From the NCBI GenBank assembly GCA_036275915.1, contig DASUCV010000022.1:310001-374000 (forward strand): a DNA stretch of 64,000 bases, in the 5' to 3' direction. Shown here piece after piece: positions 1 to 64,000 of the stretch (the stretch's first letter is position 1; every line of letters begins with the position of its first letter). The position numbers and the translations under genes were made by a program. The stretch is from Candidatus Polarisedimenticolaceae bacterium. Its GTDB lineage: Bacteria; Acidobacteriota; Polarisedimenticolia; Polarisedimenticolales; DASRJG01. The notes below the pieces were generated by a model that had not been told where the DNA came from, made no database searches, and worked only from the letters and a program-made list of their open reading frames with translations.

Positions 1-66
1 TTACGACGATCGCCCGTAACGGGGGGCGGCCCCTTCCTTAGTAAGAGACGAAACGCTGGAGGAACG

Positions 67-432
67 ATGCCGGCCCGCACTTTTCTCGCGATGAGCTTGG
101 TTCTCGGCATGAGCGTCCGCGTGCCCTTCGACTTCTCGGCGGGGACGGTGCGCTGCGCGCCCGGCGCCTACCGGGTGGCCGTCACCGAGGGGAAGGTGAC
201 GATTCGAACCATGGAGGGCGCGCCGGCGGCGACCCTCGGCGTCCACCGGTCGAACGACGCCGAGGTACCCGTCATCTCCGCCATCGCCTTCCGCACGTAC
301 GGCGATCAGCGCTTCCTCGCGAGGCTCGACGTCGCCGGCGCGGGCCGATGGGAGATTGCCCCATCACCCGACGAAGCGGCGATCGCGCGTGCGCACGGCC
401 CGCCGATCTTGGTCAGCTTGAGAGCCGATTAG
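67..432 (+). CDS. small secreted VPFDF-family hypothetical protein
   Basis: Predicted 121-residue protein of unknown function. The N-terminus (about residues 1-17) is a short hydrophobic, signal-like stretch. It is followed by a VPFDFSAG segment and a PGAYRV segment, a pattern I recognise from small secreted proteins abundant in Acidobacteriota (typically VPFDF...LPAGxYxV). The ATG is preceded by GGAGGA at 58-63, which supports this start. Its stop overlaps the stop of the convergent Rieske/FAD reductase by four bases. The family is probably a small beta-sandwich in the cell envelope, but no catalytic residues are visible and no role can be assigned. Confidence 0.7.
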   Translation: MPARTFLAMSLVLGMSVRVPFDFSAGTVRCAPGAYRVAVTEGKVTIRTMEGAPAATLGVHRSNDAEVPVISAIAFRTYGDQRFLARLDVAGAGRWEIAPSPDEAAIARAHGPPILVSLRAD

Positions 433-1985
433 GCGGAGGCGAGGAGGCGTTCGAGGCCGGCATCGTCGCCGCGCTCGAAGAGGACCTCGGCTTCGAGGCT
501 CTCCTTGTCGCGGAACACCGACGCGAGTGCCAAGATCTTGCCGCCGCGGCGATAGGCGACGAGCCCGTTCTTGTCCGCGAGGCTGCCGCGGACCTCCGTG
601 CGATCCCAGCTCTCGGCATGGCCGACGTAGGCGATCGTGACGTCGTAGTGCTGGCTCCAGAAGAACGGCGCGGCACGGTACGCTTCGCGGTGTCCCAGCA
701 TGTTGCGCGCCGCGGTTTGCCCCTGCCGCTCCGCGACGACCCAGTGCTCGATGCGCACGCGCTCGCCGCTGCGCAGGTCGGGATAGCGTGCGAGATCGCC
801 GGCCGCGTAGACGCCGGGCGCGCTCGTCTCGAGATACTCGTTCACGAGCACGCCGCGGTCGACGGCGAGCCCTGCCTTCTCCGCCAGCTCGAGGCGCGGC
901 CGCACGCCGACGCCGAGCACGACGAGATCCGCCGCCAGGCGCGAGCCGTCGTCGAGCACGACGTGCTCGTCGTCGAACGATGCCGGCTTGCGGCCGAGAT
1001 GGAACGTCACGCCGTGCTCGTCGTGAAGTCCGCGCACGAAATCGCCCAACTCGGGGCCGAGCACGCGCTCGAGCGGCCGCGCGTCGGGCGCGACGACGTG
1101 AACGTCGAGGCCGCGCGTGCGCAGCGACGCGGCGACCTCCAGGCCGATGAAGCTCGCGCCGACGACGACGGCACGCTTCGCGCCCGAGGTCGCCGCCGCA
1201 ATGATCGCCTTGCTGTCGTCGAGCGAGCGGAGCGTGTGGACGTGCGGCTTGTCGGCGCCGGGAAGCTGCAACCGCACCGGCTCCGCGCCCGTCGCGACGA
1301 GGAGCGCGCCGAAGGTGCGGCTCGATCCGTCGGAGAGCTGCACGCGACGCCCCGCGACGTCGATCGCGGTCGCGTGGACACCGGAGACGAGATCGATCTT
1401 CTGTTCGGCGTAGAAATCGTCGCCGCGGAGGTAGACCCAGTCCTCCTGAGCCGTTCCGGCGAGATAGTCCTTCGAGAGGTTGGGCCGGTCGACCGGCCGC
1501 GCGCGCTCGGCGCCGACCATCGTGACCGGGCCGGCGTAACCTTCGCGGCGCAGCATCTCCGCCGCGGCATTCCCCGCGGCACCGGCGCCGACGATGACGA
1601 CGCTCTCCGGCGCCTTCGACGGTGCGCGCTTCGGCGCGGCGTCATGCTTGGCACCGACGACGACGCGCGTCCCCCTTCGTTCGACCGCGTAGCACGCGAG
1701 CGCGTTCAAGGCGGGCGCCGCGACCGCCTCCCCCGTCGTGACGTCGAAGCACGCGTGATGCCACGGGCAGCGCACGCGCGTTCCCTCGACCAATCCCTCG
1801 GCGAGCGGGCCGCCGTAGTGCGTGCACGTCGCGCCGACCGCGAAGACGCCGTCGCCACCGCCGGGGCGCACGAGCAGCACCGCCTCGTCCCCCACGTGGC
1901 CGAGGAGCGATCCGCCCTTCGGAATGTCGCTCAGCTCGACGCCCTGCGTGAGATCGGGTCCCGAGGGTGCCGCCGCATCGCTCAT
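429..1985 (-). CDS. FAD-dependent oxidoreductase with N-terminal Rieske domain (AIF-like)
   Basis: A 518-residue fusion. Residues ~10-110 form a Rieske [2Fe-2S] ferredoxin domain with the ligand pairs C54-x-H56 and C73-x2-H76. Residues ~125-515 form a pyridine-nucleotide-disulfide-type reductase with an FAD-binding VIVGAGAAG motif near 130 and an NAD(P)H-binding VVVGASFIG motif near 275. This architecture resembles AIF-like (AIFM3-type) reductases that pass electrons from NAD(P)H to a Rieske centre. There is no signal peptide, so it should be cytoplasmic. It lies 15 bp downstream of the RND pump gene on the same strand and may be co-transcribed with the metal efflux genes. The electron acceptor is unknown. 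Confidence 0.9.
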   Translation of the reverse strand: MSDAAAPSGPDLTQGVELSDIPKGGSLLGHVGDEAVLLVRPGGGDGVFAVGATCTHYGGPLAEGLVEGTRVRCPWHHACFDVTTGEAVAAPALNALACYAVERRGTRVVVGAKHDAAPKRAPSKAPESVVIVGAGAAGNAAAEMLRREGYAGPVTMVGAERARPVDRPNLSKDYLAGTAQEDWVYLRGDDFYAEQKIDLVSGVHATAIDVAGRRVQLSDGSSRTFGALLVATGAEPVRLQLPGADKPHVHTLRSLDDSKAIIAAATSGAKRAVVVGASFIGLEVAASLRTRGLDVHVVAPDARPLERVLGPELGDFVRGLHDEHGVTFHLGRKPASFDDEHVVLDDGSRLAADLVVLGVGVRPRLELAEKAGLAVDRGVLVNEYLETSAPGVYAAGDLARYPDLRSGERVRIEHWVVAERQGQTAARNMLGHREAYRAAPFFWSQHYDVTIAYVGHAESWDRTEVRGSLADKNGLVAYRRGGKILALASVFRDKESLEAEVLFERGDDAGLERLLASA

Positions 1986-2000
1986 TGGAACGATGGTACT

Positions 2001-5000
2001 TCAATCGCGTGATCGCCGCGCTGCATAGAGCACCGGCAACACGAAGAGCGTGAGCAGGGTCGAAGTGACGAGCCCGCCGATGACGACGGTCGCGAGCGGC
2101 CGCTGGACTTCCGCTCCTGAGCCGGTCGCGAGCGCCATCGGGACGAATCCGAGGGATGCGACGAGTGCCGTCATGAGGACCGGACGCATGCGGAGCGCGC
2201 ACGCGCGCCTCAACGCGTCGAGACGGCCGGTCCCCGGCTCGCGCTCGAGGTCGAGCACCTGCGTCACGAGCACGAGACCGTTCAGGACAGCGACGCCGAA
2301 GAGCGCGATGAATCCGACGCCTGCGGAGATCGAGAACGGCATACCGCGCGTGACCAGAGCCGCGACGCCGCCGGTGGCCGCGAAAGGCACGTTCAGATAG
2401 ATGAGAAGTGCCGGCCTGAGCGCGCCGAAGCTGAAGTAGAGCATGGCGAAGATGAGAGCGAGGGCGAGCGGGACGACGACGGCGAGGCGCCGCGAGGCAG
2501 CCTGGAGGTTCTCGAACTGCCCTCCCCAGGTCACGTAGTACCCGGCCGGCAGCGTCACCTCGCTCCGGATCTTCCGCTGAGCCTCCGCGGCGAACGAGGC
2601 GACGTCGCGGCCGCGCACGTTCAGCTCGACGACGATGCGGCGTTTCACCGCCTCGCGGCTGATCTGCGACGGACCGGTGTCGAGCGCGACCTCCGCGAGC
2701 TGGCCGAGGGGGATGCTCGCGCCGCCCCGGGACGAGGCGACGGGAATGTTGCCGAGCGCTTCGAGCGAGCCCGCCGTCGCATCGTCGAAGCGCACCGCGA
2801 GCGAGAAACGCCTCTGACCCTCGAACACCGTTCCCACGATCTTCCCGGCGCGGGCGGCCTCGACGGTGTCGAGCACATCGCCGACTGAGACGCCGTACCG
2901 GGCGCACCGGTCACGGTCGGCCCGCACGCGGATGACCGGAAGGCCGCTCGTCTGCTCGAGCTTGACGTCCGCGGCTCCCGCGACGGCCGCGGCGACGCGC
3001 GCGATCTCCTCGCCCTTCTCCCGGAGCACGTCGAGATCGTCGCCGAAGAGCTTGATCCCGATGTCCGAGCGCACGCCCGCGACCAGCTCGTTGAAGCGCA
3101 TCTCGATCGGCTGGAGGAACGTGTAGCCGATCCCCGGAACGGTCTCCTCGAGCGCCTTTTGCATCGCATCGAGCAATTCGCCTTTCGAACGGCTCGAGGT
3201 CCACTCGGACTTCGGCTTCAGGATCACGAAGACGTCGCCGAGCTCGATCCCCATGACGTCGGTCGCCAGCTCGGGGCTTCCCGAACGGCTCACCACCGTG
3301 ACGACCTCTGGGAAGCGCCGCAGCACCCGCTCGATGCGCCCGGTGCTCGCCGCGACCTCCGAGATGCCGACCGACGGCGGCCTGATCGCGGAGACCGAGA
3401 GATCGCCTTCATCGATCCGCGGCATGAACTCGCCGCCGAGACGAAGCAGGAGGAGAGCGCCTCCGGCGATGGCGGCGAGCGCCGCGAGGACGACGATCGC
3501 CCGGCGCTTCAGGCACACATCGAGCGCCCGGAGGTAGGCGCGCCGCAGAAGCTCGACGAACGTCGGTTCATGCGCGCACTTCGTGCGCTTCAGGAAGAGC
3601 GACGCGAGGACGGGCACGAGCGTCAGCGTGAGCGCCAGGGAGCCCGCCATCCCGAAGACCACCGTCCACGCCATCGGCCGGAACATCTTCCCCTCGATGC
3701 CGCCGAGCGTGAGGATCGGAACGTAGACGAGGACGATGATCCCGACGCCGAACGCGATCGGGCGCACGACCTCGTGCGCCGCCTCGGATGTCGACCCGCG
3801 GCGCCGGACGACGTTCTCGACGAGGACCACGGCGCCGTCGACGATGAGGCCGAAGTCGATCGCCCCGAGGCTCATGAGGTTCGCCGAGATCCTCGACGCG
3901 ACCATCCCGGTGAACGCGAGGAGCATCGAGAGGGGGATCGCCGACGCGACGATGAGCCCCGCGCGCACGTTCCCCAGGAACGCGAAGAGGACGGCGACGA
4001 CGAGGATGCTTCCCTCGAGGAGGTTCGTCTCCACCGTGCGAATGACGCGGTTCACGAAGCTGGCGCGGTCGTAGTAGGGAACGATCCGGACCCCCTTCGG
4101 AAGCGACGGCTGAAGCTCGTCGACCGACCGCCGCACGCGCGTCGCGACGTCGAGCGCGTTCTCTCCCGCCAGCATCTGGACGAGCCCGATCACCGTCTCG
4201 CCGCGTCCGTCCGCGGTCGCGACCCCGATCCGCAGCATCGCCCCCTCGCGCACGGTGGCGATCTGAGCGACCGTGACCGGGGTCCCATCGGGCGTGGCCC
4301 GCAGCACGATCTTCTCGATATCGGCGAGGGAGCCGACGAGCCCTTCGCCGCGGAGGATGTACTGCTCGCGGTTCCGCTCGATGTAGCCGCCGCCGGAGTT
4401 GCCACTACCGCGCTCGACCGCGTCGAACACTTCGTGAAGGGACAGGCCGTACGCGAGGAGCTTCGCCGGGTCGACGACGACCTGATATTGCTTCGGTAGC
4501 CCACCCCATGCGTTCACCTCGGTCACGCCGGGCACGGCCCTCAGGCGCGGGGCGATCTCCCAGTCGAGGATCGTCCGCCGCTCCATCGGCGAGACTCCGT
4601 CCCCTTCCACGGTGAACTGGAAGACGTCGCCGAGGCCGGTCGTGACCGGGCCCATCTCCGGGTTGCCGAACCCTTCCGGAATCGCCTCGCGCGCCTGCGC
4701 GAGGCGCTCACCGACGAGCTGGCGCGCAAAGTACACGTCCACCCCGTCCTCGAAGACGACGGTCACCGCCGACAGCCCGTAGCGTGAGATCGACCGGATC
4801 TCGACGAGGCGCGGCAGGCCGTTCATCGCCGCCTCGACCGGGTAGGTGACGAACTGTTCCATCTCGACGGCGCCGAGCGCGGGCGCCTTCGTGAGCACCT
4901 GCACCTGGACGTTCGTGATGTCCGGCACGGCATCGATGGGGAGCCGCGTGAGCGCGTAGGCGCCGCCCGCGACGACGAGGAGCCACACGATGACGACGAG

Positions 5001-5042
5001 CGCGCGGTTCTCGAGGCTGAAGTCGACGATGCGCCGCAACAT
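2001..5042 (-). CDS. czcA: HME-family RND heavy-metal efflux pump (CzcA type)
   Basis: Inner-membrane proton/metal antiporter of 1013 residues, the usual length for the HME-RND family. The N-terminus shows the classic first membrane segment followed by RLPIDAVPDITNVQVQV. The transmembrane motif D396-F-G-x3-D402-G-A-x4-E409-N is the one seen in CzcA-type pumps for divalent cations (Zn, Co, Cd, Ni). The Cu/Ag pump CusA lacks the first Asp, so I favour a divalent-metal substrate. The start codon overlaps the adaptor stop codon by one base (TGATG), so the two are translationally coupled. The exact metal cannot be read from sequence. Confidence 0.95.
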   Translation of the reverse strand: MLRRIVDFSLENRALVVIVWLLVVAGGAYALTRLPIDAVPDITNVQVQVLTKAPALGAVEMEQFVTYPVEAAMNGLPRLVEIRSISRYGLSAVTVVFEDGVDVYFARQLVGERLAQAREAIPEGFGNPEMGPVTTGLGDVFQFTVEGDGVSPMERRTILDWEIAPRLRAVPGVTEVNAWGGLPKQYQVVVDPAKLLAYGLSLHEVFDAVERGSGNSGGGYIERNREQYILRGEGLVGSLADIEKIVLRATPDGTPVTVAQIATVREGAMLRIGVATADGRGETVIGLVQMLAGENALDVATRVRRSVDELQPSLPKGVRIVPYYDRASFVNRVIRTVETNLLEGSILVVAVLFAFLGNVRAGLIVASAIPLSMLLAFTGMVASRISANLMSLGAIDFGLIVDGAVVLVENVVRRRGSTSEAAHEVVRPIAFGVGIIVLVYVPILTLGGIEGKMFRPMAWTVVFGMAGSLALTLTLVPVLASLFLKRTKCAHEPTFVELLRRAYLRALDVCLKRRAIVVLAALAAIAGGALLLLRLGGEFMPRIDEGDLSVSAIRPPSVGISEVAASTGRIERVLRRFPEVVTVVSRSGSPELATDVMGIELGDVFVILKPKSEWTSSRSKGELLDAMQKALEETVPGIGYTFLQPIEMRFNELVAGVRSDIGIKLFGDDLDVLREKGEEIARVAAAVAGAADVKLEQTSGLPVIRVRADRDRCARYGVSVGDVLDTVEAARAGKIVGTVFEGQRRFSLAVRFDDATAGSLEALGNIPVASSRGGASIPLGQLAEVALDTGPSQISREAVKRRIVVELNVRGRDVASFAAEAQRKIRSEVTLPAGYYVTWGGQFENLQAASRRLAVVVPLALALIFAMLYFSFGALRPALLIYLNVPFAATGGVAALVTRGMPFSISAGVGFIALFGVAVLNGLVLVTQVLDLEREPGTGRLDALRRACALRMRPVLMTALVASLGFVPMALATGSGAEVQRPLATVVIGGLVTSTLLTLFVLPVLYAARRSRD

Positions 5043-6256
5043 CAGTCTTGGTCCGCGAGCGTCGCCTTCGCGAACTCGGACTTGAGGACGAAGCTGCCCT
5101 CGGTGACGATCACCTCGCCGGCCCGCACGCCGGCGAGGATCTCGGTGAGGCCTTCGAACGTGTGACCCACCTCGACCGTCCGGCGCACGAAGACGCCGGG
5201 TGACGTCTTCACGAACACGACCGTGCGCGCCTCGAGCGACTGGAGCGCGCTGTCCGGAATCGCGACCACGTTCTTGGCTTCGGACTCCGGGCGCGGGACG
5301 TCGACGCGCGCGGTGACGAACATGCCGGGGCGCAGCTCCTCCCCGGGATTGCGGACCGTCGCGCGCACCTGGACCGTGCGCGTCGCGGCGTCGATCATGC
5401 TGCCGAGGAAATCGACCCGGCCTTGAAACGAGACCTGCGGGTACGCGTCGGTGCGGATCGAGACCGGGAGCCCCGCCGAGAGAAGCGGAAGATCCTTCTC
5501 GTAGGCTTTCAGAAAGACCCAGACGTGGGAGAGGTCGGCGACGGAGACGAGCGGCTGGAGCGCCTCGACGAGGGACCCGGGCGTCACCTTCCGCTCGAGA
5601 ACTTTCCCGTCGAACGGCGCGCGGACGGACAAGCGGTGCAGCTCCCGCGACGGGAGCGGGATCTCGGCGTTGGCCTCGACTGCCGACCTCACGGCGCCGA
5701 TCTCGCCGTCGTCTTCGCCGTAGAGCGAGAGCGCCCGTTCGAGCGTCTCCGCCTCGACGCGGCGCGCAAGGTACGCGGCCTCGGTCGATTGGTAGTCCGC
5801 GGCGCTGAGCGCACCCGCGTCGCGGAGCGAGCGCGCCCTGTCGTATGACTTCCGGGCGACGCCGAGATCGGCGACTGCCTTGACGAACTCGTCCCAGGCG
5901 TGGCTCAGCTCGACGCTCTCGATCGTGACGACCGCCTCGCCTTTGCGCACGCGTTGGCCGAGATCGACCGGGACCGCCGCCACGCGCCCGCGCAGATTCG
6001 ACGCGACCTGCACGAATCGGTTCTCATCGGGGCCGACGGTCCCCGCGAGAACGAGCAGATGCTCGAGATCGGTCGGCTGGACCTTCCAGGTCTGGATTCC
6101 CGACTCGGCGATTGCCGCGGCGGTCAAGTGCACGCTGCCAGGAATCGCCGGCTCGGGCGCAACGGCCGGCGACTTCTCCGCCGGCGCCTCGCCATGCCGG
6201 CCGCAAGCGACACTGCTCGAAAGGACGAGCGCAAAGACGACGACTCTCTGAAACAT
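5042..6256 (-). CDS. czcB: RND efflux periplasmic adaptor (CzcB/CusB type)
   Basis: Membrane-fusion protein of 404 residues that should link the CzcA pump to an outer-membrane channel. The first ~18 residues are a lipoprotein-like signal ending in a SSVACG lipobox, so Cys18 is probably lipidated. Two biotinyl-lipoyl halves flank a helical hairpin (~130-200), followed by beta-barrel and membrane-proximal domains. It is coupled to the pump gene through a 1-bp overlap. No gene for an outer-membrane factor (CzcC/TolC) lies next to it. Confidence 0.92.
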   Translation of the reverse strand: MFQRVVVFALVLSSSVACGRHGEAPAEKSPAVAPEPAIPGSVHLTAAAIAESGIQTWKVQPTDLEHLLVLAGTVGPDENRFVQVASNLRGRVAAVPVDLGQRVRKGEAVVTIESVELSHAWDEFVKAVADLGVARKSYDRARSLRDAGALSAADYQSTEAAYLARRVEAETLERALSLYGEDDGEIGAVRSAVEANAEIPLPSRELHRLSVRAPFDGKVLERKVTPGSLVEALQPLVSVADLSHVWVFLKAYEKDLPLLSAGLPVSIRTDAYPQVSFQGRVDFLGSMIDAATRTVQVRATVRNPGEELRPGMFVTARVDVPRPESEAKNVVAIPDSALQSLEARTVVFVKTSPGVFVRRTVEVGHTFEGLTEILAGVRAGEVIVTEGSFVLKSEFAKATLADQD

Positions 6257-6334
6257 GGATCTCCTCCGTGCGTGAACGGCGCTGCCCGGCCGCAGGCCGT
6301 TAGACCCGCGGCGCCCGAGAGGCTCAGGAGAAGA

Positions 6335-6718
6335 TCAGATGCGGAGGACGGTCGGGAGCGAGGACGAACCGCGCGGAGGCTCGAAGCGAGCGTCGGCAAC
6401 ACGAGGCAGAGCCGAACAGCTCGCGCATGGGACGGCGACGGCAACCGCGACGACCCCGAGCTTCGCGACCGACGGCGACGAGGAGATCTCGGCACCGCTG
6501 ATGAGCGGCGTATCGACGCAGGCGTCGCCGCAATCGCTCGACGACATCTCCGAGCCGCTTGTCGTGCCGCCGAAGAACCCTTGCTCACAACACGCCGACG
6601 TCATCGGCTCGATCGCCTTGTGTCCATTCCCGCTCTCGCACAGGACCAGCGAAGGCGTGACGAAGACCCAGACGACGAGGCACGACAGAGCGAGCAGAGA
6701 TCGGCCGCAGCGACGCAT
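6335..6718 (-). CDS. Cys-rich small exported protein upstream of metal efflux genes
   Basis: A 127-residue protein with an N-terminal hydrophobic signal (about residues 8-27). Three Cys groups follow, SACC, DCGDACVD and PCASC, separated by Ser/Gly/Ala-rich segments. It is the first gene of the minus-strand unit leading into the CzcB adaptor (78-bp gap). Similar small Cys- and His-containing proteins with a C-x2-x-C-x-D segment are often encoded beside heavy-metal efflux operons. A periplasmic metal-binding role is therefore plausible but inferred. The frame stays open far upstream of this ATG, but that part overlaps the divergent dioxygenase gene and is not coding. Confidence 0.6.
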   Translation of the reverse strand: MRRCGRSLLALSCLVVWVFVTPSLVLCESGNGHKAIEPMTSACCEQGFFGGTTSGSEMSSSDCGDACVDTPLISGAEISSSPSVAKLGVVAVAVAVPCASCSALPRVADARFEPPRGSSSLPTVLRI

Positions 6719-6799
6719 CGTCCGAGGAATATGGCACGAGGTGACGACGCCGGCAACCACGCGCGCGGTTATCATCGTCGGATCGGGGAGGAAACTCTC

Positions 6800-7720
6800 A
6801 TGAGCGAACCGACCATCACCGGCATCCATCACATCACCGCGATCGCGGGCGACCCCCAGCGGAATCTCGACTTCTACACGGGCGTGCTCGGTCTCCGCCT
6901 CGTGAAGCTGACCGTCAACTTCGACGACCCCGGCACCTATCACTTCTACTTCGGCGACGCGAAAGGGAGCCCGGGCTCGATCCTCACGTTCTTCCCCTGG
7001 GTCGGCGTGCGCCGCGGGCTCGTCGGCACGGGCCAGGTGGCGGCCACGAGCTTCGCCGTTCCCGCGGGATCGATCGGCTACTGGCAGGAGCGCCTCGCGA
7101 GCCACGAAATCCGCGACGTCGAGACACGCTTCGGCGAACAGGTCGTCAGATTCGAAGATCCCGACGGCCTGCCGCTCGAGATCGTCGGGACGGACACGAC
7201 GCCTTCGCACGGCAACGCGATCGCCGGCTTCCACAGCGCGACACTCCTGGAAGAGGGCTACGAGAAGACCGCGGCCCTCCTCGAGAAGGTCATGGGATTG
7301 ACGCCCGCGGGGAACGACGGCAATCGCTTCCGCTATCGCATGGGCGTGGGCGGCCCGGGCAAGCTCGTCGACGTCGTCTGCGCGCCCGACAGCCGGCCCG
7401 GGCGCCTCGGCGGCGGAACGGTGCATCACATCGCGTGGCGCACGCCGGACGACACCCAGCAGCTCGCGTGGCGGAAGCGCCTCGTCGGCGACGGCTTCAA
7501 CGTCTCGCCGGTCATGGACCGGACGTACTTCCATTCGATCTATTACCGCGAGCCGGGCGGCATCCTCTTCGAGATCGCGACCGATCCGCCGGGCTTCGCG
7601 ATCGACGAGCCCGCCGATCACCTCGGCGAGCGCCTCATGCTTCCCCCGCACGTCGAGTCCTACCGGAAGAGCCTCGAGCGCGCGCTCCCGCCCCTCACGC
7701 TTCCGCACGTGAGCCGGTGA
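6800..7720 (+). CDS. VOC-family ring-cleaving dioxygenase (MhqO/MhqA-like)
   Basis: A 306-residue protein with two vicinal-oxygen-chelate (glyoxalase-fold) domains, roughly 1-140 and 150-306. The N-terminal ITGIHHITAIAGDPQRNLDFY segment, the second-domain VHHIAWRTPDD and the terminal FEIATDPPGF are typical of the MhqO/MhqA ring-cleaving dioxygenase group. His residues in HHITA and HHIAW and Glu in FEIATD are candidate metal ligands. A GGGGAGGA ribosome-binding site precedes the ATG. The next gene, an esterase, starts within its stop codon. This pairing resembles the Bacillus mhq genes for hydroquinone/quinone detoxification, so a similar role is likely. Confidence 0.88.
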   Translation: MSEPTITGIHHITAIAGDPQRNLDFYTGVLGLRLVKLTVNFDDPGTYHFYFGDAKGSPGSILTFFPWVGVRRGLVGTGQVAATSFAVPAGSIGYWQERLASHEIRDVETRFGEQVVRFEDPDGLPLEIVGTDTTPSHGNAIAGFHSATLLEEGYEKTAALLEKVMGLTPAGNDGNRFRYRMGVGGPGKLVDVVCAPDSRPGRLGGGTVHHIAWRTPDDTQQLAWRKRLVGDGFNVSPVMDRTYFHSIYYREPGGILFEIATDPPGFAIDEPADHLGERLMLPPHVESYRKSLERALPPLTLPHVSR

Positions 7721-8337
7721 GCGCCGACCCTCACGCCGGACAGAAGGTGCTCCACGCCGGCGCGCCGATCGGGGAGGCGCGCCTCGTCGCGATTCTCCTT
7801 CACGGTCGTGGCGCGTCGGCGGAAGACATCCTCGGGCTCGCGTCGGAGCTCTCGGTCAACGACGTCGCCTTCGTCGCGCCGCAGGCCGCCGGCGGCACCT
7901 GGTATCCGTATTCGTTCCTCGCGCCGATCCCGCAGAACGAGCCTTATCTCGGCTCGGCGCTCCGCCGGGTCGGCGCCGTCGTCGATCAGCTCGCCGTCCC
8001 GCGCGAGAGACTCGCGATCATGGGATTCTCGCAGGGCGCTTGTCTCACGCTCGAGTTCGCGGCGCGCAACGCGGGACGTTACGCGGCGGTCGTCGCCTTC
8101 ACCGGCGGACTGATCGGCCCGCCCGGAACGCCGCGCAGCTATCCAGGCTCGTTCGACGGCACGCCGATCTTCATCGGCAGCAGCGACGTCGACCCGCACG
8201 TCCCTCTCGAGCGCGTGCACGAGTCGACCGCGGTCCTCACCAAGATGGGCGCCATCGTCGACAAGCGGATCTACCCCGGCATGCCGCATACGGTGAACCA
8301 GGACGAGATTCATGCGGTGAATGCGCTTCTGAGCTAA
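7717..8337 (+). CDS. alpha/beta hydrolase, phospholipase/carboxylesterase family (MhqD-like)
   Basis: A 206-residue serine hydrolase starting with GTG inside the stop codon of the dioxygenase (GTGA overlap), so the pair is translationally coupled. The nucleophile motif is G-F-S105-Q-G. The oxyanion-side HGRGAS motif is near residue 30, the acidic residue lies in GSSDVDPHVP and the catalytic His in GMPHTV near the C-terminus. Length and motifs match the carboxylesterase/lysophospholipase group that includes MhqD. There is no signal peptide, so it should be cytoplasmic. It converges on the kinase gene with a 4-bp overlap of stop codons. Confidence 0.88.
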   Translation: MSADPHAGQKVLHAGAPIGEARLVAILLHGRGASAEDILGLASELSVNDVAFVAPQAAGGTWYPYSFLAPIPQNEPYLGSALRRVGAVVDQLAVPRERLAIMGFSQGACLTLEFAARNAGRYAAVVAFTGGLIGPPGTPRSYPGSFDGTPIFIGSSDVDPHVPLERVHESTAVLTKMGAIVDKRIYPGMPHTVNQDEIHAVNALLS

Positions 8338-10886
8338 CCGTGCGGCGTCACCAGCACGACCGCGCTCCGCATGCGGCGGCAGCGCTGGAGGTAGTACTTG
8401 CCGTCGGGACTGATGAGGAGCCACCCGTAGGCCGTCCCCACCGGATCGACGGGCCGTAGCTCTCGGAACAGCTCGCGCTTTCCCGTTGCGAGGTCGGTCT
8501 TCATGATCCGCGGCGGGAGGGTCTGGTCCCAGGAGAGGACGGCCGCGCTGTCCGCCGTCCAGCCGAGCGGCACCTCTTCCTTCGGAACGCCCGCGACCGG
8601 GACCTGGCCGGCGGACGAGACCACGTACATCCCGCGCACAGGATCGGCGACGGCGACCTTTGTTCCGTCGATGGAGATCACCGCCCCGGTCGCCCCTTCC
8701 CGCGAGACCTTGCGCGGCACGCCGTCGCCGAGGTCGAAGACGTAGGCTGCGCGTCCTTCGGTGCCCTTGCTGCCGACGAACGCGAATCGTCGTCCGTCGC
8801 TCGAGAACTGCAGGTAATGCCCGGCGAGCCCGCTGTAGAGCACGCCGTGTAGGTCGAGCGGGCGCGGCTGTCCCGCGCCGACTGGAAGGAGCGTGAGCCC
8901 GCGCGTCTCTTTGAGCGTCGTCGTCGCCAGGACCCACTTGGCGTCCGGCGTCATGCCGACGGTGAGCCCCGGACCGAGGCGCACCGCGGGCGCATCGCCG
9001 CGGCGGAAGAAGACGGTGTAGTCACCGTCGATGACGACGTTGTCCGATCCCGCATAGCTCGAGCCGTCGGCCGAGATGCCGGCGGCGGTGTCGTTCGACC
9101 CGAGCGAGTAGACGCGCTCGCTCATGTCGCCTGCCAGCTCGCCCGCGAGCGTGATCCAGGTGTCGTCGGTCACGATCAGCACGCGTCCGTCGGACGCGAC
9201 GTCCTGGAGCCGCACAATGCCGGGAATCCGCATGACGAGTCGGGGTGGCCGCCCGGGTTCGACCGCGAAGACCTGTCCTCCCTCGAAGTCGCTCGAGTTC
9301 GAATACCAGACCGTCTTGCCGTCGGGAGCCCACGCGCATCCCTGCGTGTACTGCTGCTCCGATCCGAGCAACCGGACCTTGCCGTCGACGTCGATCAGCT
9401 TGATCTCACCGAGATCGTCTCCCCAGACCCGGTGGTCGACGAACGCGACGCGCTTACCGTCGGGGGCGATGCGCGGCTGGCCGATCCACCCGTGGCTTCG
9501 GAAAACTTCCTTGCCGATCGGGTACTGGAGCACCTGATCGCCTCCATCGCCGACGACGACGGCGAACTGACTTCCGTCGGGCGAGATGTCGGCGTCGAAG
9601 ACGTTCTCGAGAAGCTCGCGCGGCGTGCCTCCGGTGAGGGCGACCTGCGCGAGCGTCCCGGTGCGCAGCCAGCTCCCCGCGTAATGCCGGCCCAGGAGGA
9701 GCGCCATCTTGCTGTCCCGCGAGATCCCGGCGATGTCCGCGCTCGGCAGATCGATCGGTCGGGACTCGAGACCGTCCGCGCGCATCGAGAAGAGGGAGAG
9801 CGGCCGGCCGTCGAAGGCGCTGCCGTAGATCACCGTTCCACCGTCGGAGGTGAAGCGCGCGGACTGCACGATGCCGTTGCCAACCGTGAGCGGACGGAAG
9901 ACCGGCGGACGCGTGACCGCAGCCTTGCGGCCGAACACCAATCCACCGATGACCGCGAGCGCCGCGACAGCGACGACGACTCCATACATCCACATGGGGA
10001 CAGATCGTGAAACGGCGACCGACTCCGCCCGTGCCGGCGCCTCCTCGAGAGCGATCCTTCCGTCGCCGATGTCGCGGAGGCGCTCCTTGGGTTCTTTGAC
10101 GAGGCATCGAGCGATGAGGGCCTTCACGTGCGCGGGAGTGCCCGCGGGGAGGGCGGACCAATCGGGCTCGCGCGTGAGCACCGCCGCCATCGTGTCGGAG
10201 ACCGTCTCGCCGGGAAAAGCGAGCTGCCCCGTGAGCATCTCGTAGAGGACGCAGCCGAACGCCCAGTTGTCGGCGCGCTTGTCGACGGTGCGTCCGCGCG
10301 CGGCTTCGGGGCTCATGTACGCCGCCGTGCCGAGGATGACGCCCGACACGGTGCCGAGCGACGTGATCGTCGGCGACATCGAGGCGTCGCGCGACCCGTC
10401 GGGCCTCGCGTCCAGCGCCTTCGCGAGGCCGAAGTCGAGGACCTTGACCTTGCCGTCCGGGGTGAGCTTGACGTTCGCCGGCTTGAGATCGCGGTGGACG
10501 ATGCCGCGCTCGTGCGCCGCCTCGAGCGCCTCCGCGATCTGGAGCGCGACGTCGAGCGCTTCCTGAATCGGAAGCCGGCCCGACTTCAGGCGCTCCGCAA
10601 GATCGAGCCCCGGCACCATCTCCATCGCGAGGAACCGCTGGCCCCCCTCGTCGTGGAAACCGTAGATCGCCGCGATGCTCGGGTGGTTGAGCGATGCGAG
10701 CACCTTCGCTTCGCGATCAAAGCGAGCGAGACGCTCCGCATCGTTCGCGACCGAGGCCGGGAGGAACTTGAGCGCGACCTCGCGATCGAGCGTCGTGTCC
10801 TTCGCCCGCCAGACTTCTCCCATGCCGCCGGCGCCGAGCGGCGCCAGGATTTCGTAGGGACCGAGTCGGGTGCCGGCGGCGATCAC
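8334..10886 (-). CDS. Ser/Thr protein kinase with C-terminal TolB-like propeller
   Basis: An 850-residue transmembrane Hanks-type kinase. The kinase domain occupies about residues 11-275: glycine loop GAGGMGEVW, ATP-binding K40, catalytic H131-R-D133 with K135 and N138, and D151-F-G. One membrane helix lies near 298-320. The remaining ~530 residues form WD40/PD40-like propeller repeats (for example SPDGSQFAVV and APDGKRVAFV), presumably extracytoplasmic. This layout is very common in Acidobacteriota. The propeller probably senses or binds a ligand, but partner and signal are unknown. It lies 27 bp downstream of another PD40 protein gene on the same strand. Confidence 0.95.
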   Translation of the reverse strand: MIAAGTRLGPYEILAPLGAGGMGEVWRAKDTTLDREVALKFLPASVANDAERLARFDREAKVLASLNHPSIAAIYGFHDEGGQRFLAMEMVPGLDLAERLKSGRLPIQEALDVALQIAEALEAAHERGIVHRDLKPANVKLTPDGKVKVLDFGLAKALDARPDGSRDASMSPTITSLGTVSGVILGTAAYMSPEAARGRTVDKRADNWAFGCVLYEMLTGQLAFPGETVSDTMAAVLTREPDWSALPAGTPAHVKALIARCLVKEPKERLRDIGDGRIALEEAPARAESVAVSRSVPMWMYGVVVAVAALAVIGGLVFGRKAAVTRPPVFRPLTVGNGIVQSARFTSDGGTVIYGSAFDGRPLSLFSMRADGLESRPIDLPSADIAGISRDSKMALLLGRHYAGSWLRTGTLAQVALTGGTPRELLENVFDADISPDGSQFAVVVGDGGDQVLQYPIGKEVFRSHGWIGQPRIAPDGKRVAFVDHRVWGDDLGEIKLIDVDGKVRLLGSEQQYTQGCAWAPDGKTVWYSNSSDFEGGQVFAVEPGRPPRLVMRIPGIVRLQDVASDGRVLIVTDDTWITLAGELAGDMSERVYSLGSNDTAAGISADGSSYAGSDNVVIDGDYTVFFRRGDAPAVRLGPGLTVGMTPDAKWVLATTTLKETRGLTLLPVGAGQPRPLDLHGVLYSGLAGHYLQFSSDGRRFAFVGSKGTEGRAAYVFDLGDGVPRKVSREGATGAVISIDGTKVAVADPVRGMYVVSSAGQVPVAGVPKEEVPLGWTADSAAVLSWDQTLPPRIMKTDLATGKRELFRELRPVDPVGTAYGWLLISPDGKYYLQRCRRMRSAVVLVTPHG

Positions 10887-10913
10887 GGCCCAGGATTATG
10901 CCCCGATGTGCGT

Positions 10914-11762
10914 TCAGCCCGAGACCGGCATGATCCAGATATCCATGGACTTGCCGCGCCGCCGCGTGAAAGCGATCCTCGTGCCGTCGGGCGAGAAGAC
11001 GGCGCGCGCGTCCTCGGAGGTCGCCATGCCGTCGGTCAGCGGCCGCAGGCCGGTGCCGTCCGCGTTGATCACATAGACGACCATGACCCCGGTTCGGTTC
11101 GACGAGAAGAGCACACGCTTCCCGTCGGGGGACCAGCTCGGCCACCCCTCGTTCGCGTTGGGACTGTCCGAGAGGTTCTTCGCGTCCTTCATGTCGGGGC
11201 CCGCGAGCATGATGTCGTCGTTGCCGTTCCCGAAGCCGCGGAGGAAGACGAGGTGCTTCCCGTCGGGCGCGTACTGCGCGCACGTCTCGTCTTCCTTGGT
11301 CGCGGTGAGCCTCGACACGCCGCTGCCGTCAGCGTTCATGAGATAGACGTCGTACGCGTTCGCGTCGTCGCGGAGCGAGTTGAAGATGATCTTGCTCCCG
11401 TCGGGCGACCAGTGCGGGTGGATGTCGCTCGCCGGGTTGTTCGTGAGGTTCTTGACGGCGGTGCCGTCGGCCTTCATCACATAGATCTCGTCGTTCCCGG
11501 TCGCGGCGGAATAGAACACGATCTTCGAGCCGTCGGGCGAGAAGGACGGGTTCCGGCAGTCCTTCATCGCCGGCGTGAGATCGCTGAGGCCCGAGCCGTC
11601 GGGGCCCATGACGTAGAGGTGCCACTCCCCCGATCGGTTCGACTGGAAGACGATCTTGGTTCCATCGGGCGACCAGGACGGAAACGCGTTTTCGATCCCG
11701 GTCAGCGGCTGGGGGGCGCCGGCGGCGATCTGTACGGACGCGGCGAGCAAGAGAGTGAGCAT
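10914..11762 (-). CDS. secreted PD40/TolB-like beta-propeller protein
   Basis: A 282-residue protein with an N-terminal signal peptide (~1-16) and six repeats of the form SPDGxKIVFxS with intervening IYVMxADG segments, as in a six-bladed TolB-type propeller. I chose the start at 11762 because it gives a clean signal peptide and is preceded by a strong GAGGAGG ribosome-binding site. The longer open frame upstream only overlaps the ammonia-lyase gene. It probably acts in the periplasm as a binding module. Its proximity to the downstream kinase, which carries the same type of propeller, suggests a functional or evolutionary link. Confidence 0.88.
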   Translation of the reverse strand: MLTLLLAASVQIAAGAPQPLTGIENAFPSWSPDGTKIVFQSNRSGEWHLYVMGPDGSGLSDLTPAMKDCRNPSFSPDGSKIVFYSAATGNDEIYVMKADGTAVKNLTNNPASDIHPHWSPDGSKIIFNSLRDDANAYDVYLMNADGSGVSRLTATKEDETCAQYAPDGKHLVFLRGFGNGNDDIMLAGPDMKDAKNLSDSPNANEGWPSWSPDGKRVLFSSNRTGVMVVYVINADGTGLRPLTDGMATSEDARAVFSPDGTRIAFTRRRGKSMDIWIMPVSG

Positions 11763-11809
11763 CGTGCCTCCTCGAGAGGCTTCGATACGTATCCGAGCGG
11801 ATCGAGTTC

Positions 11810-12772
11810 TCAGATCGCCTTCATGAGCTCCGCCGCCTCGACAAGATCGACGTTGCCGCCGCTGACGACGACCCCGACGCGCTTCCCGCCGATTTCGACC
11901 TTCCCCGCGAGCGCCGCGGCCAGCCCCAACGCACCGGTCGGCTCGACGACGAGCTTCATCCGCTCCCAGAGGAGCTTCATCGCGACGACGATCTCGCGGT
12001 CGCTCACCGTCACGATGTCGTCGACGTTCTTCCGGATGATGGGGAAGGTGATCTCGCCCAAGGACGCCGTGCGCGCACCGTCGGCGATCGTCTCGGGGTG
12101 ATCGCAGCGCTCGAGCCTCCCCGACCGAAACGACCGCGCGGCGTCGTCGGCGCCTGCCGGCTCGACGCCGATGACCTTGCAGCGCGGACTGAGCGCGCGC
12201 GCGGCGATCGACGAGCCGGAGAGGAGGCCTCCGCCGCCGCACGGCACGAGGAGCAGGTCGAGCTCGCCCTCTTCTTCGAACAACTCCTTCGCCACCGTCC
12301 CCTGCCCCGCGACCACGTGGGGGTGATCGAACGGCGGAATGAGAACGCCCCCGATCCCGCGCGCGACCTCCTCGCGCTTCTCGGTCGCGGGGTCGTACGT
12401 CACGATGCGGGCGCCGTACGCTTCCGTCGCCGTGCGCTTCACTTTTGCCGCGTTTTTCGGCATGACGATCGTGGCCTTCATGCCGAGGAGACGGCAAGCC
12501 AGCGCGACCGCTTGAGCGTGGTTTCCCGACGAGTAGGCGACGACGCCGCGCGCGCGGTCCTCGTCGGCGATGCGCGAGATCGCGTTGTAGGCGCCCCGGA
12601 TCTTGAACGCCCCGGCGCGCTGGAAGGTCTCGCACTTGAGGAACACTTTCGCGCCGAGCCGTTCGTCCAGCTGAGACGAGGTCATGACGGGGGTCTTGCG
12701 CGCGATCCCACGAAGCCGCGTCGAGGCGGCGACGATGTCGTCCCACCCGACCACGTTAGCGACCGCGTCCAT
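11810..12772 (-). CDS. PLP-dependent threonine/serine ammonia-lyase or serine racemase
   Basis: A 320-residue fold-type II PLP enzyme. The Schiff-base lysine is K57 in FKIRGAYNAI and the phosphate-binding glycine loop is PCGGGGLLSGSS near residues 180-190. It ends after the catalytic domain and lacks the C-terminal ACT-like regulatory domain of biosynthetic IlvA, so it belongs to the catabolic threonine dehydratase / serine racemase / threo-3-hydroxyaspartate ammonia-lyase group. Which of these reactions dominates cannot be told from sequence. Its first 17 bases overlap the end of the DUF6624 gene, which suggests co-expression. Confidence 0.9.
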   Translation of the reverse strand: MDAVANVVGWDDIVAASTRLRGIARKTPVMTSSQLDERLGAKVFLKCETFQRAGAFKIRGAYNAISRIADEDRARGVVAYSSGNHAQAVALACRLLGMKATIVMPKNAAKVKRTATEAYGARIVTYDPATEKREEVARGIGGVLIPPFDHPHVVAGQGTVAKELFEEEGELDLLLVPCGGGGLLSGSSIAARALSPRCKVIGVEPAGADDAARSFRSGRLERCDHPETIADGARTASLGEITFPIIRKNVDDIVTVSDREIVVAMKLLWERMKLVVEPTGALGLAAALAGKVEIGGKRVGVVVSGGNVDLVEAAELMKAI

Positions 12773-13322
12773 AGCCGTTCGCGTAGTCCCTCTGTCGCTC
12801 TTTCACCGCATCCCGCCAAGGTGGAAGCCCGATCGCCGCGCGGTTTCTGTCGATGCGGGCCTCGTCCTCGCGCGAGGTCACGCCCGTGCCTTGGGTCCCG
12901 TACATCTGCGGCTTGCCCTCGCCGGTGAGGACGCGGTCGGTCAGATACGCGAGATCGTGCGCGCTGACTTCTCCCGCCGAGAACGCCTCCTGCATGAGCG
13001 TGAGACAGCTCCGCTGAAACGCGACGTCTTCGTCCATGTGCTGGACCACGAGCCACGCCGCGTGCGCCCCGTCGTCGCCGGCGACGCTGCGCCCCGGCCA
13101 GCCGTGCTCTTGCACGATCTGTCGGATGAGCCCGCGATTCCGCTGCCCGATGTCGTTGATCTGACGGCTCTCCTGCTCGCTCGGCGGCCGGGAAGGATTC
13201 GCGGTCGCGATCCGGATCGCCTCTTGATCGTCCCTTCCCATCCGGAGAAGCGTCGCCCGTAGCGATTCGTCGACGCCCACGGCGAGCGAGACGAGGAGAC
13301 CAGCGGCGACCCACAGCGTCAT
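12756..13322 (-). CDS. DUF6624-family protein
   Basis: A 188-residue protein with a hydrophobic N-terminus (~1-18) that may be a signal peptide. It carries the features I associate with DUF6624: a QRNRGLIRQIVQEHGWPG segment, DGAHAAWLVVQHMDED, and the C-terminal block AYLTDRVLTGEG followed by QMYGTQG. The function of the family is unknown. The gene heads a minus-strand series and overlaps the ammonia-lyase start by 17 bp. It diverges from the zinc-ribbon kinase with 62 bp between start codons. Confidence 0.75.
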   Translation of the reverse strand: MTLWVAAGLLVSLAVGVDESLRATLLRMGRDDQEAIRIATANPSRPPSEQESRQINDIGQRNRGLIRQIVQEHGWPGRSVAGDDGAHAAWLVVQHMDEDVAFQRSCLTLMQEAFSAGEVSAHDLAYLTDRVLTGEGKPQMYGTQGTGVTSREDEARIDRNRAAIGLPPWRDAVKERQRDYANGYGRGR

Positions 13323-13384
13323 TTGGACACCGATCGTACCGCTGATCGAGGGTCCGTTCGAGTAGCTGTCTTAGAATCCGCCCG

Positions 13385-15985
13385 ATGCACCGCTGCCCGA
13401 GATGCACGCGGCCCGTTTCCGACGGCGACCGCTTTTGCCCCGCGTGCGGCGCTCCGCTCGTCACGCCGACGTCGGCCCCGACCGAGATCAGCGCGCAGAC
13501 CCCGATCTCCGCGCCGCGCGCTTTCACACCGGGCACGATGCTCGCCGGCCGTTATCGCATCGTCGCCTTCGTCGGGCGCGGCGGCATGGGCGAGGTGTAC
13601 CGCGCCGACGACCTCAGGCTCGGCGAAGCGGTCGCGCTCAAATTCCTCCCGGAAGACGTCGCCGCCGATCCCGGCCGGCGCAAGCGCTTCGACGACGAGG
13701 TGCGGCTCGCCCGCACGATCGCGCACCCGAACGTCTGCCGCGTCTACGACGTCGGCGAGTCGGACGGCCGCACGTTTCTCACGATGGAATACGTCGACGG
13801 CGAGGATCTCGTCTCGCTGCTGCGTCGCATCGGGCGGCTCCCTCCCGCGAAGGGGGTCGAGATCGCGCGCCAGCTCTGCGCCGGGCTCGCCGCGGCGCAC
13901 GAGCGCGGGGTGCTCCACCGCGACCTGAAACCTGCGAACGTCATGATCGACGGTCGCGGTCATGCGAAGATCACCGACTTCGGCCTTGCAGTCGCGGAGA
14001 CGGAGGAAGCCGGCGACGGCGCCGGCACGCCGGCGTACATGTCGCCGGAGCAGCTCGCCGGCAAGCCCGCGACCGCGCGCTCGGATCTCTACGCGCTCGG
14101 CCTCGTCCTCTACGAGGTCTTCACTGGCAAGCGCGCCCTCGAGGCGGCGACGCTCGCGGAGTGGAGATCGGCGCACGCGTCGTCGATCCCATCGAAGCCG
14201 TCGTTGCACGTGCCCGAGCTCGATCCGGCCGCCGAGCAGGCGATGCTGCGGTGCCTCGAGAAGGATCCCGCGCGACGCCCGGCGTCGGCCACCCACCTCG
14301 CGGCGATGCTCCCCGGCGGCGACCCGCTCGCCGCCGCGCTCGCCGCGGGAGAGACGCCTTCACCCGAGCTCGTCGCGGCCGCCGGAGAGGAAGGAACGCT
14401 TTCGCTTCCCCGCGCCACCGCGTGGCTCGTCGTTGCGCTCGCCTCGATCGCGATCTCGGTCGTCGCGATCTCTCGCTACGCGCCGCTCAACCTCATCGCT
14501 GCGCCGAAGTCTCCGGAGGTCCTCGAGGACGGCATCGGCCAGATCCTGAAGACGCTCGGCTTCGAATCGCGTCCGGTCATGACATGGTGGGGAACGCACT
14601 GGGACGCCGATGCGGCCGCGAAGGCAGGCTCCGTCGCCGAGATGGGAACGCTCCGGCCTTCGCCGATGATCTTCGCTTACCGGCAGAGTCCGCAGTACCT
14701 CGACCCGCCCCGGCGAGAGGACGGGGTGAACTTCGAGGAGCCGCCTCCGTACTTTTCGGGAGAGACGCGGGTCGTCACCGACATGGCCGGGAATCTCCGC
14801 GATGTCATCGTGATGCCCGACGAGACGATCTCTCCCGAGACGCCGGCTCTCGGGTCCGTGGATTGGGCCGTCCCCTTTCGTTTGGCCGGCCTCGATCTCG
14901 CGGCGTTTCGGGAAGCGGAGCCGCAGTGGGCGCCATTCGTTCCCGCGGACGAGCGGCGTGCGTGGAAGGGAACGATCGGGAGCACCGAGGTGCGCATCGA
15001 GGGAGCCGCCTGGCGTGGGCGTGTCGACCGCTTCTCCGTGATCCTGCCGACCGATCGCTCGTCCCGCATGGGCGCGGAGTTCGCGAGCGTGTCCCAGAGG
15101 TTCGCGGCGGGACTCATCGTCGGCGTCATTCTCGCCACCTTTCTCATGCTGTCCTTTCTGGCGCGCCGGAACCTCCGGCTCGATCGGGCGTCCCGCGCCG
15201 GCGCCATGAAGTCGGCAGCCATCACCGGAGCGTTCTGCTTCTTGTGCCTCCTTCCCCATCAATCGTGGCGGGCCGACGCCGAGTTCATCTGGTGGACTTG
15301 GATCGAATGCATCGGGATCGCGCTCATGGGCGCCGCATGCGTCTGGCTCGCCTACGTCGCGATCGAGCCTTACCTGAGGCGCAATGCTCCCCACCGGCTC
15401 ATCGCCTGGACGCGTCTTCTGGACGGCCGCTGGCGCGACCCGCTCGTCGGACGCGAGGTGCTCTGCGGCACCGCCATCGGAGCGACGAGCATCGCGTGCT
15501 GGGCGCTCCCGTGGATCATCGGCGTTCCCCTTGGCTGGAAGGGGCTGAACGCGATGCTGGCGACGCCGGTCTTCTACGCGGGGCGCTTCTGGTCCGATCT
15601 GCTCTTCGACGTCTTCGCATCGATCGGCTACACCTGGATGTTCACGGGAGCGTTTCTACTCTTGAAGCTCGCGCTGCGCCGAGAGCTCCTTGCGTGGATC
15701 GGCCTCGGCCTCGTCTTCGCCGGCGGCTGGGCGGGGATCGCGCTCCCTCCGGGAGTGAAGATTGCGTTCCTCATCGCGAACGCCACTCTCGCGGTGATCG
15801 CGTTCCGTATCGGTCAGGTCACGGCGACCGTCATGACCGTGGTGATCGCGCTCCTCGTCGAGGCGCCGTTCGGCATCGGCCGCTGGTACGCGTGGCGCGG
15901 CTACGTCGTCCTCGCCATCGTGCTTGCGATCGCCATCTACGGGTTCCGCGTCGCGATCGGGAAGCGGACGCTCCTGCCTTCGTAA
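13385..15985 (+). CDS. zinc-ribbon Ser/Thr kinase with C-terminal polytopic membrane domain
   Basis: An 866-residue protein. A zinc ribbon (C4-x2-C7, C18-x2-C21) opens it. The kinase domain spans ~57-310, with glycine loop GRGGMGEVY, K86, H178-R-D180 and D198-F-G. A first membrane helix lies near 346-366, then a ~200-residue probably extracytoplasmic segment, then about seven or eight membrane helices from ~580 on. Between two of these sits AIEPYLRR...LLDGRWRDPLVGR, which is also conserved in the kinase at 53690-56359, so the two are paralogues. The TAA stop lies in the left end of a palindromic element shared with the convergent protease gene. The membrane domain has no known function. Confidence 0.93.
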   Translation: MHRCPRCTRPVSDGDRFCPACGAPLVTPTSAPTEISAQTPISAPRAFTPGTMLAGRYRIVAFVGRGGMGEVYRADDLRLGEAVALKFLPEDVAADPGRRKRFDDEVRLARTIAHPNVCRVYDVGESDGRTFLTMEYVDGEDLVSLLRRIGRLPPAKGVEIARQLCAGLAAAHERGVLHRDLKPANVMIDGRGHAKITDFGLAVAETEEAGDGAGTPAYMSPEQLAGKPATARSDLYALGLVLYEVFTGKRALEAATLAEWRSAHASSIPSKPSLHVPELDPAAEQAMLRCLEKDPARRPASATHLAAMLPGGDPLAAALAAGETPSPELVAAAGEEGTLSLPRATAWLVVALASIAISVVAISRYAPLNLIAAPKSPEVLEDGIGQILKTLGFESRPVMTWWGTHWDADAAAKAGSVAEMGTLRPSPMIFAYRQSPQYLDPPRREDGVNFEEPPPYFSGETRVVTDMAGNLRDVIVMPDETISPETPALGSVDWAVPFRLAGLDLAAFREAEPQWAPFVPADERRAWKGTIGSTEVRIEGAAWRGRVDRFSVILPTDRSSRMGAEFASVSQRFAAGLIVGVILATFLMLSFLARRNLRLDRASRAGAMKSAAITGAFCFLCLLPHQSWRADAEFIWWTWIECIGIALMGAACVWLAYVAIEPYLRRNAPHRLIAWTRLLDGRWRDPLVGREVLCGTAIGATSIACWALPWIIGVPLGWKGLNAMLATPVFYAGRFWSDLLFDVFASIGYTWMFTGAFLLLKLALRRELLAWIGLGLVFAGGWAGIALPPGVKIAFLIANATLAVIAFRIGQVTATVMTVVIALLVEAPFGIGRWYAWRGYVVLAIVLAIAIYGFRVAIGKRTLLPS

Positions 15986-16060
15986 TGGGGATATTTGTTT
16001 TTTCTTTCAGAGCTTCTGCAGTTCGAAGCTCTGAAAGAAAGAGCAGAATGTCCCCATTAC
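15982..16060. repeat. 79-bp palindromic element between convergent genes (copy A), likely bidirectional terminator
   Basis: The left arm at 15982-16016 and right arm at 16025-16060 are near-perfect inverted repeats (35 and 36 nt, one indel and a few mismatches). The 8-nt loop is TGCAGTTC. The ends read GTAATGGGGAYA. Each end supplies a TAA stop: 15983-15985 for the kinase and 16057-16059 for the protease on the other strand. A related palindrome with loop TGCAGATC and ends GGGGACA/TGTCCCC lies inside ligD at 49298-49349. The RNA from either strand would fold into a long hairpin. I read it as a REP/MITE-like mobile palindrome now serving as a transcription terminator; the mobility is inference. 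Confidence 0.8.
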
Positions 16061-17916
16061 TTCGCATCGAGCGAGATCAGCTCGACCGTGACCGGGAGGG
16101 TGATCGTCTCACCGCCGCGAGCGACCTCGAACCGGTGTTTCTCTCCTTCCTTCGACAACCAGTTGCGGAACTGACCGAGCGCAAAATCCTTTGCCGGCGT
16201 GCCGTCGACCGCGGTGATGACGTCGCCCTTCTTGAACCCGGCCTTGTCCGCGGGCGATCCTGGCCGCACGCCGGTGACGGGAAACGTATGGAGATCGTCG
16301 CCCGTCGCGAGGACCGAGAGGCCGAACGTGCGCCGCTCGGGGAACGGCTTCCCGACTTCCGCGGTGGGCTCGAAGATGATCCGCGCGCGCGCGTAGTCGA
16401 GGAAGACGTGATAACGGCGGTAGATCGACTCGCCGACGGTGCCGGAGAAGCTCTCGCTCGCGTACGCGCCTTCGGTGTTGACCGACATGTTGATCGGGAT
16501 GTCGGCGACGACCATCTTGCCGATCGTCAGCTTATCGACGCGCCCGCGGACGTTGTTCTGGGCGAAGAACTGGTTCTCGAGGCCGGTCGGCCGGTTCACG
16601 GTGGCGTTCGTCTGCGCGAGGCGCGCGAGGTCGTGCGCCTTCACGTAGGGCGACGTGAGCGTCATCGTCTCCTGCGCGCCGAAGTCGAGGACGAAGTACG
16701 CGGGGATCGCCGGCTTCGTCGGGACGGAGATCGTCGCGTTCGTGAACGGGATGCCGTTGTCGAAGACGACGGGGACGATGAACCCGCTCCCGGTGTACGT
16801 CCACTTCGCCGGATCGTGGAGGGTCAGGAGCTTCTTGTCGTAGTCGATCTCCACGACGAACCGGCTGATGAAGTCGTAGCCGAGGAGCCCGCCCAGCGGG
16901 ACGCCGAGCGCCTTCTCGAGCCCCGTCTCGTCGATGACGGCGACGTGCTGATTGCGCAGCTCGACGCCGGGGAGCGTGAAGGTCGCTCCCGAGGCGAACT
17001 CGTAGTCGGCGGTGCCTCCGCCGCCGGTGGTCTGGGTCGCGGCGTAGCTCTTGAGGCCGAAGCCGGCCATGCGCGTCGAGTTGATCGCCTGCTGGTCGGC
17101 GCCGGTGTCGAGGAGCCACCCGATCGGCGGACGGCCGTTGATCGACGCCTGGAAGATGATGTGTGCGCTGTCGAAGTCGAACGGGATCGGCGGCACGACC
17201 GCGTCCATCTTGACGTCCGACGGTCCGGCCTTCGGTGCCGCGAACTTGTCGGCGGAGATCCCGGCCGAGAGCTTCGCATCGGAACGATCCCATTCGTAGT
17301 CGGGCTTGTTCGTCTCGGTGACCTTGCCGTGCGCGGGCATCTTCACGCCGCCGAGATCGCGCCAGTCGGAGTATGCCGTCGCGATCACGCTGTCCTCGCC
17401 GGGACGCGCGTACGCCACCGGGAGCGCGGTCGCGGCGTCGATCGTCCACGACACGGGCTTGCCTCCCGGCGCCGCCAGCTTCAACACGTACTGCTTGCCG
17501 TCCGCGCTCGCGGACATCGCGGCCGCTTCCATCGCCTTCGTCGGCCCAAACGCGAGGACGGTCCGCTCGAACGTGTCCGCGCGAAGGCGCGCGAGCTCGT
17601 CGCCTTCGACCTTGCGGAGGAAGCCGTTCCAATCGCGCCGGAGCTGGCTGTGGGCCGTGATCACGACCTCGGTCTCGTCGAACTCACGCGTGACGACGGC
17701 GCGGTAGTCGCCTGCCGTGGTCACCCACTCCTCGACCTTGCCGGGGATGCCCCCCTCCTTCGACGTCGCGACGAGCATCGCAGTTCCCGGCTTGCCGGGG
17801 GCCGGCGCGTGCATGGCCTGCCGCCATCGCACACAGATCTCTCGCGCCGTGGGGTCGGCGGCATGGGCACCGCCCGCCGGAAGAAGGAAGAGAAGCGCCA
17901 GAGTCACGGACCGCAT
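16057..17916 (-). CDS. secreted aspartyl protease with PDZ domain
   Basis: A 619-residue protein with a clear signal peptide (~1-20, ending AHA-AD). Residues ~25-230 resemble an outer-membrane lipoprotein-sorting-like or unassigned N-terminal domain. Two retropepsin-like lobes follow: D270-T-G-A with QQAIN after it, and a second, weaker D411-F-G-A. A PDZ domain at ~535-615 contains TGVRPGSPADKAGFKKGD. This arrangement recurs in Acidobacteriota and related bacteria. It should act in the periplasm or be secreted. The second lobe has DFG in place of the usual D-T/S-G, so activity of that site is uncertain. The ATG at 17916 was chosen because it starts the signal peptide. Confidence 0.88.
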   Translation of the reverse strand: MRSVTLALLFLLPAGGAHAADPTAREICVRWRQAMHAPAPGKPGTAMLVATSKEGGIPGKVEEWVTTAGDYRAVVTREFDETEVVITAHSQLRRDWNGFLRKVEGDELARLRADTFERTVLAFGPTKAMEAAAMSASADGKQYVLKLAAPGGKPVSWTIDAATALPVAYARPGEDSVIATAYSDWRDLGGVKMPAHGKVTETNKPDYEWDRSDAKLSAGISADKFAAPKAGPSDVKMDAVVPPIPFDFDSAHIIFQASINGRPPIGWLLDTGADQQAINSTRMAGFGLKSYAATQTTGGGGTADYEFASGATFTLPGVELRNQHVAVIDETGLEKALGVPLGGLLGYDFISRFVVEIDYDKKLLTLHDPAKWTYTGSGFIVPVVFDNGIPFTNATISVPTKPAIPAYFVLDFGAQETMTLTSPYVKAHDLARLAQTNATVNRPTGLENQFFAQNNVRGRVDKLTIGKMVVADIPINMSVNTEGAYASESFSGTVGESIYRRYHVFLDYARARIIFEPTAEVGKPFPERRTFGLSVLATGDDLHTFPVTGVRPGSPADKAGFKKGDVITAVDGTPAKDFALGQFRNWLSKEGEKHRFEVARGGETITLPVTVELISLDAK

Positions 17917-17960
17917 CGGCTCACCTCGAGCCGGTGAATACGTGCGGCGAGCCGGAGGGT

Positions 17961-18956
17961 TCAGAACTGGGGCGCGGCCGGGACCGGGCTCGGACCGTTG
18001 CGATCGCGCCATGCCGCCGGCGAGACACCGACCATGCGTTTGAACGCGCGACTGAACGCCGCCTCCGAGTCGTAGCCCACTCCGAACGCCGCTTCGAGCA
18101 CCTTCGCCCCGCCCGCCAGCATGCCCGCCGCGATCTGCATCCTCCACTGCGCCAGGTATTGCATCGGTGGCTGGCCGACGAGCTGCGTGAACCGCTCGGC
18201 GAGCGCCGATCGCGACAGACCGACCTCGTGCGCGAGATCCTCGAGCGTCCACGCGTGCTTCGGCTTCTCGTGAAGGAGGGAGAGCGCGCGTCCAACGTTC
18301 GCGTCGCGGAGCCCCGCGACCCACCCCGTCTGCTCGCCGCCGGCGCCCTCGAGATGACGGCGCAGCGCTTCGACGAACATCAGCTCGCTCAAGCGCCCGA
18401 GGATCGACTGCCCGCCCGCGCGCTTGTTCCGCGATTCGGTGAGCGCGAGATCGACGAACCGCGTCAGCCACCCCGGGCTCGCGCCGTCACGATCGCGGAT
18501 CACGAGCACGCGCGGGAGCGCCGCGATCAACGGGTTGAACGGCCGCGCGTCGTACCCGAGATAACCGCAGACCAAGCGTGTCGGGCGAGGGCCGCTCTCC
18601 CCCGAGGTGACCGCGATCGGAAGCTGGCCGTCCCGGGGAGGCGCGTACTTCGCCGGGTCCGCCGGGCGCCGCATCCCCGGCGCGCTCGACATGACGTGCG
18701 CGTCGCCCTGGGGAAACACGATCACCGAGCCTGCTTCGAGCCACACCGGCTGGGTCCCCACGATGCCTGCCCAGCACCCGCCTTCGCTGACGACGTGGTA
18801 CGGGACGAGATGCTCGGCGCCCGGCAGGACGTTGTCGACGATCTCGCTTCCCGCGGGCGTCTCCTCGACCCAGGGCTCGTGGCAGGTCACATCGAAGAAC
18901 ACCGCCCCCTTGAGGCGGACGGTACCGAGCACGTCGGAGAGCACGTCGATGGCCAT
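17961..18956 (-). CDS. AraC-family regulator with cupin sensor domain
   Basis: A 331-residue transcription factor. Residues ~1-200 form a cupin of the AraC-associated type (FPQGDAHVMSS in the barrel). Residues ~225-325 carry two helix-turn-helix motifs, the first in LEDLAHEVGLSRSALAERF and the second around VGYDSEAAFSRAFKRMVG. It diverges from the sulfite-oxidase-like gene with only 24 bp between starts, so that gene is the most likely target. The ligand is unknown; related proteins often control oxidoreductase or detoxification genes. Confidence 0.9.
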   Translation of the reverse strand: MAIDVLSDVLGTVRLKGAVFFDVTCHEPWVEETPAGSEIVDNVLPGAEHLVPYHVVSEGGCWAGIVGTQPVWLEAGSVIVFPQGDAHVMSSAPGMRRPADPAKYAPPRDGQLPIAVTSGESGPRPTRLVCGYLGYDARPFNPLIAALPRVLVIRDRDGASPGWLTRFVDLALTESRNKRAGGQSILGRLSELMFVEALRRHLEGAGGEQTGWVAGLRDANVGRALSLLHEKPKHAWTLEDLAHEVGLSRSALAERFTQLVGQPPMQYLAQWRMQIAAGMLAGGAKVLEAAFGVGYDSEAAFSRAFKRMVGVSPAAWRDRNGPSPVPAAPQF

Positions 18957-18980
18957 GACCGCCGAAGTGTAGACTCACCC

Positions 18981-19578
<598 letters not shown>

Positions 19579-19607
<29 letters not shown>

Positions 19608-19983
19608 CGAGGGCGATGAGCGCGGCGAGGATCACGATCTTCTTGAACGACAGCGTGGGCTCGGCGCGCACCTGTCCGACGGAGGACACCGCCTCCGGGT
19701 TCGCCGACTGCGCCTTCTTCAAGGTCATGAGCGTGAGCCCGTCGAGGATGGCACGCATCGGCGCGGGGAGGTCGTTCGGGGCGTAGGTGTGCCCGTTGAC
19801 CGTGATCTGCGTGGTCGCGGTGGCCGAAGCACCGGGCCCGAGCGCCTTCTCGATCGCGGCGCGAGCCTCCGGGGGAACCTGGTCGAGGCTCTCGTACTCC
19901 TGGCCGTTGACCACGATCTTTTTGTGGACGACGACATTCTTCTCAAGCTCGAAGTTCACGGTGCGCAATATGGGTTCCGGCAC
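19579..19983 (-). CDS. small hypothetical protein with C-terminal membrane helix
   Basis: A 134-residue protein with no recognised family. It contains two similar segments, VVVHKKIVVNGQEYESLDQVPPE and TTQITVNGHTYAPNDLPAPM, each an I-x-V-N-G-x-x-Y strand pattern followed by a Pro-rich turn, so it may hold an internal duplication. The last ~20 residues are a single hydrophobic helix followed by two charged or polar residues, suggesting a tail anchor in the inner membrane. The start is GTG without an obvious ribosome-binding site; a downstream GTG in the same frame is possible. It overlaps the 3' end of the Mo-enzyme gene by 29 bp. Confidence 0.6.
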
Positions 19984-20154
19984 CTAGATCGGCCACGTGC
20001 GACCTCGGCCCGGAGAATGCCGGGATGCTGAGCTTCGCCCCGGGACACCTAAACCCGAGTACGTCCCGTGGAGTCGGATCGAAAGGGTTCAATTCGAGGC
20101 TTTTAGGGAGTAGGATCTCTCACCGAACTTGGGCTCAACCAAAGGGAGACAACG

Positions 20155-20859
20155 ATGCGTCCGATGCGCCACCCTCGAACGATGAAGCTGCTCCTCGCTC
20201 TCGGATCTGTTCTCGTCTTCATGTCTGCCGTGCCTCGAGCCGCCGCCGCGGACGATAGCGATCGCGAGCACCGGTGGCAGTTCTCGGTGCCGGTCACCTT
20301 CACGTCCGGGTCTTCCTACGACTCCCAGGAAGGGACGAGCGTCGACGTCGACAAGGACGTGGGCTTCGGCTTCGGCTTCGGCTACAACTTCAGCAAGAAG
20401 CTCATGTTCGGCGTCGATTTCACCTGGATCAACGCCAACTACAACGCGCACGTCGTCACCGATGCCAACGGCGACGGGAGGCCGGACAGCAGCATCGACG
20501 TCGCCGGCACGCTCGACGCGGCCAACCTCCAGTTCGTGGCGCAGTACAACATCCTCTCCGGCCGCATCACGCCGTTCCTCCGCGGGAGCATCGGGTGGAC
20601 GTGGATCGACTCGAACATCCCGTCGGGGCCGGTGCAGGGCGGGTGCTGGTGGGATCCGTGGTACGGCTACATCTGCAACACCTGGCAGCCGACCTTTTCG
20701 GACAGTGAGTTCGCGTACGGGGTCGCCGCCGGCGTCCGGGCCGAGCTGGGCGACCGGTTCTTCCTCGAGGCGAGCTACAACATTCTCTGGATCGACTTCA
20801 GCAAAGCGGGCACGCAAGACTTCGACGGTGTCCGCTTGAACATGGGCTGGACGTTCTAG
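20155..20859 (+). CDS. outer-membrane beta-barrel protein
   Basis: A 234-residue protein with a signal peptide (~1-32, ending AAAADD). It has alternating amphipathic strands such as GFGFGFGYNFSKKLMFGVDFTW and FFLEASYNILWIDFSK, and a C-terminal strand LNMGWTF ending in Phe, the usual signal for outer-membrane assembly. This fits a small eight-stranded OmpW/OmpA-like barrel. Four Cys residues lie close together in GGCWW...YICN and may form a disulfide in a loop. A GGGAG ribosome-binding site precedes the ATG. The ligand or transport role is unknown. Confidence 0.82.
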   Translation: MRPMRHPRTMKLLLALGSVLVFMSAVPRAAAADDSDREHRWQFSVPVTFTSGSSYDSQEGTSVDVDKDVGFGFGFGYNFSKKLMFGVDFTWINANYNAHVVTDANGDGRPDSSIDVAGTLDAANLQFVAQYNILSGRITPFLRGSIGWTWIDSNIPSGPVQGGCWWDPWYGYICNTWQPTFSDSEFAYGVAAGVRAELGDRFFLEASYNILWIDFSKAGTQDFDGVRLNMGWTF

Positions 20860-21548
20860 GCGGGAATCTCGTAGAGCGACGCCGCCGCGCGGACCCACCC
20901 ACGGTCGAGCGCGATGACGTCCAGGTGCAGCGAAGACCAGTCGGCGAGGAGGAGGCGCTCCTCCCCCTCGCCGTCATAGGTCTTGATGTAGGCCCGGCAC
21001 GCTTCGCACCGATCGATGCGGAGCCCGTTCTCCCCTTCGACTTTCAGCGTCGCGAGCTCGTGGGCGTCGTGCTCGCAGAACGGGCACTCGGTCCGCCGGA
21101 AGCGCCAGCGCGAACCGCATCGGCCGCAGCAGAGGAAGCGCCGGCGGCCGGGATCGTTGCCCACGAGCTGGGCCATCGCCGGGGGCGATCCGCACAGCGG
21201 GCAATAGGGGCGTAGCCAGCGCTCGTCGTCGCCGCGCCAGGCCTCGAACGACCGGACGACCGGGGCGAGATAGCGGGCGGCGGTGCGCCAGCCGAGATGG
21301 CGCGTGTGCCCCGGGCTCGCGCCGATCAGCGTGGCGGTCAGCGCCTCGAGAGGCTTCAGGTCGACCGTCACCGACGTGCTCGCCAGCACCGGGACGCCCG
21401 CGTCGAGATCGTCCGCGTACGCATCCCACGCGGGGATCGCCGGCGCCGCCCATGAGAGGCCGCTCAGGATCTCGTCGATCCCGGCCTCGAACCGCGCGAC
21501 GCTCTCGAGATACCGGTGGCGCTCGACCCAGCCCTCGCTACCCGGCAT
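20856..21548 (-). CDS. fdhE: formate dehydrogenase accessory protein FdhE
   Basis: A 230-residue protein with the C-terminal zinc/iron-binding Cys pairs of FdhE: CPLCGS, CCGRCGS, CPFCE and CEAC. FdhE is a cytoplasmic factor required for activity of respiratory formate dehydrogenases. It is shorter than the ~309-residue E. coli protein, mainly at the N-terminus. It is the last gene of the fdnG / Fe-S-NrfD / fdhE unit and overlaps the preceding gene by 11 bp. Its stop overlaps the stop of the outer-membrane protein gene. Confidence 0.92.
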   Translation of the reverse strand: MPGSEGWVERHRYLESVARFEAGIDEILSGLSWAAPAIPAWDAYADDLDAGVPVLASTSVTVDLKPLEALTATLIGASPGHTRHLGWRTAARYLAPVVRSFEAWRGDDERWLRPYCPLCGSPPAMAQLVGNDPGRRRFLCCGRCGSRWRFRRTECPFCEHDAHELATLKVEGENGLRIDRCEACRAYIKTYDGEGEERLLLADWSSLHLDVIALDRGWVRAAASLYEIPA

Positions 21549-23706
21549 GGACGTCTTGCTTGGGGAGCACCGGCAGGTAGCGGACGCCGAGCGCGAACAG
21601 GAAAACCGTGGCGGCGATGAGTCCCGCCGAGACCCCCCATTCCACGACCGACGGGGTGTAGCTCTGCGGCGCGACGTTCGGCATCGGCCCGTCGAGGGTC
21701 ATCGCGGTGACGACGACGTTGATGCGGTTGAACGCGATCCCGCAGGCGGCGAGCGCCGCGCCGGCACCGAGGATGCCCGGGCGGAGGCGCAGCGACCGGC
21801 GGGACAGGAGGACGAGCGGGACGATCCCGCCGAGGACGATCTCCGCCGCGAAGAGGGCGCCGAGCCCGCCGCGGAAGGCGCCGCCCAGGCGCTGGCGCAG
21901 CGCCATGTCGCCGAGGCGGAAGGCGAGATAGACGAAGAGCGCCCAGAACGCGATCTGGCCCATCGAGGCGAGCGGCGCGATCGGCAGCGTGCGGCGCCAC
22001 ACGCGGGCGATCGCCATCTCGATGAGGATGACGAGCGACGCTCCCGCGGCGATCGACGACAGGAAGAAGGAGACCGGCATGACCGGCGACCACCACTGGG
22101 GCGCGAGCTGGTCGGGCATGAGCAGGAAGAGCGACCCGAGCGAGCTCTGGTGCATCGTCGAGAGCGTTACCGCCGCGATCGCGAGGATTACCGGCTCGAA
22201 GTGCCCTTCGCGTGGCCGGAACCGCCAGGCGAGGAACGCGAAGATCGCCGCGGTCAGGGCGGCGTAGACGACGTTGCGCGAGAGCATGAACACGAACAGG
22301 GTGACGGCGAACGCGACCCAGACGCCGGACCAGCGGCTCCAGAGCTCCATCGCGCGCGCGTTGCCCCGCCGCTCGAAGACGACGGGGAGGAACTCCCAGA
22401 GCAGGATCGTCACGTAGAGCCCGACGCACCACGAAACCTCGAACATCGCCGAGTGCTCGGGGGCCTGCAGCGCGAGTTGGTACGACTGCCATGGCAGGCC
22501 GAGATCGGCGACGAGCGTGACGGTGACGAACGAGTAGCTCAGCAGGCCGATGAGCACCGCGGTGCGCCCGAGCCCGTAGAGATCCTTCCTCTGGAAGACG
22601 TAGATGATGCCCGCGCTCGCGAAGGCGCCCGCCGCGGCGGCGATCCAGACGAGGTCGAAGACGATCCAGAGACCCCAGGGGAAGGTGTCGGACAGATGCG
22701 TGCTGCCTCCGAGGCCGAGCACGAACCGCGCGACGAACGAGACGGCCCCGAACAGCATGATCGCGAGCAGCAGCAGGTTCGCCGGCGTGAGCACCTTCCC
22801 GGGAACCGGCGCGAACTCGTGGTGGTGGGCGTCGCCGGCGACCGCCAGGGCGCGGCGCTTGAAGAACGAGAACGCGGCACCGAGCAGGGCGCCGACCGCC
22901 ATCACCGCCGGCGGGACCGCGCCGAGCGCGAGCTTCGTGCGCGCCGGATAGGCTTCGGTCCCGACGTCGGGAAAGCCGAGCTTGGCGAACGGCACGCGCG
23001 ACAGGTAGAGGACGGTCGTGCCTCCGGCCTCGTGCTCGCCGTAGATGTGGTCGACGTAGCGGTCCGGCTTGGCGGCGATGCGCCGGCGCGCCTCGGCGAG
23101 CATCTCGTCCCGCTCGCCGAAACGGAGCGCGTCCGCCGGGCACGCCTTCACGCACGCCGGGGTCGCGATCGTGCTCGAGTAGCGGTCGCGCTCGCCGTCG
23201 TCGAGAGCTTGGTCGTTCCGCGCCAAGGGGAGCGGCTGGTCGGTCCGGTCGGCGCAGTGCGTGCACTTGTGGATCTTCGGCTTGAGCGTGTTCCAGTCGG
23301 CGGTCGGCACCTCCCACGGGCACGCGAGCATGCAGTAGCGGCAGCCGATGCAGAGGGCCGGGTCGTAGACGACCGGGCCGTCCTCGCGCCGCGAGAGCGC
23401 GGTCGTCGGACAGGCCGACGCGCACGCCGGCTCGAGGCAGTGGAGGCAGCGGCGCATCGCGAAGGCGTAGTCGACGCCCCCGTCGGCCTTCTCGTTCTCG
23501 ATCTCGTGGAACGAGATGAGCGTGTAGGTCTTGGCGCTCAAGGTCGCGGGGTTCTGGAACCCGAGATCGTCCTGCATCTCGGTGATCTCGCCGTCGCGGT
23601 CGTTCCACTGCTTGCAGGCCACCTGGCAGGCGCGGCATCCGATGCAATTGTTGATGTCGACGAGGGTCGTCTTGATCGGGACTCGGGCGCCGCCGGGCTC
23701 GCTCAT
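21538..23706 (-). CDS. formate dehydrogenase Fe-S subunit fused to NrfD-type membrane subunit
   Basis: A 722-residue fusion. Residues ~1-265 are a four-cluster ferredoxin of the FdnH/HybA type, with Cys groups NCIGCRACQVAC, RCLHCLEPACASAC, LCIGCRYCMLAC and HKCTHC...PACVKAC. Residues ~285-715 are an NrfD/HybB-like quinone-interacting membrane protein with about ten helices. The two parts are usually separate genes. The protein should carry electrons from the Sec-containing catalytic subunit to the quinone pool. No Tat signal is visible, so export probably relies on the catalytic subunit. The ATG overlaps the fdnG stop (ATGA), so the subunits are translationally coupled. Confidence 0.92.
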   Translation of the reverse strand: MSEPGGARVPIKTTLVDINNCIGCRACQVACKQWNDRDGEITEMQDDLGFQNPATLSAKTYTLISFHEIENEKADGGVDYAFAMRRCLHCLEPACASACPTTALSRREDGPVVYDPALCIGCRYCMLACPWEVPTADWNTLKPKIHKCTHCADRTDQPLPLARNDQALDDGERDRYSSTIATPACVKACPADALRFGERDEMLAEARRRIAAKPDRYVDHIYGEHEAGGTTVLYLSRVPFAKLGFPDVGTEAYPARTKLALGAVPPAVMAVGALLGAAFSFFKRRALAVAGDAHHHEFAPVPGKVLTPANLLLLAIMLFGAVSFVARFVLGLGGSTHLSDTFPWGLWIVFDLVWIAAAAGAFASAGIIYVFQRKDLYGLGRTAVLIGLLSYSFVTVTLVADLGLPWQSYQLALQAPEHSAMFEVSWCVGLYVTILLWEFLPVVFERRGNARAMELWSRWSGVWVAFAVTLFVFMLSRNVVYAALTAAIFAFLAWRFRPREGHFEPVILAIAAVTLSTMHQSSLGSLFLLMPDQLAPQWWSPVMPVSFFLSSIAAGASLVILIEMAIARVWRRTLPIAPLASMGQIAFWALFVYLAFRLGDMALRQRLGGAFRGGLGALFAAEIVLGGIVPLVLLSRRSLRLRPGILGAGAALAACGIAFNRINVVVTAMTLDGPMPNVAPQSYTPSVVEWGVSAGLIAATVFLFALGVRYLPVLPKQDVHAG

Positions 23707-26700
23707 GTGCGTCCTCGCGGCGCGGACGACGGCGGCACGCGACCGCGCAGCTTGACCACGTTGACGAGGCATGCCTTCGTTTCCTGCGTGCCCGCGCCGG
23801 GATCCGCCGCGTCGATCGTCAGGTGATTGACGCTGGCGCCCTTCGACAGACCCGCGTAGCCCCAGTTGTAGGGCATCCACACGATCGTCACCTCGCGGCC
23901 GCCGGCCTGCAGCGACTTCATGCGGGGGGTGACGAGCGCCTTCACCTCGAGCTCACCGCGCGCGGAGCTGACCCTCACCCAGTCACCGGACTCGATACCG
24001 AGCGTCTTCGCGAGCGCGAGAGGCATCTCGAGCATCGGTTCCGGAACCAGCTCGTTGAGCCACGGGATGTTGCGGGTGGTCGATCCGCCGCACCAGTGCT
24101 CCGCCACCGTCGAGGTCATGAGCACGTAGGGAAAGTCTTTCACGGTGCCGATCGGCTGATGGGAGGGCACGCGCGGGTACTTGAGGAGCGGGTTCGATTG
24201 CACCCGGGGGTGGAGGATATTCTCGACCGGGCTCTCGACCGGCTCGTACATCTCCGGCAACGGGCCGTCCTTGGGGACATACGCGACGTCGCGCGGGTAG
24301 CCGGGGTGCTTGGTGTCCGGGTCGGAATAGACCGCCGCGAACAGGCGCCCGACCCCCTCGGCGCCGAGGTGGAACGCGCGCTGACCGTTCGGCGTGTCCG
24401 GACCGTCGGTGGGGACCGGGACGTCCGGCACGTCGTAGCCGGTCCAGCGCTTCGCCTGTGCGTCCCACCAGACGATCGGCTTCGAGTTCGCGTAGGGCTT
24501 GCCGTTCCTGTCGCACGACGCGCGGTTGTAAAGGATCCGCATGTTGTTGGGCCACGTCCACGCGAACCCCGGGAAGAGGCCGAGTCCCCCGGGATCGGTG
24601 CGCGAGTCGCGGCGCTTGGACAGGTTGACGTTCCCCGCAAAAACTCCGGCGTAGATCCAGGCGCCCGACGACGTCGAGCCGTCGGACTGGAGATCGGAGA
24701 CCTTCGTGATGAGGTCGCCGGCCTTCAGCCCCTTCTCGGGGATGTCCTTGAGGGCGTAGCCGTTGATCTCGCGGAGCACGTCCTCGGCGGTGGTGTAGGT
24801 CCAGAACGCATTCTTGATGATGTCGTCCTTCGGATCCTTCGAATCGTGCACGAGATCGCGCACGCGGCGGAAGATCCGGTCGACGATCTCCCCGTCGGGC
24901 CGCGCCTGCCCCGGTGGCTTCACCGACGCGTGCCGCCACTGCACCATGCCGCCCGAGTTGCTGATCGTGCCGTTCTTCTCCATGAAGAACGCCGCGGGCA
25001 GGAGGAGGACCTCCGTCTGGATCGACTTCGGATCGACGCCTGGGCGGCGCCAGAACGTCGCCGTCTCCGTCTCCCAGATCTCCTGGACGACGAGCATGTC
25101 GAGCTTCGCCAACCCGTCGAACAGCAGGTTGAGATTGGGCACCGTGACCGCGGGGTTCTGCCCGATGACCCAGAGCATCTTCACCTTGCCGGCGAGCGCG
25201 TCCTCGAAGATCGAGAGGGTCCCGTAGTCCTTGGCGGCGCTCCGCTTCGGCAGCCACCCGTAGCCGTAGTCGTTGTCCTTCGTCGCCGCGTCGCCGAAGA
25301 ACGCCTTCAGCGTGTTGACGAGGTACCGGCTGTCCGCGATCCCGTTCTTCTTCACGTAATCGAAGATCGTCGGCTCGGTATGCGCGGGTGAGTTCAGGTA
25401 GCCGGGCATGTAGTTGTTGAGCACGCCCATGTCGCACGCGCCCTGGACGTTGGGCTCGCCGCGGAGGGCGTTCACCCCGCTCCCCGGCTTGCCGACGTTG
25501 CCGAGCAGGAGCTGAAGGATCGTGAAGGCGCGGATCCCCTGGACGCCGGTCGTGTGCTGGGTCATGCCGAGGGCATAAAGGATCGAGCCGGGCCGGTTCG
25601 CGGCCATCGTCTCGGCGATCTTCTTGATCTGCGCCGCGGGGACGCCGGTGATGCGCTCGCCCATGTCGAGCGTGTAGCGGGAGACGAACGTCTTGAGGCG
25701 TGTGAAGACGCAGTGCGGGTCGTCCAGGCTCTTGGCGACGCGCGGCTTCCCGGCGCCGTCGAGCTGGTAGCCCCAGCTCTTCGTGTCGTACTTACGGTGC
25801 TCCTCGTCGTACCCGCTGAACACGCCCTCGTGGAAGCCGAACGCCTCGTCGCTCAGATAGAGCGCGTTCGTGTGCGCGAGCACGTAGTCCTCGTCATAGA
25901 GCCCGTTCTCGAGGACGTGATGGATCATCGTGTTGAGGAACGCCGCGTCGGTGCCCGGTCGGATCCGCGCGTAGATGTCGGCGGTGGCGGACGTGCGGGT
26001 GAAGCGCGGATCGACGTGGATGATGACCGCGCCGTTCTCCTGCGCCTTACGGATCCACTTGAACGCCATCGGGTGGTTTTCCGCGACGTTGCTTCCTTCC
26101 ACGAGGATCGCCTTGCAGTGCTGCAGGTCGATCCAGTGGTTCGTCATCGCGCCCCGTCCAAAGGAGGCCCCCAGACCGGGGACCGTGGGACTGTGTCAAA
26201 GGCGGGCCTGGTGCTCGACGTACGGCCACCCCATGAGCCGCGCCGCTTTCTGGAAGAGGTAGCACTCTTCGTTCGTGTTCTGCGCGCCGCCCATGAAGGC
26301 GATCGCGTCGGTCCGGTTGACCGTCACGTCCTTGTCGCCGAGCTTCTCCGTCGCGATCCAGGTCTCGTCGCGGACGGTCTTGATCTTCCGTGCGACCTTG
26401 TCGACCGCTTGCTCCCAGGTCAGCTCTTCCCAGTGGTCGCTCCCCGGGGCGCGGTAGAGCGGGGTCTTCGCGCGCTTCGGCGAGGCGTGCGTCGCGAACA
26501 TCGAGATCCCTTTGACGCACAGCGATCCGCGGTTGACGATGTGGTCGTAGTCGCCTTCCATTGAGATCAGCTCGCCGTCGCGGACCGAGGCGATCATCCC
26601 GCAGCCGCACGAGCAAAAGTTGCACGACGTCGTGAACTCCCGGATGTTCGCGAGCTTTTGCGTCGCAACCGCGGCGCGGACCTCGGAAACGTCGAGCAAA

Positions 26701-26771
26701 CCGCCGAGGGCGAGCCCTGCGCCACTGCCCACCGTGAGCTTGAGGAGATCCCGGCGGGTGATCTCGGTCAT
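23703..26771 (-). CDS. fdnG: formate dehydrogenase catalytic subunit, selenocysteine-containing
   Basis: One gene of 1023 codons (1022 residues) read through an in-frame UGA at 26196-26198 as selenocysteine 192. The context is HQARL-U-HSPTV, followed by FGRGAMTNHW, the exact position of Sec196 in E. coli FdnG. A bSECIS hairpin follows. The N-terminus has a Tat signal (TRRDLLKL) and then the [4Fe-4S] motif CNFCSCGCG...SLC. The rest is the molybdopterin/MGD domain, ending with the dinucleotide-binding segment near 23740-24120. It oxidises formate at the periplasmic face and passes electrons to the fused Fe-S/NrfD subunit. Conventional gene calling would split it into two false genes. An alternative ATG lies at 26807. 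Confidence 0.94.
26166..26198 (-). promoter_or_regulatory. UGA codon plus bSECIS hairpin for selenocysteine insertion
   Basis: On the minus strand the UGA is at 26198-26196. A perfect 7-bp stem (GGUCCCC pairing with GGGGGCC, one G-U pair) spans 26184-26178 and 26172-26166, and closes a GGUCU loop at 26177-26173. The loop begins 21 nt after the U of UGA, the same offset as in E. coli fdhF, and GGUCU is the loop bound by SelB. Decoding needs selA, selB, selC and selD, which are not in this window. Confidence 0.93.
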
Positions 26772-26832
26772 GCCACCGCTTGTACGCCCGGCTCCAAAGG
26801 GTGTCAAGGCATGAGATCATGCGGTGGAGCAC

Positions 26833-27717
26833 ATGAGCGGCCGGGCGGATTCCACGAGCGAAGCGCGGATCATCGTCTTCGACGACGGAAGGCGAGAGGC
26901 CCGGTCGGACGATCTCGCCACCGAGGAGCCGCTCGAGATCCGGCTCCGCGCCGCATCCCGTAACGAGAACGACACATTGCCACTTCACGGCCCTCGAAGG
27001 CCGGCCCACCGCGCGGTGGCCGTCACCATGCGAACGCCGGGCGCCGATGCGGAGCTTGCCGCGGGGTTCCTCTACGGCGAAGGTGTCCTGCGCAAGGCCG
27101 AAGAAATCTCGGCCGTCGGGTATTGCGACGACCCTTCGGTCGACGAAGCGAAGCGGCTCAACATCGTGAACGTCGACCTCCTGACCGCCGAGCTTCCCGA
27201 TCTCGAGGCCTTGCACCGACATTTCCACGTGTCGAGCGCCTGCGGGGTCTGCGGCAAGACGAGCCTCGACGCATTGCGTCTCAACGCGCCGGCACCGATC
27301 GGTCCCGGCCCGGTCGTCCCTGCGGCGAGCCTCACCACGCTTCCGGAGAAGCTCCGATCGGAGCAGGGGATCTTTGCGACGACCGGAGGCCTTCATGCCG
27401 CCGGCCTGTTCGACGAGTCCGGCGAGCTGCTGGCCGTGCGCGAGGACGTCGGCCGGCACAATGCCGTCGACAAGCTCATCGGTTGGGCGTTCCTGTCGGG
27501 CCGCCTCCCGCTCTCGAACCACGTCCTGATGGTGAGCGGGAGAACGAGCTACGAGATCCTTCAGAAAGCGGTGATGGCAGGCGTCCCGATCGTGTGCGCG
27601 GTCTCGGCGCCGAGCACCCTCGCCGTGTCGGTCGCACGGGATTTCGGTGTCACGCTCATCGGCTTTCTCCGCGGCGGCCGGTTCAACGTCTACGCGGGTG
27701 CCGAACGCGTGGGCTAG
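26833..27717 (+). CDS. fdhD: formate dehydrogenase sulfurtransferase FdhD
   Basis: A 294-residue protein of the FdhD family, which transfers sulfur from IscS to the molybdenum cofactor before it enters formate dehydrogenase. The mobile Cys pair is C137-G-V-C140 in SSACGVCGK. The ATTGGLHAAGLF, REDVGRHNAVDKLIGW and SGRTSYEILQKA blocks are diagnostic. It diverges from fdnG with 61 bp between start codons. I prefer the ATG at 26833 because GGTGGAG lies just upstream; an in-frame GTG at 26824 is an alternative. It converges on the tetR gene with overlapping stop codons. Confidence 0.93.
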   Translation: MSGRADSTSEARIIVFDDGRREARSDDLATEEPLEIRLRAASRNENDTLPLHGPRRPAHRAVAVTMRTPGADAELAAGFLYGEGVLRKAEEISAVGYCDDPSVDEAKRLNIVNVDLLTAELPDLEALHRHFHVSSACGVCGKTSLDALRLNAPAPIGPGPVVPAASLTTLPEKLRSEQGIFATTGGLHAAGLFDESGELLAVREDVGRHNAVDKLIGWAFLSGRLPLSNHVLMVSGRTSYEILQKAVMAGVPIVCAVSAPSTLAVSVARDFGVTLIGFLRGGRFNVYAGAERVG

Positions 27718-28376
27718 CGGGACTCCACCTCGAGGTAGCTCAAGAACGCTCGCGTCAGCTCGCGCTTGAGCGTCGCGTCGTCCTTCGGCACGAGGTCCTT
27801 CCAGTCGGCGCCGCGGGTCGGGAGCACGACGACCTCGTAGAGCGTGCTGACCACCATCACGAGGCCGAGGGAGACCGCCATCCGTGGATTCGGATGGCCG
27901 ATGTCCTTGCGGTTCGCCATGAGGAGATCGACGACCCGCTCGAAGGAGCGAATCTCGAGCTTCGCCGCCTTCCGAATGAACTCGGTGTCGAGCCGCCCCA
28001 TCGTGAAATGCCGGAAGGCGCGAAGCAACGCCGCGTTGGCGCGATACGTGACGACCATCCCTCCCACGATCTGCTCGATGAAGACCTCGATCGGGATCTT
28101 CGCCGCCTTGACGGGGGTGAGGCCGGTCTTGAGGCGCTCGTCCTGCCGCTCGAGGATGCCGAGGATCGCCGCCTCGAGGAGCGCGTCCTTGTCGCGAAAG
28201 CGCCGGTAGACCGCCCCCGGTGTCAGCCCCGCGTGCGCGGCGATGCGCGGGATCGTCGTCCCCTCGACGCCGTGCTGGCCGAGAACCTCGGTGGCCGCCT
28301 TGAGCAGCTTCCGTAAGGATTCGCGGCTTCTCTCCTGCTGCGGCTCGAGGCTGGCGCTCTTCTTCGGCTTCGGCAT
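27714..28376 (-). CDS. TetR-family transcriptional regulator
   Basis: A 220-residue repressor. The N-terminal helix-turn-helix is in TTIPRIAAHAGLTPGAVYRRFRDKDALLEA (about residues 40-70), preceded by a basic arm. The C-terminal ligand-binding part has no recognisable specificity. It diverges from an MFS exporter gene with 94 bp between starts, and an imperfect palindrome lies in that gap. It therefore probably represses the exporter and itself until a small-molecule substrate binds. The longer open frame upstream of the ATG crosses this operator-like region and is unlikely to be coding. Confidence 0.9.
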   Translation of the reverse strand: MPKPKKSASLEPQQERSRESLRKLLKAATEVLGQHGVEGTTIPRIAAHAGLTPGAVYRRFRDKDALLEAAILGILERQDERLKTGLTPVKAAKIPIEVFIEQIVGGMVVTYRANAALLRAFRHFTMGRLDTEFIRKAAKLEIRSFERVVDLLMANRKDIGHPNPRMAVSLGLVMVVSTLYEVVVLPTRGADWKDLVPKDDATLKRELTRAFLSYLEVESR

Positions 28377-28432
28377 CGTTCCCCTTATACCGGGTCCCCC
28401 GGAAATATCGATTGACGGCGGTTGAATGTAAA

Positions 28433-28450
28433 TGTAAATTCGCATTTGCA
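28433..28450. promoter_or_regulatory. candidate TetR operator
   Basis: TGTAAAT at 28433-28439 and ATTTGCA at 28444-28450 form an imperfect inverted repeat (6 of 7 positions) around a TCGC spacer. It sits in an AT-rich patch unlike the surrounding DNA, between the divergent tetR and MFS genes and 20 bp before the MFS start. A partial extra TGTAAAT copy overlaps on the left. Position and symmetry fit a TetR operator; no binding data exist here. Confidence 0.5.
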
Positions 28451-28470
28451 AACAACCAGGAGGAGTCGAG

Positions 28471-29700
28471 ATGAGCTCAGCCACCATGACCGCGGACGCC
28501 CCCGTCGCGACCGTTCACCCGCTCAAGAACCGCCCGTTCGTGCTGTGGTGGCTCGGCGCCACGACGTCCTTGCTCGGGGATCAGTTCTACCTCGTCGCGC
28601 TGCCCTGGATCGTTCTCCAGATCACAGGCTCCGCGATCGCGATGGGAACGGTCGCGATGTGCGCCGGCATCCCCCGCGCGGCGCTGATGCTCATGGGCGG
28701 GGCGGTCACCGACCGCGTCTCGCCGCGCAAGGTGCTCCTCATCACGGCGTCGGCGCGGGCGGTCCTCGTCGCGGCGATCGGTCTTCTGCTGGCCGTCCAC
28801 GGGCTTCAGCTCTGGCACGTTTACCTGCTGGCGACGGCGTTCGGAGTCGCGGATGCGTTCGCGCTGCCGTCGGCGGGCCCGCTCCTCCGCTCGCTCGTCA
28901 AACCGGAGCAGCTTCCGGCGGCGAACTCGGTCTGGCAGAGCAGCGCCCTCCTTGCAAGCGTCGTCGGACCCGCGCCCGCGGGTGTGATCACGAAGGCGCT
29001 CGGCGCCGCCTGGGCCTTCTTCCTCGACGCCGTGAGCTTCCTCTTCGTCATCGCCGCCTTGTGGGTCGTGCCCGATCCACCTCGGGCGCCGTCCCCCACG
29101 CGGCCGAGCGTCTGGGGCTCGATTCGCGAAGGGATCGCCTACGTCATGAGCGACGTCCCTCTCCGCTCGCTCATGCTGCTTGCCGCCGCCATGAACTTCT
29201 GCCTGTCGGGACCGCTCTCCGTCGGACTCGCCTACATCGCGAAGAGCCGGTTCTCCTCGCCGACCGCGTTCGGCGGCTGGATCTCCGCCGTCGCGGCCGG
29301 AACGCTCGTCGGAATGCTGCTCGCCGGCACCTTCAAGTCGAAGCGTCGCGGCGTTCTGCTCGTCGGGACGGGCGCGATCCTCGGTGTCGCGATGGCGTGC
29401 ATGGGCCTCCTCGCCGGCTTCTGGCCGATGGCCCTCCTCCTCTTCGTGATGGGCATCCTCAGCGGGTTCATCAACGTGCAGCTCCAGGCGTGGCTCCAGC
29501 TCCGCGTCGATCGCTCCGTTCTCGGACGGGTCGGCAGCGTTCTCATGCTGTCGTCGTTCGGGCTGATGCCGGTGTCGATGGCGGCCGCCGGGGTCGCTTC
29601 GGAGTGGAGCGTCACGTGGATGTTCGCGATCGGCGGCGCCGCGGTGACGCTCGTCGCCGTGTTCGGCGCCTGGCAGCGGGGGGTGCGCGAGATCGAGTAG
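28471..29700 (+). CDS. MFS transporter, probable drug/siderophore exporter
   Basis: A 409-residue major-facilitator protein with about 12 membrane helices, of the MFS_3/enterobactin-exporter-like group (LWWLGATTSLLGDQFYLVALPW at the first helix; loop 2-3 motif GAVTDRVSPRKVLL). An AGGAGGAG ribosome-binding site precedes the ATG. It diverges from a TetR gene, the usual layout for an efflux pump induced by its own substrate. The substrate cannot be inferred. The PLP decarboxylase gene follows 20 bp downstream and may be co-transcribed. Confidence 0.9.
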   Translation: MSSATMTADAPVATVHPLKNRPFVLWWLGATTSLLGDQFYLVALPWIVLQITGSAIAMGTVAMCAGIPRAALMLMGGAVTDRVSPRKVLLITASARAVLVAAIGLLLAVHGLQLWHVYLLATAFGVADAFALPSAGPLLRSLVKPEQLPAANSVWQSSALLASVVGPAPAGVITKALGAAWAFFLDAVSFLFVIAALWVVPDPPRAPSPTRPSVWGSIREGIAYVMSDVPLRSLMLLAAAMNFCLSGPLSVGLAYIAKSRFSSPTAFGGWISAVAAGTLVGMLLAGTFKSKRRGVLLVGTGAILGVAMACMGLLAGFWPMALLLFVMGILSGFINVQLQAWLQLRVDRSVLGRVGSVLMLSSFGLMPVSMAAAGVASEWSVTWMFAIGGAAVTLVAVFGAWQRGVREIE

Positions 29701-29720
29701 CCTTCGCTCGGAGGACCGCG

Positions 29721-31076
29721 ATGGACCGCCTCTCCGTCTCCCCCGACGAGTTCCGCCGGCTCGCCGCACGCGCCGTCGAGAGGGCCGCGCGCTACCTCGA
29801 GCGACTGCGCGATCTGCCATCGTTCCCGGCGACGTCGGGCGCCGAGAGCCTGGCCACGTTCGACCGGCCGCTCCCCGCGCGCGGCATGGGCGCAGCGGCG
29901 TTCGACGAGATCGAGAACGTCATCGCGAACTCCCGGCCGTGCGGGCCGGCGTTCTTCGGCTACGTGCTCGGCTCCGGCGAGCCTGTGGCGGCGGTCGCCG
30001 ACCTCGTCGCGAGCGTGCTCAACCAGAACGTGACGGCGTGGCGCTCGGGCCCGGCGGCCGTGACGATCGAGCGCACCGTCGTGCGCTGGCTCGCGGAGGC
30101 GATCGGGTGTCCCGGCTTCACCGGCAGCCTCACCGGCGGCGGCTCGATGGCGAATCTGATGGCGCTCGCGATGGCGCGCGACGGGCAGGGAACGATCTAC
30201 GCGTCATCGGAAGCGCACATGTCGATCCCGAAGGCGGCCGCCCTCCTGGGCCTCGGGCACGACGCCGTGCGTGCGATCGCCGTCAATGAGAGCTTCCGCA
30301 TGATTCCGGAGGCGCTCGATCGCGCGATCGAGGAGGACGTCCGTGCGGGAAAGCGTCCGCTCGCCGTCGTCGCGACCGCGGGCACGGTGAACACCGGCAG
30401 CATCGATCCGCTCGAGGAGATCGCGGAGATCGCCGACCGCCGCGGCTTGTGGCTTCACGTCGACGGCGCCTACGGCGCGCTCGCGGCGCTCACCGTCCCC
30501 GAGCGATTCCGCGGCCTGGATCGCGCCGATTCCATCTCGCTCGACCCCCACAAGTGGCTCTACCAGCCGCTCGACTGCGGCTGTCTCCTCTTTCGCGACC
30601 GGACCGCGGCACGGGCGGCCTTCTCGCACACCGGCGACTACGCACGGACGCTGCAGAGCGATCCCGTGGAGAGCTTCGCCTTCTTCGACGAGTCGCTCGA
30701 GCTGTCGCGCCGCTTCCGCGCGCTCAAGCTCTGGCTCTCGCTGCGATACCACGGCGTCGACGCGTTTCGCGACGCGATCCGCGGCGATCTCGCGCTCGCG
30801 CAGCGTCTCGCCTCGCGGATCGACGCCGAGCCGGCGCTCGAGCGGCTCGCACCCGTCGCCTTGAGCGCCGTCTGCTTCCGGCACGAGGGCAGCGACGATT
30901 TCAATCTGCGCATCCTCCGGCGGACCATCGCGCGAGGACGCGTTTACCTCTCGAACGCGACCGTCCACGGACGGTTCGCGCTCCGCGCGTGCATCGTGAA
31001 CCACCGCAGCACCGAGGAAGACGTCGACGCTGTGGTCGCGGAGACTCTCGCGGCCGCCGGGCAGGAATCCGCCTAG
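29721..31076 (+). CDS. PLP-dependent group II amino-acid decarboxylase family protein
   Basis: A 451-residue protein of the aromatic-amino-acid/glutamate decarboxylase family. The PLP lysine is K278 in SLDPHKWLYQP, with the cofactor-binding Asp in HVDGAYGA and the GSLTGGGSMANLMAL segment near residue 135. Family members decarboxylate aromatic amino acids, or in some cases act as aldehyde synthases; the substrate is not clear from sequence. A GGAGG ribosome-binding site precedes the ATG. The gene follows the MFS exporter by 20 bp, so a decarboxylase-plus-exporter pair is possible. It ends directly next to the stop of the convergent permease gene. Confidence 0.9.
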   Translation: MDRLSVSPDEFRRLAARAVERAARYLERLRDLPSFPATSGAESLATFDRPLPARGMGAAAFDEIENVIANSRPCGPAFFGYVLGSGEPVAAVADLVASVLNQNVTAWRSGPAAVTIERTVVRWLAEAIGCPGFTGSLTGGGSMANLMALAMARDGQGTIYASSEAHMSIPKAAALLGLGHDAVRAIAVNESFRMIPEALDRAIEEDVRAGKRPLAVVATAGTVNTGSIDPLEEIAEIADRRGLWLHVDGAYGALAALTVPERFRGLDRADSISLDPHKWLYQPLDCGCLLFRDRTAARAAFSHTGDYARTLQSDPVESFAFFDESLELSRRFRALKLWLSLRYHGVDAFRDAIRGDLALAQRLASRIDAEPALERLAPVALSAVCFRHEGSDDFNLRILRRTIARGRVYLSNATVHGRFALRACIVNHRSTEEDVDAVVAETLAAAGQESA

Positions 31077-32348
31077 TCACTCGTAGCGCAGCGACTCGAT
31101 CGGGTCGAGCCGCGACGCTTTGACGGCGGGATAGGCGCCGAAGAAGATCCCGACACCCATCGAGACCGCGAGGCCGACGATCGGCGACCAGAGGGGGATC
31201 TCGGCCGGCAGCGCGGAGACGTTCGCCTTGATGAACGACGCGATGCCGATGCCGATGGCCACGCCGATGAGGCCGCCCAGACAGCTCAGCGTGACGGCCT
31301 CGGTCAGGAACTGCCCGACGATGTCCCGCCTGAGAGCGCCGAGCGCCTTGCGGACGCCGATCTCGCGCGTCCGCTCGGTGACCGAGACGAGCATGATGTT
31401 CATCACGCCGACGCCGCCGATGAGCAGCGACAGCCCGGCGATGAACACCATCGCGCCGGTGATGCCGCCGGTGATCTGCTTGAACTGTCCGATGAGCTGG
31501 TCGGGGGTCGACACGCCGAAATCGTTCGGCTTGTTGAACGGCACCTTGCGGCGCTGGCGGAGCACCGAGATGCACTTGTCGACGACGAGCTGCAGGTCTT
31601 CGGTACGCCGCGGGACGACGCTGAGATTCACGCCATCTTCGAGCACACGGTACGGGAACTGGCGCTTGAACGTGCCGAACGGCAGGACGACCTTGTTGTC
31701 CGGCGACCACCCGAACTGCTCGCCCTTCCGCGCGAGGACGCCGATGACGAGATAGTGCATGCCGTCGACCGTGATGTCCTTCCCCAGCGGGTCCTCGAGC
31801 GGAAAGATCGCGTCCTTCACGTCGGCGCCGACGATCGCCATCGGCGCGGAGTGCGCGATCTCCGACGAGGTGAAGAAGCGCCCGTGGCCGACGTCGTACG
31901 AGGTGCCCTGCGGGTAGTACTCGTCGACGCCGAGCACGTAGGGAAGGTTCGCCTCGAGATTGCCGTGCTTGATGTGGAGCACGGCGTCGGTCTGCCCGCA
32001 GAGCCCCGACACGGCGGCAGCTTCGGGCACCGCGGCGCGCAGAGCGGCGGCATCGTCCATCGTGAGGTTGTGACGCTTCTTCTGCTCCTCGTAGTCCGAG
32101 TTCCCCGAGTTGAACGACTCGTCGTACTTCTTGAACTCGATGCGGTTCGCGCCGAACTTCTGGAGGTTGCCAATCACGTTGTTGTTGAACCCGGCGACGA
32201 TCGCGACCATCCCCATGACCGTGGTGACGCCGACGACGATGCCGAGCGTCGTCAGTCCCGCGCGGAGCTTGTGCTCGCGGATCGCCTCGAGGGCGAAGCG
32301 CACGTTCTCCCAGAAGCCGCGTCGGAAGATCTCGAGCCAGCGTCGCAT
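31077..32348 (-). CDS. FtsX/MacB-type ABC permease
   Basis: A 423-residue permease with the MacB layout without ATPase: one N-terminal helix (~30-50, TTLGIVVGVTTVMGMVAI), a periplasmic MacB_PCD domain (~60-280) and three C-terminal helices forming the FtsX domain. MNIMLVSVTERTREIGVRKALGA is the cytoplasmic coupling motif. It ends in ESLRYE. It follows a paralogous permease by 12 bp and an adaptor further upstream. Such systems couple ATP hydrolysis to transport or mechanical work on periplasmic substrates, but no ATP-binding gene is adjacent. Confidence 0.92.
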   Translation of the reverse strand: MRRWLEIFRRGFWENVRFALEAIREHKLRAGLTTLGIVVGVTTVMGMVAIVAGFNNNVIGNLQKFGANRIEFKKYDESFNSGNSDYEEQKKRHNLTMDDAAALRAAVPEAAAVSGLCGQTDAVLHIKHGNLEANLPYVLGVDEYYPQGTSYDVGHGRFFTSSEIAHSAPMAIVGADVKDAIFPLEDPLGKDITVDGMHYLVIGVLARKGEQFGWSPDNKVVLPFGTFKRQFPYRVLEDGVNLSVVPRRTEDLQLVVDKCISVLRQRRKVPFNKPNDFGVSTPDQLIGQFKQITGGITGAMVFIAGLSLLIGGVGVMNIMLVSVTERTREIGVRKALGALRRDIVGQFLTEAVTLSCLGGLIGVAIGIGIASFIKANVSALPAEIPLWSPIVGLAVSMGVGIFFGAYPAVKASRLDPIESLRYE

Positions 32349-32360
32349 GATCTTGCCCTC

Positions 32361-33575
32361 CTACTCGTAGCGCAACGCGTCGATCGGCGTCTTCTTGGCT
32401 GCGAGGGCCGACGGCGCGAGTCCGGCGACCACGCCGACGACGAGCGCCAAGCCGAGCCCCAAGAAGATGAACTCGGCCCGGACCAACGCGGGAAAGACGG
32501 CGCTGATCGCGACGGCGACGAGGCATCCGAGCGCGGCCCCGGCGAGGCCGCCGGAGAGCGACAGCATCGCCGCCTCGACGAGGAACTGGCGGCGGATGTC
32601 CTTCGAGCGCGCGCCGATCGCCTTCCTGAGGCCGATCTCGCGCGTCCGTTCGACGACCGAGACGAACATGATGTTGGCGATCACGATCGCCCCGACGACG
32701 AGCGACATCCCCGAGACGACGATCGTCGCGAGGTACGCGCCTTGCGAGATCGACCGCCAGATCGCCGCCACGGCGCGCGAGCCGACGACGCCGAACGGAT
32801 CGTCCGACGAGAAGCGCGTCTTGCGCGCCGAGCGCAGGATCGTGCGGACCTCGTCCTCCATGCGGTCGAGCCCGGCCATGCCGCCGATGGGCCGCGCGAG
32901 GATCGCGAGGTTCTGGTCGCTGCTCAGCACCTTCTTGAGAAAGGTGATCGGGACGAACGCGACCTTGTCGCGCGCCTGGCCCATCATCGTGCCGAGCTTC
33001 TTCTGCACGCCGACGACGCGCACCGGATAACCCTGGACGAAGACGGTGCGGCCGAGAGGATCGACGCCGGGGAACATCGCGTCCTTGAGGTCCGCCCCGA
33101 TGATGGCGACCGCGGTCGCGTGCGCCTCTTCGGCGGGGTTGAAGAATCGGCCCGACTCGAGGTCGAGGTTGAGCATGGTGTCCGCGTTCGAGGTGTACCC
33201 CGTGACCTCGACGCCGCCGAGCGTGTGACGGCCGGCCTTGACCGTCGCGGTCTGCTCGGCCTGCGCCCCGACGGCCGCGCACGACCTGCAATTCGCCTCG
33301 ACGAGCCGGCAGTCCATCATCGTGACCGGCTTGCGCCGGTTCGCCATCAGGAACTCGGTGCGGCTCCTCAGGATCCCGTATTTCGTGAAGACGAGGACGT
33401 CGGGGTTCAGGTTCACGAGGTTCGTGGCCACGAACTCGTTCAGGCCGGAGATGACCGAGACGACGGCCACCACGGTCATGACGCCGATGATGACGCCGAG
33501 CAGCGTCAGCCCCGACCGGAGCTTGTGGCTCCCCAGCGACCGAAGCGACGTGAAGAACAGCTCGCGCAGGTCCAC
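32361..33575 (-). CDS. FtsX/MacB-type ABC permease (paralogue)
   Basis: A 404-residue permease with the same plan as its downstream neighbour: N-terminal helix in LRSGLTLLGVIIGVMTVVAVVSVI, periplasmic MacB_PCD domain (~60-265), then three FtsX helices with the coupling motif NIMFVSVVERTREIGLRKAIGA and the C-terminal DALRYE. The two permeases probably form a heterodimer. The gene starts 4 bp after the adaptor stop codon, which implies one transcript and tight coupling. Confidence 0.92.
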   Translation of the reverse strand: MDLRELFFTSLRSLGSHKLRSGLTLLGVIIGVMTVVAVVSVISGLNEFVATNLVNLNPDVLVFTKYGILRSRTEFLMANRRKPVTMMDCRLVEANCRSCAAVGAQAEQTATVKAGRHTLGGVEVTGYTSNADTMLNLDLESGRFFNPAEEAHATAVAIIGADLKDAMFPGVDPLGRTVFVQGYPVRVVGVQKKLGTMMGQARDKVAFVPITFLKKVLSSDQNLAILARPIGGMAGLDRMEDEVRTILRSARKTRFSSDDPFGVVGSRAVAAIWRSISQGAYLATIVVSGMSLVVGAIVIANIMFVSVVERTREIGLRKAIGARSKDIRRQFLVEAAMLSLSGGLAGAALGCLVAVAISAVFPALVRAEFIFLGLGLALVVGVVAGLAPSALAAKKTPIDALRYE

Positions 33576-33579
33576 GGCG

Positions 33580-34842
33580 CTACGACGACCCCGCCCCCGA
33601 CTCGGCGGCCTTCTTCTGCTCTTCGGTCATCTCCTTGACCTTGTCCCCTTCCTTGAGCGACCTCAGCGTCTTGAACGGACCGCTGATCACCGTCTCGCCT
33701 TCCTTGACGCCGTTCTCGACCTCGACGTCGAGCTCGCCGGTGAGGCCGGTCTTGACCGGCACGAAGCGCACCTTGCCGTCGGCGACGCCGTAGACCCCTT
33801 CCTCGGTCTTGATCCGGCCCGTCGTGTCCTTCTCCCCCTTCGGAGAATCGCGGATCACGACCGCGGCGAGCGGGATCGTCGGCACCTTCGACTTGGTGCC
33901 GGTGATGATGTCGGCCGTCACCGAGAACCCGGGCCGGATCGTCGGCGGCGGGTCGATGATCTTGACCTTGACCTTGAAGTTGATCGCTTCGGTCGTCGCG
34001 ATGAGACCCTGCAGCTCGGTGTCGTCCTTCAGGATCGGCGAGTGCCCCACCTCGGTCACGACGCCGTCGAACTTCCTGCCGGGATATGAGTCGAGCGCGA
34101 GCATCGCCTTCTGGCCGACCGTGATGTTGGGCGTGTCGGTCTCGTCGACCATGAGCACCGCCTGGACGGTCGCCATGTCGGAGATCGTCATGAGCTGCGT
34201 GCCCGGGTTGTTCATCGTGCCGAGCACGGTGACCTCGCCGGCCTTCACGCGGAGCGTCGTCACGATCCCGGAGATCGGCGCGCGCACCGTCGACTTCGTC
34301 ACCGTGTCGTGGTTCGCGTTGACGATCGCGCGATTCTGCGCGATGCGCTGCTCCGCGGCGGCGTAGGCTCCCCTGCTGCTGTCGAAGCTCGATTGCGCGC
34401 GCTGGTAGTCCGCCTCGGGGATGATCCCCGCTTCGTGGTTCTTCCGCGCGCGGCCGAGATCGTTGTCGGCCTGGTCCATCGCCGCCTTCGCCGAGTCGAG
34501 GTCCGCGAGGCTCGCCTGCACCGCGGCCGCCGAGCTGGCCTCTTCCGCCGCCGCCCGGTTCTTGTCGATCTGGAGGAGGAAGTCCCCCTTCTCGACCCGG
34601 TCGCCCTCGCGGACCACGAGGTTCACGATCTGGCCCATGATCAACGCCGAGAGGTCGACCTTGTTCTCGGCCTGGATCTTCCCGTTGGCGATGACTTTTC
34701 CGACGACGTCCTGGACCTTGACCTTGGCCATCGTGACTTCGGTGGCCTGGTTCTTCTTCTTATAGATGCCCGCGCCGACCCAGCCGCCGAACACCAGAAC
34801 GATGACGGCGACGATGAGCTTCCCCTTGTGCCGCTTCCACAT
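33580..34842 (-). CDS. MacA/HlyD-type efflux periplasmic adaptor
   Basis: A 420-residue membrane-fusion protein with one N-terminal helix (~8-26). Biotinyl-lipoyl halves surround a coiled-coil hairpin (~90-190), followed by beta-barrel and membrane-proximal domains and a charged C-terminal tail rich in Lys and Glu. It heads the adaptor/permease/permease set, so the trio resembles MacAB-type tripartite exporters. The missing partners are an ATPase and an outer-membrane channel, which must be encoded elsewhere if the system works. Confidence 0.92.
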   Translation of the reverse strand: MWKRHKGKLIVAVIVLVFGGWVGAGIYKKKNQATEVTMAKVKVQDVVGKVIANGKIQAENKVDLSALIMGQIVNLVVREGDRVEKGDFLLQIDKNRAAAEEASSAAAVQASLADLDSAKAAMDQADNDLGRARKNHEAGIIPEADYQRAQSSFDSSRGAYAAAEQRIAQNRAIVNANHDTVTKSTVRAPISGIVTTLRVKAGEVTVLGTMNNPGTQLMTISDMATVQAVLMVDETDTPNITVGQKAMLALDSYPGRKFDGVVTEVGHSPILKDDTELQGLIATTEAINFKVKVKIIDPPPTIRPGFSVTADIITGTKSKVPTIPLAAVVIRDSPKGEKDTTGRIKTEEGVYGVADGKVRFVPVKTGLTGELDVEVENGVKEGETVISGPFKTLRSLKEGDKVKEMTEEQKKAAESGAGSS

Positions 34843-34926
34843 CCCGATTGAGCCCCTTTCCCCGGGAGAACCCCCTGGCGACCCAAGAGGATACGCGGGA
34901 AGGGCGTGAATTGTTCCCGGTCGTGG

Positions 34927-36252
34927 TCAGTGCGTGATCGAAGCCGACTGGGTCTCGCGCCGGAAGCTGAAGTCCGCCTTGATCTTGACCGGCTTTCCAT
35001 CGACCTCGAGCACGGGGTGGGCGAGGAAATTGATCGGCCCCCCGGCGGGACCGGGGTCGACCACGAGGTCGCGCCCACGGGAGAGCTCGATGCGATTCGC
35101 GGGGTTGTGGCCGAAGTAGTAGGTGGCGAGGCGCTTGTTCTTGTCCGCCTCGCTCACGTCGACCGGCCACCACTTGCCGTCGGCATGGAACTCGGCCCAG
35201 CAGTGATAGCCGTCGATGCCGCCGTCGTCGCGCTCGGAGGGAATCGACGCGCCGATGGCGAAACGGGCCGGGATGCCGATCGAGCGCGCCAGAGCGATAA
35301 AGTAGGCGTGGAAATCGGTGCAGTTGCCGTGCTTGGCGTCGCACGCGAACTCCGCATCGCCGTTGCCCCAGCCCTCGCCGTTCTTCGCGTAGCGCATCTT
35401 CTCGATGACGTGATCGTAGAGCGCGCGGGCGCGCATGAGATCGGTCGGCTTTCCCTTGGTGACCTCTTTCGCGATCTGCCGGAACTTCTCGTCGTTCGGA
35501 ACCAGCTTTTCCGGCGCCAGGAACGTCTTCGGGGAGCCGGAGCCGGCGTACGGCGCCTTCTCGATGCGCTTGACGTCGTACTTCACCTCGACGATCGAGC
35601 CGGCATCCTCGGGGACGAGCGTCACGAACAGAACCTTGTTGCCGTGCGCCTTCTCGTCCAGCTCGCGATGCGACGCCGGCGCGTGGAGCTCGTCGACGGT
35701 GACAGTTTGAAAGGCGTCCGTTTGGGCGAGCGGGATCCAGAGCTTGGCGGGACCGGAGAGCGCCGGAACCTTGACCCGGTAATCGAACTCGAATCGATCC
35801 TCGCCGCGGATGACGCCGAGGAGCGCATCCGGCGCCTCGGTGACCGGCACGCGGATCCACGTGCCGTCGTCCTTCTGGTCCCAGGCGTAGAGCGGCTGCC
35901 CGTCGATCTTGTGGACGGTGGTCTCCGTGACCGTCGCCGGACCGGGCAGCCCCTTCATGAAGAAGTCGACGTCGTACACCGGCCCGTCGGTGCCGACGAG
36001 ATCGACACACGCGAACTGCACGCCGCCGCCGAGATCGGCCAGGTACTCGGTATGGACGCGCACGAGCTTGAGCTGCAGGTCGTGCCCCTCGTACGGCACG
36101 CGGAAGTACCCGTCGCCCGCCTTGGTCGCCGCGAGAATGTGATCCTGAATCGCTTTCTCGATCTGCTCGATCGGAACGCGGAGCGCGGGGGGCTTCTGCG
36201 ACGCGAGAACGAGCGATGGAAGGAGCGCCGCGAGAGCGAGAGTCGCCTTCAT
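34927..36252 (-). CDS. secreted transglutaminase-like protein
   Basis: A 441-residue protein with a signal peptide (~1-18). The C-terminal half carries a transglutaminase-like Cys-protease core: Cys in HGNCTDFHAYFIALARSIG, His in YHCWAEFHADG and Asp in WPVDVSEADKN, in the order expected for the catalytic triad. The N-terminal half (~20-250) looks like the beta-rich domain that precedes this core in related bacterial proteins. It should act in the periplasm, on peptide or cell-wall amide bonds, with unknown substrate. The ATG overlaps the stop of the preceding gene (ATGA). Confidence 0.9.
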   Translation of the reverse strand: MKATLALAALLPSLVLASQKPPALRVPIEQIEKAIQDHILAATKAGDGYFRVPYEGHDLQLKLVRVHTEYLADLGGGVQFACVDLVGTDGPVYDVDFFMKGLPGPATVTETTVHKIDGQPLYAWDQKDDGTWIRVPVTEAPDALLGVIRGEDRFEFDYRVKVPALSGPAKLWIPLAQTDAFQTVTVDELHAPASHRELDEKAHGNKVLFVTLVPEDAGSIVEVKYDVKRIEKAPYAGSGSPKTFLAPEKLVPNDEKFRQIAKEVTKGKPTDLMRARALYDHVIEKMRYAKNGEGWGNGDAEFACDAKHGNCTDFHAYFIALARSIGIPARFAIGASIPSERDDGGIDGYHCWAEFHADGKWWPVDVSEADKNKRLATYYFGHNPANRIELSRGRDLVVDPGPAGGPINFLAHPVLEVDGKPVKIKADFSFRRETQSASITH

Positions 36253-36689
36253 GGCTTGGGATGCTCGGGGTGCTCGCCCTTCGGATGCTCGTCGCCCTTC
36301 ACCTTCATGGCGCCCGCCTTGCCCTTGAACGTGTAGCTCGTCGCGCCCGAAGGCGACGTGTTCACCGCCGTCGCCTCGACGGCGCCCCCCTTGATCGTCC
36401 CCGTCCAGGCCATCGACTCTCCCTTGTCGTTGGTCGCGGTCGCGGTGAAGGTCGTGACGCCGTCCTTCTCGCTGACGGTGTAGGGCGCCTCGCGGAAGCC
36501 GTAGGCGACGCAGGCCGCGGACAGGAACTTGCCGCCCTTGAACGTGAGGGTGTCCTTGTCGCTCTTCGAATCGCCGGCCTTGTTGAGCTCGCCGGAGAAC
36601 ACCTTCCCGTCGAGGCTGGCGTGCTCTTCGGCGAGAACGTTGTTGAGTGAGACCGTGAAGAAAAGGATCGCGATGACGGCTGTCTTCAT
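36249..36689 (-). CDS. secreted hypothetical protein with His/Pro/Glu tail
   Basis: A 146-residue protein with a signal peptide (~1-19, ending VLAEE). The body is beta-rich, and segments such as DTLTFKGGKFLSAACVAYGF and VTTFTATATNDKGESMAWTGTI resemble small secreted TIGR03067-like domains. The tail, DEHPKGEHPEHPKP, is rich in His, Glu and Pro and could bind metal, though this is a guess. It is translationally coupled to the transglutaminase gene, so the two products may work together in the periplasm. The ATG at 36689 was chosen because it begins the signal peptide. Confidence 0.75.
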   Translation of the reverse strand: MKTAVIAILFFTVSLNNVLAEEHASLDGKVFSGELNKAGDSKSDKDTLTFKGGKFLSAACVAYGFREAPYTVSEKDGVTTFTATATNDKGESMAWTGTIKGGAVEATAVNTSPSGATSYTFKGKAGAMKVKGDEHPKGEHPEHPKP

Positions 36690-36724
36690 GGTTCGTCTCC
36701 CGGGTCGATCGTTTCCATCGTACG

Positions 36725-37384
36725 TCAAGAAGGTCTCTGACTGGGGTACAGCTCCCATTGCAGGGCCTGCATCCGTTCCGGTGACGTCGCGGCGACGCTT
36801 TCGCGGGAAGCGTGACGCTTCGTTCGCGCTTCAATCCAGGGGAAGGCGCGCGCCTCCTCGCGGAATCGATAGTGACCGAGGTGGTCCCACATGCAGATCA
36901 GGGCGATGTCGAGGTACGAGAAACGGACGTCCGGCCAGATCGCCCCGGCGTTACCTTCGAGCCACGCCAAACCGCGCGCCACCACCTCGCGGTATCGCTG
37001 AAAGTATCTCGTCCCCGTCTCGAGCCCGCTCCTCTTGGAGAGCAGAAGCTCCACCTCCGCGCCCATCACCGCCGAGACGATCGAGAGCGCGTTGCGCTGC
37101 GCGACGTCCATGGAGAAGAACGCGAACCGATCGGCGCCTCGGTCGTAGGTCTCGAGCACGTGGCGGGCGATCTGGTCCGACTCGATGACCCATGTCGTGC
37201 CGTCCCGAAGGACCGGGACACGCAAGATCGGATTCCCACCGAAGTCGGCGGGATCCGCGGACAGGAGATCGGGGACGAACGTCTCGGCGTGGGCGAGGCC
37301 GATCTCGCGCAACACGATGCGCACCTTGCGGGAGAAGTGCGACAGCGGGGTCAGAAAGAGGACGCGCTCCGGTGAATCGGTCAT
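36725..37384 (-). CDS. glutathione S-transferase family protein
   Basis: A 219-residue protein with a thioredoxin-like N-terminal domain (~5-85; TPLSHFSRKVRIVLREIGL, then NPILRVPVLRDGTTWVIESDQIARHV) and an all-helical C-terminal domain (~95-210), the standard GST plan. The position of the catalytic Cys/Ser carries Ser in SHFSRKV. The substrate is unknown; many such proteins act on electrophiles or lack transferase activity. Its start overlaps the stop of a 51-residue membrane protein gene (ATGA) at the end of the ABC exporter operon. Confidence 0.85.
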   Translation of the reverse strand: MTDSPERVLFLTPLSHFSRKVRIVLREIGLAHAETFVPDLLSADPADFGGNPILRVPVLRDGTTWVIESDQIARHVLETYDRGADRFAFFSMDVAQRNALSIVSAVMGAEVELLLSKRSGLETGTRYFQRYREVVARGLAWLEGNAGAIWPDVRFSYLDIALICMWDHLGHYRFREEARAFPWIEARTKRHASRESVAATSPERMQALQWELYPSQRPS

Positions 37385-37536
37385 TCGTCCCTCCGTCTTG
37401 CGGCGACTCCTCCGATCGCGGCGCCGAGAACCACGCCGATGCAGATCCAGAGCGCCATCGCGTGCGTCGCCGCCCCCATCGCGACGCCGATGCCGATGCC
37501 GACCGCGATCCAGACCGCCGCCGGTCGTCCTTTCAT
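37381..37536 (-). CDS. 51-residue glycine-rich small membrane protein
   Basis: A short gene not obvious by length alone. It starts 4 bp after the stop of the ABC exporter gene and overlaps the GST start by ATGA. The product is 51 residues, MKGRPAAVWIAVGIGIGVAM at the start, then a second hydrophobic run rich in Gly, Ala, Ile and Val, ending in ARRRDE. Two short helices with GxGxG packing motifs suggest a glycine-zipper membrane hairpin with a positively charged cytoplasmic end. Its tight fit in the operon supports a real gene. The function is unknown. Confidence 0.6.
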   Translation of the reverse strand: MKGRPAAVWIAVGIGIGVAMGAATHAMALWICIGVVLGAAIGGVAARRRDE

Positions 37537-37540
37537 GCGC

Positions 37541-39301
37541 CTATCTCCCGATCTCGAGCAGCTCCTGCGACGGGTCGAGCGCGGACCACAACTTCGTGGC
37601 GAAGCCGATGAGCATGACGCCCAGGCCGAAGAGCGGCACCGCCGCGAGAACGCCCCACAGCGGGAACGCCCACGCGCTCCACGGTAAGCCCATCCAACGC
37701 TGGATCAACATCGCGAGACCGACGAGGAGGGCGCTGGGGATGAGCGCGATCGCGACCCCGAGGAACATCGCCGTCCCGACGATCGTGTTGCGTCCCACCG
37801 CCGCGATGCCGCGCTGGGTGTCGGCCGTCTGGACCATCCACGCCGGAATGAAGAGCGTGGCCGTGTTCTGGAGCGCCGAGATCGCGAACGCTGCGCCGGC
37901 GAGAAGGGGCACGAAGCTCGGGAGGCCGAGGAGCACGAGCCCCGTGGTCGAGACTCCGAGCGTGCCGGACACCGGGAAGATGCGCAGCGGAACGCCGTTG
38001 GCGGCGCTGATCTGCGCACCGAACGTTCCGGCGAGCGCGACCCCCAGGCCGAACATTCCGACGAGCGTGCTCAGGCTCGCGGACGAGACCACCTCGGCGA
38101 GGACGAACCGGAACGGTGCCACGGGCCACGTGCGCACGAGCTCGAGGTGCTGGAGCTCCGTGCGCAGGTCGTTGGTCCACGACATGCCGCCGAAGACCGG
38201 TGCCGTCGCCGCGGTGAAGAGGCCGGCACCGGCGAGGACGCCGTAGATGGCCGGGTAGACCGGCACGATCCACGCGATCGCGACGAGAGCAACGAGGAGC
38301 AGGGCCGCCGAAGCGATCGCCCGCGTCATCGGAATACGCGAGACGCGCATCAGGTTCTTCCAGACGATCGCGACCTCGGCGCGGCCGGCGCCCTTGAGCT
38401 CGAACACCTGCCAATGACGGCCGAGCTTTCCTCGCGCGCGCGACCCGCGGCGTCCCCGGGCGCCCCGCTCGTCGTTCGCCTTCGCCCACTCGAGCGACGC
38501 CTCCTCGAACGGCGCGCGGCTGCGCAGCACGATCTCGAGCTGCACCAAAGCCAGAATCGCGACGGGAAGGGCGGCGACGAGGATCTTCGCGGTGCCTTGG
38601 GCGAGGAGCGGCGCCGTCAGAAGGCGTCCGGGCAAGAGTAGCGCGGTCAGGAGTCGAGGCGCCGCCGGCGGAGATGTGGCGCCACTGGCGACGAGCAGCT
38701 GAATGAAGCGCGAGGCGAGCGCGATCAGGACGGCGGCATAGCCGCCGGCGACCGCGGTCACGATCGCGCGGCGAGCGACCGCGCGCGGGTGCTCGCGCTG
38801 CTCGAGCAGGAACATCGATCGCCACGCGGCGTTCAAGCCCCAGAACGCGAAGAGTGCGAGGAGCCCTGGAAAGTGGAGCGGACCGAGCACGAGCGAAAGG
38901 AGCGTCGCGGTGACCACCGTGCCGATCCCGGCCTTGAGCAGCCCGTAGCCGATCACCTGGCGCCGCGCGAGCGGTGCCTGAAGGAGCATCGTCAGCTCGG
39001 CCTCGCGAAAGCGCAGACCGGGACGCCCCCACGGCAGGAGCCATGGAAGCAGCATCGCGAGCGTGACGGCGAGCGCGACACCGAGCGATGCGGTATCGGC
39101 CCACGGTCCCGGAATCCGATCGATGCCTCCCGCTCGAAGAGGCGTGTTCGCCCGCAGCAGCGGACGCCCCACCCACGTGAGCATCCAGAGCGTGCCGACG
39201 ACCGCGCCGACCAGGTACTTCGGCTGCCGCAGCAGGCGAAGCGAGCGGACGACGCGGCCGCGAAGCGTGAGCGCCTGGAGCTCGACCAGGACGCGGATCA
39301 C
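37541..39301 (-). CDS. ABC exporter membrane subunit
   Basis: A 586-residue polytopic membrane protein resembling putative ABC-exporter permeases of the ABC-2 type, with about ten to twelve hydrophobic segments and an Arg/Gly-rich basic stretch near 265-280. It starts with GTG inside the ATPase stop codon (GTGA overlap), which couples it to that ATPase. Together they should form an exporter of unknown substrate. The 51-residue membrane protein and the GST gene follow in the same unit. Confidence 0.85.
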   Translation of the reverse strand: MIRVLVELQALTLRGRVVRSLRLLRQPKYLVGAVVGTLWMLTWVGRPLLRANTPLRAGGIDRIPGPWADTASLGVALAVTLAMLLPWLLPWGRPGLRFREAELTMLLQAPLARRQVIGYGLLKAGIGTVVTATLLSLVLGPLHFPGLLALFAFWGLNAAWRSMFLLEQREHPRAVARRAIVTAVAGGYAAVLIALASRFIQLLVASGATSPPAAPRLLTALLLPGRLLTAPLLAQGTAKILVAALPVAILALVQLEIVLRSRAPFEEASLEWAKANDERGARGRRGSRARGKLGRHWQVFELKGAGRAEVAIVWKNLMRVSRIPMTRAIASAALLLVALVAIAWIVPVYPAIYGVLAGAGLFTAATAPVFGGMSWTNDLRTELQHLELVRTWPVAPFRFVLAEVVSSASLSTLVGMFGLGVALAGTFGAQISAANGVPLRIFPVSGTLGVSTTGLVLLGLPSFVPLLAGAAFAISALQNTATLFIPAWMVQTADTQRGIAAVGRNTIVGTAMFLGVAIALIPSALLVGLAMLIQRWMGLPWSAWAFPLWGVLAAVPLFGLGVMLIGFATKLWSALDPSQELLEIGR

Positions 39302-40035
39302 GCGGGAAGGTCCTCGTCCTCGCCGACGGTCTTGAGGAAGATCGACTCGAGATCACCGCGCGCCCCTTCGGGAAGCGCGCCGCGGATCTCGTCGAGCGTA
39401 CCGTCGAGGGCCTTCTTTCCGCCGACGACGATGACGACGCGGCGGCACAGCTCCTCGACGAGGTGGAGCATGTGCGACGAGAGGATCACGGCGACTCCGC
39501 TTCGTGCCGTCTCGCGGATGCGGTCCTTCATCCGCCGGATCGCCACGGGGTCGAGGCCGGTGAGCGGCTCGTCGAGCAGGAGCGCCTCCGGGCGGTGGAG
39601 GAGCGCCATCGCGACCATGAGCTTCTGCTTCATGCCGCGCGACAGCTCGGAGGGATAGGCGTCCTTGCGATCGCCCAGCTCGAGCTCGTCGAGCAGCGTC
39701 TCGGCGCGGGCCGCGCCGTCCGCCACGCCGTAGAGGCGGGAGGTGATCCGGAGATGGTCGCGCGCGGTCAGGTAATCGAAGAGACGCGGCTCGTCGGGAA
39801 CGAAGGCCGTACGGCGCTTCGCTTCGACGGGATCCTTCTCGAGATCGAACCCGGCGATGCGGATCGACCCCGCGGTCGGCGGGATAATGCCGGAGGCGCA
39901 CCGGAGCGTCGTCGTCTTGCCGGCGCCGTTCGGCCCGACGAGACCGAGGATCTCGCCGCGCTCGACGCGGAGCGAGAGACCGTCGACGGCGTTCAGCGCG
40001 CCATAACGCTTCGAGAGTCGGTCGATGTCGATCAT
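39298..40035 (-). CDS. ABC transporter ATP-binding protein
   Basis: A 245-residue ATPase with Walker A GPNGAGKTT (about residues 34-42), ABC signature LSRGMKQKL, Walker B ALLLDEPLTGLDP and an H-loop His in SSHMLHLVEEL. It energises the exporter membrane subunit encoded immediately downstream with a 4-bp overlap, and overlaps the stop of the upstream TPR gene by 4 bp. It is of the ABC-2 (DrrA/NatA-like) type rather than the MacB type, so it is unlikely to be the missing ATPase of the FtsX-type permeases. Confidence 0.93.
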   Translation of the reverse strand: MIDIDRLSKRYGALNAVDGLSLRVERGEILGLVGPNGAGKTTTLRCASGIIPPTAGSIRIAGFDLEKDPVEAKRRTAFVPDEPRLFDYLTARDHLRITSRLYGVADGAARAETLLDELELGDRKDAYPSELSRGMKQKLMVAMALLHRPEALLLDEPLTGLDPVAIRRMKDRIRETARSGVAVILSSHMLHLVEELCRRVVIVVGGKKALDGTLDEIRGALPEGARGDLESIFLKTVGEDEDLPA

Positions 40036-40778
40036 GGCAAAGCCGAGAGCTGTTTTTGCAGCGCCTTCCCTTTACTGAACCACGCCCGCTCGGTCCGTAG
40101 CACGAAGCGCGGAGCCGTCCGCTTTGTGTCGTCGAGACGGGTCAGCCATTCGCGCGCTTCGTCGGGCCGGTTCCGGTCCTTCAGGAACGCGGCGTACTGG
40201 AACAGCATCTCCGGAGTGCTCGTGCGCTCCATGGTCGCCGAGAAGACGCGCTCGGCATCGGCGCCCCGGCCGACGGCGTCGTAGGCGCGCGCCAGGTACA
40301 TGCCGCCGCGGTAGAAGTCCAAGGTCGGCTCCGACTTGAACGCCATCTCGAGATCGGGAACGGCCGCCGCGGCATCGCCCAGCTCGAGCGCCGAGCGGCC
40401 GCGGAAGTAGAACGTCCGTGCCGAGTCGCTCCGGGTCTTGATCGCCCGGTCGAACGTCTCGCGCGCCTTCGCGTATTCCTTCTCGTCCCAGTAGAGCTCG
40501 CCCAGCTCCTCGAGATTGGCGACCGACGGATTGTCGACGATCTGCGCCTCGACGGCGGAGATGCGCGTCTTGCGGTCCCGGCGCCTCGCGGCCACGCGGA
40601 GGATGTCCGCCTCCGAGAAGACCTCGACGATGAGATAAGCGGCGGCCCCGACGAACCCACCAATGAAGATGATCCACAGCCACATCATGCTGGCGCGGCG
40701 GCGCCAGAAGAAGTGCGCCACGGCGGCGATCTGGAGGAACATCCCATAGGGGTAGAAGAGGTGCGTGAGGAACCCCAT
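40032..40778 (-). CDS. membrane-anchored TPR protein
   Basis: A 248-residue protein with two N-terminal membrane helices (~8-28 and 36-60; FLQIAAVAHFFWRRRASMMW resembles the PLDc_N-type anchor) followed by four or five TPR-like repeats (for example AKARETFDRAIKTRSDSART and DAERVFSATMERTSTPEML). TPR arrays bind protein partners. It is coupled to the ABC ATPase gene by ATGA overlap, so it may assist assembly or regulation of that exporter. The ATG at 40778 is chosen because it begins the hydrophobic anchor. Confidence 0.82.
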   Translation of the reverse strand: MGFLTHLFYPYGMFLQIAAVAHFFWRRRASMMWLWIIFIGGFVGAAAYLIVEVFSEADILRVAARRRDRKTRISAVEAQIVDNPSVANLEELGELYWDEKEYAKARETFDRAIKTRSDSARTFYFRGRSALELGDAAAAVPDLEMAFKSEPTLDFYRGGMYLARAYDAVGRGADAERVFSATMERTSTPEMLFQYAAFLKDRNRPDEAREWLTRLDDTKRTAPRFVLRTERAWFSKGKALQKQLSALP

Positions 40779-40803
40779 GGGGGCGGATTCTACGTCGTTT
40801 CGC

Positions 40804-42618
40804 CTACGGAGCCTCGCCAAACGCGGGGATCTCGTAGAGCGCCGCGCTTCCGCTCGCCGCAAGCGGGGCGGGAAGCGCCGCGATGAGCGCGCTCAGCCAC
40901 GCATCTTGCCCGCGGAACGCCGCGAGCGAAGGATAGTGCGCGGCATCGGCACGGATGCGTGCCGGATCGACGATGAGATGGCTGAAGCCTTGGCGCCGCA
41001 TCTCGGTGAGCGCCGCTTGAGGCGAGTCGCCCGCCGCCAGCCGTTCCGCAAGCGGGTGGAGGTTGAAGACGGTCGGCGCGGCGTGCGGCACGTCAAGGCC
41101 GAAGTGGCGGTTCTCGCCGACGACGAGCACGAGGTCCCGCGGGCCGAGACGGCGGCCCGCCGCCACATAGACCTCCGTGAACGGCAGCGACCGGGCGACG
41201 AACGCATCCGGCGAGAGCGCGCCGAGCGCCACCGTCGCGCCGCCGGTGAATGCGGTGAGGTCGAGCACGGCTCGCCAGGCTCCTAGGCCGGCGAGCAGGA
41301 CGACGATCGGGACGAGCGCGAGAGCCACGCCTCGACGCCGCGAGGCGGCCGCGATCCCGCCCGACGCCGCGACCGCGAACAATCCCGACGCCGCGACGAG
41401 AAAGCGCTCCCAGCGGTAGGTGACGAGCCAGAGCGCGACGAGCACGACGCCGAGCAGCACGAGAGAGCGCATCGCCGGCTCGTTCCTGCGGAGCCAGAAG
41501 CCCATCGGCACGGCGACGAGAAGCGTGAACCCCCACGCCGGATTCGGATAGCTACGCGCCGCCCCCGGGTCGCCGGTCACGAGGCGGCGCGCCGCGGCGG
41601 AGATCTCGCCGGCGCCGGGGAGGCCGCCGTGCGCGTCGAGGGCGAACGCCTCGGCGCCGCCCGGCGCCAGGCCGCGCGTCGCGATCGCCCGTGAGAAGAC
41701 CGGCGCGACCGGGTTGCCGGTGGCGCGCGCATCGGCGATGAGCCAAGGGATCACCGCGATGAGCGGCGGCACGAGGAGCCACGCGGCGCGGCGCGGATGA
41801 AGGACGACGATCCCGACGCCGACCGGGACGATCCACCCCAGATACTTCGTGAGAACCGCGCCCGCCGCGAGGATCCCGGCGCGTCGCAGCCACGACCGGT
41901 CGGCGTCGCCCCGTGCGACGAGGATCGAACCCAACGCCCCGAACGAGAACGCACCGTGCCCGAGATCGGCGGCGGGGATCCCGAAGGCGAAGATCGCGAT
42001 CGGCAGCGTCGCGAGAAGCGCGACCGCGATCGGCGCCGCGGCCTCGTCGTGGAAGAGCCGGCGCGCGAGATCGCCGGCCATCGCGAGGAGCATGAGCCCG
42101 ACGACGAGGTTCACATCGTTCGCGGCCGCCTCCCCCGAGGCCGCCAACGCGGCACCGAAGAGGACCGACATGCCGGGAGGAAACCACGAGTGCAGGCTCC
42201 AGCTCTCGGGAGCGATGCGGCCCTGCACGAGCCACAGGCCCGGCTGCGCGAAGTGATACGACAGCGTGTCGAAGAAGACCGGGGGGACCCGATCCCAGAA
42301 AAAACCCAGCGCGGCGACGACGGCGATCGTCGAACCGGCGGCGATCTCGCCCCCGGTCGCGGGCGGTCGCGCCGTCCGCTTCGCAAGGTCCCACACGATC
42401 GACCCCGCGAGGACCGCTCCCGCCAATCCGAGGAGCGGAGCCGGCCTGTACATTCCGGGAAAGAGTCCGACGGCGAGCATCGCCGCCATCAGCACGGCGA
42501 GGCCCACCGGCGCGTCCCAGGCGAAATGAGCGAAGCCGGTCAAGGTCGAGCGGGAGATGCGGCGCCCGAGCGACGCGCATCCCCAGATCAGGAAGACCGC
42601 GAGCACGAGCCGCACCAT
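40804..42618 (-). CDS. GT-C-type polytopic membrane protein, probable lipid-linked glycosyltransferase
   Basis: A 604-residue protein with about 12-13 membrane helices and a soluble C-terminal part (~500-600). The first large extracytoplasmic loop carries an acidic motif in FFDTLSYHFAQPGLW, as in GT39/ArnT-like mannosyl- and arabinosyl-transferases that use polyprenyl-linked sugars. The donor and acceptor are unknown. It begins a minus-strand unit that continues, after 25 bp, into the TPR and ABC exporter genes, so a role in building an exported glycoconjugate is possible. It diverges from an ECF sigma factor gene. Confidence 0.75.
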   Translation of the reverse strand: MVRLVLAVFLIWGCASLGRRISRSTLTGFAHFAWDAPVGLAVLMAAMLAVGLFPGMYRPAPLLGLAGAVLAGSIVWDLAKRTARPPATGGEIAAGSTIAVVAALGFFWDRVPPVFFDTLSYHFAQPGLWLVQGRIAPESWSLHSWFPPGMSVLFGAALAASGEAAANDVNLVVGLMLLAMAGDLARRLFHDEAAAPIAVALLATLPIAIFAFGIPAADLGHGAFSFGALGSILVARGDADRSWLRRAGILAAGAVLTKYLGWIVPVGVGIVVLHPRRAAWLLVPPLIAVIPWLIADARATGNPVAPVFSRAIATRGLAPGGAEAFALDAHGGLPGAGEISAAARRLVTGDPGAARSYPNPAWGFTLLVAVPMGFWLRRNEPAMRSLVLLGVVLVALWLVTYRWERFLVAASGLFAVAASGGIAAASRRRGVALALVPIVVLLAGLGAWRAVLDLTAFTGGATVALGALSPDAFVARSLPFTEVYVAAGRRLGPRDLVLVVGENRHFGLDVPHAAPTVFNLHPLAERLAAGDSPQAALTEMRRQGFSHLIVDPARIRADAAHYPSLAAFRGQDAWLSALIAALPAPLAASGSAALYEIPAFGEAP

Positions 42619-42695
42619 CGCGCGCGAGTATACGTGGTCGCGGTGGTACGATCGGCGAACGCTCGGGCCCAGCGGCCGCGATAGAGCCGGCTGCT

Positions 42696-42718
42696 AACAA
42701 ACCGCCGCGACCGGTGTC
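42696..42718 (+). promoter_or_regulatory. candidate ECF-type promoter of sigma factor unit I
   Basis: AAC at 42696-42698 and TGTC at 42715-42718 are separated by 16 nt, the spacing of many ECF promoters (AAC core at -35, YGTC at -10). The second sigma unit has a similar AAC-N17-CGTC pair at the same place relative to its gene, which supports autoregulation. This rests on pattern alone. Confidence 0.4.
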
Positions 42719-42735
42719 TTTATGGGTCGGAGGGC

Positions 42736-43284
42736 GTGTTGGAACTGTTCGAACCGACGGATGACGAGCTGATCGCGGCGATCCGGTCGGGGTCGGATCT
42801 GGCCTTCGACCGGCTCATGCGGCGATACCGCCGCCTCGTCTACCGCGTCGCCTACGGGTACGTGGGCGACCCGGACGATGCGCTCGACGTCGTCCAGGAG
42901 ACTTTCCTGAAGGTTTACTCGCGCCTGTCGAGCTTCCGCGGGGAAGGCACGCTGAAGAGCTGGATCGTGCGGATCGCGGCGAACGAGGCGATGAACCGGA
43001 AGAGGTCCTCCGCACGCCTGGAGACGACCGAGCTCGACGAGTCGAGCGGTTACGCGCGTCATCCCGGCGAGCGCCTGGTCGCGGGGCGCGCGCTCACCCG
43101 CTCGCTCGCCGCGCTCGGCGCCAAGCACCGGCTCGCCATCGTTCTTCGTTACTACGGAGAGCGCTCCACGCGCGAGATCGCGGCGGCGCTCGAATGCAGC
43201 GAGGGGACCGCAAGGAACGTCCTGTTCCGCGGCCTCGCGAAGCTGCGCACATTGATGAACGCGTCCGAGGAGTCACTCCGATGA
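42736..43284 (+). CDS. ECF-family RNA polymerase sigma factor
   Basis: A 182-residue sigma-70-type factor with only regions 2 and 4. Region 2 includes YGYVGDPDDALDVVQETFLKVY and the DNA-melting/-10 segment FRGEGTLKSWIVRIAANEAMN. Region 4 has the helix-turn-helix RSTREIAAALECSEGTARNVLFRGLAKL. It starts with GTG after a TCGGAGGG ribosome-binding site; TTG one codon later is possible. Its stop overlaps the start of the anti-sigma gene (ATGA), the standard layout for an ECF and its cognate anti-sigma factor. The DUF4097 gene downstream is a probable output. Confidence 0.93.
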   Translation: MLELFEPTDDELIAAIRSGSDLAFDRLMRRYRRLVYRVAYGYVGDPDDALDVVQETFLKVYSRLSSFRGEGTLKSWIVRIAANEAMNRKRSSARLETTELDESSGYARHPGERLVAGRALTRSLAALGAKHRLAIVLRYYGERSTREIAAALECSEGTARNVLFRGLAKLRTLMNASEESLR

Positions 43285-44126
43285 GCGACTGTCCCCGTTT
43301 CGAATCCATCGCCGAATTGCGCGCGCACGCCGCGTCGTGCGAACACTGCCGAGGATTACTGGCGATTCACGATGCGCTCACCGAAGCGGCGGCGCGCATG
43401 CCCGAGCCCGACGAAGACGAGCTCGACCTTCGTCAAGTCCGCGTCCTGAGGCAGCTCTCGCGCCGTCGCACCGGCCGTCCTCTTCGGTTCGCCGCGATCG
43501 CGGCGGGCATCGTCCTGCCGTTCGTCATCGGGCTCCTCGTCGGCCGGTCGAGCGATCGCCCCTCGTCGCGCCTCATGGATTCGCTCCGCGCCGAGGCGGC
43601 GTCGAACCGGGAGCTCGCGGACGTCGAGGACTCGCCGTTCACCTACTCGAACGTGTCCTTCCGGCGACTCCCGGACGATCGCGTCGCGCTCGACTTCGAC
43701 GTCACGACCCACCTCGCGACCGTCGATTCGATCCGCTCGCCGCTCGCCCGCGAGGTCGTCGCGCAATCGCTCCTGAACCCGTCGAGCGTGGGCGAGCGCC
43801 TGAAAGCGATGTCGTTCGCCGCCGGCGGCCTCGATCCGACGATCGAGAAAGCGGTGATCTTCGCCCTGCGGCGAGACGAGAACGTCGCGGTGCGCCTCGC
43901 CGCGCTCACCGTCCTCGCCTCGCGCCTCGACGAGGAAGGGGTGCGATCCGCGCTGATGGACGCTCTCAAGGACGACCCGTCGGTGCAGGTCCGCCTCGCG
44001 GCGCTCGAGTCGCTCGCGTCGCGTCCCGTCGATCGCCGGCAGATCCGCGAGGCGATCCGCACGCGACCGGCGCCGGGGAACGAAGCGCTCATGGTCCGGC
44101 TCGCCGAGCTCGAGAAGAAACTTTGA
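43281..44126 (+). CDS. anti-sigma factor with zinc motif and HEAT repeats
   Basis: A 281-residue membrane protein. The N-terminus carries the zinc-binding anti-sigma motif H16-x3-C20-x2-C23, which should bind the upstream ECF sigma factor. One membrane helix lies at ~72-92 (FAAIAAGIVLPFVIGLLVG). The C-terminal ~130 residues hold two or three HEAT-like repeats, for example ENVAVRLAALTVLASRL and PSVQVRLAALESLASRP, probably extracytoplasmic. HEAT repeats are an unusual sensory module here and suggest control by protein-protein contact. It is coupled to the sigma gene (ATGA) and followed 11 bp later by the DUF4097 gene. Confidence 0.85.
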   Translation: MSDCPRFESIAELRAHAASCEHCRGLLAIHDALTEAAARMPEPDEDELDLRQVRVLRQLSRRRTGRPLRFAAIAAGIVLPFVIGLLVGRSSDRPSSRLMDSLRAEAASNRELADVEDSPFTYSNVSFRRLPDDRVALDFDVTTHLATVDSIRSPLAREVVAQSLLNPSSVGERLKAMSFAAGGLDPTIEKAVIFALRRDENVAVRLAALTVLASRLDEEGVRSALMDALKDDPSVQVRLAALESLASRPVDRRQIREAIRTRPAPGNEALMVRLAELEKKL

Positions 44127-44137
44127 AGGAGGATCCG

Positions 44138-45295
44138 ATGAAGAGAGTACTGCTCGTGGCCGCTCTGGTCTTCACCGCCGTCGGTGTGGCATCGGCCACG
44201 GAATCGTCCGGCAGCCGCGATTTCAAGGTCGCCGCAGGAGGCAAGCTGACGCTCGAGCTCAAGACCGGAGGCGGCGTGAAGATCGCCGGAACGGGTGGGT
44301 CATCCGTCACCGTATCGTACAAGCTCTCATGCTCGCCCGATTGCGGGATCGAGTTCACTCAGAGCGGAAGCGACGTGAGAGTCGAGACCAAATATCAAAG
44401 CGGCCAACACAGCCAGACCTCGAACATCGAGCTCGAGATCCGCGTGCCCAGCCGCTACGACGTCGCGATCGACTCGATGGGAGGCGGCCTCTCCATCGAC
44501 GGGGTCACGGGCGCGTTCAGCGGCGAGACCAAGGGCGGCGAGATTTCTCTCCACGACGTCGAGGGCGAGGCGAAGCTCAAGACGATGGGCGGAGAGATCA
44601 GCGTCAAGGATTCCACGCTCGATGGTTCCGTGTCGACGATGGGCGGAGAGGTCACGATCGAGAACGTGACCGGCAACGTCAAGGGCAGCTCGATGGGCGG
44701 CAATGTCAGTTACAAGAACGTGCGCCGAACGGACGGCAAGCTCGCGTCGCCGCCGAACACCGGCGGCGCCGACGGTGCAGAGGTCGGCCCCGAGACGGTT
44801 CAGATCTCGACGATGGGAGGAGAGATCAACACCGACGACGCTCCGGAAGGCGCCGACGTGATGACGATGGGCGGCAACATCACGGTCAAGAACGCGGGCA
44901 AGTTCGTCCGCGCCAAGACGATGGGCGGAGACATCAAGCTCGACGCGGTGGATGGCTGGGTCAAGGCCACGACGATGGGCGGCAATATCGATGTGGCCCT
45001 CAAGGGCGGCGGCGGGGACGTCGAGCTGACCTCGATGTCCGGAACCGTCGTGCTCCACGTGCCGTCGGGCTTCGGCATGAACCTGGACCTCGAGATCGCG
45101 TTCACCAAGAACAGCAGCAAGGAGTACACGATCACCGCACCGGGCGGCGGAGCGCCGAGCGTCAGCCCCGATTGGGACTACAGCCAGGGCAGCGCGCGCA
45201 AGTACATTCGCAAGTCGGCGGCGGTGGGCGGCGGCGGCCACAAGGTGACGATCAAGACCGTGAACGGCGACATCACGGTGGTCGCGGATCGGTAG
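44138..45295 (+). CDS. secreted DUF4097-type beta-helix protein with 18-residue repeats
   Basis: A 385-residue protein with a signal peptide (~1-20). From residue 113 to ~300 it contains ten copies of a (S/T)-x-G-G or related motif: SMGG at 113, TKGG at 131, TMGG at 149 and 167, SMGG at 185, TMGG at 225, 243, 261 and 279, and a degenerate SMSG at 299. Spacing is exactly 18 residues within each run. This fits DUF4097 adhesin-like proteins and a beta-solenoid with 18 residues per turn. The protein is exported and probably envelope-bound. A GAAGGAGGA ribosome-binding site precedes the ATG. Its place after the ECF and anti-sigma genes suggests it is their stress-response product. Confidence 0.88.
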   Translation: MKRVLLVAALVFTAVGVASATESSGSRDFKVAAGGKLTLELKTGGGVKIAGTGGSSVTVSYKLSCSPDCGIEFTQSGSDVRVETKYQSGQHSQTSNIELEIRVPSRYDVAIDSMGGGLSIDGVTGAFSGETKGGEISLHDVEGEAKLKTMGGEISVKDSTLDGSVSTMGGEVTIENVTGNVKGSSMGGNVSYKNVRRTDGKLASPPNTGGADGAEVGPETVQISTMGGEINTDDAPEGADVMTMGGNITVKNAGKFVRAKTMGGDIKLDAVDGWVKATTMGGNIDVALKGGGGDVELTSMSGTVVLHVPSGFGMNLDLEIAFTKNSSKEYTITAPGGGAPSVSPDWDYSQGSARKYIRKSAAVGGGGHKVTIKTVNGDITVVADR

Positions 45296-45311
45296 CAGTA
45301 CACTCGGCTCG

Positions 45312-45962
45312 ATGGCACGCGCGATCGAGTCCGGCGAGATCGCGGGGCTGCTCGAGGCCCCGCGATCCGCTTCCCACCTTCTCGTGTTCGCTCACGGCGC
45401 CGGAGCGGGGATGCGGCACGCGTGGATGGAGGCGGCGGCCGCTTCCCTCGGCGAGCACGGGATCGCTTCCTTGCGCTACGAGTTCCCCTACATGCAACGG
45501 AAGTCGCGGCGGCCCGACCCGCCGCCGTTGCTCCAGGCGACCGTGCGGGCCGCAGTAAAGGCCGCTGCGGCGGCGGCGCCGGATCTGCCGCTCCTCGCCG
45601 GTGGCAAATCGATGGGCGGGCGGATGACGTCGCAGGCGGCGGCGACGGAGCCGCTCGCCGGCGTGAAGGGGCTCGTCTTCTTCGGCTTTCCGCTCCATCC
45701 GGCCGGAAAGCCGTCGATCACGCGCGCCGCGCACCTGTCGCGGGTCACGGTGCCGATGCTCTTCCTCCAGGGAACGCGCGACACGCTGGCCGACCTCGAG
45801 CTTCTGCGCCCGGTGCTCGCGGAGATACCCCTCGCCACGTTGAAAGTGTTCGAGGGAGCCGATCACATGTTCCATCTCCTCAAGTCGGCGGGCCGCTCCG
45901 ACGCCGATCTACTCGCCGAGATGTCGCGAACGGTTGCGGAGTGGGCGAGCGGTCTTCAGTGA
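45312..45962 (+). CDS. alpha/beta hydrolase, KANL3/Tex30-like
   Basis: A 216-residue cytoplasmic protein resembling the KANL3/Tex30 and dienelactone-hydrolase-like groups. The oxyanion region is FAHGAGAGMRHAWM near residue 27. The nucleophile is Ser in GGKSMGGRM (~100), an Asp lies in QGTRDTLAD and the catalytic His in GADHMFH near 180. The substrate is unknown. It begins 16 bp after the DUF4097 gene and could be part of the same transcript. It converges on the MerR-TPR gene with a 7-bp overlap. Confidence 0.85.
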   Translation: MARAIESGEIAGLLEAPRSASHLLVFAHGAGAGMRHAWMEAAAASLGEHGIASLRYEFPYMQRKSRRPDPPPLLQATVRAAVKAAAAAAPDLPLLAGGKSMGGRMTSQAAATEPLAGVKGLVFFGFPLHPAGKPSITRAAHLSRVTVPMLFLQGTRDTLADLELLRPVLAEIPLATLKVFEGADHMFHLLKSAGRSDADLLAEMSRTVAEWASGLQ

Positions 45963-46798
45963 TCGACCGTCAGCCTCTTGTATTCCTTCAGGTGGCGTAG
46001 CGACGCGATCGTCCGCCCGGATCGCTCGTAGAGCCTCGCCAGGTTGAAGTGGGCGTCGGCGCAGCCGCGCTCCCTCTTCACGATCCGCTCGTACACAAAG
46101 ACGGCCTCGTCGCTGCGGCCCTGATCCTCGAGGACGACGCCGAGGTTGAAGGCGGCATCCACCGATTCCGGATGAGACGCGAGCGCGGCTCGGTACTGCT
46201 CCTCGGCGGCCGCGAGCTCACCCTGCTCGTGAAGCAGCCGGCCCAGGTTGATGTGCGCCTCCGCGTGGCTCGGAGCCAGCTCGAGCGCCCTGCGATAGGC
46301 GTCGCGCGCGTCGTCGGGAGCCGCGATCTCGAGGTGAACGCCCAGCTCGTACCAATCGTCGGCGTCGAACTCGACCTCGGCGCTTCTCGCCGCGCGCGCC
46401 GCACGCCGGACGATCGGTTCGGCGCTTTCCGCCAGCTCGGCCACGTCGAAATCGAAGAGCTGCTGGCCGTTCTCCGGATTCCACCGTTGCCCGCCGGCCC
46501 GCGCCACGACGCGATCCCCTTCCGCGACGATCGTCATCGCGGCGAGAGTGCGACCCTCGGGAAGCTCGTTCGCGAGTTTCTTCAAGATCCGTTTGACCCG
46601 CGACGGCGCGATGCGCGAGCGAACGAGCTCGCTCGCGGTACGAAGGACGACGACGTCCTGGAATGTGAACGCAAGCTCGCGCTTGGGTCCGCGCGCTGGC
46701 TTCAGGAACCCGGCGCGCACGTACGAATGCACGCGGCTGACGGGGAGCCCGAGGAGCTTGGCCACCTCCCGCGCCGAGTATCCCGTGGTGACCGACAC
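45956..46798 (-). CDS. MerR-type helix-turn-helix protein with TPR repeats
   Basis: A 280-residue protein. Residues ~5-75 are a MerR-like winged HTH (TGYSAREVAKLLGLPVSRVHSYVRAGFLKP). Residues ~135-270 hold four TPR repeats (for example AHINLGRLLHEQGELAAAEEQYRAAL). It starts 4 bp after the ku stop codon on the same strand, so the two genes are very likely co-transcribed. A regulator that binds DNA through MerR and a partner through TPR is plausible. Its link to DNA repair comes only from position. Confidence 0.85.
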   Translation of the reverse strand: MSVTTGYSAREVAKLLGLPVSRVHSYVRAGFLKPARGPKRELAFTFQDVVVLRTASELVRSRIAPSRVKRILKKLANELPEGRTLAAMTIVAEGDRVVARAGGQRWNPENGQQLFDFDVAELAESAEPIVRRAARAARSAEVEFDADDWYELGVHLEIAAPDDARDAYRRALELAPSHAEAHINLGRLLHEQGELAAAEEQYRAALASHPESVDAAFNLGVVLEDQGRSDEAVFVYERIVKRERGCADAHFNLARLYERSGRTIASLRHLKEYKRLTVDH

Positions 46799-46802
46799 GG
46801 GC

Positions 46803-47693
46803 CTACGCTTTGGAGGCTCGACCCGCCGCCTTCGGCCGGCGCTCGGCGGGAGCGGGTTGCTCTTCGCGCGCCGCGCGCTTCGGAGGCTTGCGATCTTGCG
46901 CCTCCGAGGCCGCTGCCTTCTTTCCGAGGCTCGCCTTCAGCGCTTCCATGAGATCGATGACCATGGCCCCCTGCGCCTCGACCGGTGCGATGGCGACCTC
47001 GCTGCCGTCGACCTTGCGCTGGATCGCCTCCTGGATGCGCTTGCGGACGTCGTCCTCGTAGGATTCCGGCCGGAAGACGTCGCTCGAGATCTGCTCGATG
47101 AGCTGCATCGCGAGCTTCAGCTCCTGCTCGCGCACCTCGACCTCGCCGATCGGAATCTCCGAGGTCGGCCGCACCTCGTCGACGTAGTGGAGCTGCTGCA
47201 TGACGAGCCGGTCGTCGGCCGTCGGACGGAGCATGACGAGATAGCGCTTGCCGCGCGCGCCGTACCTGGCCAGCGCGGCCCGGCCGCTGTCGCGCATCGC
47301 CTTCGCGAGGAGCCGGTAGGCGCGGTCCCCTCCCTTGTCGGGGCCGACGTAGTACGGCTTGTCGAAGTAGATCGGATCGATCAGGGAGGCGGAGACGAAC
47401 TCGGCGATCTCGATCGTCTGGCTCGCCTTCTCCTCGAGCTCCTTCATCTCTTCCGGCGTGAACACGACGTACTGGTCGCGCGAGAACTCGAACCCCTTGA
47501 CCATCTGCTCGCGTGCGACGACCTGTCCGTCCTTCTGGCAGATGTACTGCTGCTTGAGGCGCGAGCCGCAGTCCTTGTGGAGAAGGTTGAAGGAGATGCC
47601 CGCCGACGATTCCGCCGCGGAATAGAGCTTGACGGGAATCGACACCATGCCGAACGAGACGGTCGCGGTCGCTAGCGCTCTGGGTGCGGCCAT
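46803..47693 (-). CDS. ku: Ku protein for non-homologous end joining
   Basis: A 296-residue bacterial Ku, the homodimeric ring that binds DNA ends and recruits LigD. The start MAAPRALATATVSFGMVSIPVKLYSA is typical, as is the core GYDF-like PIYFDKPYYVGPDKGGDRAY segment. The C-terminal tail (~258-296) is rich in Lys, Arg, Ala and Pro, like the extended DNA-binding tails of other bacterial Ku proteins. The ATG at 47693 was chosen over an upstream in-frame ATG that would overlap ligD, because family members begin at this point. It diverges from ligD with 40 bp between start codons. Confidence 0.95.
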   Translation of the reverse strand: MAAPRALATATVSFGMVSIPVKLYSAAESSAGISFNLLHKDCGSRLKQQYICQKDGQVVAREQMVKGFEFSRDQYVVFTPEEMKELEEKASQTIEIAEFVSASLIDPIYFDKPYYVGPDKGGDRAYRLLAKAMRDSGRAALARYGARGKRYLVMLRPTADDRLVMQQLHYVDEVRPTSEIPIGEVEVREQELKLAMQLIEQISSDVFRPESYEDDVRKRIQEAIQRKVDGSEVAIAPVEAQGAMVIDLMEALKASLGKKAAASEAQDRKPPKRAAREEQPAPAERRPKAAGRASKA

Positions 47694-47722
47694 AATGTGA
47701 TCTCCGAGGATCCCGCGGCTCG

Positions 47723-47728
47723 TATATA
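47723..47728. promoter_or_regulatory. symmetrical TATATA box between ku and ligD
   Basis: The only AT-rich hexamer in the 40-bp gap between the divergent ku and ligD start codons. It reads TATATA on both strands, so it could be the -10 box for both genes. For ligD it lies about 5 nt before the GTG, which would give a transcript starting at or next to the start codon (leaderless). No clear -35 box is visible. Confidence 0.35.
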
Positions 47729-47733
47729 CACTC

Positions 47734-50250
47734 GTGGCGAAAAGTAAGCCAGCAGACAAGTTAGCGCCCTACCGGGCCAAGCGTGAGGCGGCGCGAACTC
47801 CTGAGCCTTTCGGCGGGAGCGTCCCTTCGCGGCCGGGCCTCTTCGTCGTCCAGAAGCACGCCGCGCGCAGCCTTCATTTCGACTTCCGGCTCGAGCTGGA
47901 CGGCGTGCTGGTCTCCTGGGCGGTCCCCAAGGGGCCGTCGATGGACACGGCCGACAAGCGCCTCGCCGTGCACGTCGAGGACCACCCGCTCGAGTACGCC
48001 GACTTCGAGGGGGTGATCCCTCAGGAGAACTACGGCGCGGGCTCGGTGATCGTCTGGGATCGGGGCCTGTGGACGGCCCTGGAAGATCCGCACGCGGGCA
48101 TGAAGAAGGGAAAGCTCCTCTTCGACCTCGCCGGCTACAAGCTTCGTGGGCGATTCACGCTCGTTCGCACCAAGCGCTCGGAGAAGGACTGGCTCCTCAT
48201 CAAGGAGCGCGACGGTCATGTTCGCAAAGGCGAGGAGCTCCGCCAGGAGTCGGTGCTCTCGGGCCTCACGGTCGAGGAGCTGCGCGACGCGTCGGCCAAG
48301 ACGGGCGAGATCGACGCCGAGCTTCAGCGACTGAAGGCTCCCAAGCGAACGGTGAACGCGAAGGAGATTGAGTGGATGCTCGCCGAGGCGGCAAAGGCCC
48401 CGCCCGACGGTGAGGGCTGGCTCTTCGAGATCAAGTACGACGGTTACCGCCTGCTCGCGGCGCGTGAAGACGGCCGTCCGTCGCTGCGGTTTCGTGGAGG
48501 CGGCGACGCGACGTCCACCTTCCCCGAGATCGCACGCGCGCTCGCCGCACTCCCCTACGACCGCGTCCTCGTCGACGGGGAGGTCGTCGTCCTCGACGAC
48601 GACGGCAAGCCCAGCTTCGGGCGCTTGCAGAAGCGCGGCCGCTTGAGCCGCCGCTCCGAGATCGATCGAGCGTCGCTCGAGCATCCCGCCGTCCTGTTCG
48701 CCTTCGATCTTCTCGCGTTCGGCGATCGCGATACGCGGCCTCTTCCGCTGACGGAGCGGAAGCGAATCCTTCAGAAGGTCGTTCCCTCGATCGGTCCCGT
48801 TCGCTTCGCCGACCACTTCGAAGGGCGCGGAGCCGACTTCCTGGAAGCGGCACGTCGCATGGGTCTCGAGGGGATCGTGGGCAAGCGCGCCTCTGCGCCT
48901 TACCGGCGCGGCCGCAGCGCCGAGTGGGTCAAGGTGCGCTTTCAGCGCGCGGACGATTTCGTCGTCGTCGGGTTCACCGAGCCGAAGCGTGGACGGCCCG
49001 GATTCGGCGCGCTCCATCTGGCCGTCCGGGACGGAGAGGGTTATCGCTACGCGGGCCGCGTGGGAACCGGTTTCGACGATCGCCAGCTCGGAACGCTTCG
49101 CGAGCGGCTCGACGCGGAGCGACGCGACAAGCCCGCTGCCACGGGAGCGCTACCGAAAGGCCGGGAGCACGTCTGGACGAATCCCGCGATCGTCGTCGAG
49201 GTCCGCTACAAGGAATGGACCGGGGACGGCCAGCTCCGCCATCCGGTCTTCGTGCGCGTTCGCGACGACAAGACGCCCGAGGACTGCGCAGATGACAGAG
49301 GGGACAGCTTCCGAAACTCTGCAGATCGAGTTTCGGAAGCTGTCCCCTCCGATGTCGATCGCACCGTCCGATTCACGAACCTGGAGAAGGTCTTCTGGCC
49401 CGAGGAGGGACACACCAAGGGCGATCTCATCGCGTACTATCGCGCGATCGCGCCCTGGATCCTCCGCTACCTGCACGATCGCCCGCTGGTGATGACGCGC
49501 TACCCGGATGGGATCCACGGCAAGTCCTTCTTCCAGAAAGACGCCCCGGGCTTCGGCCCCGAGTGGCTCCGGAAAGAGCGGATGTGGAGCGAGCACGGCG
49601 GTCGTGAGATCGACTACTTCGTGTGCGACGACGAGCCCTCGCTCCTCTACGTGATCAATCTGGGCACGATCCCGCTCCACGTTTGGTCGAGCCGCGTGCC
49701 GAGCCTGCAACGCCCCGACTGGTGCATCCTCGATTTCGACCCGAAGGGAGCGCCGTTCAAGCACGTCGTGAAGCTGGCAGTCGCCGCGAAGGCGCTGTGC
49801 GACGAGCTCGAGCTCCCCGCGTACCTCAAGACCTCCGGCTCGACGGGGCTGCACGTCCTGATCCCGCTCGGCCGGCAATGCACGTTCGAGGAGAGCAAGC
49901 TTCTCGCGGAGCTGCTCGCCCGCGTTCTCGCGGCGGAGTTTCCCGAGATCGCGACAATCGCCCGCGCGCTCGACGCGCGCGACGGGAAGGTTTACATCGA
50001 TTTCCTGCAGAACGGCCACGGCAAGCTGCTCGTGGCGCCGTTCTCCGCGCGGCCAGTTCCGGGGGCGCAGGTGTCCACGCCGCTCCGATGGAGCGAAGCG
50101 AACGCGCGCCTCGACCCTTCGCGATTCACGATCGAGACCGTCCCCGGCCGGATGAAGAAGCTGAAGGACGATCCCCTCGCGCCGCTGCTCGAGGACGCTC
50201 CCGACCTTCGCGGCGCTCTGGAGCGGCTCGGAGCGCGCCTCGCTCGGTGA
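47734..50250 (+). CDS. ligD: ATP-dependent DNA ligase LigD (PE-LIG-POL) with in-frame palindromic insert
   Basis: An 838-residue end-joining enzyme with the domain order of Pseudomonas LigD. The 3'-phosphoesterase is at ~20-165 (H42, H48, D50 in QKHAARSLHFDFRLE). The ligase is at ~205-515 (adenylated K234 in EIKYDGYR). The primase-like polymerase is at ~545-838 (metal ligands D667 and D669 in ILDFDP). It seals double-strand breaks with Ku. The GTG start has no clear ribosome-binding site. Between ligase and polymerase, residues ~522-539 are encoded by a 52-bp perfect palindrome, an unusual insertion that keeps the frame open. The last 125 bp overlap the convergent DUF72 gene. Confidence 0.95.
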   Translation: MAKSKPADKLAPYRAKREAARTPEPFGGSVPSRPGLFVVQKHAARSLHFDFRLELDGVLVSWAVPKGPSMDTADKRLAVHVEDHPLEYADFEGVIPQENYGAGSVIVWDRGLWTALEDPHAGMKKGKLLFDLAGYKLRGRFTLVRTKRSEKDWLLIKERDGHVRKGEELRQESVLSGLTVEELRDASAKTGEIDAELQRLKAPKRTVNAKEIEWMLAEAAKAPPDGEGWLFEIKYDGYRLLAAREDGRPSLRFRGGGDATSTFPEIARALAALPYDRVLVDGEVVVLDDDGKPSFGRLQKRGRLSRRSEIDRASLEHPAVLFAFDLLAFGDRDTRPLPLTERKRILQKVVPSIGPVRFADHFEGRGADFLEAARRMGLEGIVGKRASAPYRRGRSAEWVKVRFQRADDFVVVGFTEPKRGRPGFGALHLAVRDGEGYRYAGRVGTGFDDRQLGTLRERLDAERRDKPAATGALPKGREHVWTNPAIVVEVRYKEWTGDGQLRHPVFVRVRDDKTPEDCADDRGDSFRNSADRVSEAVPSDVDRTVRFTNLEKVFWPEEGHTKGDLIAYYRAIAPWILRYLHDRPLVMTRYPDGIHGKSFFQKDAPGFGPEWLRKERMWSEHGGREIDYFVCDDEPSLLYVINLGTIPLHVWSSRVPSLQRPDWCILDFDPKGAPFKHVVKLAVAAKALCDELELPAYLKTSGSTGLHVLIPLGRQCTFEESKLLAELLARVLAAEFPEIATIARALDARDGKVYIDFLQNGHGKLLVAPFSARPVPGAQVSTPLRWSEANARLDPSRFTIETVPGRMKKLKDDPLAPLLEDAPDLRGALERLGARLAR
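49298..49349. repeat. 52-bp palindromic element (copy B) inside ligD
   Basis: Two 22-nt arms, 49298-49319 and 49328-49349, are perfect inverted repeats around the loop TGCAGATC. The arms begin GAGGGGACA and end TGTCCCCTC. The loop and GGGGACA ends match the element at 15982-16060 (loop TGCAGTTC). GATG occurs just outside each end (49291-49294 and 49351-49354), exactly 60 bp apart, so the inserted unit could be 20 codons long with a short target duplication. It lies in the linker between the ligase and polymerase domains. Confidence 0.85.
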
Positions 50251-50944
50251 TCGCGCGGAGCTCGAGCGCGATCTGGGGCGCGTCGGGGTTGTCCTCGTGC
50301 TTGACGTACATGGAGACGTCGACACCGTCCGCGACCCAGGCGCGGGCACGCTCGGCCCACGCCGCCAGATCCTCGCGCGAGTAAATGGACTTGCGGAGGC
50401 GCAGGTACGACAGACCGGCCGTCACCACGAGCGGCGTCGTGTGATCGTCGGCATCGTGAATGACGAGCCCGGCGCCACGGTGCCGCAGGAGCTCGTAGAC
50501 CTCGTCGGTCAGCCAGGAATCGTGCCGGAATTCGAAGGCGGACGGAAAGCCTGCGGGGAGCTCACCGAGAAACCTCTCGAGGCGTGCGAGATCGCAGCGC
50601 AGCGTGGGAGGCGTCTGGAAGAGCACGGTGCCGAGCCGGTCCTCGAGGCGGGACACGGTCTTGACGAGGTAAGGAAGCGCCTCCGACGGCACCGCCAGCT
50701 TCTCCAGGTGCGTGATCCTTCGCGACGCCTTGATCGCGAAACGAAAACCCTCCGGCACCGCCGCTTTCCAGGTGTCGATCTTCTTCGTGTTCGGCATCCG
50801 ATAGAACGTGGAGTCGATCTCAACGGTGGTGAAACGCCCGGCGTAGTACGCGAGGAACTCTTCCTGGGGAAGCTTCTCCGGATAGAAAGACGGCTTCCAC
50901 TCCGGATAGCTGAACCCCGATGTACCGACCCTTGCCTGTGCCAT
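50126..50944 (-). CDS. DUF72 (YecE-like) protein with read-through tail
   Basis: A 272-residue TIM-barrel-like protein of the DUF72 family: GTSGFSYPEWKPSFYPEKLP at the N-terminus, TTVEIDSTFYRMP near residue 40, SAFEFRHDSW near 140, and YVKHEDNPDAPQ near 220. Family function is unknown. Normal members end soon after the last motif. Here about 40 Arg/Ala-rich residues follow, encoded antisense to the last 125 bp of ligD, which suggests the original stop was lost. It lies between ligD and the YtxH-like and PARP-finger genes. Confidence 0.88.
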   Translation of the reverse strand: MAQARVGTSGFSYPEWKPSFYPEKLPQEEFLAYYAGRFTTVEIDSTFYRMPNTKKIDTWKAAVPEGFRFAIKASRRITHLEKLAVPSEALPYLVKTVSRLEDRLGTVLFQTPPTLRCDLARLERFLGELPAGFPSAFEFRHDSWLTDEVYELLRHRGAGLVIHDADDHTTPLVVTAGLSYLRLRKSIYSREDLAAWAERARAWVADGVDVSMYVKHEDNPDAPQIALELRAITERGALRAAPERREGRERPRAAARGDRPSASSSGRGRSRS

Positions 50945-51130
50945 GACTGGCCTCGACCCCAACCTAATGTGAACTCCTGCGGGCCGCAACACGCCGATAC
51001 GGTAAGTGCTTACTCTGCATGTAGGAAATCCCTCCTCCCTCACGAAGCGGTCAGGCGCTTTCTTACGGACGCGCGATGGCACCGACATTGCGGTGTATCG
51101 AGACGGGAGCGAAACTTGGAGGACCAGCTC

Positions 51131-51373
51131 ATGATCCAGAGAAAGCACCTCTTCATCGCCTTCGCCACGGGCGCCGCCGCCGGAGCCGTGGCGGCCTACC
51201 TGACCGCGCCGCGCACCGGAAAAGAAATGCGCGCGAGCCTGCAAACCTGGGCTCGTGACGCGCGCGACAAGGCGGTCGTCATTCCGACGGCAATCCGCCA
51301 CGCTGCGAAGGCCGGGAAGGAAGCGTTCGCCGAGTCGTACCGGGGAGAGAACGGGCACCAGCCTCACGCGTAG
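51131..51373 (+). CDS. YtxH-like small membrane-anchored protein
   Basis: An 80-residue protein with a hydrophobic Gly/Ala-rich helix at ~7-27 (FIAFATGAAAGAVAAYLTAP) followed by the RTGKEMR motif and an amphipathic helix. This is the pattern of YtxH/gas-vesicle-associated stress proteins. A TTGGAGGA ribosome-binding site lies just before the ATG. Function is unknown; relatives are linked to general stress. It starts 186 bp from the divergent DUF72 gene and precedes the PARP-finger gene by 58 bp. Confidence 0.75.
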   Translation: MIQRKHLFIAFATGAAAGAVAAYLTAPRTGKEMRASLQTWARDARDKAVVIPTAIRHAAKAGKEAFAESYRGENGHQPHA

Positions 51374-51431
51374 CAAGTGAACCCGGAGCGGCGTCGCAGC
51401 CCGGCGACGCCGCTCCCGGTACACTTGGCTC

Positions 51432-51956
51432 ATGCCCCATCTCTTCGAGCACGCAGCGACAGGTCGCGCCAAGTGCCGTGGCTGCGCACGGCCGATCGAT
51501 CGCGGAGTTCTTCGCTTCGGCGAGCGCGTCGCCAACCCCTACGCCGAGGGTGAGACCACCCTTTGGTATCACCCGCTCTGCGCGGCGTACCGGCGGCCGG
51601 AGGCGCTGCTCGAGGCGTTGCCGGCGGCCCCTCCCGACCTGAGCGATGCCGAGGCGCTCGAGAGCGCGGCGAAGCAGACCGCCACGCACCGGCGCCTCCC
51701 GCGGGTCAATGGGGCGGATCGAGCCCCGACGGGCCAGGCCAAGTGCCGGCACTGCCACCTGGCGATCGAGAAAACGAGCTGGCGCATCCGGCTGGTCCAC
51801 TACGAGGACGGGCGCTTCGCCGCGAGCGGATTCCTTCACCTCGGCTGCCAGCACGCCTACTTCGAGGGCGCGGACATCGTTCCCGCGCTGCTGCACTTCA
51901 GCCCGGAGCTCAGCGACGGCGATCGAGAGGAGCTGATCCGCAACGTCAATTCTTGA
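51432..51956 (+). CDS. tandem PARP-type zinc-finger protein
   Basis: A 174-residue protein made of two PARP-like zinc fingers and little else. Finger 1 is C15-x2-C18-x28-H47-x2-C50, the same spacing as human PARP1 finger 1. Finger 2 is C105-x2-C108-x27-H136-x2-C139. Both are preceded by a TG-x-AKC segment (TGRAKC, TGQAKC). In eukaryotes these fingers recognise DNA nicks and ends in PARP1 and DNA ligase III. No catalytic ADP-ribosyl domain is present. Its position about 1.2 kb from the end of ligD and 4 kb from ku suggests a DNA-break-binding accessory factor; that role is inference. Confidence 0.85.
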   Translation: MPHLFEHAATGRAKCRGCARPIDRGVLRFGERVANPYAEGETTLWYHPLCAAYRRPEALLEALPAAPPDLSDAEALESAAKQTATHRRLPRVNGADRAPTGQAKCRHCHLAIEKTSWRIRLVHYEDGRFAASGFLHLGCQHAYFEGADIVPALLHFSPELSDGDREELIRNVNS

Positions 51957-51965
51957 GCGAAACCC

Positions 51966-51991
51966 GGAACCTTCTCGGGCGACCGCGCGTC
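51966..51991 (+). promoter_or_regulatory. candidate ECF-type promoter of sigma factor unit II
   Basis: GGAACC at 51966-51971 and CGTC at 51988-51991 lie 16 nt apart, an excellent match to the general ECF promoter form GGAAC-N16/17-CGTC. It ends about 25 bp before the GTG start of the sigma gene, as expected for an autoregulated ECF unit. No experimental support is available. Confidence 0.55.
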
Positions 51992-52016
51992 AAGAACGGG
52001 CGGAGGGGCTGACGCG

Positions 52017-52580
52017 GTGGATGAAGCGAGGCTGCTCGCGCGATGCCGTTCGGGAGACGGACTGGCATGGGAGGCGCTCGTCAGGTCGTACCAGGCGAGC
52101 GTGCTCGCGGTCACCCGCCATTACCTCGGCGATCCCGAAGAGGCCCGCGACGTGGCGCAGGATGTCTTCGTCCGGCTCTACGAGAACCTGAGCTCGTTTT
52201 CGGGCGGCGACCGCTTCAAGCCCTGGCTGCTCCGCATGGCCCGGAACGCCAGCATCGACCGGATCCGGCGGATCAACGCCCGTCCTCCGGCGTCGGACAT
52301 CCCCTTCACCGACCTCCCGCTCGAGGCCGGCAGCGACCCCGAGGAGTGCGCCGGTCGAGCGGCTCGAGAGAGCTTGCTGCGCCGGGCGCTCGCGCGGCTG
52401 GGGGAGCAGCACCGCGAGGTCGTTCTCCTGAAGGAGATCCACGGGTTGACTCTGGAGGAGGTCGCCGACGTGCTCGGCGTTCCGATCGGCACCGTGAAGT
52501 CCCGCTCGAACCGTGGCCGCATCGAGCTGGCCCAGATCATCCGCATGCTCGACCCCTCGTTCAGCGAGAGGCCGGCATGA
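52017..52580 (+). CDS. ECF-family RNA polymerase sigma factor (RpoE-like)
   Basis: A 187-residue sigma factor with region 2 (YLGDPEEARDVAQDVFVRLYENL) and region 4 (LTLEEVADVLGVPIGTVKSRSNRGRIEL, helix-turn-helix). It starts with GTG after a GGAGGGG ribosome-binding site; an overlapping ATG is in another frame. The stop overlaps the anti-sigma ATG (ATGA). A GGAACC-N16-CGTC sequence upstream suggests it transcribes its own operon. It forms a three-gene unit with a zinc-finger anti-sigma factor and a membrane protein. Confidence 0.93.
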   Translation: MDEARLLARCRSGDGLAWEALVRSYQASVLAVTRHYLGDPEEARDVAQDVFVRLYENLSSFSGGDRFKPWLLRMARNASIDRIRRINARPPASDIPFTDLPLEAGSDPEECAGRAARESLLRRALARLGEQHREVVLLKEIHGLTLEEVADVLGVPIGTVKSRSNRGRIELAQIIRMLDPSFSERPA

Positions 52581-53119
52581 GATTCGAGCACGACGACCCC
52601 GAGCTCACCGCGGCGATCCTGGCGCGAACGTCGGGCCCGGTGTGCGGCGCCGCACGCGACCAACTGTGCGGTGTTGCCGACGGGACGCTCGATTCGATCG
52701 ACGCGGAGCTCGTCGGCCGCCACCTCGAGGGCTGCGCCGAGTGCGCGGCGCTCGCGGAGGCGCTCGCCTCGATGCGGCGCGAGCTTCCCCGGCTGTTCGG
52801 GGACCATCCCGATCCGGCATTCCTCCAAGAGGTCCTCGACCGGACGACGGCGAGGAACCGCACCCCGCGGCTCGCCGAACGATGCCGGGCCGCCGCACGG
52901 CGGCTTCTCGATCGCCCCCGCATCGCGCTCGAAGGAGCGTTCGTCGGCGCGGTGCTTCTGGTCCTTCCAGTCGGAGCGTCCCGCCACTCATCGCTCGACG
53001 CATTCAGGCATGCCTCGCACGCGACCTCCGCGAGCGTGGGCAAATGGGTGCGCGCCACGCGCGGAACTTTTTTCCAGGCCGGTGCGTCAGGAGAGCCGAG
53101 CAAGGAGAAATCACGATGA
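52577..53119 (+). CDS. zinc-finger anti-sigma factor
   Basis: A 180-residue protein with the anti-sigma zinc motif H49-x3-C53-x2-C56 in RHLEGCAEC, a following helix that should clamp the sigma factor, and one hydrophobic segment at ~115-130 (ALEGAFVGAVLLVLPVG) that may cross the membrane. The ~50-residue C-terminal part has no known domain. It is coupled at both ends by ATGA overlaps, to the sigma gene upstream and the membrane protein downstream, which supports its assignment as the cognate regulator. Confidence 0.85.
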   Translation: MRFEHDDPELTAAILARTSGPVCGAARDQLCGVADGTLDSIDAELVGRHLEGCAECAALAEALASMRRELPRLFGDHPDPAFLQEVLDRTTARNRTPRLAERCRAAARRLLDRPRIALEGAFVGAVLLVLPVGASRHSSLDAFRHASHATSASVGKWVRATRGTFFQAGASGEPSKEKSR

Positions 53120-53685
53120 ATGCCACGGAGTCCCGAGCCCAGGAATTTTCCGGTCACGAGCTTCGTGATCCCGCGTACGCGACTCACCCGAGCGCGGCGA
53201 TGCGGGACTCGCGCCTCCGGTCGCCGGCGCTCGCGGCCGCCTTTTCCGCGCTCCCCGGTCTCGGGCAGATCTACGTCGGCTACTACCCGCGCGGCTTCGT
53301 GAACAGCGTGGTCGCCGGTGGGATCATCAGCATCCTCGCGTGGACGACCGGCGAGGCCGCGTACGTTCCCCTGCTCGCGCTCTTCCTGGCGTTCTTCTGG
53401 CTGTACAACATGATCGACGCGGCAAGACTCGCCGCGCTCTACAACCGTGCGCTCTCCGGCGGGCGCGAGCCCGATCTCCCCGCGGGGTTCGCGATGCCCG
53501 GCCTGGGCGGATCGATCGTCGGCGGTTTGGCCGTCATCGCCGCCGCGCTCATCGCGCTCCTTCACACGCGCTTCGGGGTGCCTCTCGACTGGTTGAACGA
53601 CTGGTGGCCGGTCGTCCCGATGCTCTTCGGCGTGTGGCTGGTGGTGAAGGCCGTGAAAGACTCCAAGACGCGGCCCATGGCGTAG
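53116..53685 (+). CDS. polytopic membrane protein, TM2/DUF5683-like
   Basis: A 189-residue protein. A soluble N-terminus (~1-40) is followed by SALPGLGQIYVGYYPRGFVNS, the motif typical of TM2/DUF5683-type small membrane proteins, and about four membrane helices. Function is unknown. AAGGAGAAA serves as ribosome-binding site and the ATG overlaps the anti-sigma stop, so it is a direct member of the ECF unit. It may be the effector or sensor partner of that stress response. Confidence 0.78.
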   Translation: MNATESRAQEFSGHELRDPAYATHPSAAMRDSRLRSPALAAAFSALPGLGQIYVGYYPRGFVNSVVAGGIISILAWTTGEAAYVPLLALFLAFFWLYNMIDAARLAALYNRALSGGREPDLPAGFAMPGLGGSIVGGLAVIAAALIALLHTRFGVPLDWLNDWWPVVPMLFGVWLVVKAVKDSKTRPMA

Positions 53686-53689
53686 TCCG

Positions 53690-56359
53690 CTAACGCGCCG
53701 GTCCTCGCTCCAGCTCATCTCCGAAGAGGGGGCGGCCGCCTTGCGCGGTCCAGAAGCCCCAGACTGCCGGCGCAACGATGGCCGAGAGCGAGAGGAGCAT
53801 CGCTCCGGCGTACCAGCCCGGCGCTCCAAGCGTCACGGGCAGCGTGCCGATCAGGTTCGCTCCGGTCAGCATCGTCGCGAACGCGAGAAGGCCGGCGCGG
53901 AAGAGCAGCGACCATTCGATGAACAGAATGATCGCCGTCGCGACGATGTATCCCGGAAGGCTCCCCGTCTCCGGAAGGAAGATCCCCGTCCCGATGATCG
54001 AGACGACGATGACGGCCCAACGGTCGCTTCGGAGCAGAAGCCGGAAGACGAGGATGAGCGTGAGCGGATAGATGATCTCGAACAGGTGCTGCGTGTGGAT
54101 CCCCAGGATCGAGACGAGCGCGTGCATTGCCCCGCGCATCCCTTCGAACGCCCAGGTCGGGTCCGCTCCCGAGCTCGGCACGGCGGACCCGCCTCCCAGC
54201 ATCGAAGGAACCCACGCGCCGAGATCGGCGATCAGCCGGACGGCGGCACCGCACGCCGCGCCCAGGAGCAGATCGCGGCCGACCAATGGATCGCGAAACT
54301 TTCCGTCGAGCATACGGACCCACGAGACGAGCATGTGGGGCCAGAGTCTTCGCGCGTAGGGCTCGATCGCTAGGTAGAACACGTACGCGACGCCGACCCG
54401 CTGGAGGGAGTAGGCCAGGTGGGCGCCGAAGAGATCGGCCTCGGCCGCGGACGCGACGTGGTGCGCGCCGAGGAACCAGAGCATGCGAACGGCACCGAGG
54501 TACAGCGCGAAGCGGAGCGCGCCGCGACGATCCCCTCGTCCACGCCGCACGTTACGGAGTGCCACGAACGCGGCGGCGACGATGACGCCGACGTAAACGA
54601 TGCCCGAGAGCCACCGCGAATAGACGTCCTCCCGCGGCGCGCTCTCTTCCGCCGGGCGGGTCCACGGCGCGACGACACGGAGCGAGACCGGCCGCCCCCC
54701 TGCCGAGGCCGCCTCGATCCGGATGGGAAGCTCCGGCCTCTCGGGCCACGAGCCGGTCCACGCCATCCGTCGATCGGCGAAGACCGGCGGCGCCCACTCC
54801 GAATCGACGGTCACGAGCTTGCCCAGATCGACACCCGTCGCGTGGAGGAGCGGGCTCCAGTCGGGCTCCGGCGCGGCCGTCGCTACCAAGGTCTTTTCGC
54901 CGGGAACGATCAGGAGCGACAGGAGCCTTCCATCCGGGTCGAGCTCGACGCGCGCCATGCCGGGAGCGGTCTCCGGTGGATCGTTCATCCAGTCGCCGAT
55001 CGACCCGAAGTTGCGCAGCACGATCGGCCGCGGGCTCTCGCGATACCAGAAGTGGATCCCGCTCGGCGGAGCGGAGCGAAGGACGTCCCATCGTGCCGCG
55101 CCCGGCTGCGCGTGACCGAGCACGTTGTCGAGATACGGCTGGTTCTCTTGGAACATGAACAGGCTGTCGGCGGGCATGGCGTCGTGGCCCGCGGTCTTCA
55201 AGATCTCGCGCGCCCGCTCGCGGAGAACTTCGGGAGGCTTTTCGAGAGGGGTCAACCCCACGAGTGACGTGCGCGACGAGAGCAAGATCATCGCGATGAC
55301 GCTCGCGACGAAGACGCCGAGGGCTCCCCACAGGAGCCGAGGGGCTACCACGACGTTCTCCCCCGCCTCCGCGACCATCTCGGGCGACGGCGTCTCGCCG
55401 GCCGCGAGCGCCGCCGCGAGCGGGTCGCCGCCGGGGAGGGCCGCGGCGACGGCGAGCGCCGAGCTGGGCCGCCGCGCCGGATCGGTCTCGAGACACCTCA
55501 GGATCACGCGCTCGACCGCCGGGTCGAACCCATCCATGACGCTCGAGGGAGTGGAGGGTGTCGCGGTGTGATCTCTCCGGCCGGCGAACGCCGCCTTTCC
55601 CGTGAACAGCTCGTACAGCACGAGGCCGAGCGCGTAGAGATCGCTCCTGGCGGTGACCTCGCGGCCTTCCAGCTGCTCCGGCGCCATGTACGCCGGCGTG
55701 CCGGAGCGGATCTCCGCGCCCTCGATCTCCGCCGCGAACGCGGCGAGGCCGAAGTCCGTGATGCGCGCCCGCCCCTTGCCGTCGATCATGATGTTCGCAG
55801 GCTTGAGATCGCGGTGAAGGACGCCGGTCTCGTGCGACGCCGCGAGGCCGGCGCAGAGCTGGCGCGCGATCTGGATCGCCTTGTCCTTCGGGATGTGGCC
55901 GATCCGGCGCAGGAGCGACGCCAGGTCCTCGCCGTCGACGTACTCCATCGAGAGGAAGTGATGCCCGTCCGCCTCCCCCGCGTCGTAGATCCGGCAGACG
56001 TTCGTGTGCGAGACCTGACGCGCGGTACGGACCTCGTCGAGGAAGCGCTGGAGGCGATCGGCGTCCGCCTCGAACTCCGGCGGAAGGAACTTCAGCGCGA
56101 CGCTCTGTCCGAGCTTGAGATCGTCGGCGCGGTAGACCTCCCCCATCCCGCCTCGACCCAGCAGACCGACGACGCGGTAGCGGCCTGCGAGGATCGCGCC
56201 CGGAAGGAATCGAGCCTCGCCGGGCCGTCCGCGCGACGCCGGCACGTTCATCGTCGGGAGCGCGGAGGAGGGAGAAACCGGCTGCCCGCAAACGTTGCAG
56301 AACCGGCTGCCCGCCGAGAGCGGTGCGCCGCAATGCGAGCAGGTCGTCGAGACGGCCAT
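53690..56359 (-). CDS. zinc-ribbon Ser/Thr kinase with polytopic C-terminus (paralogue)
   Basis: An 889-residue kinase with the same layout as the one at 13385-15985: zinc ribbon C7-x2-C10 and C21-x2-C24; kinase domain ~61-310 (GRGGMGEVY, K90, H182-R-D184, D202-F-G); the GGDPLAAALAAGETPSPE linker; one membrane helix; an extracytoplasmic ~200-residue segment; and about eight helices with AIEPYARR...MLDGKFRDPLVGR. The two proteins are clear paralogues. The start codon is only 15 bp from the start of the divergent TPR kinase. The input signal and targets are unknown. Confidence 0.93.
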   Translation of the reverse strand: MAVSTTCSHCGAPLSAGSRFCNVCGQPVSPSSALPTMNVPASRGRPGEARFLPGAILAGRYRVVGLLGRGGMGEVYRADDLKLGQSVALKFLPPEFEADADRLQRFLDEVRTARQVSHTNVCRIYDAGEADGHHFLSMEYVDGEDLASLLRRIGHIPKDKAIQIARQLCAGLAASHETGVLHRDLKPANIMIDGKGRARITDFGLAAFAAEIEGAEIRSGTPAYMAPEQLEGREVTARSDLYALGLVLYELFTGKAAFAGRRDHTATPSTPSSVMDGFDPAVERVILRCLETDPARRPSSALAVAAALPGGDPLAAALAAGETPSPEMVAEAGENVVVAPRLLWGALGVFVASVIAMILLSSRTSLVGLTPLEKPPEVLRERAREILKTAGHDAMPADSLFMFQENQPYLDNVLGHAQPGAARWDVLRSAPPSGIHFWYRESPRPIVLRNFGSIGDWMNDPPETAPGMARVELDPDGRLLSLLIVPGEKTLVATAAPEPDWSPLLHATGVDLGKLVTVDSEWAPPVFADRRMAWTGSWPERPELPIRIEAASAGGRPVSLRVVAPWTRPAEESAPREDVYSRWLSGIVYVGVIVAAAFVALRNVRRGRGDRRGALRFALYLGAVRMLWFLGAHHVASAAEADLFGAHLAYSLQRVGVAYVFYLAIEPYARRLWPHMLVSWVRMLDGKFRDPLVGRDLLLGAACGAAVRLIADLGAWVPSMLGGGSAVPSSGADPTWAFEGMRGAMHALVSILGIHTQHLFEIIYPLTLILVFRLLLRSDRWAVIVVSIIGTGIFLPETGSLPGYIVATAIILFIEWSLLFRAGLLAFATMLTGANLIGTLPVTLGAPGWYAGAMLLSLSAIVAPAVWGFWTAQGGRPLFGDELERGPAR

Positions 56360-56374
56360 CCCGCCGAGGCTAAC

Positions 56375-58597
56375 ATGTGGGCCCGGATGATCGGCCGCTC
56401 CCTCTCCCACTACCGGATCACCGCCGCGATCGGCGCGGGGGGCATGGGCCAGGTCTACCGCGCGACCGACTCCCGGCTGCACCGCGAGGTCGCGCTCAAG
56501 GTGCTGCCGGCCGAGACGGCGGGGAGCCCCGAGCGGCTCGAACGGTTCCGCCGCGAAGCGCGCGCGGTCGCGGCGTTGAACCATCCGAACGTCGTCACGA
56601 TCTACTCGGTCGAGGAAGCCGAGGGCGTTCACTTCCTGACGATGGAGCTCGTGGAGGGCGAGCCGCTCGACCGCCTCATCCCCGAAGGCGGGATGGCGAT
56701 GCCGCGCCTCCTCGCGATCGCCGCCGGTCTCGCGGAGGCGCTCGCGGCCGCCCACGACAAGGGGATCGTCCATCGGGACCTCAAGCCCGCGAACGTGATG
56801 GTCACGAACGACGGACGCGTCAAGGTCCTCGACTTCGGGCTCGCGAGGATGCCTGCGGCGGCCGGTGCGGAGCTGCCGACCGAGATGCTGACGAGCGAAG
56901 GCGTCGTGATGGGCACCGTGCCCTACATGTCGCCCGAGCAGCTCCGTGGCGAAGCGGTCGATCACCGGACCGACATCTTCTCGCTCGGGATCATGTTGTA
57001 CGAGATGGCGAGCGGCGAGCGGCCGTTCGCCGGGAGATCGGCGGCCGAGCTCGCCTCCGCGATCCTGCGCGATCAGCCTCGGCCGCTGTCCGAGCGACGG
57101 AACGACCTGCCCGCGGGTCTTCCGGAGGCGATCGGGCGCTGCCTGGAGAAGCGCGGCGCCGATCGCTTCACGACGGCTCATGAGCTGCGGAGCGCGCTCC
57201 TCGGCAGGGCGGCGCGGCCGATCGCCGCGCCCGCCACCGTGTCGATCGCGGTGCTGCCGTTTTCCGACATGAGCGCGGCGAAGGACCAGGACTATCTCTG
57301 CGAAGGAATGGCCGAGGAGATCATGAATGCGCTGGTCCGGATCGACGGGATCCGCGTCGCCTCGCGCACCTCGGCGTTCCGCGCCGCCAAGGACGGCGGC
57401 GACCTCGCCGCGCTCGCGCGCGCGCTCCAGGTCGGGCACGTGCTCGAAGGCAGCGTGCGCACGGCGGGGATCCGGCTGCGCGTCACGGCGCAGCTCACCG
57501 ACGTCGCGAGCGGATACCAGCTCTTCTCGGAGCGGTTCGACAAGGAGGCGGTCGACGTCTTCGCCATTCAGGACGAGATCGCTGCGGACGTCGTGAGCGC
57601 CGTGCGGGCCCGTCTCGCGCCCGGCGCGGACGGCGTCCATGCGCGGCCGCAGGCCAAGAGCCTCGACGCCTACCGGTGGTACCTGAAGGGCCGGCACCTT
57701 CGAGGGAAGGAAGACTTCGGGGGCTCGCTGCACGCCTTCGGCGAGGCGACGCGGCTCGACCCTTCGCACGCGCCTTCCTGGACGGGCCTCGCGGAGATCA
57801 CCGTGCTGTCGGCGCACGTGGGCATGCTGCCGCCGCGCGACGCATGCGCCGCGGCGCGCAAGGCGCTCGCGACCGCGAGGGACCTGCAAGGTGAGTCGGC
57901 GGACGGCTGCCATGCCGAGGCGTTCGCGGCCTTTCTCGAGCGAAGGTGGGACGCGATGGAAGCGTCGTGGCGCCGGGCGATCGAGCTGCAGCCCGATCAC
58001 GTCCTCGCGCTCGCGTCCTGGGCCGTCACCCTCTGCTCCCGCCGGCGCGTCGATGAGGCGCTTCCGCTCTTCGCACGTGCGCGCGAAGCCGACCCGCTCG
58101 CATCCTTCCCTTACATGCTCACCGGCTGGGGGCTGGTGGAGTGCGGAAGGTCCGCGGAGGCGCTCGCGTACATCGAGGACGCGTTGACCTTCGAGAAGGA
58201 TGACGCGTCGGCCCTCGCGTCGCTGGCGATGGCGAGCGTCGCCGTGGGGAAACACGACGCCGGAATCGCGGCGGCCGAGCGCTGCGTCGCCGTCACCTAC
58301 CGCGCGCCTTACTTCCTCGGCATCCTGAGCTGGGCGCTCGCATCGGCGGGTCGCGTGCCCGAGGCGCGTGCGATCCTCGGCGAGATCCAGGCTCGTCCAA
58401 CCGGCTCGCCGACCGCGGTCACCGAGGCGTGGGTTCTCGGCGCGCTGGGGGAGATCGACGCGGCGTTCGACGTGCTCGCCCGCGCGGAAGACGAGCACCA
58501 AGGCCTGCTCTACTACACGGGCCAGCCGGGATTCGACACGCTCCGCGGCGATGCGAGATTCCGCGCGCTGCAATCGAGGCTCGGACTGACCCCATGA
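56375..58597 (+). CDS. Ser/Thr protein kinase with TolB-N-like and TPR domains
   Basis: A 740-residue soluble kinase. The catalytic domain is at ~13-275 (GAGGMGQVY, K42, H133-R-D135, D153-F-G). Next comes a FlgO/TolB N-terminal-like domain (~290-430, from VSIAVLPFSDMSAAKDQDYLCEGMAEE) that also occurs with adenylate cyclases, then TPR repeats to the end. Many relatives begin at MIG, so the ATG at 56387 is an alternative start. The gene is coupled by ATGA overlap to a GT-C membrane protein, and through it to a GT2 and a methyltransferase. This suggests the kinase controls synthesis of a surface glycan. Confidence 0.92.
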   Translation: MWARMIGRSLSHYRITAAIGAGGMGQVYRATDSRLHREVALKVLPAETAGSPERLERFRREARAVAALNHPNVVTIYSVEEAEGVHFLTMELVEGEPLDRLIPEGGMAMPRLLAIAAGLAEALAAAHDKGIVHRDLKPANVMVTNDGRVKVLDFGLARMPAAAGAELPTEMLTSEGVVMGTVPYMSPEQLRGEAVDHRTDIFSLGIMLYEMASGERPFAGRSAAELASAILRDQPRPLSERRNDLPAGLPEAIGRCLEKRGADRFTTAHELRSALLGRAARPIAAPATVSIAVLPFSDMSAAKDQDYLCEGMAEEIMNALVRIDGIRVASRTSAFRAAKDGGDLAALARALQVGHVLEGSVRTAGIRLRVTAQLTDVASGYQLFSERFDKEAVDVFAIQDEIAADVVSAVRARLAPGADGVHARPQAKSLDAYRWYLKGRHLRGKEDFGGSLHAFGEATRLDPSHAPSWTGLAEITVLSAHVGMLPPRDACAAARKALATARDLQGESADGCHAEAFAAFLERRWDAMEASWRRAIELQPDHVLALASWAVTLCSRRRVDEALPLFARAREADPLASFPYMLTGWGLVECGRSAEALAYIEDALTFEKDDASALASLAMASVAVGKHDAGIAAAERCVAVTYRAPYFLGILSWALASAGRVPEARAILGEIQARPTGSPTAVTEAWVLGALGEIDAAFDVLARAEDEHQGLLYYTGQPGFDTLRGDARFRALQSRLGLTP

Positions 58598-60414
58598 GCC
58601 GGTCCTGGAGATGGCTCCTCGGCGCTCTGCTGCTGATCGTGGCCGTCGTGGTCTGCGCGCGCTACGGGTTGTACCGGTCGTTCTCGACGTTCGTCGACAA
58701 TGACGACGAAGGCTACGTCCTGATCTCGATCAAGTTCTTCCTCCAGGGGTACCGGCTCTACAGCCAGGTCTTCACTCAGTACGGTCCCCTGTTCTACAGC
58801 TATGCGTGGCTGCTGCACGGCATCGGGGGCGTCGCCGTCACGAGCGATGCCGCGCGCTTCGTCACGCTCGTCGACTGGCTTTGCATCGCCGGGCTGTACG
58901 CGTGGTTCGTCCATCGCGCCGCGGGCTCCACGGTCCTCGCCTGCGCCGGCTTCCTGCTCGCGTTCCAGCATCTCGACCCGATCGTCGCCGAGCCGGGCCA
59001 TCCCCAGGGGCTCTGCACCATGCTCACGGCCGCGATCCTCGTGCTTTGCTCGTTCGAGAACCGCGCAATGCTCCTCGCCGGCGTTCTCATCGGCCTCCTG
59101 GCGATGGTCAAGATCAATCTCGGCGTCTACCTGTTCCTCGCAGTGGCGTTGTCCGTCCTCATGGCCGCCGAGAAGAGCCGGATCACGGGCGTCTTGAGGG
59201 CTGTTCACATCCTCCTGGGTCTCGCCGTCACGCCGGTCGTGATGCACCACTGGCTCACGGACGAGTGGACGCTCCTCTACTGGATCCTCTGGACGTCGGC
59301 GCTCGCGTCGATCCTGCTCGTCGCGCGCCCGGAGGCCGGCCGGATCCCCGGCGAAGGCGCGTACGTCCGGCTCGTGGTCGGAGCGGCGGTGACGGCCGCA
59401 GTGGTCATCGTCGTGCAGGTGCTCCAAGGAGTGCCGATCGCAAGGCTCTTCTACGGCGTGATCGGGCAGCACGTGGCATTCGCCGACGCGTTCTACTTCG
59501 TTCTCGAGGTTCCACGACGCGCCGCGATCGTCGCCGTGGTCGCTACCGCCGCCGCGGTGCTCTACCGTTTTCGTCCGTGCCCTGTCGTCGCGGCTCGGGC
59601 GGCGAAGCTGCTCTACGGGCTCTCCGTGATCGTCGCCACCGCAGCGCCGTTCGTGGCCGCACGGACCCGTCCGGGCCCTACTTCAGGCGCGCTCATGCTC
59701 TACGGCCTTCCCTTCGCATGGCTGCTCCTCGTGGATACCGGGGCGCTGTCGCGCGAGGGACGCCTTGCGCGCGTCGCCTTGTGTCTGATCGCCGCATTTC
59801 AAGCGCTTCAGGTCTTTCCGATCGCGGGGACGCAGGTCGCTCTCGGGACCGTCCTCTTGCCGCTCGCCGGGCTCTTGTGCGTTCACGACGCGGTGACGTC
59901 GTGGGCGCCGGCGACGGTGGCGCTCGGCGAGACGGTGACGGCTGCGGCGCTCCTGGCGATCGCCTTCTGGCGGGGCGGGATCGTCCATCGTGAGTACCGG
60001 AGCTACGTCTCCCTGGAATTGCCGGGCGCCGAACGGATCCGTCTCCCGGAGGTGACCGCGAAGGACTACGGCCGCCTCGTGCGGAACCTGCGCGAACGCT
60101 GCGATTCGTTCGTGACCTTCCCCGGCACGAACAGCCTTTACCTCTGGGCGCAGAAGGAGCCGGCGACGTCGTTCAACGCCACCTACTGGCCGAACATGCT
60201 CGATACTTACCAGCAGCTCGCGACCGCGCGCACCCTCGCCGGGGATCCGAACTCCTGTTTCGTGCTCGACCGGCGGGAAGAAGAGCTCTTCGAGGGACTC
60301 GGCTACAGTTTGCTGGCGAACTACCTGAAGGCGAACTTTCACACGGAGGGGACGATCGGTCCCTACGACCTGCGCATGCGAAACGACCGGCACGGCGACG
60401 GGCTCATCCCATGA
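58594..60414 (+). CDS. GT-C-type polytopic membrane protein (probable glycosyltransferase)
   Basis: A 606-residue protein with about 11-12 membrane helices and a soluble C-terminal domain (~470-606). The first outer loop has the acidic motif DNDDEGYVLISIKFFLQGYR, then QYGPLFYSYAW, as in GT39/PMT-like transferases that use polyprenyl-phosphate sugars. It is joined by ATGA overlaps to the kinase upstream and to the GT2 gene downstream. The GT2 product could supply the lipid-linked sugar this enzyme would use. Specificity is unknown. Confidence 0.82.
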   Translation: MSRSWRWLLGALLLIVAVVVCARYGLYRSFSTFVDNDDEGYVLISIKFFLQGYRLYSQVFTQYGPLFYSYAWLLHGIGGVAVTSDAARFVTLVDWLCIAGLYAWFVHRAAGSTVLACAGFLLAFQHLDPIVAEPGHPQGLCTMLTAAILVLCSFENRAMLLAGVLIGLLAMVKINLGVYLFLAVALSVLMAAEKSRITGVLRAVHILLGLAVTPVVMHHWLTDEWTLLYWILWTSALASILLVARPEAGRIPGEGAYVRLVVGAAVTAAVVIVVQVLQGVPIARLFYGVIGQHVAFADAFYFVLEVPRRAAIVAVVATAAAVLYRFRPCPVVAARAAKLLYGLSVIVATAAPFVAARTRPGPTSGALMLYGLPFAWLLLVDTGALSREGRLARVALCLIAAFQALQVFPIAGTQVALGTVLLPLAGLLCVHDAVTSWAPATVALGETVTAAALLAIAFWRGGIVHREYRSYVSLELPGAERIRLPEVTAKDYGRLVRNLRERCDSFVTFPGTNSLYLWAQKEPATSFNATYWPNMLDTYQQLATARTLAGDPNSCFVLDRREEELFEGLGYSLLANYLKANFHTEGTIGPYDLRMRNDRHGDGLIP

Positions 60415-61370
60415 ACCAAGCGCCCACGATCTCGCTCGTCATCCCCATCCACGACGAGGAGCCGCTCATCGATCGTCTCTACCGGGAGGTCGTCGCCGCC
60501 ATGGAGCCGCTGGGGCTGCCGTGGGAAGCGGTCTTCGTCGACGACGGGAGCCGCGACCGCTCCGCGGAGCTGCTGCTCGCAAAGCAGGCGGCGGACAAGC
60601 GCGTCGTCGTGGTGCGGCTGACGCGGAACTGGGGCCACCAGCCGGCGATCGCGGCGGGACTGACCGTGGCGAGGGGCGACGCCGTCGTCCTCATGGACGG
60701 CGACCTGCAGGATCCGCCATCCTTGGTCCCGCGGCTCGTCGCCGAATGGAAGAGCGGCGGCAAGGTCGTCATCGCCGAGCGCACGAGCCGGAAGGAAGCT
60801 CCCCTTCGCAAGCTGCTCATGGCGACCTTCTACCGCCTCTTGGGGTTCCTCTCCGACATGCCGATCCCGCTCAACTCGGGGATCTTCGGCCTTCTCGATC
60901 GCCAGGTCGTCGACGCGCTCAACCGTCTCGAGGAGAGCAACCGCTACCTGCCCGGCCTCCGGGCGTGGGTGGGATTCCCCACGCGGGTCGTCACGTATGC
61001 GCGCGAGGCGCGCGCCGCGGGCGAGCCGAAGCAGACGCTCTTCAAGCTGACGCGCTACGCGCTCGACGCGATCTTCAGCTTCAGCTACAAGCCGCTCCGC
61101 CTGAGCTTGGTGCTCGGCCTCACCGCGGCGACGGTGGCCGTGATCTACGGGATCGTCCTCGTCGCCTGCCGCGTGATGGGCGTCGGCATGTTCGGAATCC
61201 CGGTGGTCGACGGCTACACGACGACGATCGTCTCGATCCTGTTCCTCGGCGGCACGCAGCTCATCTGCGTGGGGATCCTCGGCGAGTACATCGGCAGGAT
61301 CTACGACGAGGTGAAGCGCCGGCCACTCTTCCTGATCCGGGAGGTCCACCGCTCCGATCGGGACTCATGA
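60411..61370 (+). CDS. family 2 glycosyltransferase, polyprenyl-phosphate sugar synthase type
   Basis: A 319-residue enzyme of the GtrB/DPM1/ArnC type. The N-terminal GT-A domain (~1-230) has the nucleotide-sugar motifs VDDGSRDRS and MDGDLQDPP and a QPAIAAGL segment. Two C-terminal membrane helices follow at ~235-260 and 275-295, then GEYIGRIYDEVKRRP. Such enzymes transfer a sugar from a nucleotide donor to undecaprenyl phosphate at the inner leaflet. The flanking GT-C protein is the natural next step. Overlaps of 4 bp on both sides show it belongs to one operon. Confidence 0.93.
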   Translation: MNQAPTISLVIPIHDEEPLIDRLYREVVAAMEPLGLPWEAVFVDDGSRDRSAELLLAKQAADKRVVVVRLTRNWGHQPAIAAGLTVARGDAVVLMDGDLQDPPSLVPRLVAEWKSGGKVVIAERTSRKEAPLRKLLMATFYRLLGFLSDMPIPLNSGIFGLLDRQVVDALNRLEESNRYLPGLRAWVGFPTRVVTYAREARAAGEPKQTLFKLTRYALDAIFSFSYKPLRLSLVLGLTAATVAVIYGIVLVACRVMGVGMFGIPVVDGYTTTIVSILFLGGTQLICVGILGEYIGRIYDEVKRRPLFLIREVHRSDRDS

Positions 61371-62122
61371 ACGTCGACGAGTACGAAAAGCTCGACCGCA
61401 TCGATCGCGAGCACTGGTTCTACGCGGGCAAGCGCGCGGTCGTCCGCCACTGGATCGCGCGCTCGCTCGCATTGACGCACGACGATCTCCTCGTCGACGT
61501 CGGCTGCGGAACCGGCACGTTCGCGCTCGAGATGGGTACGACCTGCCGCGTGCTCGGCATCGACCATCACGACGAGAGCATCCGCCTCGCCGAGCCGAAG
61601 CTGCGGTCCGTCGGCGGCTCGGTCAAGAAGAGTCCCCTCGAGCGGATCGACCTGCCGGACGGCGCCGCGACGGTCGTCACCGCGATGGACGTCCTCGAGC
61701 ACCTCGACGACGACCGTCTCGCTCTCCGGGAGTTGATCCGGATCGCGCGTCCCGGCGGCCTCATCGTGGTGACGGTCCCGGCGTTGATGGCGCTCTGGAG
61801 CGACTGGGACGTCGCGCTCGGCCACCGGCGGCGCTATGACCGCCGTCAGCTCCTCCGGTTGATCGATCTCCCCGAGGTCGATCTCGTCCGATGCAGCTAC
61901 TACAACATGGCCGCGCTGCCGCTCATCGGCATCGTCCGAGGTTGGCGGCGGATCCGTCCGCCCGCTCCCGGCGCCGATCGCGCGGAGGATCGCGTGCCGT
62001 CGCGGTGGCTCAACACGTTGCTCTACCGCAGCCTCGTGACGCCGGCGTGCTGGGAATGGCCGCGACAGCCGATCGGCGTCGCGCTGATCGCCGTCCTCAA
62101 GAAGAGGGCGCACACCCGCTGA
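61367..62122 (+). CDS. class I SAM-dependent methyltransferase
   Basis: A 251-residue protein with a Rossmann-fold methyltransferase core: motif I VDVGCGTGTFALEM (~45-58), an acidic residue ending strand 2 in GIDHHD, and the DVLEHLDDD segment near 105. The C-terminal third has two hydrophobic stretches that may attach it to the membrane. It is the last gene of the kinase/GT-C/GT2 unit (ATGA overlap), so it probably modifies the lipid-linked glycan or its carrier. The exact acceptor is unknown. Confidence 0.88.
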   Translation: MNVDEYEKLDRIDREHWFYAGKRAVVRHWIARSLALTHDDLLVDVGCGTGTFALEMGTTCRVLGIDHHDESIRLAEPKLRSVGGSVKKSPLERIDLPDGAATVVTAMDVLEHLDDDRLALRELIRIARPGGLIVVTVPALMALWSDWDVALGHRRRYDRRQLLRLIDLPEVDLVRCSYYNMAALPLIGIVRGWRRIRPPAPGADRAEDRVPSRWLNTLLYRSLVTPACWEWPRQPIGVALIAVLKKRAHTR

Positions 62123-62159
62123 CCTGGCCGTATACCATCCGGACCGGGGGGTATTCCAC

Positions 62160-64000
62160 ATGCCGCGATGGCTCCATCTCGTCCTCGTGCCCGTCACGCT
62201 CCTCCTCGCCACCGCGCAATCCAAGCCGGCCCCGCGCATCGAGGACACCAAGCTCGATGAAGAGGAGCGGATCCAGCGGCGTCACGACTGGTTCTTCTCC
62301 ACGCGACGCGCGGGGGTGGCGTCCGCCGCCGAGATGGCGGCGCTCCGGGCGGCGGCGGTCCTCGACACGCATCGCGCGCTCCGGGCCCAGGCGACCCGCC
62401 GCGAACGGGGGGTCGAGGCCGCACAGAACTTCTGGGTCGCAAAGGGGCCGTCTCCGTCGACCTTCGGTGGATGGACCTTCGGCAACGTGGCGGGGCGCAT
62501 CGCGTCCTTGGCCAAGGACCCCGTCACCGGCCGGCTCTGGGTCGGGACGGCATCCGGCGGCGTGTGGCGCTCGGACAACGACGGGCTCTCGTGGACGAGC
62601 GCGTTCGACTCGGCGGGAACGATGACGGTCGGCACGGTCGCCATCGATCCTCACGACTCGAACGTGGTCTGGGTCGGGACCGGAGAGAACAACCAGGGGT
62701 GCGAGTCGTACTTCGGCATCGGCCTCCTGCGCTCGACGGACGGCGGGCTCACGTGGGAGGCGCGGAACGGCAGCGGCGCCTCGACGCTGCAAGATCTTTC
62801 GTCGTTCGCGAACGTGGTCGTGGATCCCCGCGACTCCGCGCACCTCGTCACCGGAGGCAGGATCGCCGGATGCACTTCGGGAACCGAGGGCAACGGCGCG
62901 ATCTACACCTCGGGCGATGCCGGACTCACGTGGACGCAGCGCCTCGCGAACACGTCCGTTTACGAGATCGAGCAAGACCCGACGGTCCAGAGCACGTTCT
63001 GGGCGGCGACCTCGCGCGGTATCTACAAGTCCATCGATAACGCCGTGACGTGGGTCCTCCAGACCGCATCGGGGCTTCCGAACGGCTCGACCGGGACGAC
63101 GGAGCTGGCGATCGCGCCGTCCGCGTCGGGCACCGTCTACGCCCTGTTCGGAAGTCCGAACGCGTTGTGGAGGACGACCGACGGCGGCGCCACGTGGGCC
63201 GTGCGCTCGACGGGCAGCAACGCCTGCGACGGACAGTGCGACTACAACATGGTCCTCCGCGTTCATCGCACGAACCCGAACATCGTGCTCCGCGGCACGA
63301 TCAAGATCTGGAAGTCCACCGACGGCGCGCTCACATGGTCCGACATGAGCAACGGTTGGGGCTCGTCTCAGAAGGTGCACCAGGACATGCACGAGCTGCT
63401 CATGGACGCCGCCGATCCCAATACCTTCTATGCCGGCGGCGACGGCGGTCTCTGGAAGACGAGCGACCTCGGGGCGACCTTCACCAACAAGAACGGCAAC
63501 ATGAACATCACGCAGTTCTACGCCGTGGGCGTCGACGCCTCGAATACGGACGTGATCTGCGGCGGCGCGCAGGACAACTCCTCGCTCGTGCGCACGTCGA
63601 GCGACGTCTGGGATCTCCAGGCCGTCACCGGCGACGGCTTCGTGTGCCACATCGACCCGTTCCAGTCGAACGTCGCCTACATCACGTCGTATCCGAGCGG
63701 CGGCTACCCGAGCGTGTCGCGCTCGACGACCGGTGTCCTCGGCAGCTATGCGGGGATCACGGGCGCCGGCAGCGGCATCATCGGCGGCGACCGTATCAAC
63801 TGGGTGACGCCCTACATCGTCGACCCGCTCCAGCCCCAGCGGCTCTTCCTCGGCACCCACCGCGTCTACCGGTCGGACGATCGCGGCACGACCTGGACGC
63901 AGGTGGGGCCGGCCGATCTGACCGGTGGCTCGGGGACGATTCTGACGGTCGAGGTCAACAGGATCCACGACGAGGTCGTCTATTCCGGTAGCGATTCGGG
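62160..64000 (+). CDS. secreted Asp-box (BNR/sortilin-like) beta-propeller protein, 3' end outside window
   Basis: At least 613 residues, still open at the window edge. A signal peptide (~1-20) is followed by a charged segment and then eight or more Asp-box repeats (for example RSTDGGLTWEA, RTTDGGATWAV, KSTDGALTWSD, RSDDRGTTWTQ), the S-x-D-x-G-x-T-W pattern of VPS10/sortilin-like and glycosyl-hydrolase-like propellers. Cys pairs occur in NQGCES and DGQCDY. The protein should be secreted or surface-bound. Enzymatic activity is not evident; many relatives are annotated only as exo-alpha-sialidase-like or glycosyl hydrolase. It starts 38 bp after the methyltransferase stop. Confidence 0.85.
   Translation, partial: MPRWLHLVLVPVTLLLATAQSKPAPRIEDTKLDEEERIQRRHDWFFSTRRAGVASAAEMAALRAAAVLDTHRALRAQATRRERGVEAAQNFWVAKGPSPSTFGGWTFGNVAGRIASLAKDPVTGRLWVGTASGGVWRSDNDGLSWTSAFDSAGTMTVGTVAIDPHDSNVVWVGTGENNQGCESYFGIGLLRSTDGGLTWEARNGSGASTLQDLSSFANVVVDPRDSAHLVTGGRIAGCTSGTEGNGAIYTSGDAGLTWTQRLANTSVYEIEQDPTVQSTFWAATSRGIYKSIDNAVTWVLQTASGLPNGSTGTTELAIAPSASGTVYALFGSPNALWRTTDGGATWAVRSTGSNACDGQCDYNMVLRVHRTNPNIVLRGTIKIWKSTDGALTWSDMSNGWGSSQKVHQDMHELLMDAADPNTFYAGGDGGLWKTSDLGATFTNKNGNMNITQFYAVGVDASNTDVICGGAQDNSSLVRTSSDVWDLQAVTGDGFVCHIDPFQSNVAYITSYPSGGYPSVSRSTTGVLGSYAGITGAGSGIIGGDRINWVTPYIVDPLQPQRLFLGTHRVYRSDDRGTTWTQVGPADLTGGSGTILTVEVNRIHDEVVYSGSDS

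Follow-up and report, generated by a model that had tools for sequence, protein, structure and literature searches.

A palindromic repeat with GGGGWSAS-type ends in ligD of a Candidatus Polarisedimenticolaceae bacterium appears to stand in place of host codons

The window analyzed here, a stretch of 64,000 nucleotides from a Candidatus Polarisedimenticolaceae bacterium (GCA_036275915.1, contig DASUCV010000022.1), contains a ligD gene that adjoins a ku gene. This ligD gene encodes an 838 amino acid protein with all three domains intact on either side of an in-frame palindromic element (Table 1), and its closest named relatives are found in Gemmatimonadetes and Deltaproteobacteria MAGs (55-62% identity). 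The element is located between the ligase C-terminal domain (match up to residue 513) and the polymerase domain (match from residue 561), and these domain matches agree with the in-frame position in the ligase-polymerase linker claimed in an earlier note on this DNA.

Table 1. Features of the ligD locus and a second palindrome in the window
Feature	Position	Strand	Remarks
ligD (3'-phosphoesterase, ATP-dependent ligase, primase-polymerase domains)	47734..50250	+	Host of the element
54-bp palindromic element (AGA-20-nt arm-8-nt loop-20-nt arm-TCC)	49297..49350	.	Encodes RGDSFRNSADRVSEAVPS, LigD residues 522-539
Left arm, 22 nt	49298..49319	+	
Loop TGCAGATC	49320..49327	+	
Right arm, 22 nt	49328..49349	+	Perfect reverse complement of left arm
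Second palindrome, GGGGACA-type ends, stem subfamily ATTCTGCTCTTTCTTTCAG, intergenic	15983..16059	.	Stem matches GGGGACATTCTGCTTTTTC end beside the L047 RAYT gene

The earlier note had described a 52-bp perfect palindrome with 22-bp arms. These arms are indeed exact, and they exceed the longest perfect arm (15 nt; loop of 3-20) obtained when 100 windows of 64 kb were simulated with matching dinucleotide content; the DNA folding z-score of the palindrome is -9.5. Comparison of copies from the genome extended the full unit to 54 bp, AGA-GGGGACAGCTTCCGAAACTC-loop-GAGTTTCGGAAGCTGTCCCC-TCT, the right end of the ligD copy being TCC instead of TCT. There is no stop codon in any frame of either arm, and the 18-residue peptide encoded in LigD reads RGDSFRNS-ADR-VSEAVPS. 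Assembly fold-backs can yield perfect palindromes, but the probability that the ligD palindrome is such an artefact, or a product of chance, is negligible: dozens of copies share one 20-nt arm and differ in their loops and flanks, a copy number that already rules this reading out, and the simulated arms never exceed 15 nt.

To define the family unit, we aligned 50 copies gathered by pattern searches and from genome stretches. The arm GGGGACAGCTTCCGAAAC has 87 and 79 matches on the two strands (up to three mismatches), whereas the reversed control has 0 and 3, and 35 hairpins with perfect 20-nt arms are present in the genome. The exact 48-bp core was found in 34 of the 50 aligned copies, and the length is divisible by three in 41 of them. 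Identity between copies reaches 98% in the stems but only 50% in the loops (34% for shuffled loops), with 31 distinct loops among the 34 copies that carry the 48-bp core. As the loop varies across the family, the common loop TGCAG(A/T)TC is no family mark. It should be noted that the 8-nt loops are more alike than shuffled ones, many of them resembling GCACTTC or its complement. The expectation that the genome would hold further copies, some inside genes, was borne out by dozens of copies, at least six of which lie in frame in genes.

At least five copies are nested in the center of another palindrome (C4:730070, C4:793339, C10:87527, C10:16438, and C14:16685), the host being another GGGGACA palindrome or a long flanking palindrome, with perfect outward extensions of 12-30 bp. 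An identical nested palindrome is carried by two contig ends (C1:177948-178018 and C10:186496-186534) and probably broke the assembly there. In addition, about ten arms occur singly in the genome, with no partner, and a herA-like gene (C1:145964-148345; L012 and L048) contains two in-frame half-elements, KKNSVTVP (GTAACC-subfamily arm, near the start) and RVSEAVPS (GCTTCC-subfamily arm). Open frames also cross some of the palindromes of two relatives (G003 and G001), with no coding host established there. No similar elements were found in phage or plasmid records.

Further stems with identical ends are present in the genome, of the GTAACC, GGTACC, and ATTCTGC types. The ATTCTGC type includes the second palindrome of the window, which the earlier note had placed, as 15982-16060, in the same family as the ligD copy; the two have the same end type, but the different stem places it in another subfamily, and the loop is uninformative.

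The ends of the element fit the GGGGWSAS consensus, as GGGGACAG is present in every aligned full copy apart from isolated mismatches. RAYT-like genes with flanking terminal inverted repeats (TIRYTs, TIRtrons), many with this consensus and some in repeat families, are described in PMC3733652, and most TIRYT proteins are assigned to TnpAREP subclass 2.1 in PMC6006769. In this genome and its relatives, inverted GGGG(A/T)CA repeats bracket RAYT genes at 13 of 30 loci, compared with none of 105 controls, and in three cases palindromes have the same stems as the repeats that bracket RAYT genes. Only two Y1_Tnp genes are encoded in this genome, with GTAACC (L048) and ATTCTGC (L047) ends. Both proteins score above the PF01797 cut-off; with the RAYT model NF047646 (cut-off 80), L047 reaches 82.4 bits and L048 66.5 bits, the latter below the cut-off. 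The C-terminal helix-turn-helix domain of TnpAREP subclass 2.1 has no Pfam match in either protein. The L048 transposase gene is flanked by exact inverted repeats of 26 nt, GGGGACAGTAACCGAGTTTTTCTTAC, identical to the stem that the 67-bp palindromes of this genome carry. One of the two flanking repeats falls within the herA-like coding sequence, and the L048 transposase may therefore not constitute an intact mobile unit. The L047 transposase gene has GGGGACATTCTGCTTTTTC upstream, matching the 15983-16059 copy, and in relative G003 the RAYT bracket GGGGACAGATTTATTTT is the stem of that genome's palindromes.

The assembly, which is 98% complete and comprises 24 contigs, yielded no transposase bracketed by the GCTTCC stem GCTTCCGAAACTC, and the GCTTCC subfamily is therefore an orphan, filed by its ends only and presumably mobilized by a RAYT. 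Its sequence features fit those of a non-autonomous palindromic repeat among the GGGGWSAS terminal inverted repeats of IS200-like RAYT/TIRYT genes, rather than those of Rickettsia palindromic elements (RPEs). The earlier note had likened it to RPEs, a likeness that stands for the protein-coding behavior and not for the class of repeat.

In the automatic call, most of the 50 copies are located at gene 3' ends: 23 separate convergent genes, 19 co-directional genes, and 2 divergent genes, while 5 are in frame and 1 is at the edge of a contig. This call counted the kynureninase copy among the co-directional ones, although it is intragenic, which brings the in-frame copies to six. Elements often span from stop codon to stop codon, and their AGA end sometimes completes a stop codon. 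GATG flanks had been taken in the earlier note as a hint of target duplication; across the family, 4-mer direct repeats flank 15 of 50 copies, compared with 10.6 +/- 2.8 for shuffled pairings, and no 6-base repeats were found. With flanking direct repeats at chance level, a classical transposon MITE with target duplication was rejected. The preference for gene 3' ends, with 23 convergent and only 2 divergent positions, is what would favor regarding the hairpins as selected host elements, such as bidirectional transcription terminators or RNA-stability hairpins, rather than mobile DNA. We consider this very improbable, as copies lie in frame within six unrelated genes and nested in other palindromes, related stems are identical to RAYT brackets, and relatives do not have the GCTTCC stem.

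The recognized hosts of the in-frame full copies, at least six in number, are LigD, kynureninase (KynU), a Wzy/O-antigen ligase-like protein, a penicillin acylase, a VWA_CoxE protein, and a PEP-utiliser/PPDK_N protein, the last of which reads its copy in a different frame from the others. In the penicillin acylase, the copy lies five residues ahead of the SNAW motif of the catalytic serine. We compared five of the six (LigD, KynU, Wzy, the penicillin acylase, and the PPDK-like protein) with their orthologs. For LigD, the earlier note had predicted that orthologs would show a gap of 18-20 residues at this position. This gap is absent: the linker (C..TVRF) of this protein has 25 residues, against a median of 24 (range 17-66) in 19 orthologs, and only 7 of the 25 are host-derived, compared with 17-66 in the orthologs. 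The statement that the element adds 18-20 residues thus holds for its own codons (18) but not for the length of the protein relative to its orthologs. Since the linker is close to the ortholog median, the site of the element lacks host codons, and the LigD linker is, as read from the alignment, of normal length and partly built from element codons.

The same pattern was found in the other four proteins. KynU has no host residues beside a 17-residue element, compared with 6-7 in 12 orthologs; 6 host residues are left in Wzy (16-19 in orthologs), 10 in the penicillin acylase (21-36), and 55 in the PPDK-like protein (293-297). In this PPDK_N protein (C14:29468-30736, L116), about 240 residues between two domains are gone relative to five relatives, and the element is located there. 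In each of the five testable genes, no ortholog has a host stretch as short as the one left here; KynU, Wzy, and the PPDK-like protein weigh most among them, as the penicillin acylase and LigD regions are length-variable among orthologs. Judged from these sequence comparisons, the element occupies the place of host codons at all five testable intragenic sites, and the replaced DNA would amount to between about 7 and about 240 codons, both element ends being intact. The orthologs are only 50-70% identical and offer no near empty site, so the loss of codons and the arrival of the element are not datable apart; no empty site in a near relative was found among the genomes compared, the only same-family genome (G001) having no LigD match. 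At intergenic copies, replacement was probed through the gaps between convergent genes and was not supported; convergent genes without elements have a median gap of -4 bp in the sampled regions, and this packing permits no conclusion on DNA loss there.

Taken together, the element is probably a palindrome of RAYT type, derived from terminal inverted repeats, that spread as a hairpin, replaced host codons and is tolerated in linkers. Its origin would lie in the GGGGWSAS-type terminal inverted repeats of RAYT/TIRYT tyrosine transposases, and a RAYT, whose GCTTCC-stem gene is no longer found, would have spread it as single-stranded hairpin DNA. As no frame of the arms has a stop codon and the length is usually a multiple of three, genic copies can survive as an 18-residue peptide, and such survival would be expected when they land in a linker or surface loop. 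Host DNA may have been lost in the same event, for example if the hairpin was captured at a broken or gapped replication fork. We put forward only tentatively the broader proposal that RAYT-type palindromes integrate by substitution, with about 20 to more than 700 bp of target lost in the same event; IS200/IS605 elements, in contrast, insert precisely.

The main rival to same-event loss is later deletion beside a purely inserted element, in which compensating deletions followed through selection for linker length or were provoked by the palindrome. Palindromes are known to provoke deletions, and the near-normal LigD linker (25 versus a median of 24) also speaks for this sequence of events. However, the KynU and Wzy totals exceed those of their orthologs, i.e., length was not restored, and KynU has lost all 6-7 loop residues, on both sides, with the element ends intact, which needs deletions that stop exactly at the edges; we regard this account as rather unlikely. 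It is improbable that the ancestors of the five genes simply had unusually short loops and received the element with no loss at all. Linker length does vary among LigD orthologs and among penicillin acylases, and no DNA loss was seen at intergenic copies, but all five sites, including the constant KynU loop (6-7 residues in 12 orthologs) and the PPDK-like protein, would have had to fall below the whole ortholog range by chance.

In LigD, the element peptide is most likely a tolerated passenger of a flexible linker, and not a functional part of the protein. The AlphaFold model is poor (mean pLDDT 64, 9 sequences) and places the element within a low-confidence stretch (523-559), which would fit a flexible linker but proves little. 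A Gemmatimonadales LigD (L092) has a different interrupted palindrome in the same linker (~4570-4800), composed of GTGTCATCCCGAG... and CGAGGGATCTTGC with their complements, and this linker has 87 residues, compared with 39-54 in the other orthologs measured. The interdomain linker of LigD is thus permissive for such entries, since unrelated palindromes have come to lie there in this lineage and in that of L092.

A literature search joining palindromes, LigD, and in-frame insertion returned nothing relevant. The earlier note knew of no palindrome in a DNA-repair ligase, but there are precedents, namely the L092 LigD and a REP in the DNA ligase of Opitutus terrae, where PMC3733652 reports GTAG/CGTC REPs in frame in genes such as uvrA and DNA ligase. 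Protein-coding palindromes are thus already known, even in a DNA ligase; what appears to be new is a coding insert of the terminal inverted repeat type and the replacement pattern. The protein-coding palindromes known from Rickettsia and from GTAG/CGTC REPs would thereby be joined by the GGGGACAG class of terminal inverted repeats related to RAYTs. In addition, five genes are now available in which an insertion presents itself as a replacement. How REP-like elements integrate is poorly known, and this set makes the mechanism testable, since deletion of host codons is not expected of a precise transposase. If substitution is true, protein linkers would be rewritten by an 18-codon cassette with stop-free arms.

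Among known systems, TIRtrons, as covered in the available text of PMC3733652 and PMC6006769, share the GGGGWSAS-type ends and the bracketing of RAYT-like genes by such repeats, some of them self-complementary and dispersed. Unlike them, the copies described here encode peptides, replace host codons, and have no cognate transposase with the GCTTCC stem in this assembly; the same portions of both articles describe no copies of published TIR families within coding sequences. RPEs (in-frame palindromes of ~150 bp in Rickettsia; PMC10969869) are likewise dispersed, lie in frame in several unrelated genes (six here), and add a peptide, but they differ in sequence and length (100-150 bp, compared with 54 bp here) and are described as insertions, whereas host codons are missing here. 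GTAG/CGTC REPs (PMC3733652) are also short in-frame palindromes in DNA repair genes, DNA ligase included, and their ends frequently supply stop codons, as the AGA end sometimes does here. They differ in having stems of 5-13 bp (20-22 bp here) and an unpaired GTAG or CGTC tag at one end, absent here; with ends AGA-GGGG and CCCC-TCT and a 22-bp stem, identity with these REPs was rejected. Finally, REPINs and other REP-RAYT repeats are dispersed non-autonomous hairpins tied to a RAYT class, as proposed here, but a REPIN consists of two REP hairpins in opposite orientation, whereas this element forms one long hairpin.
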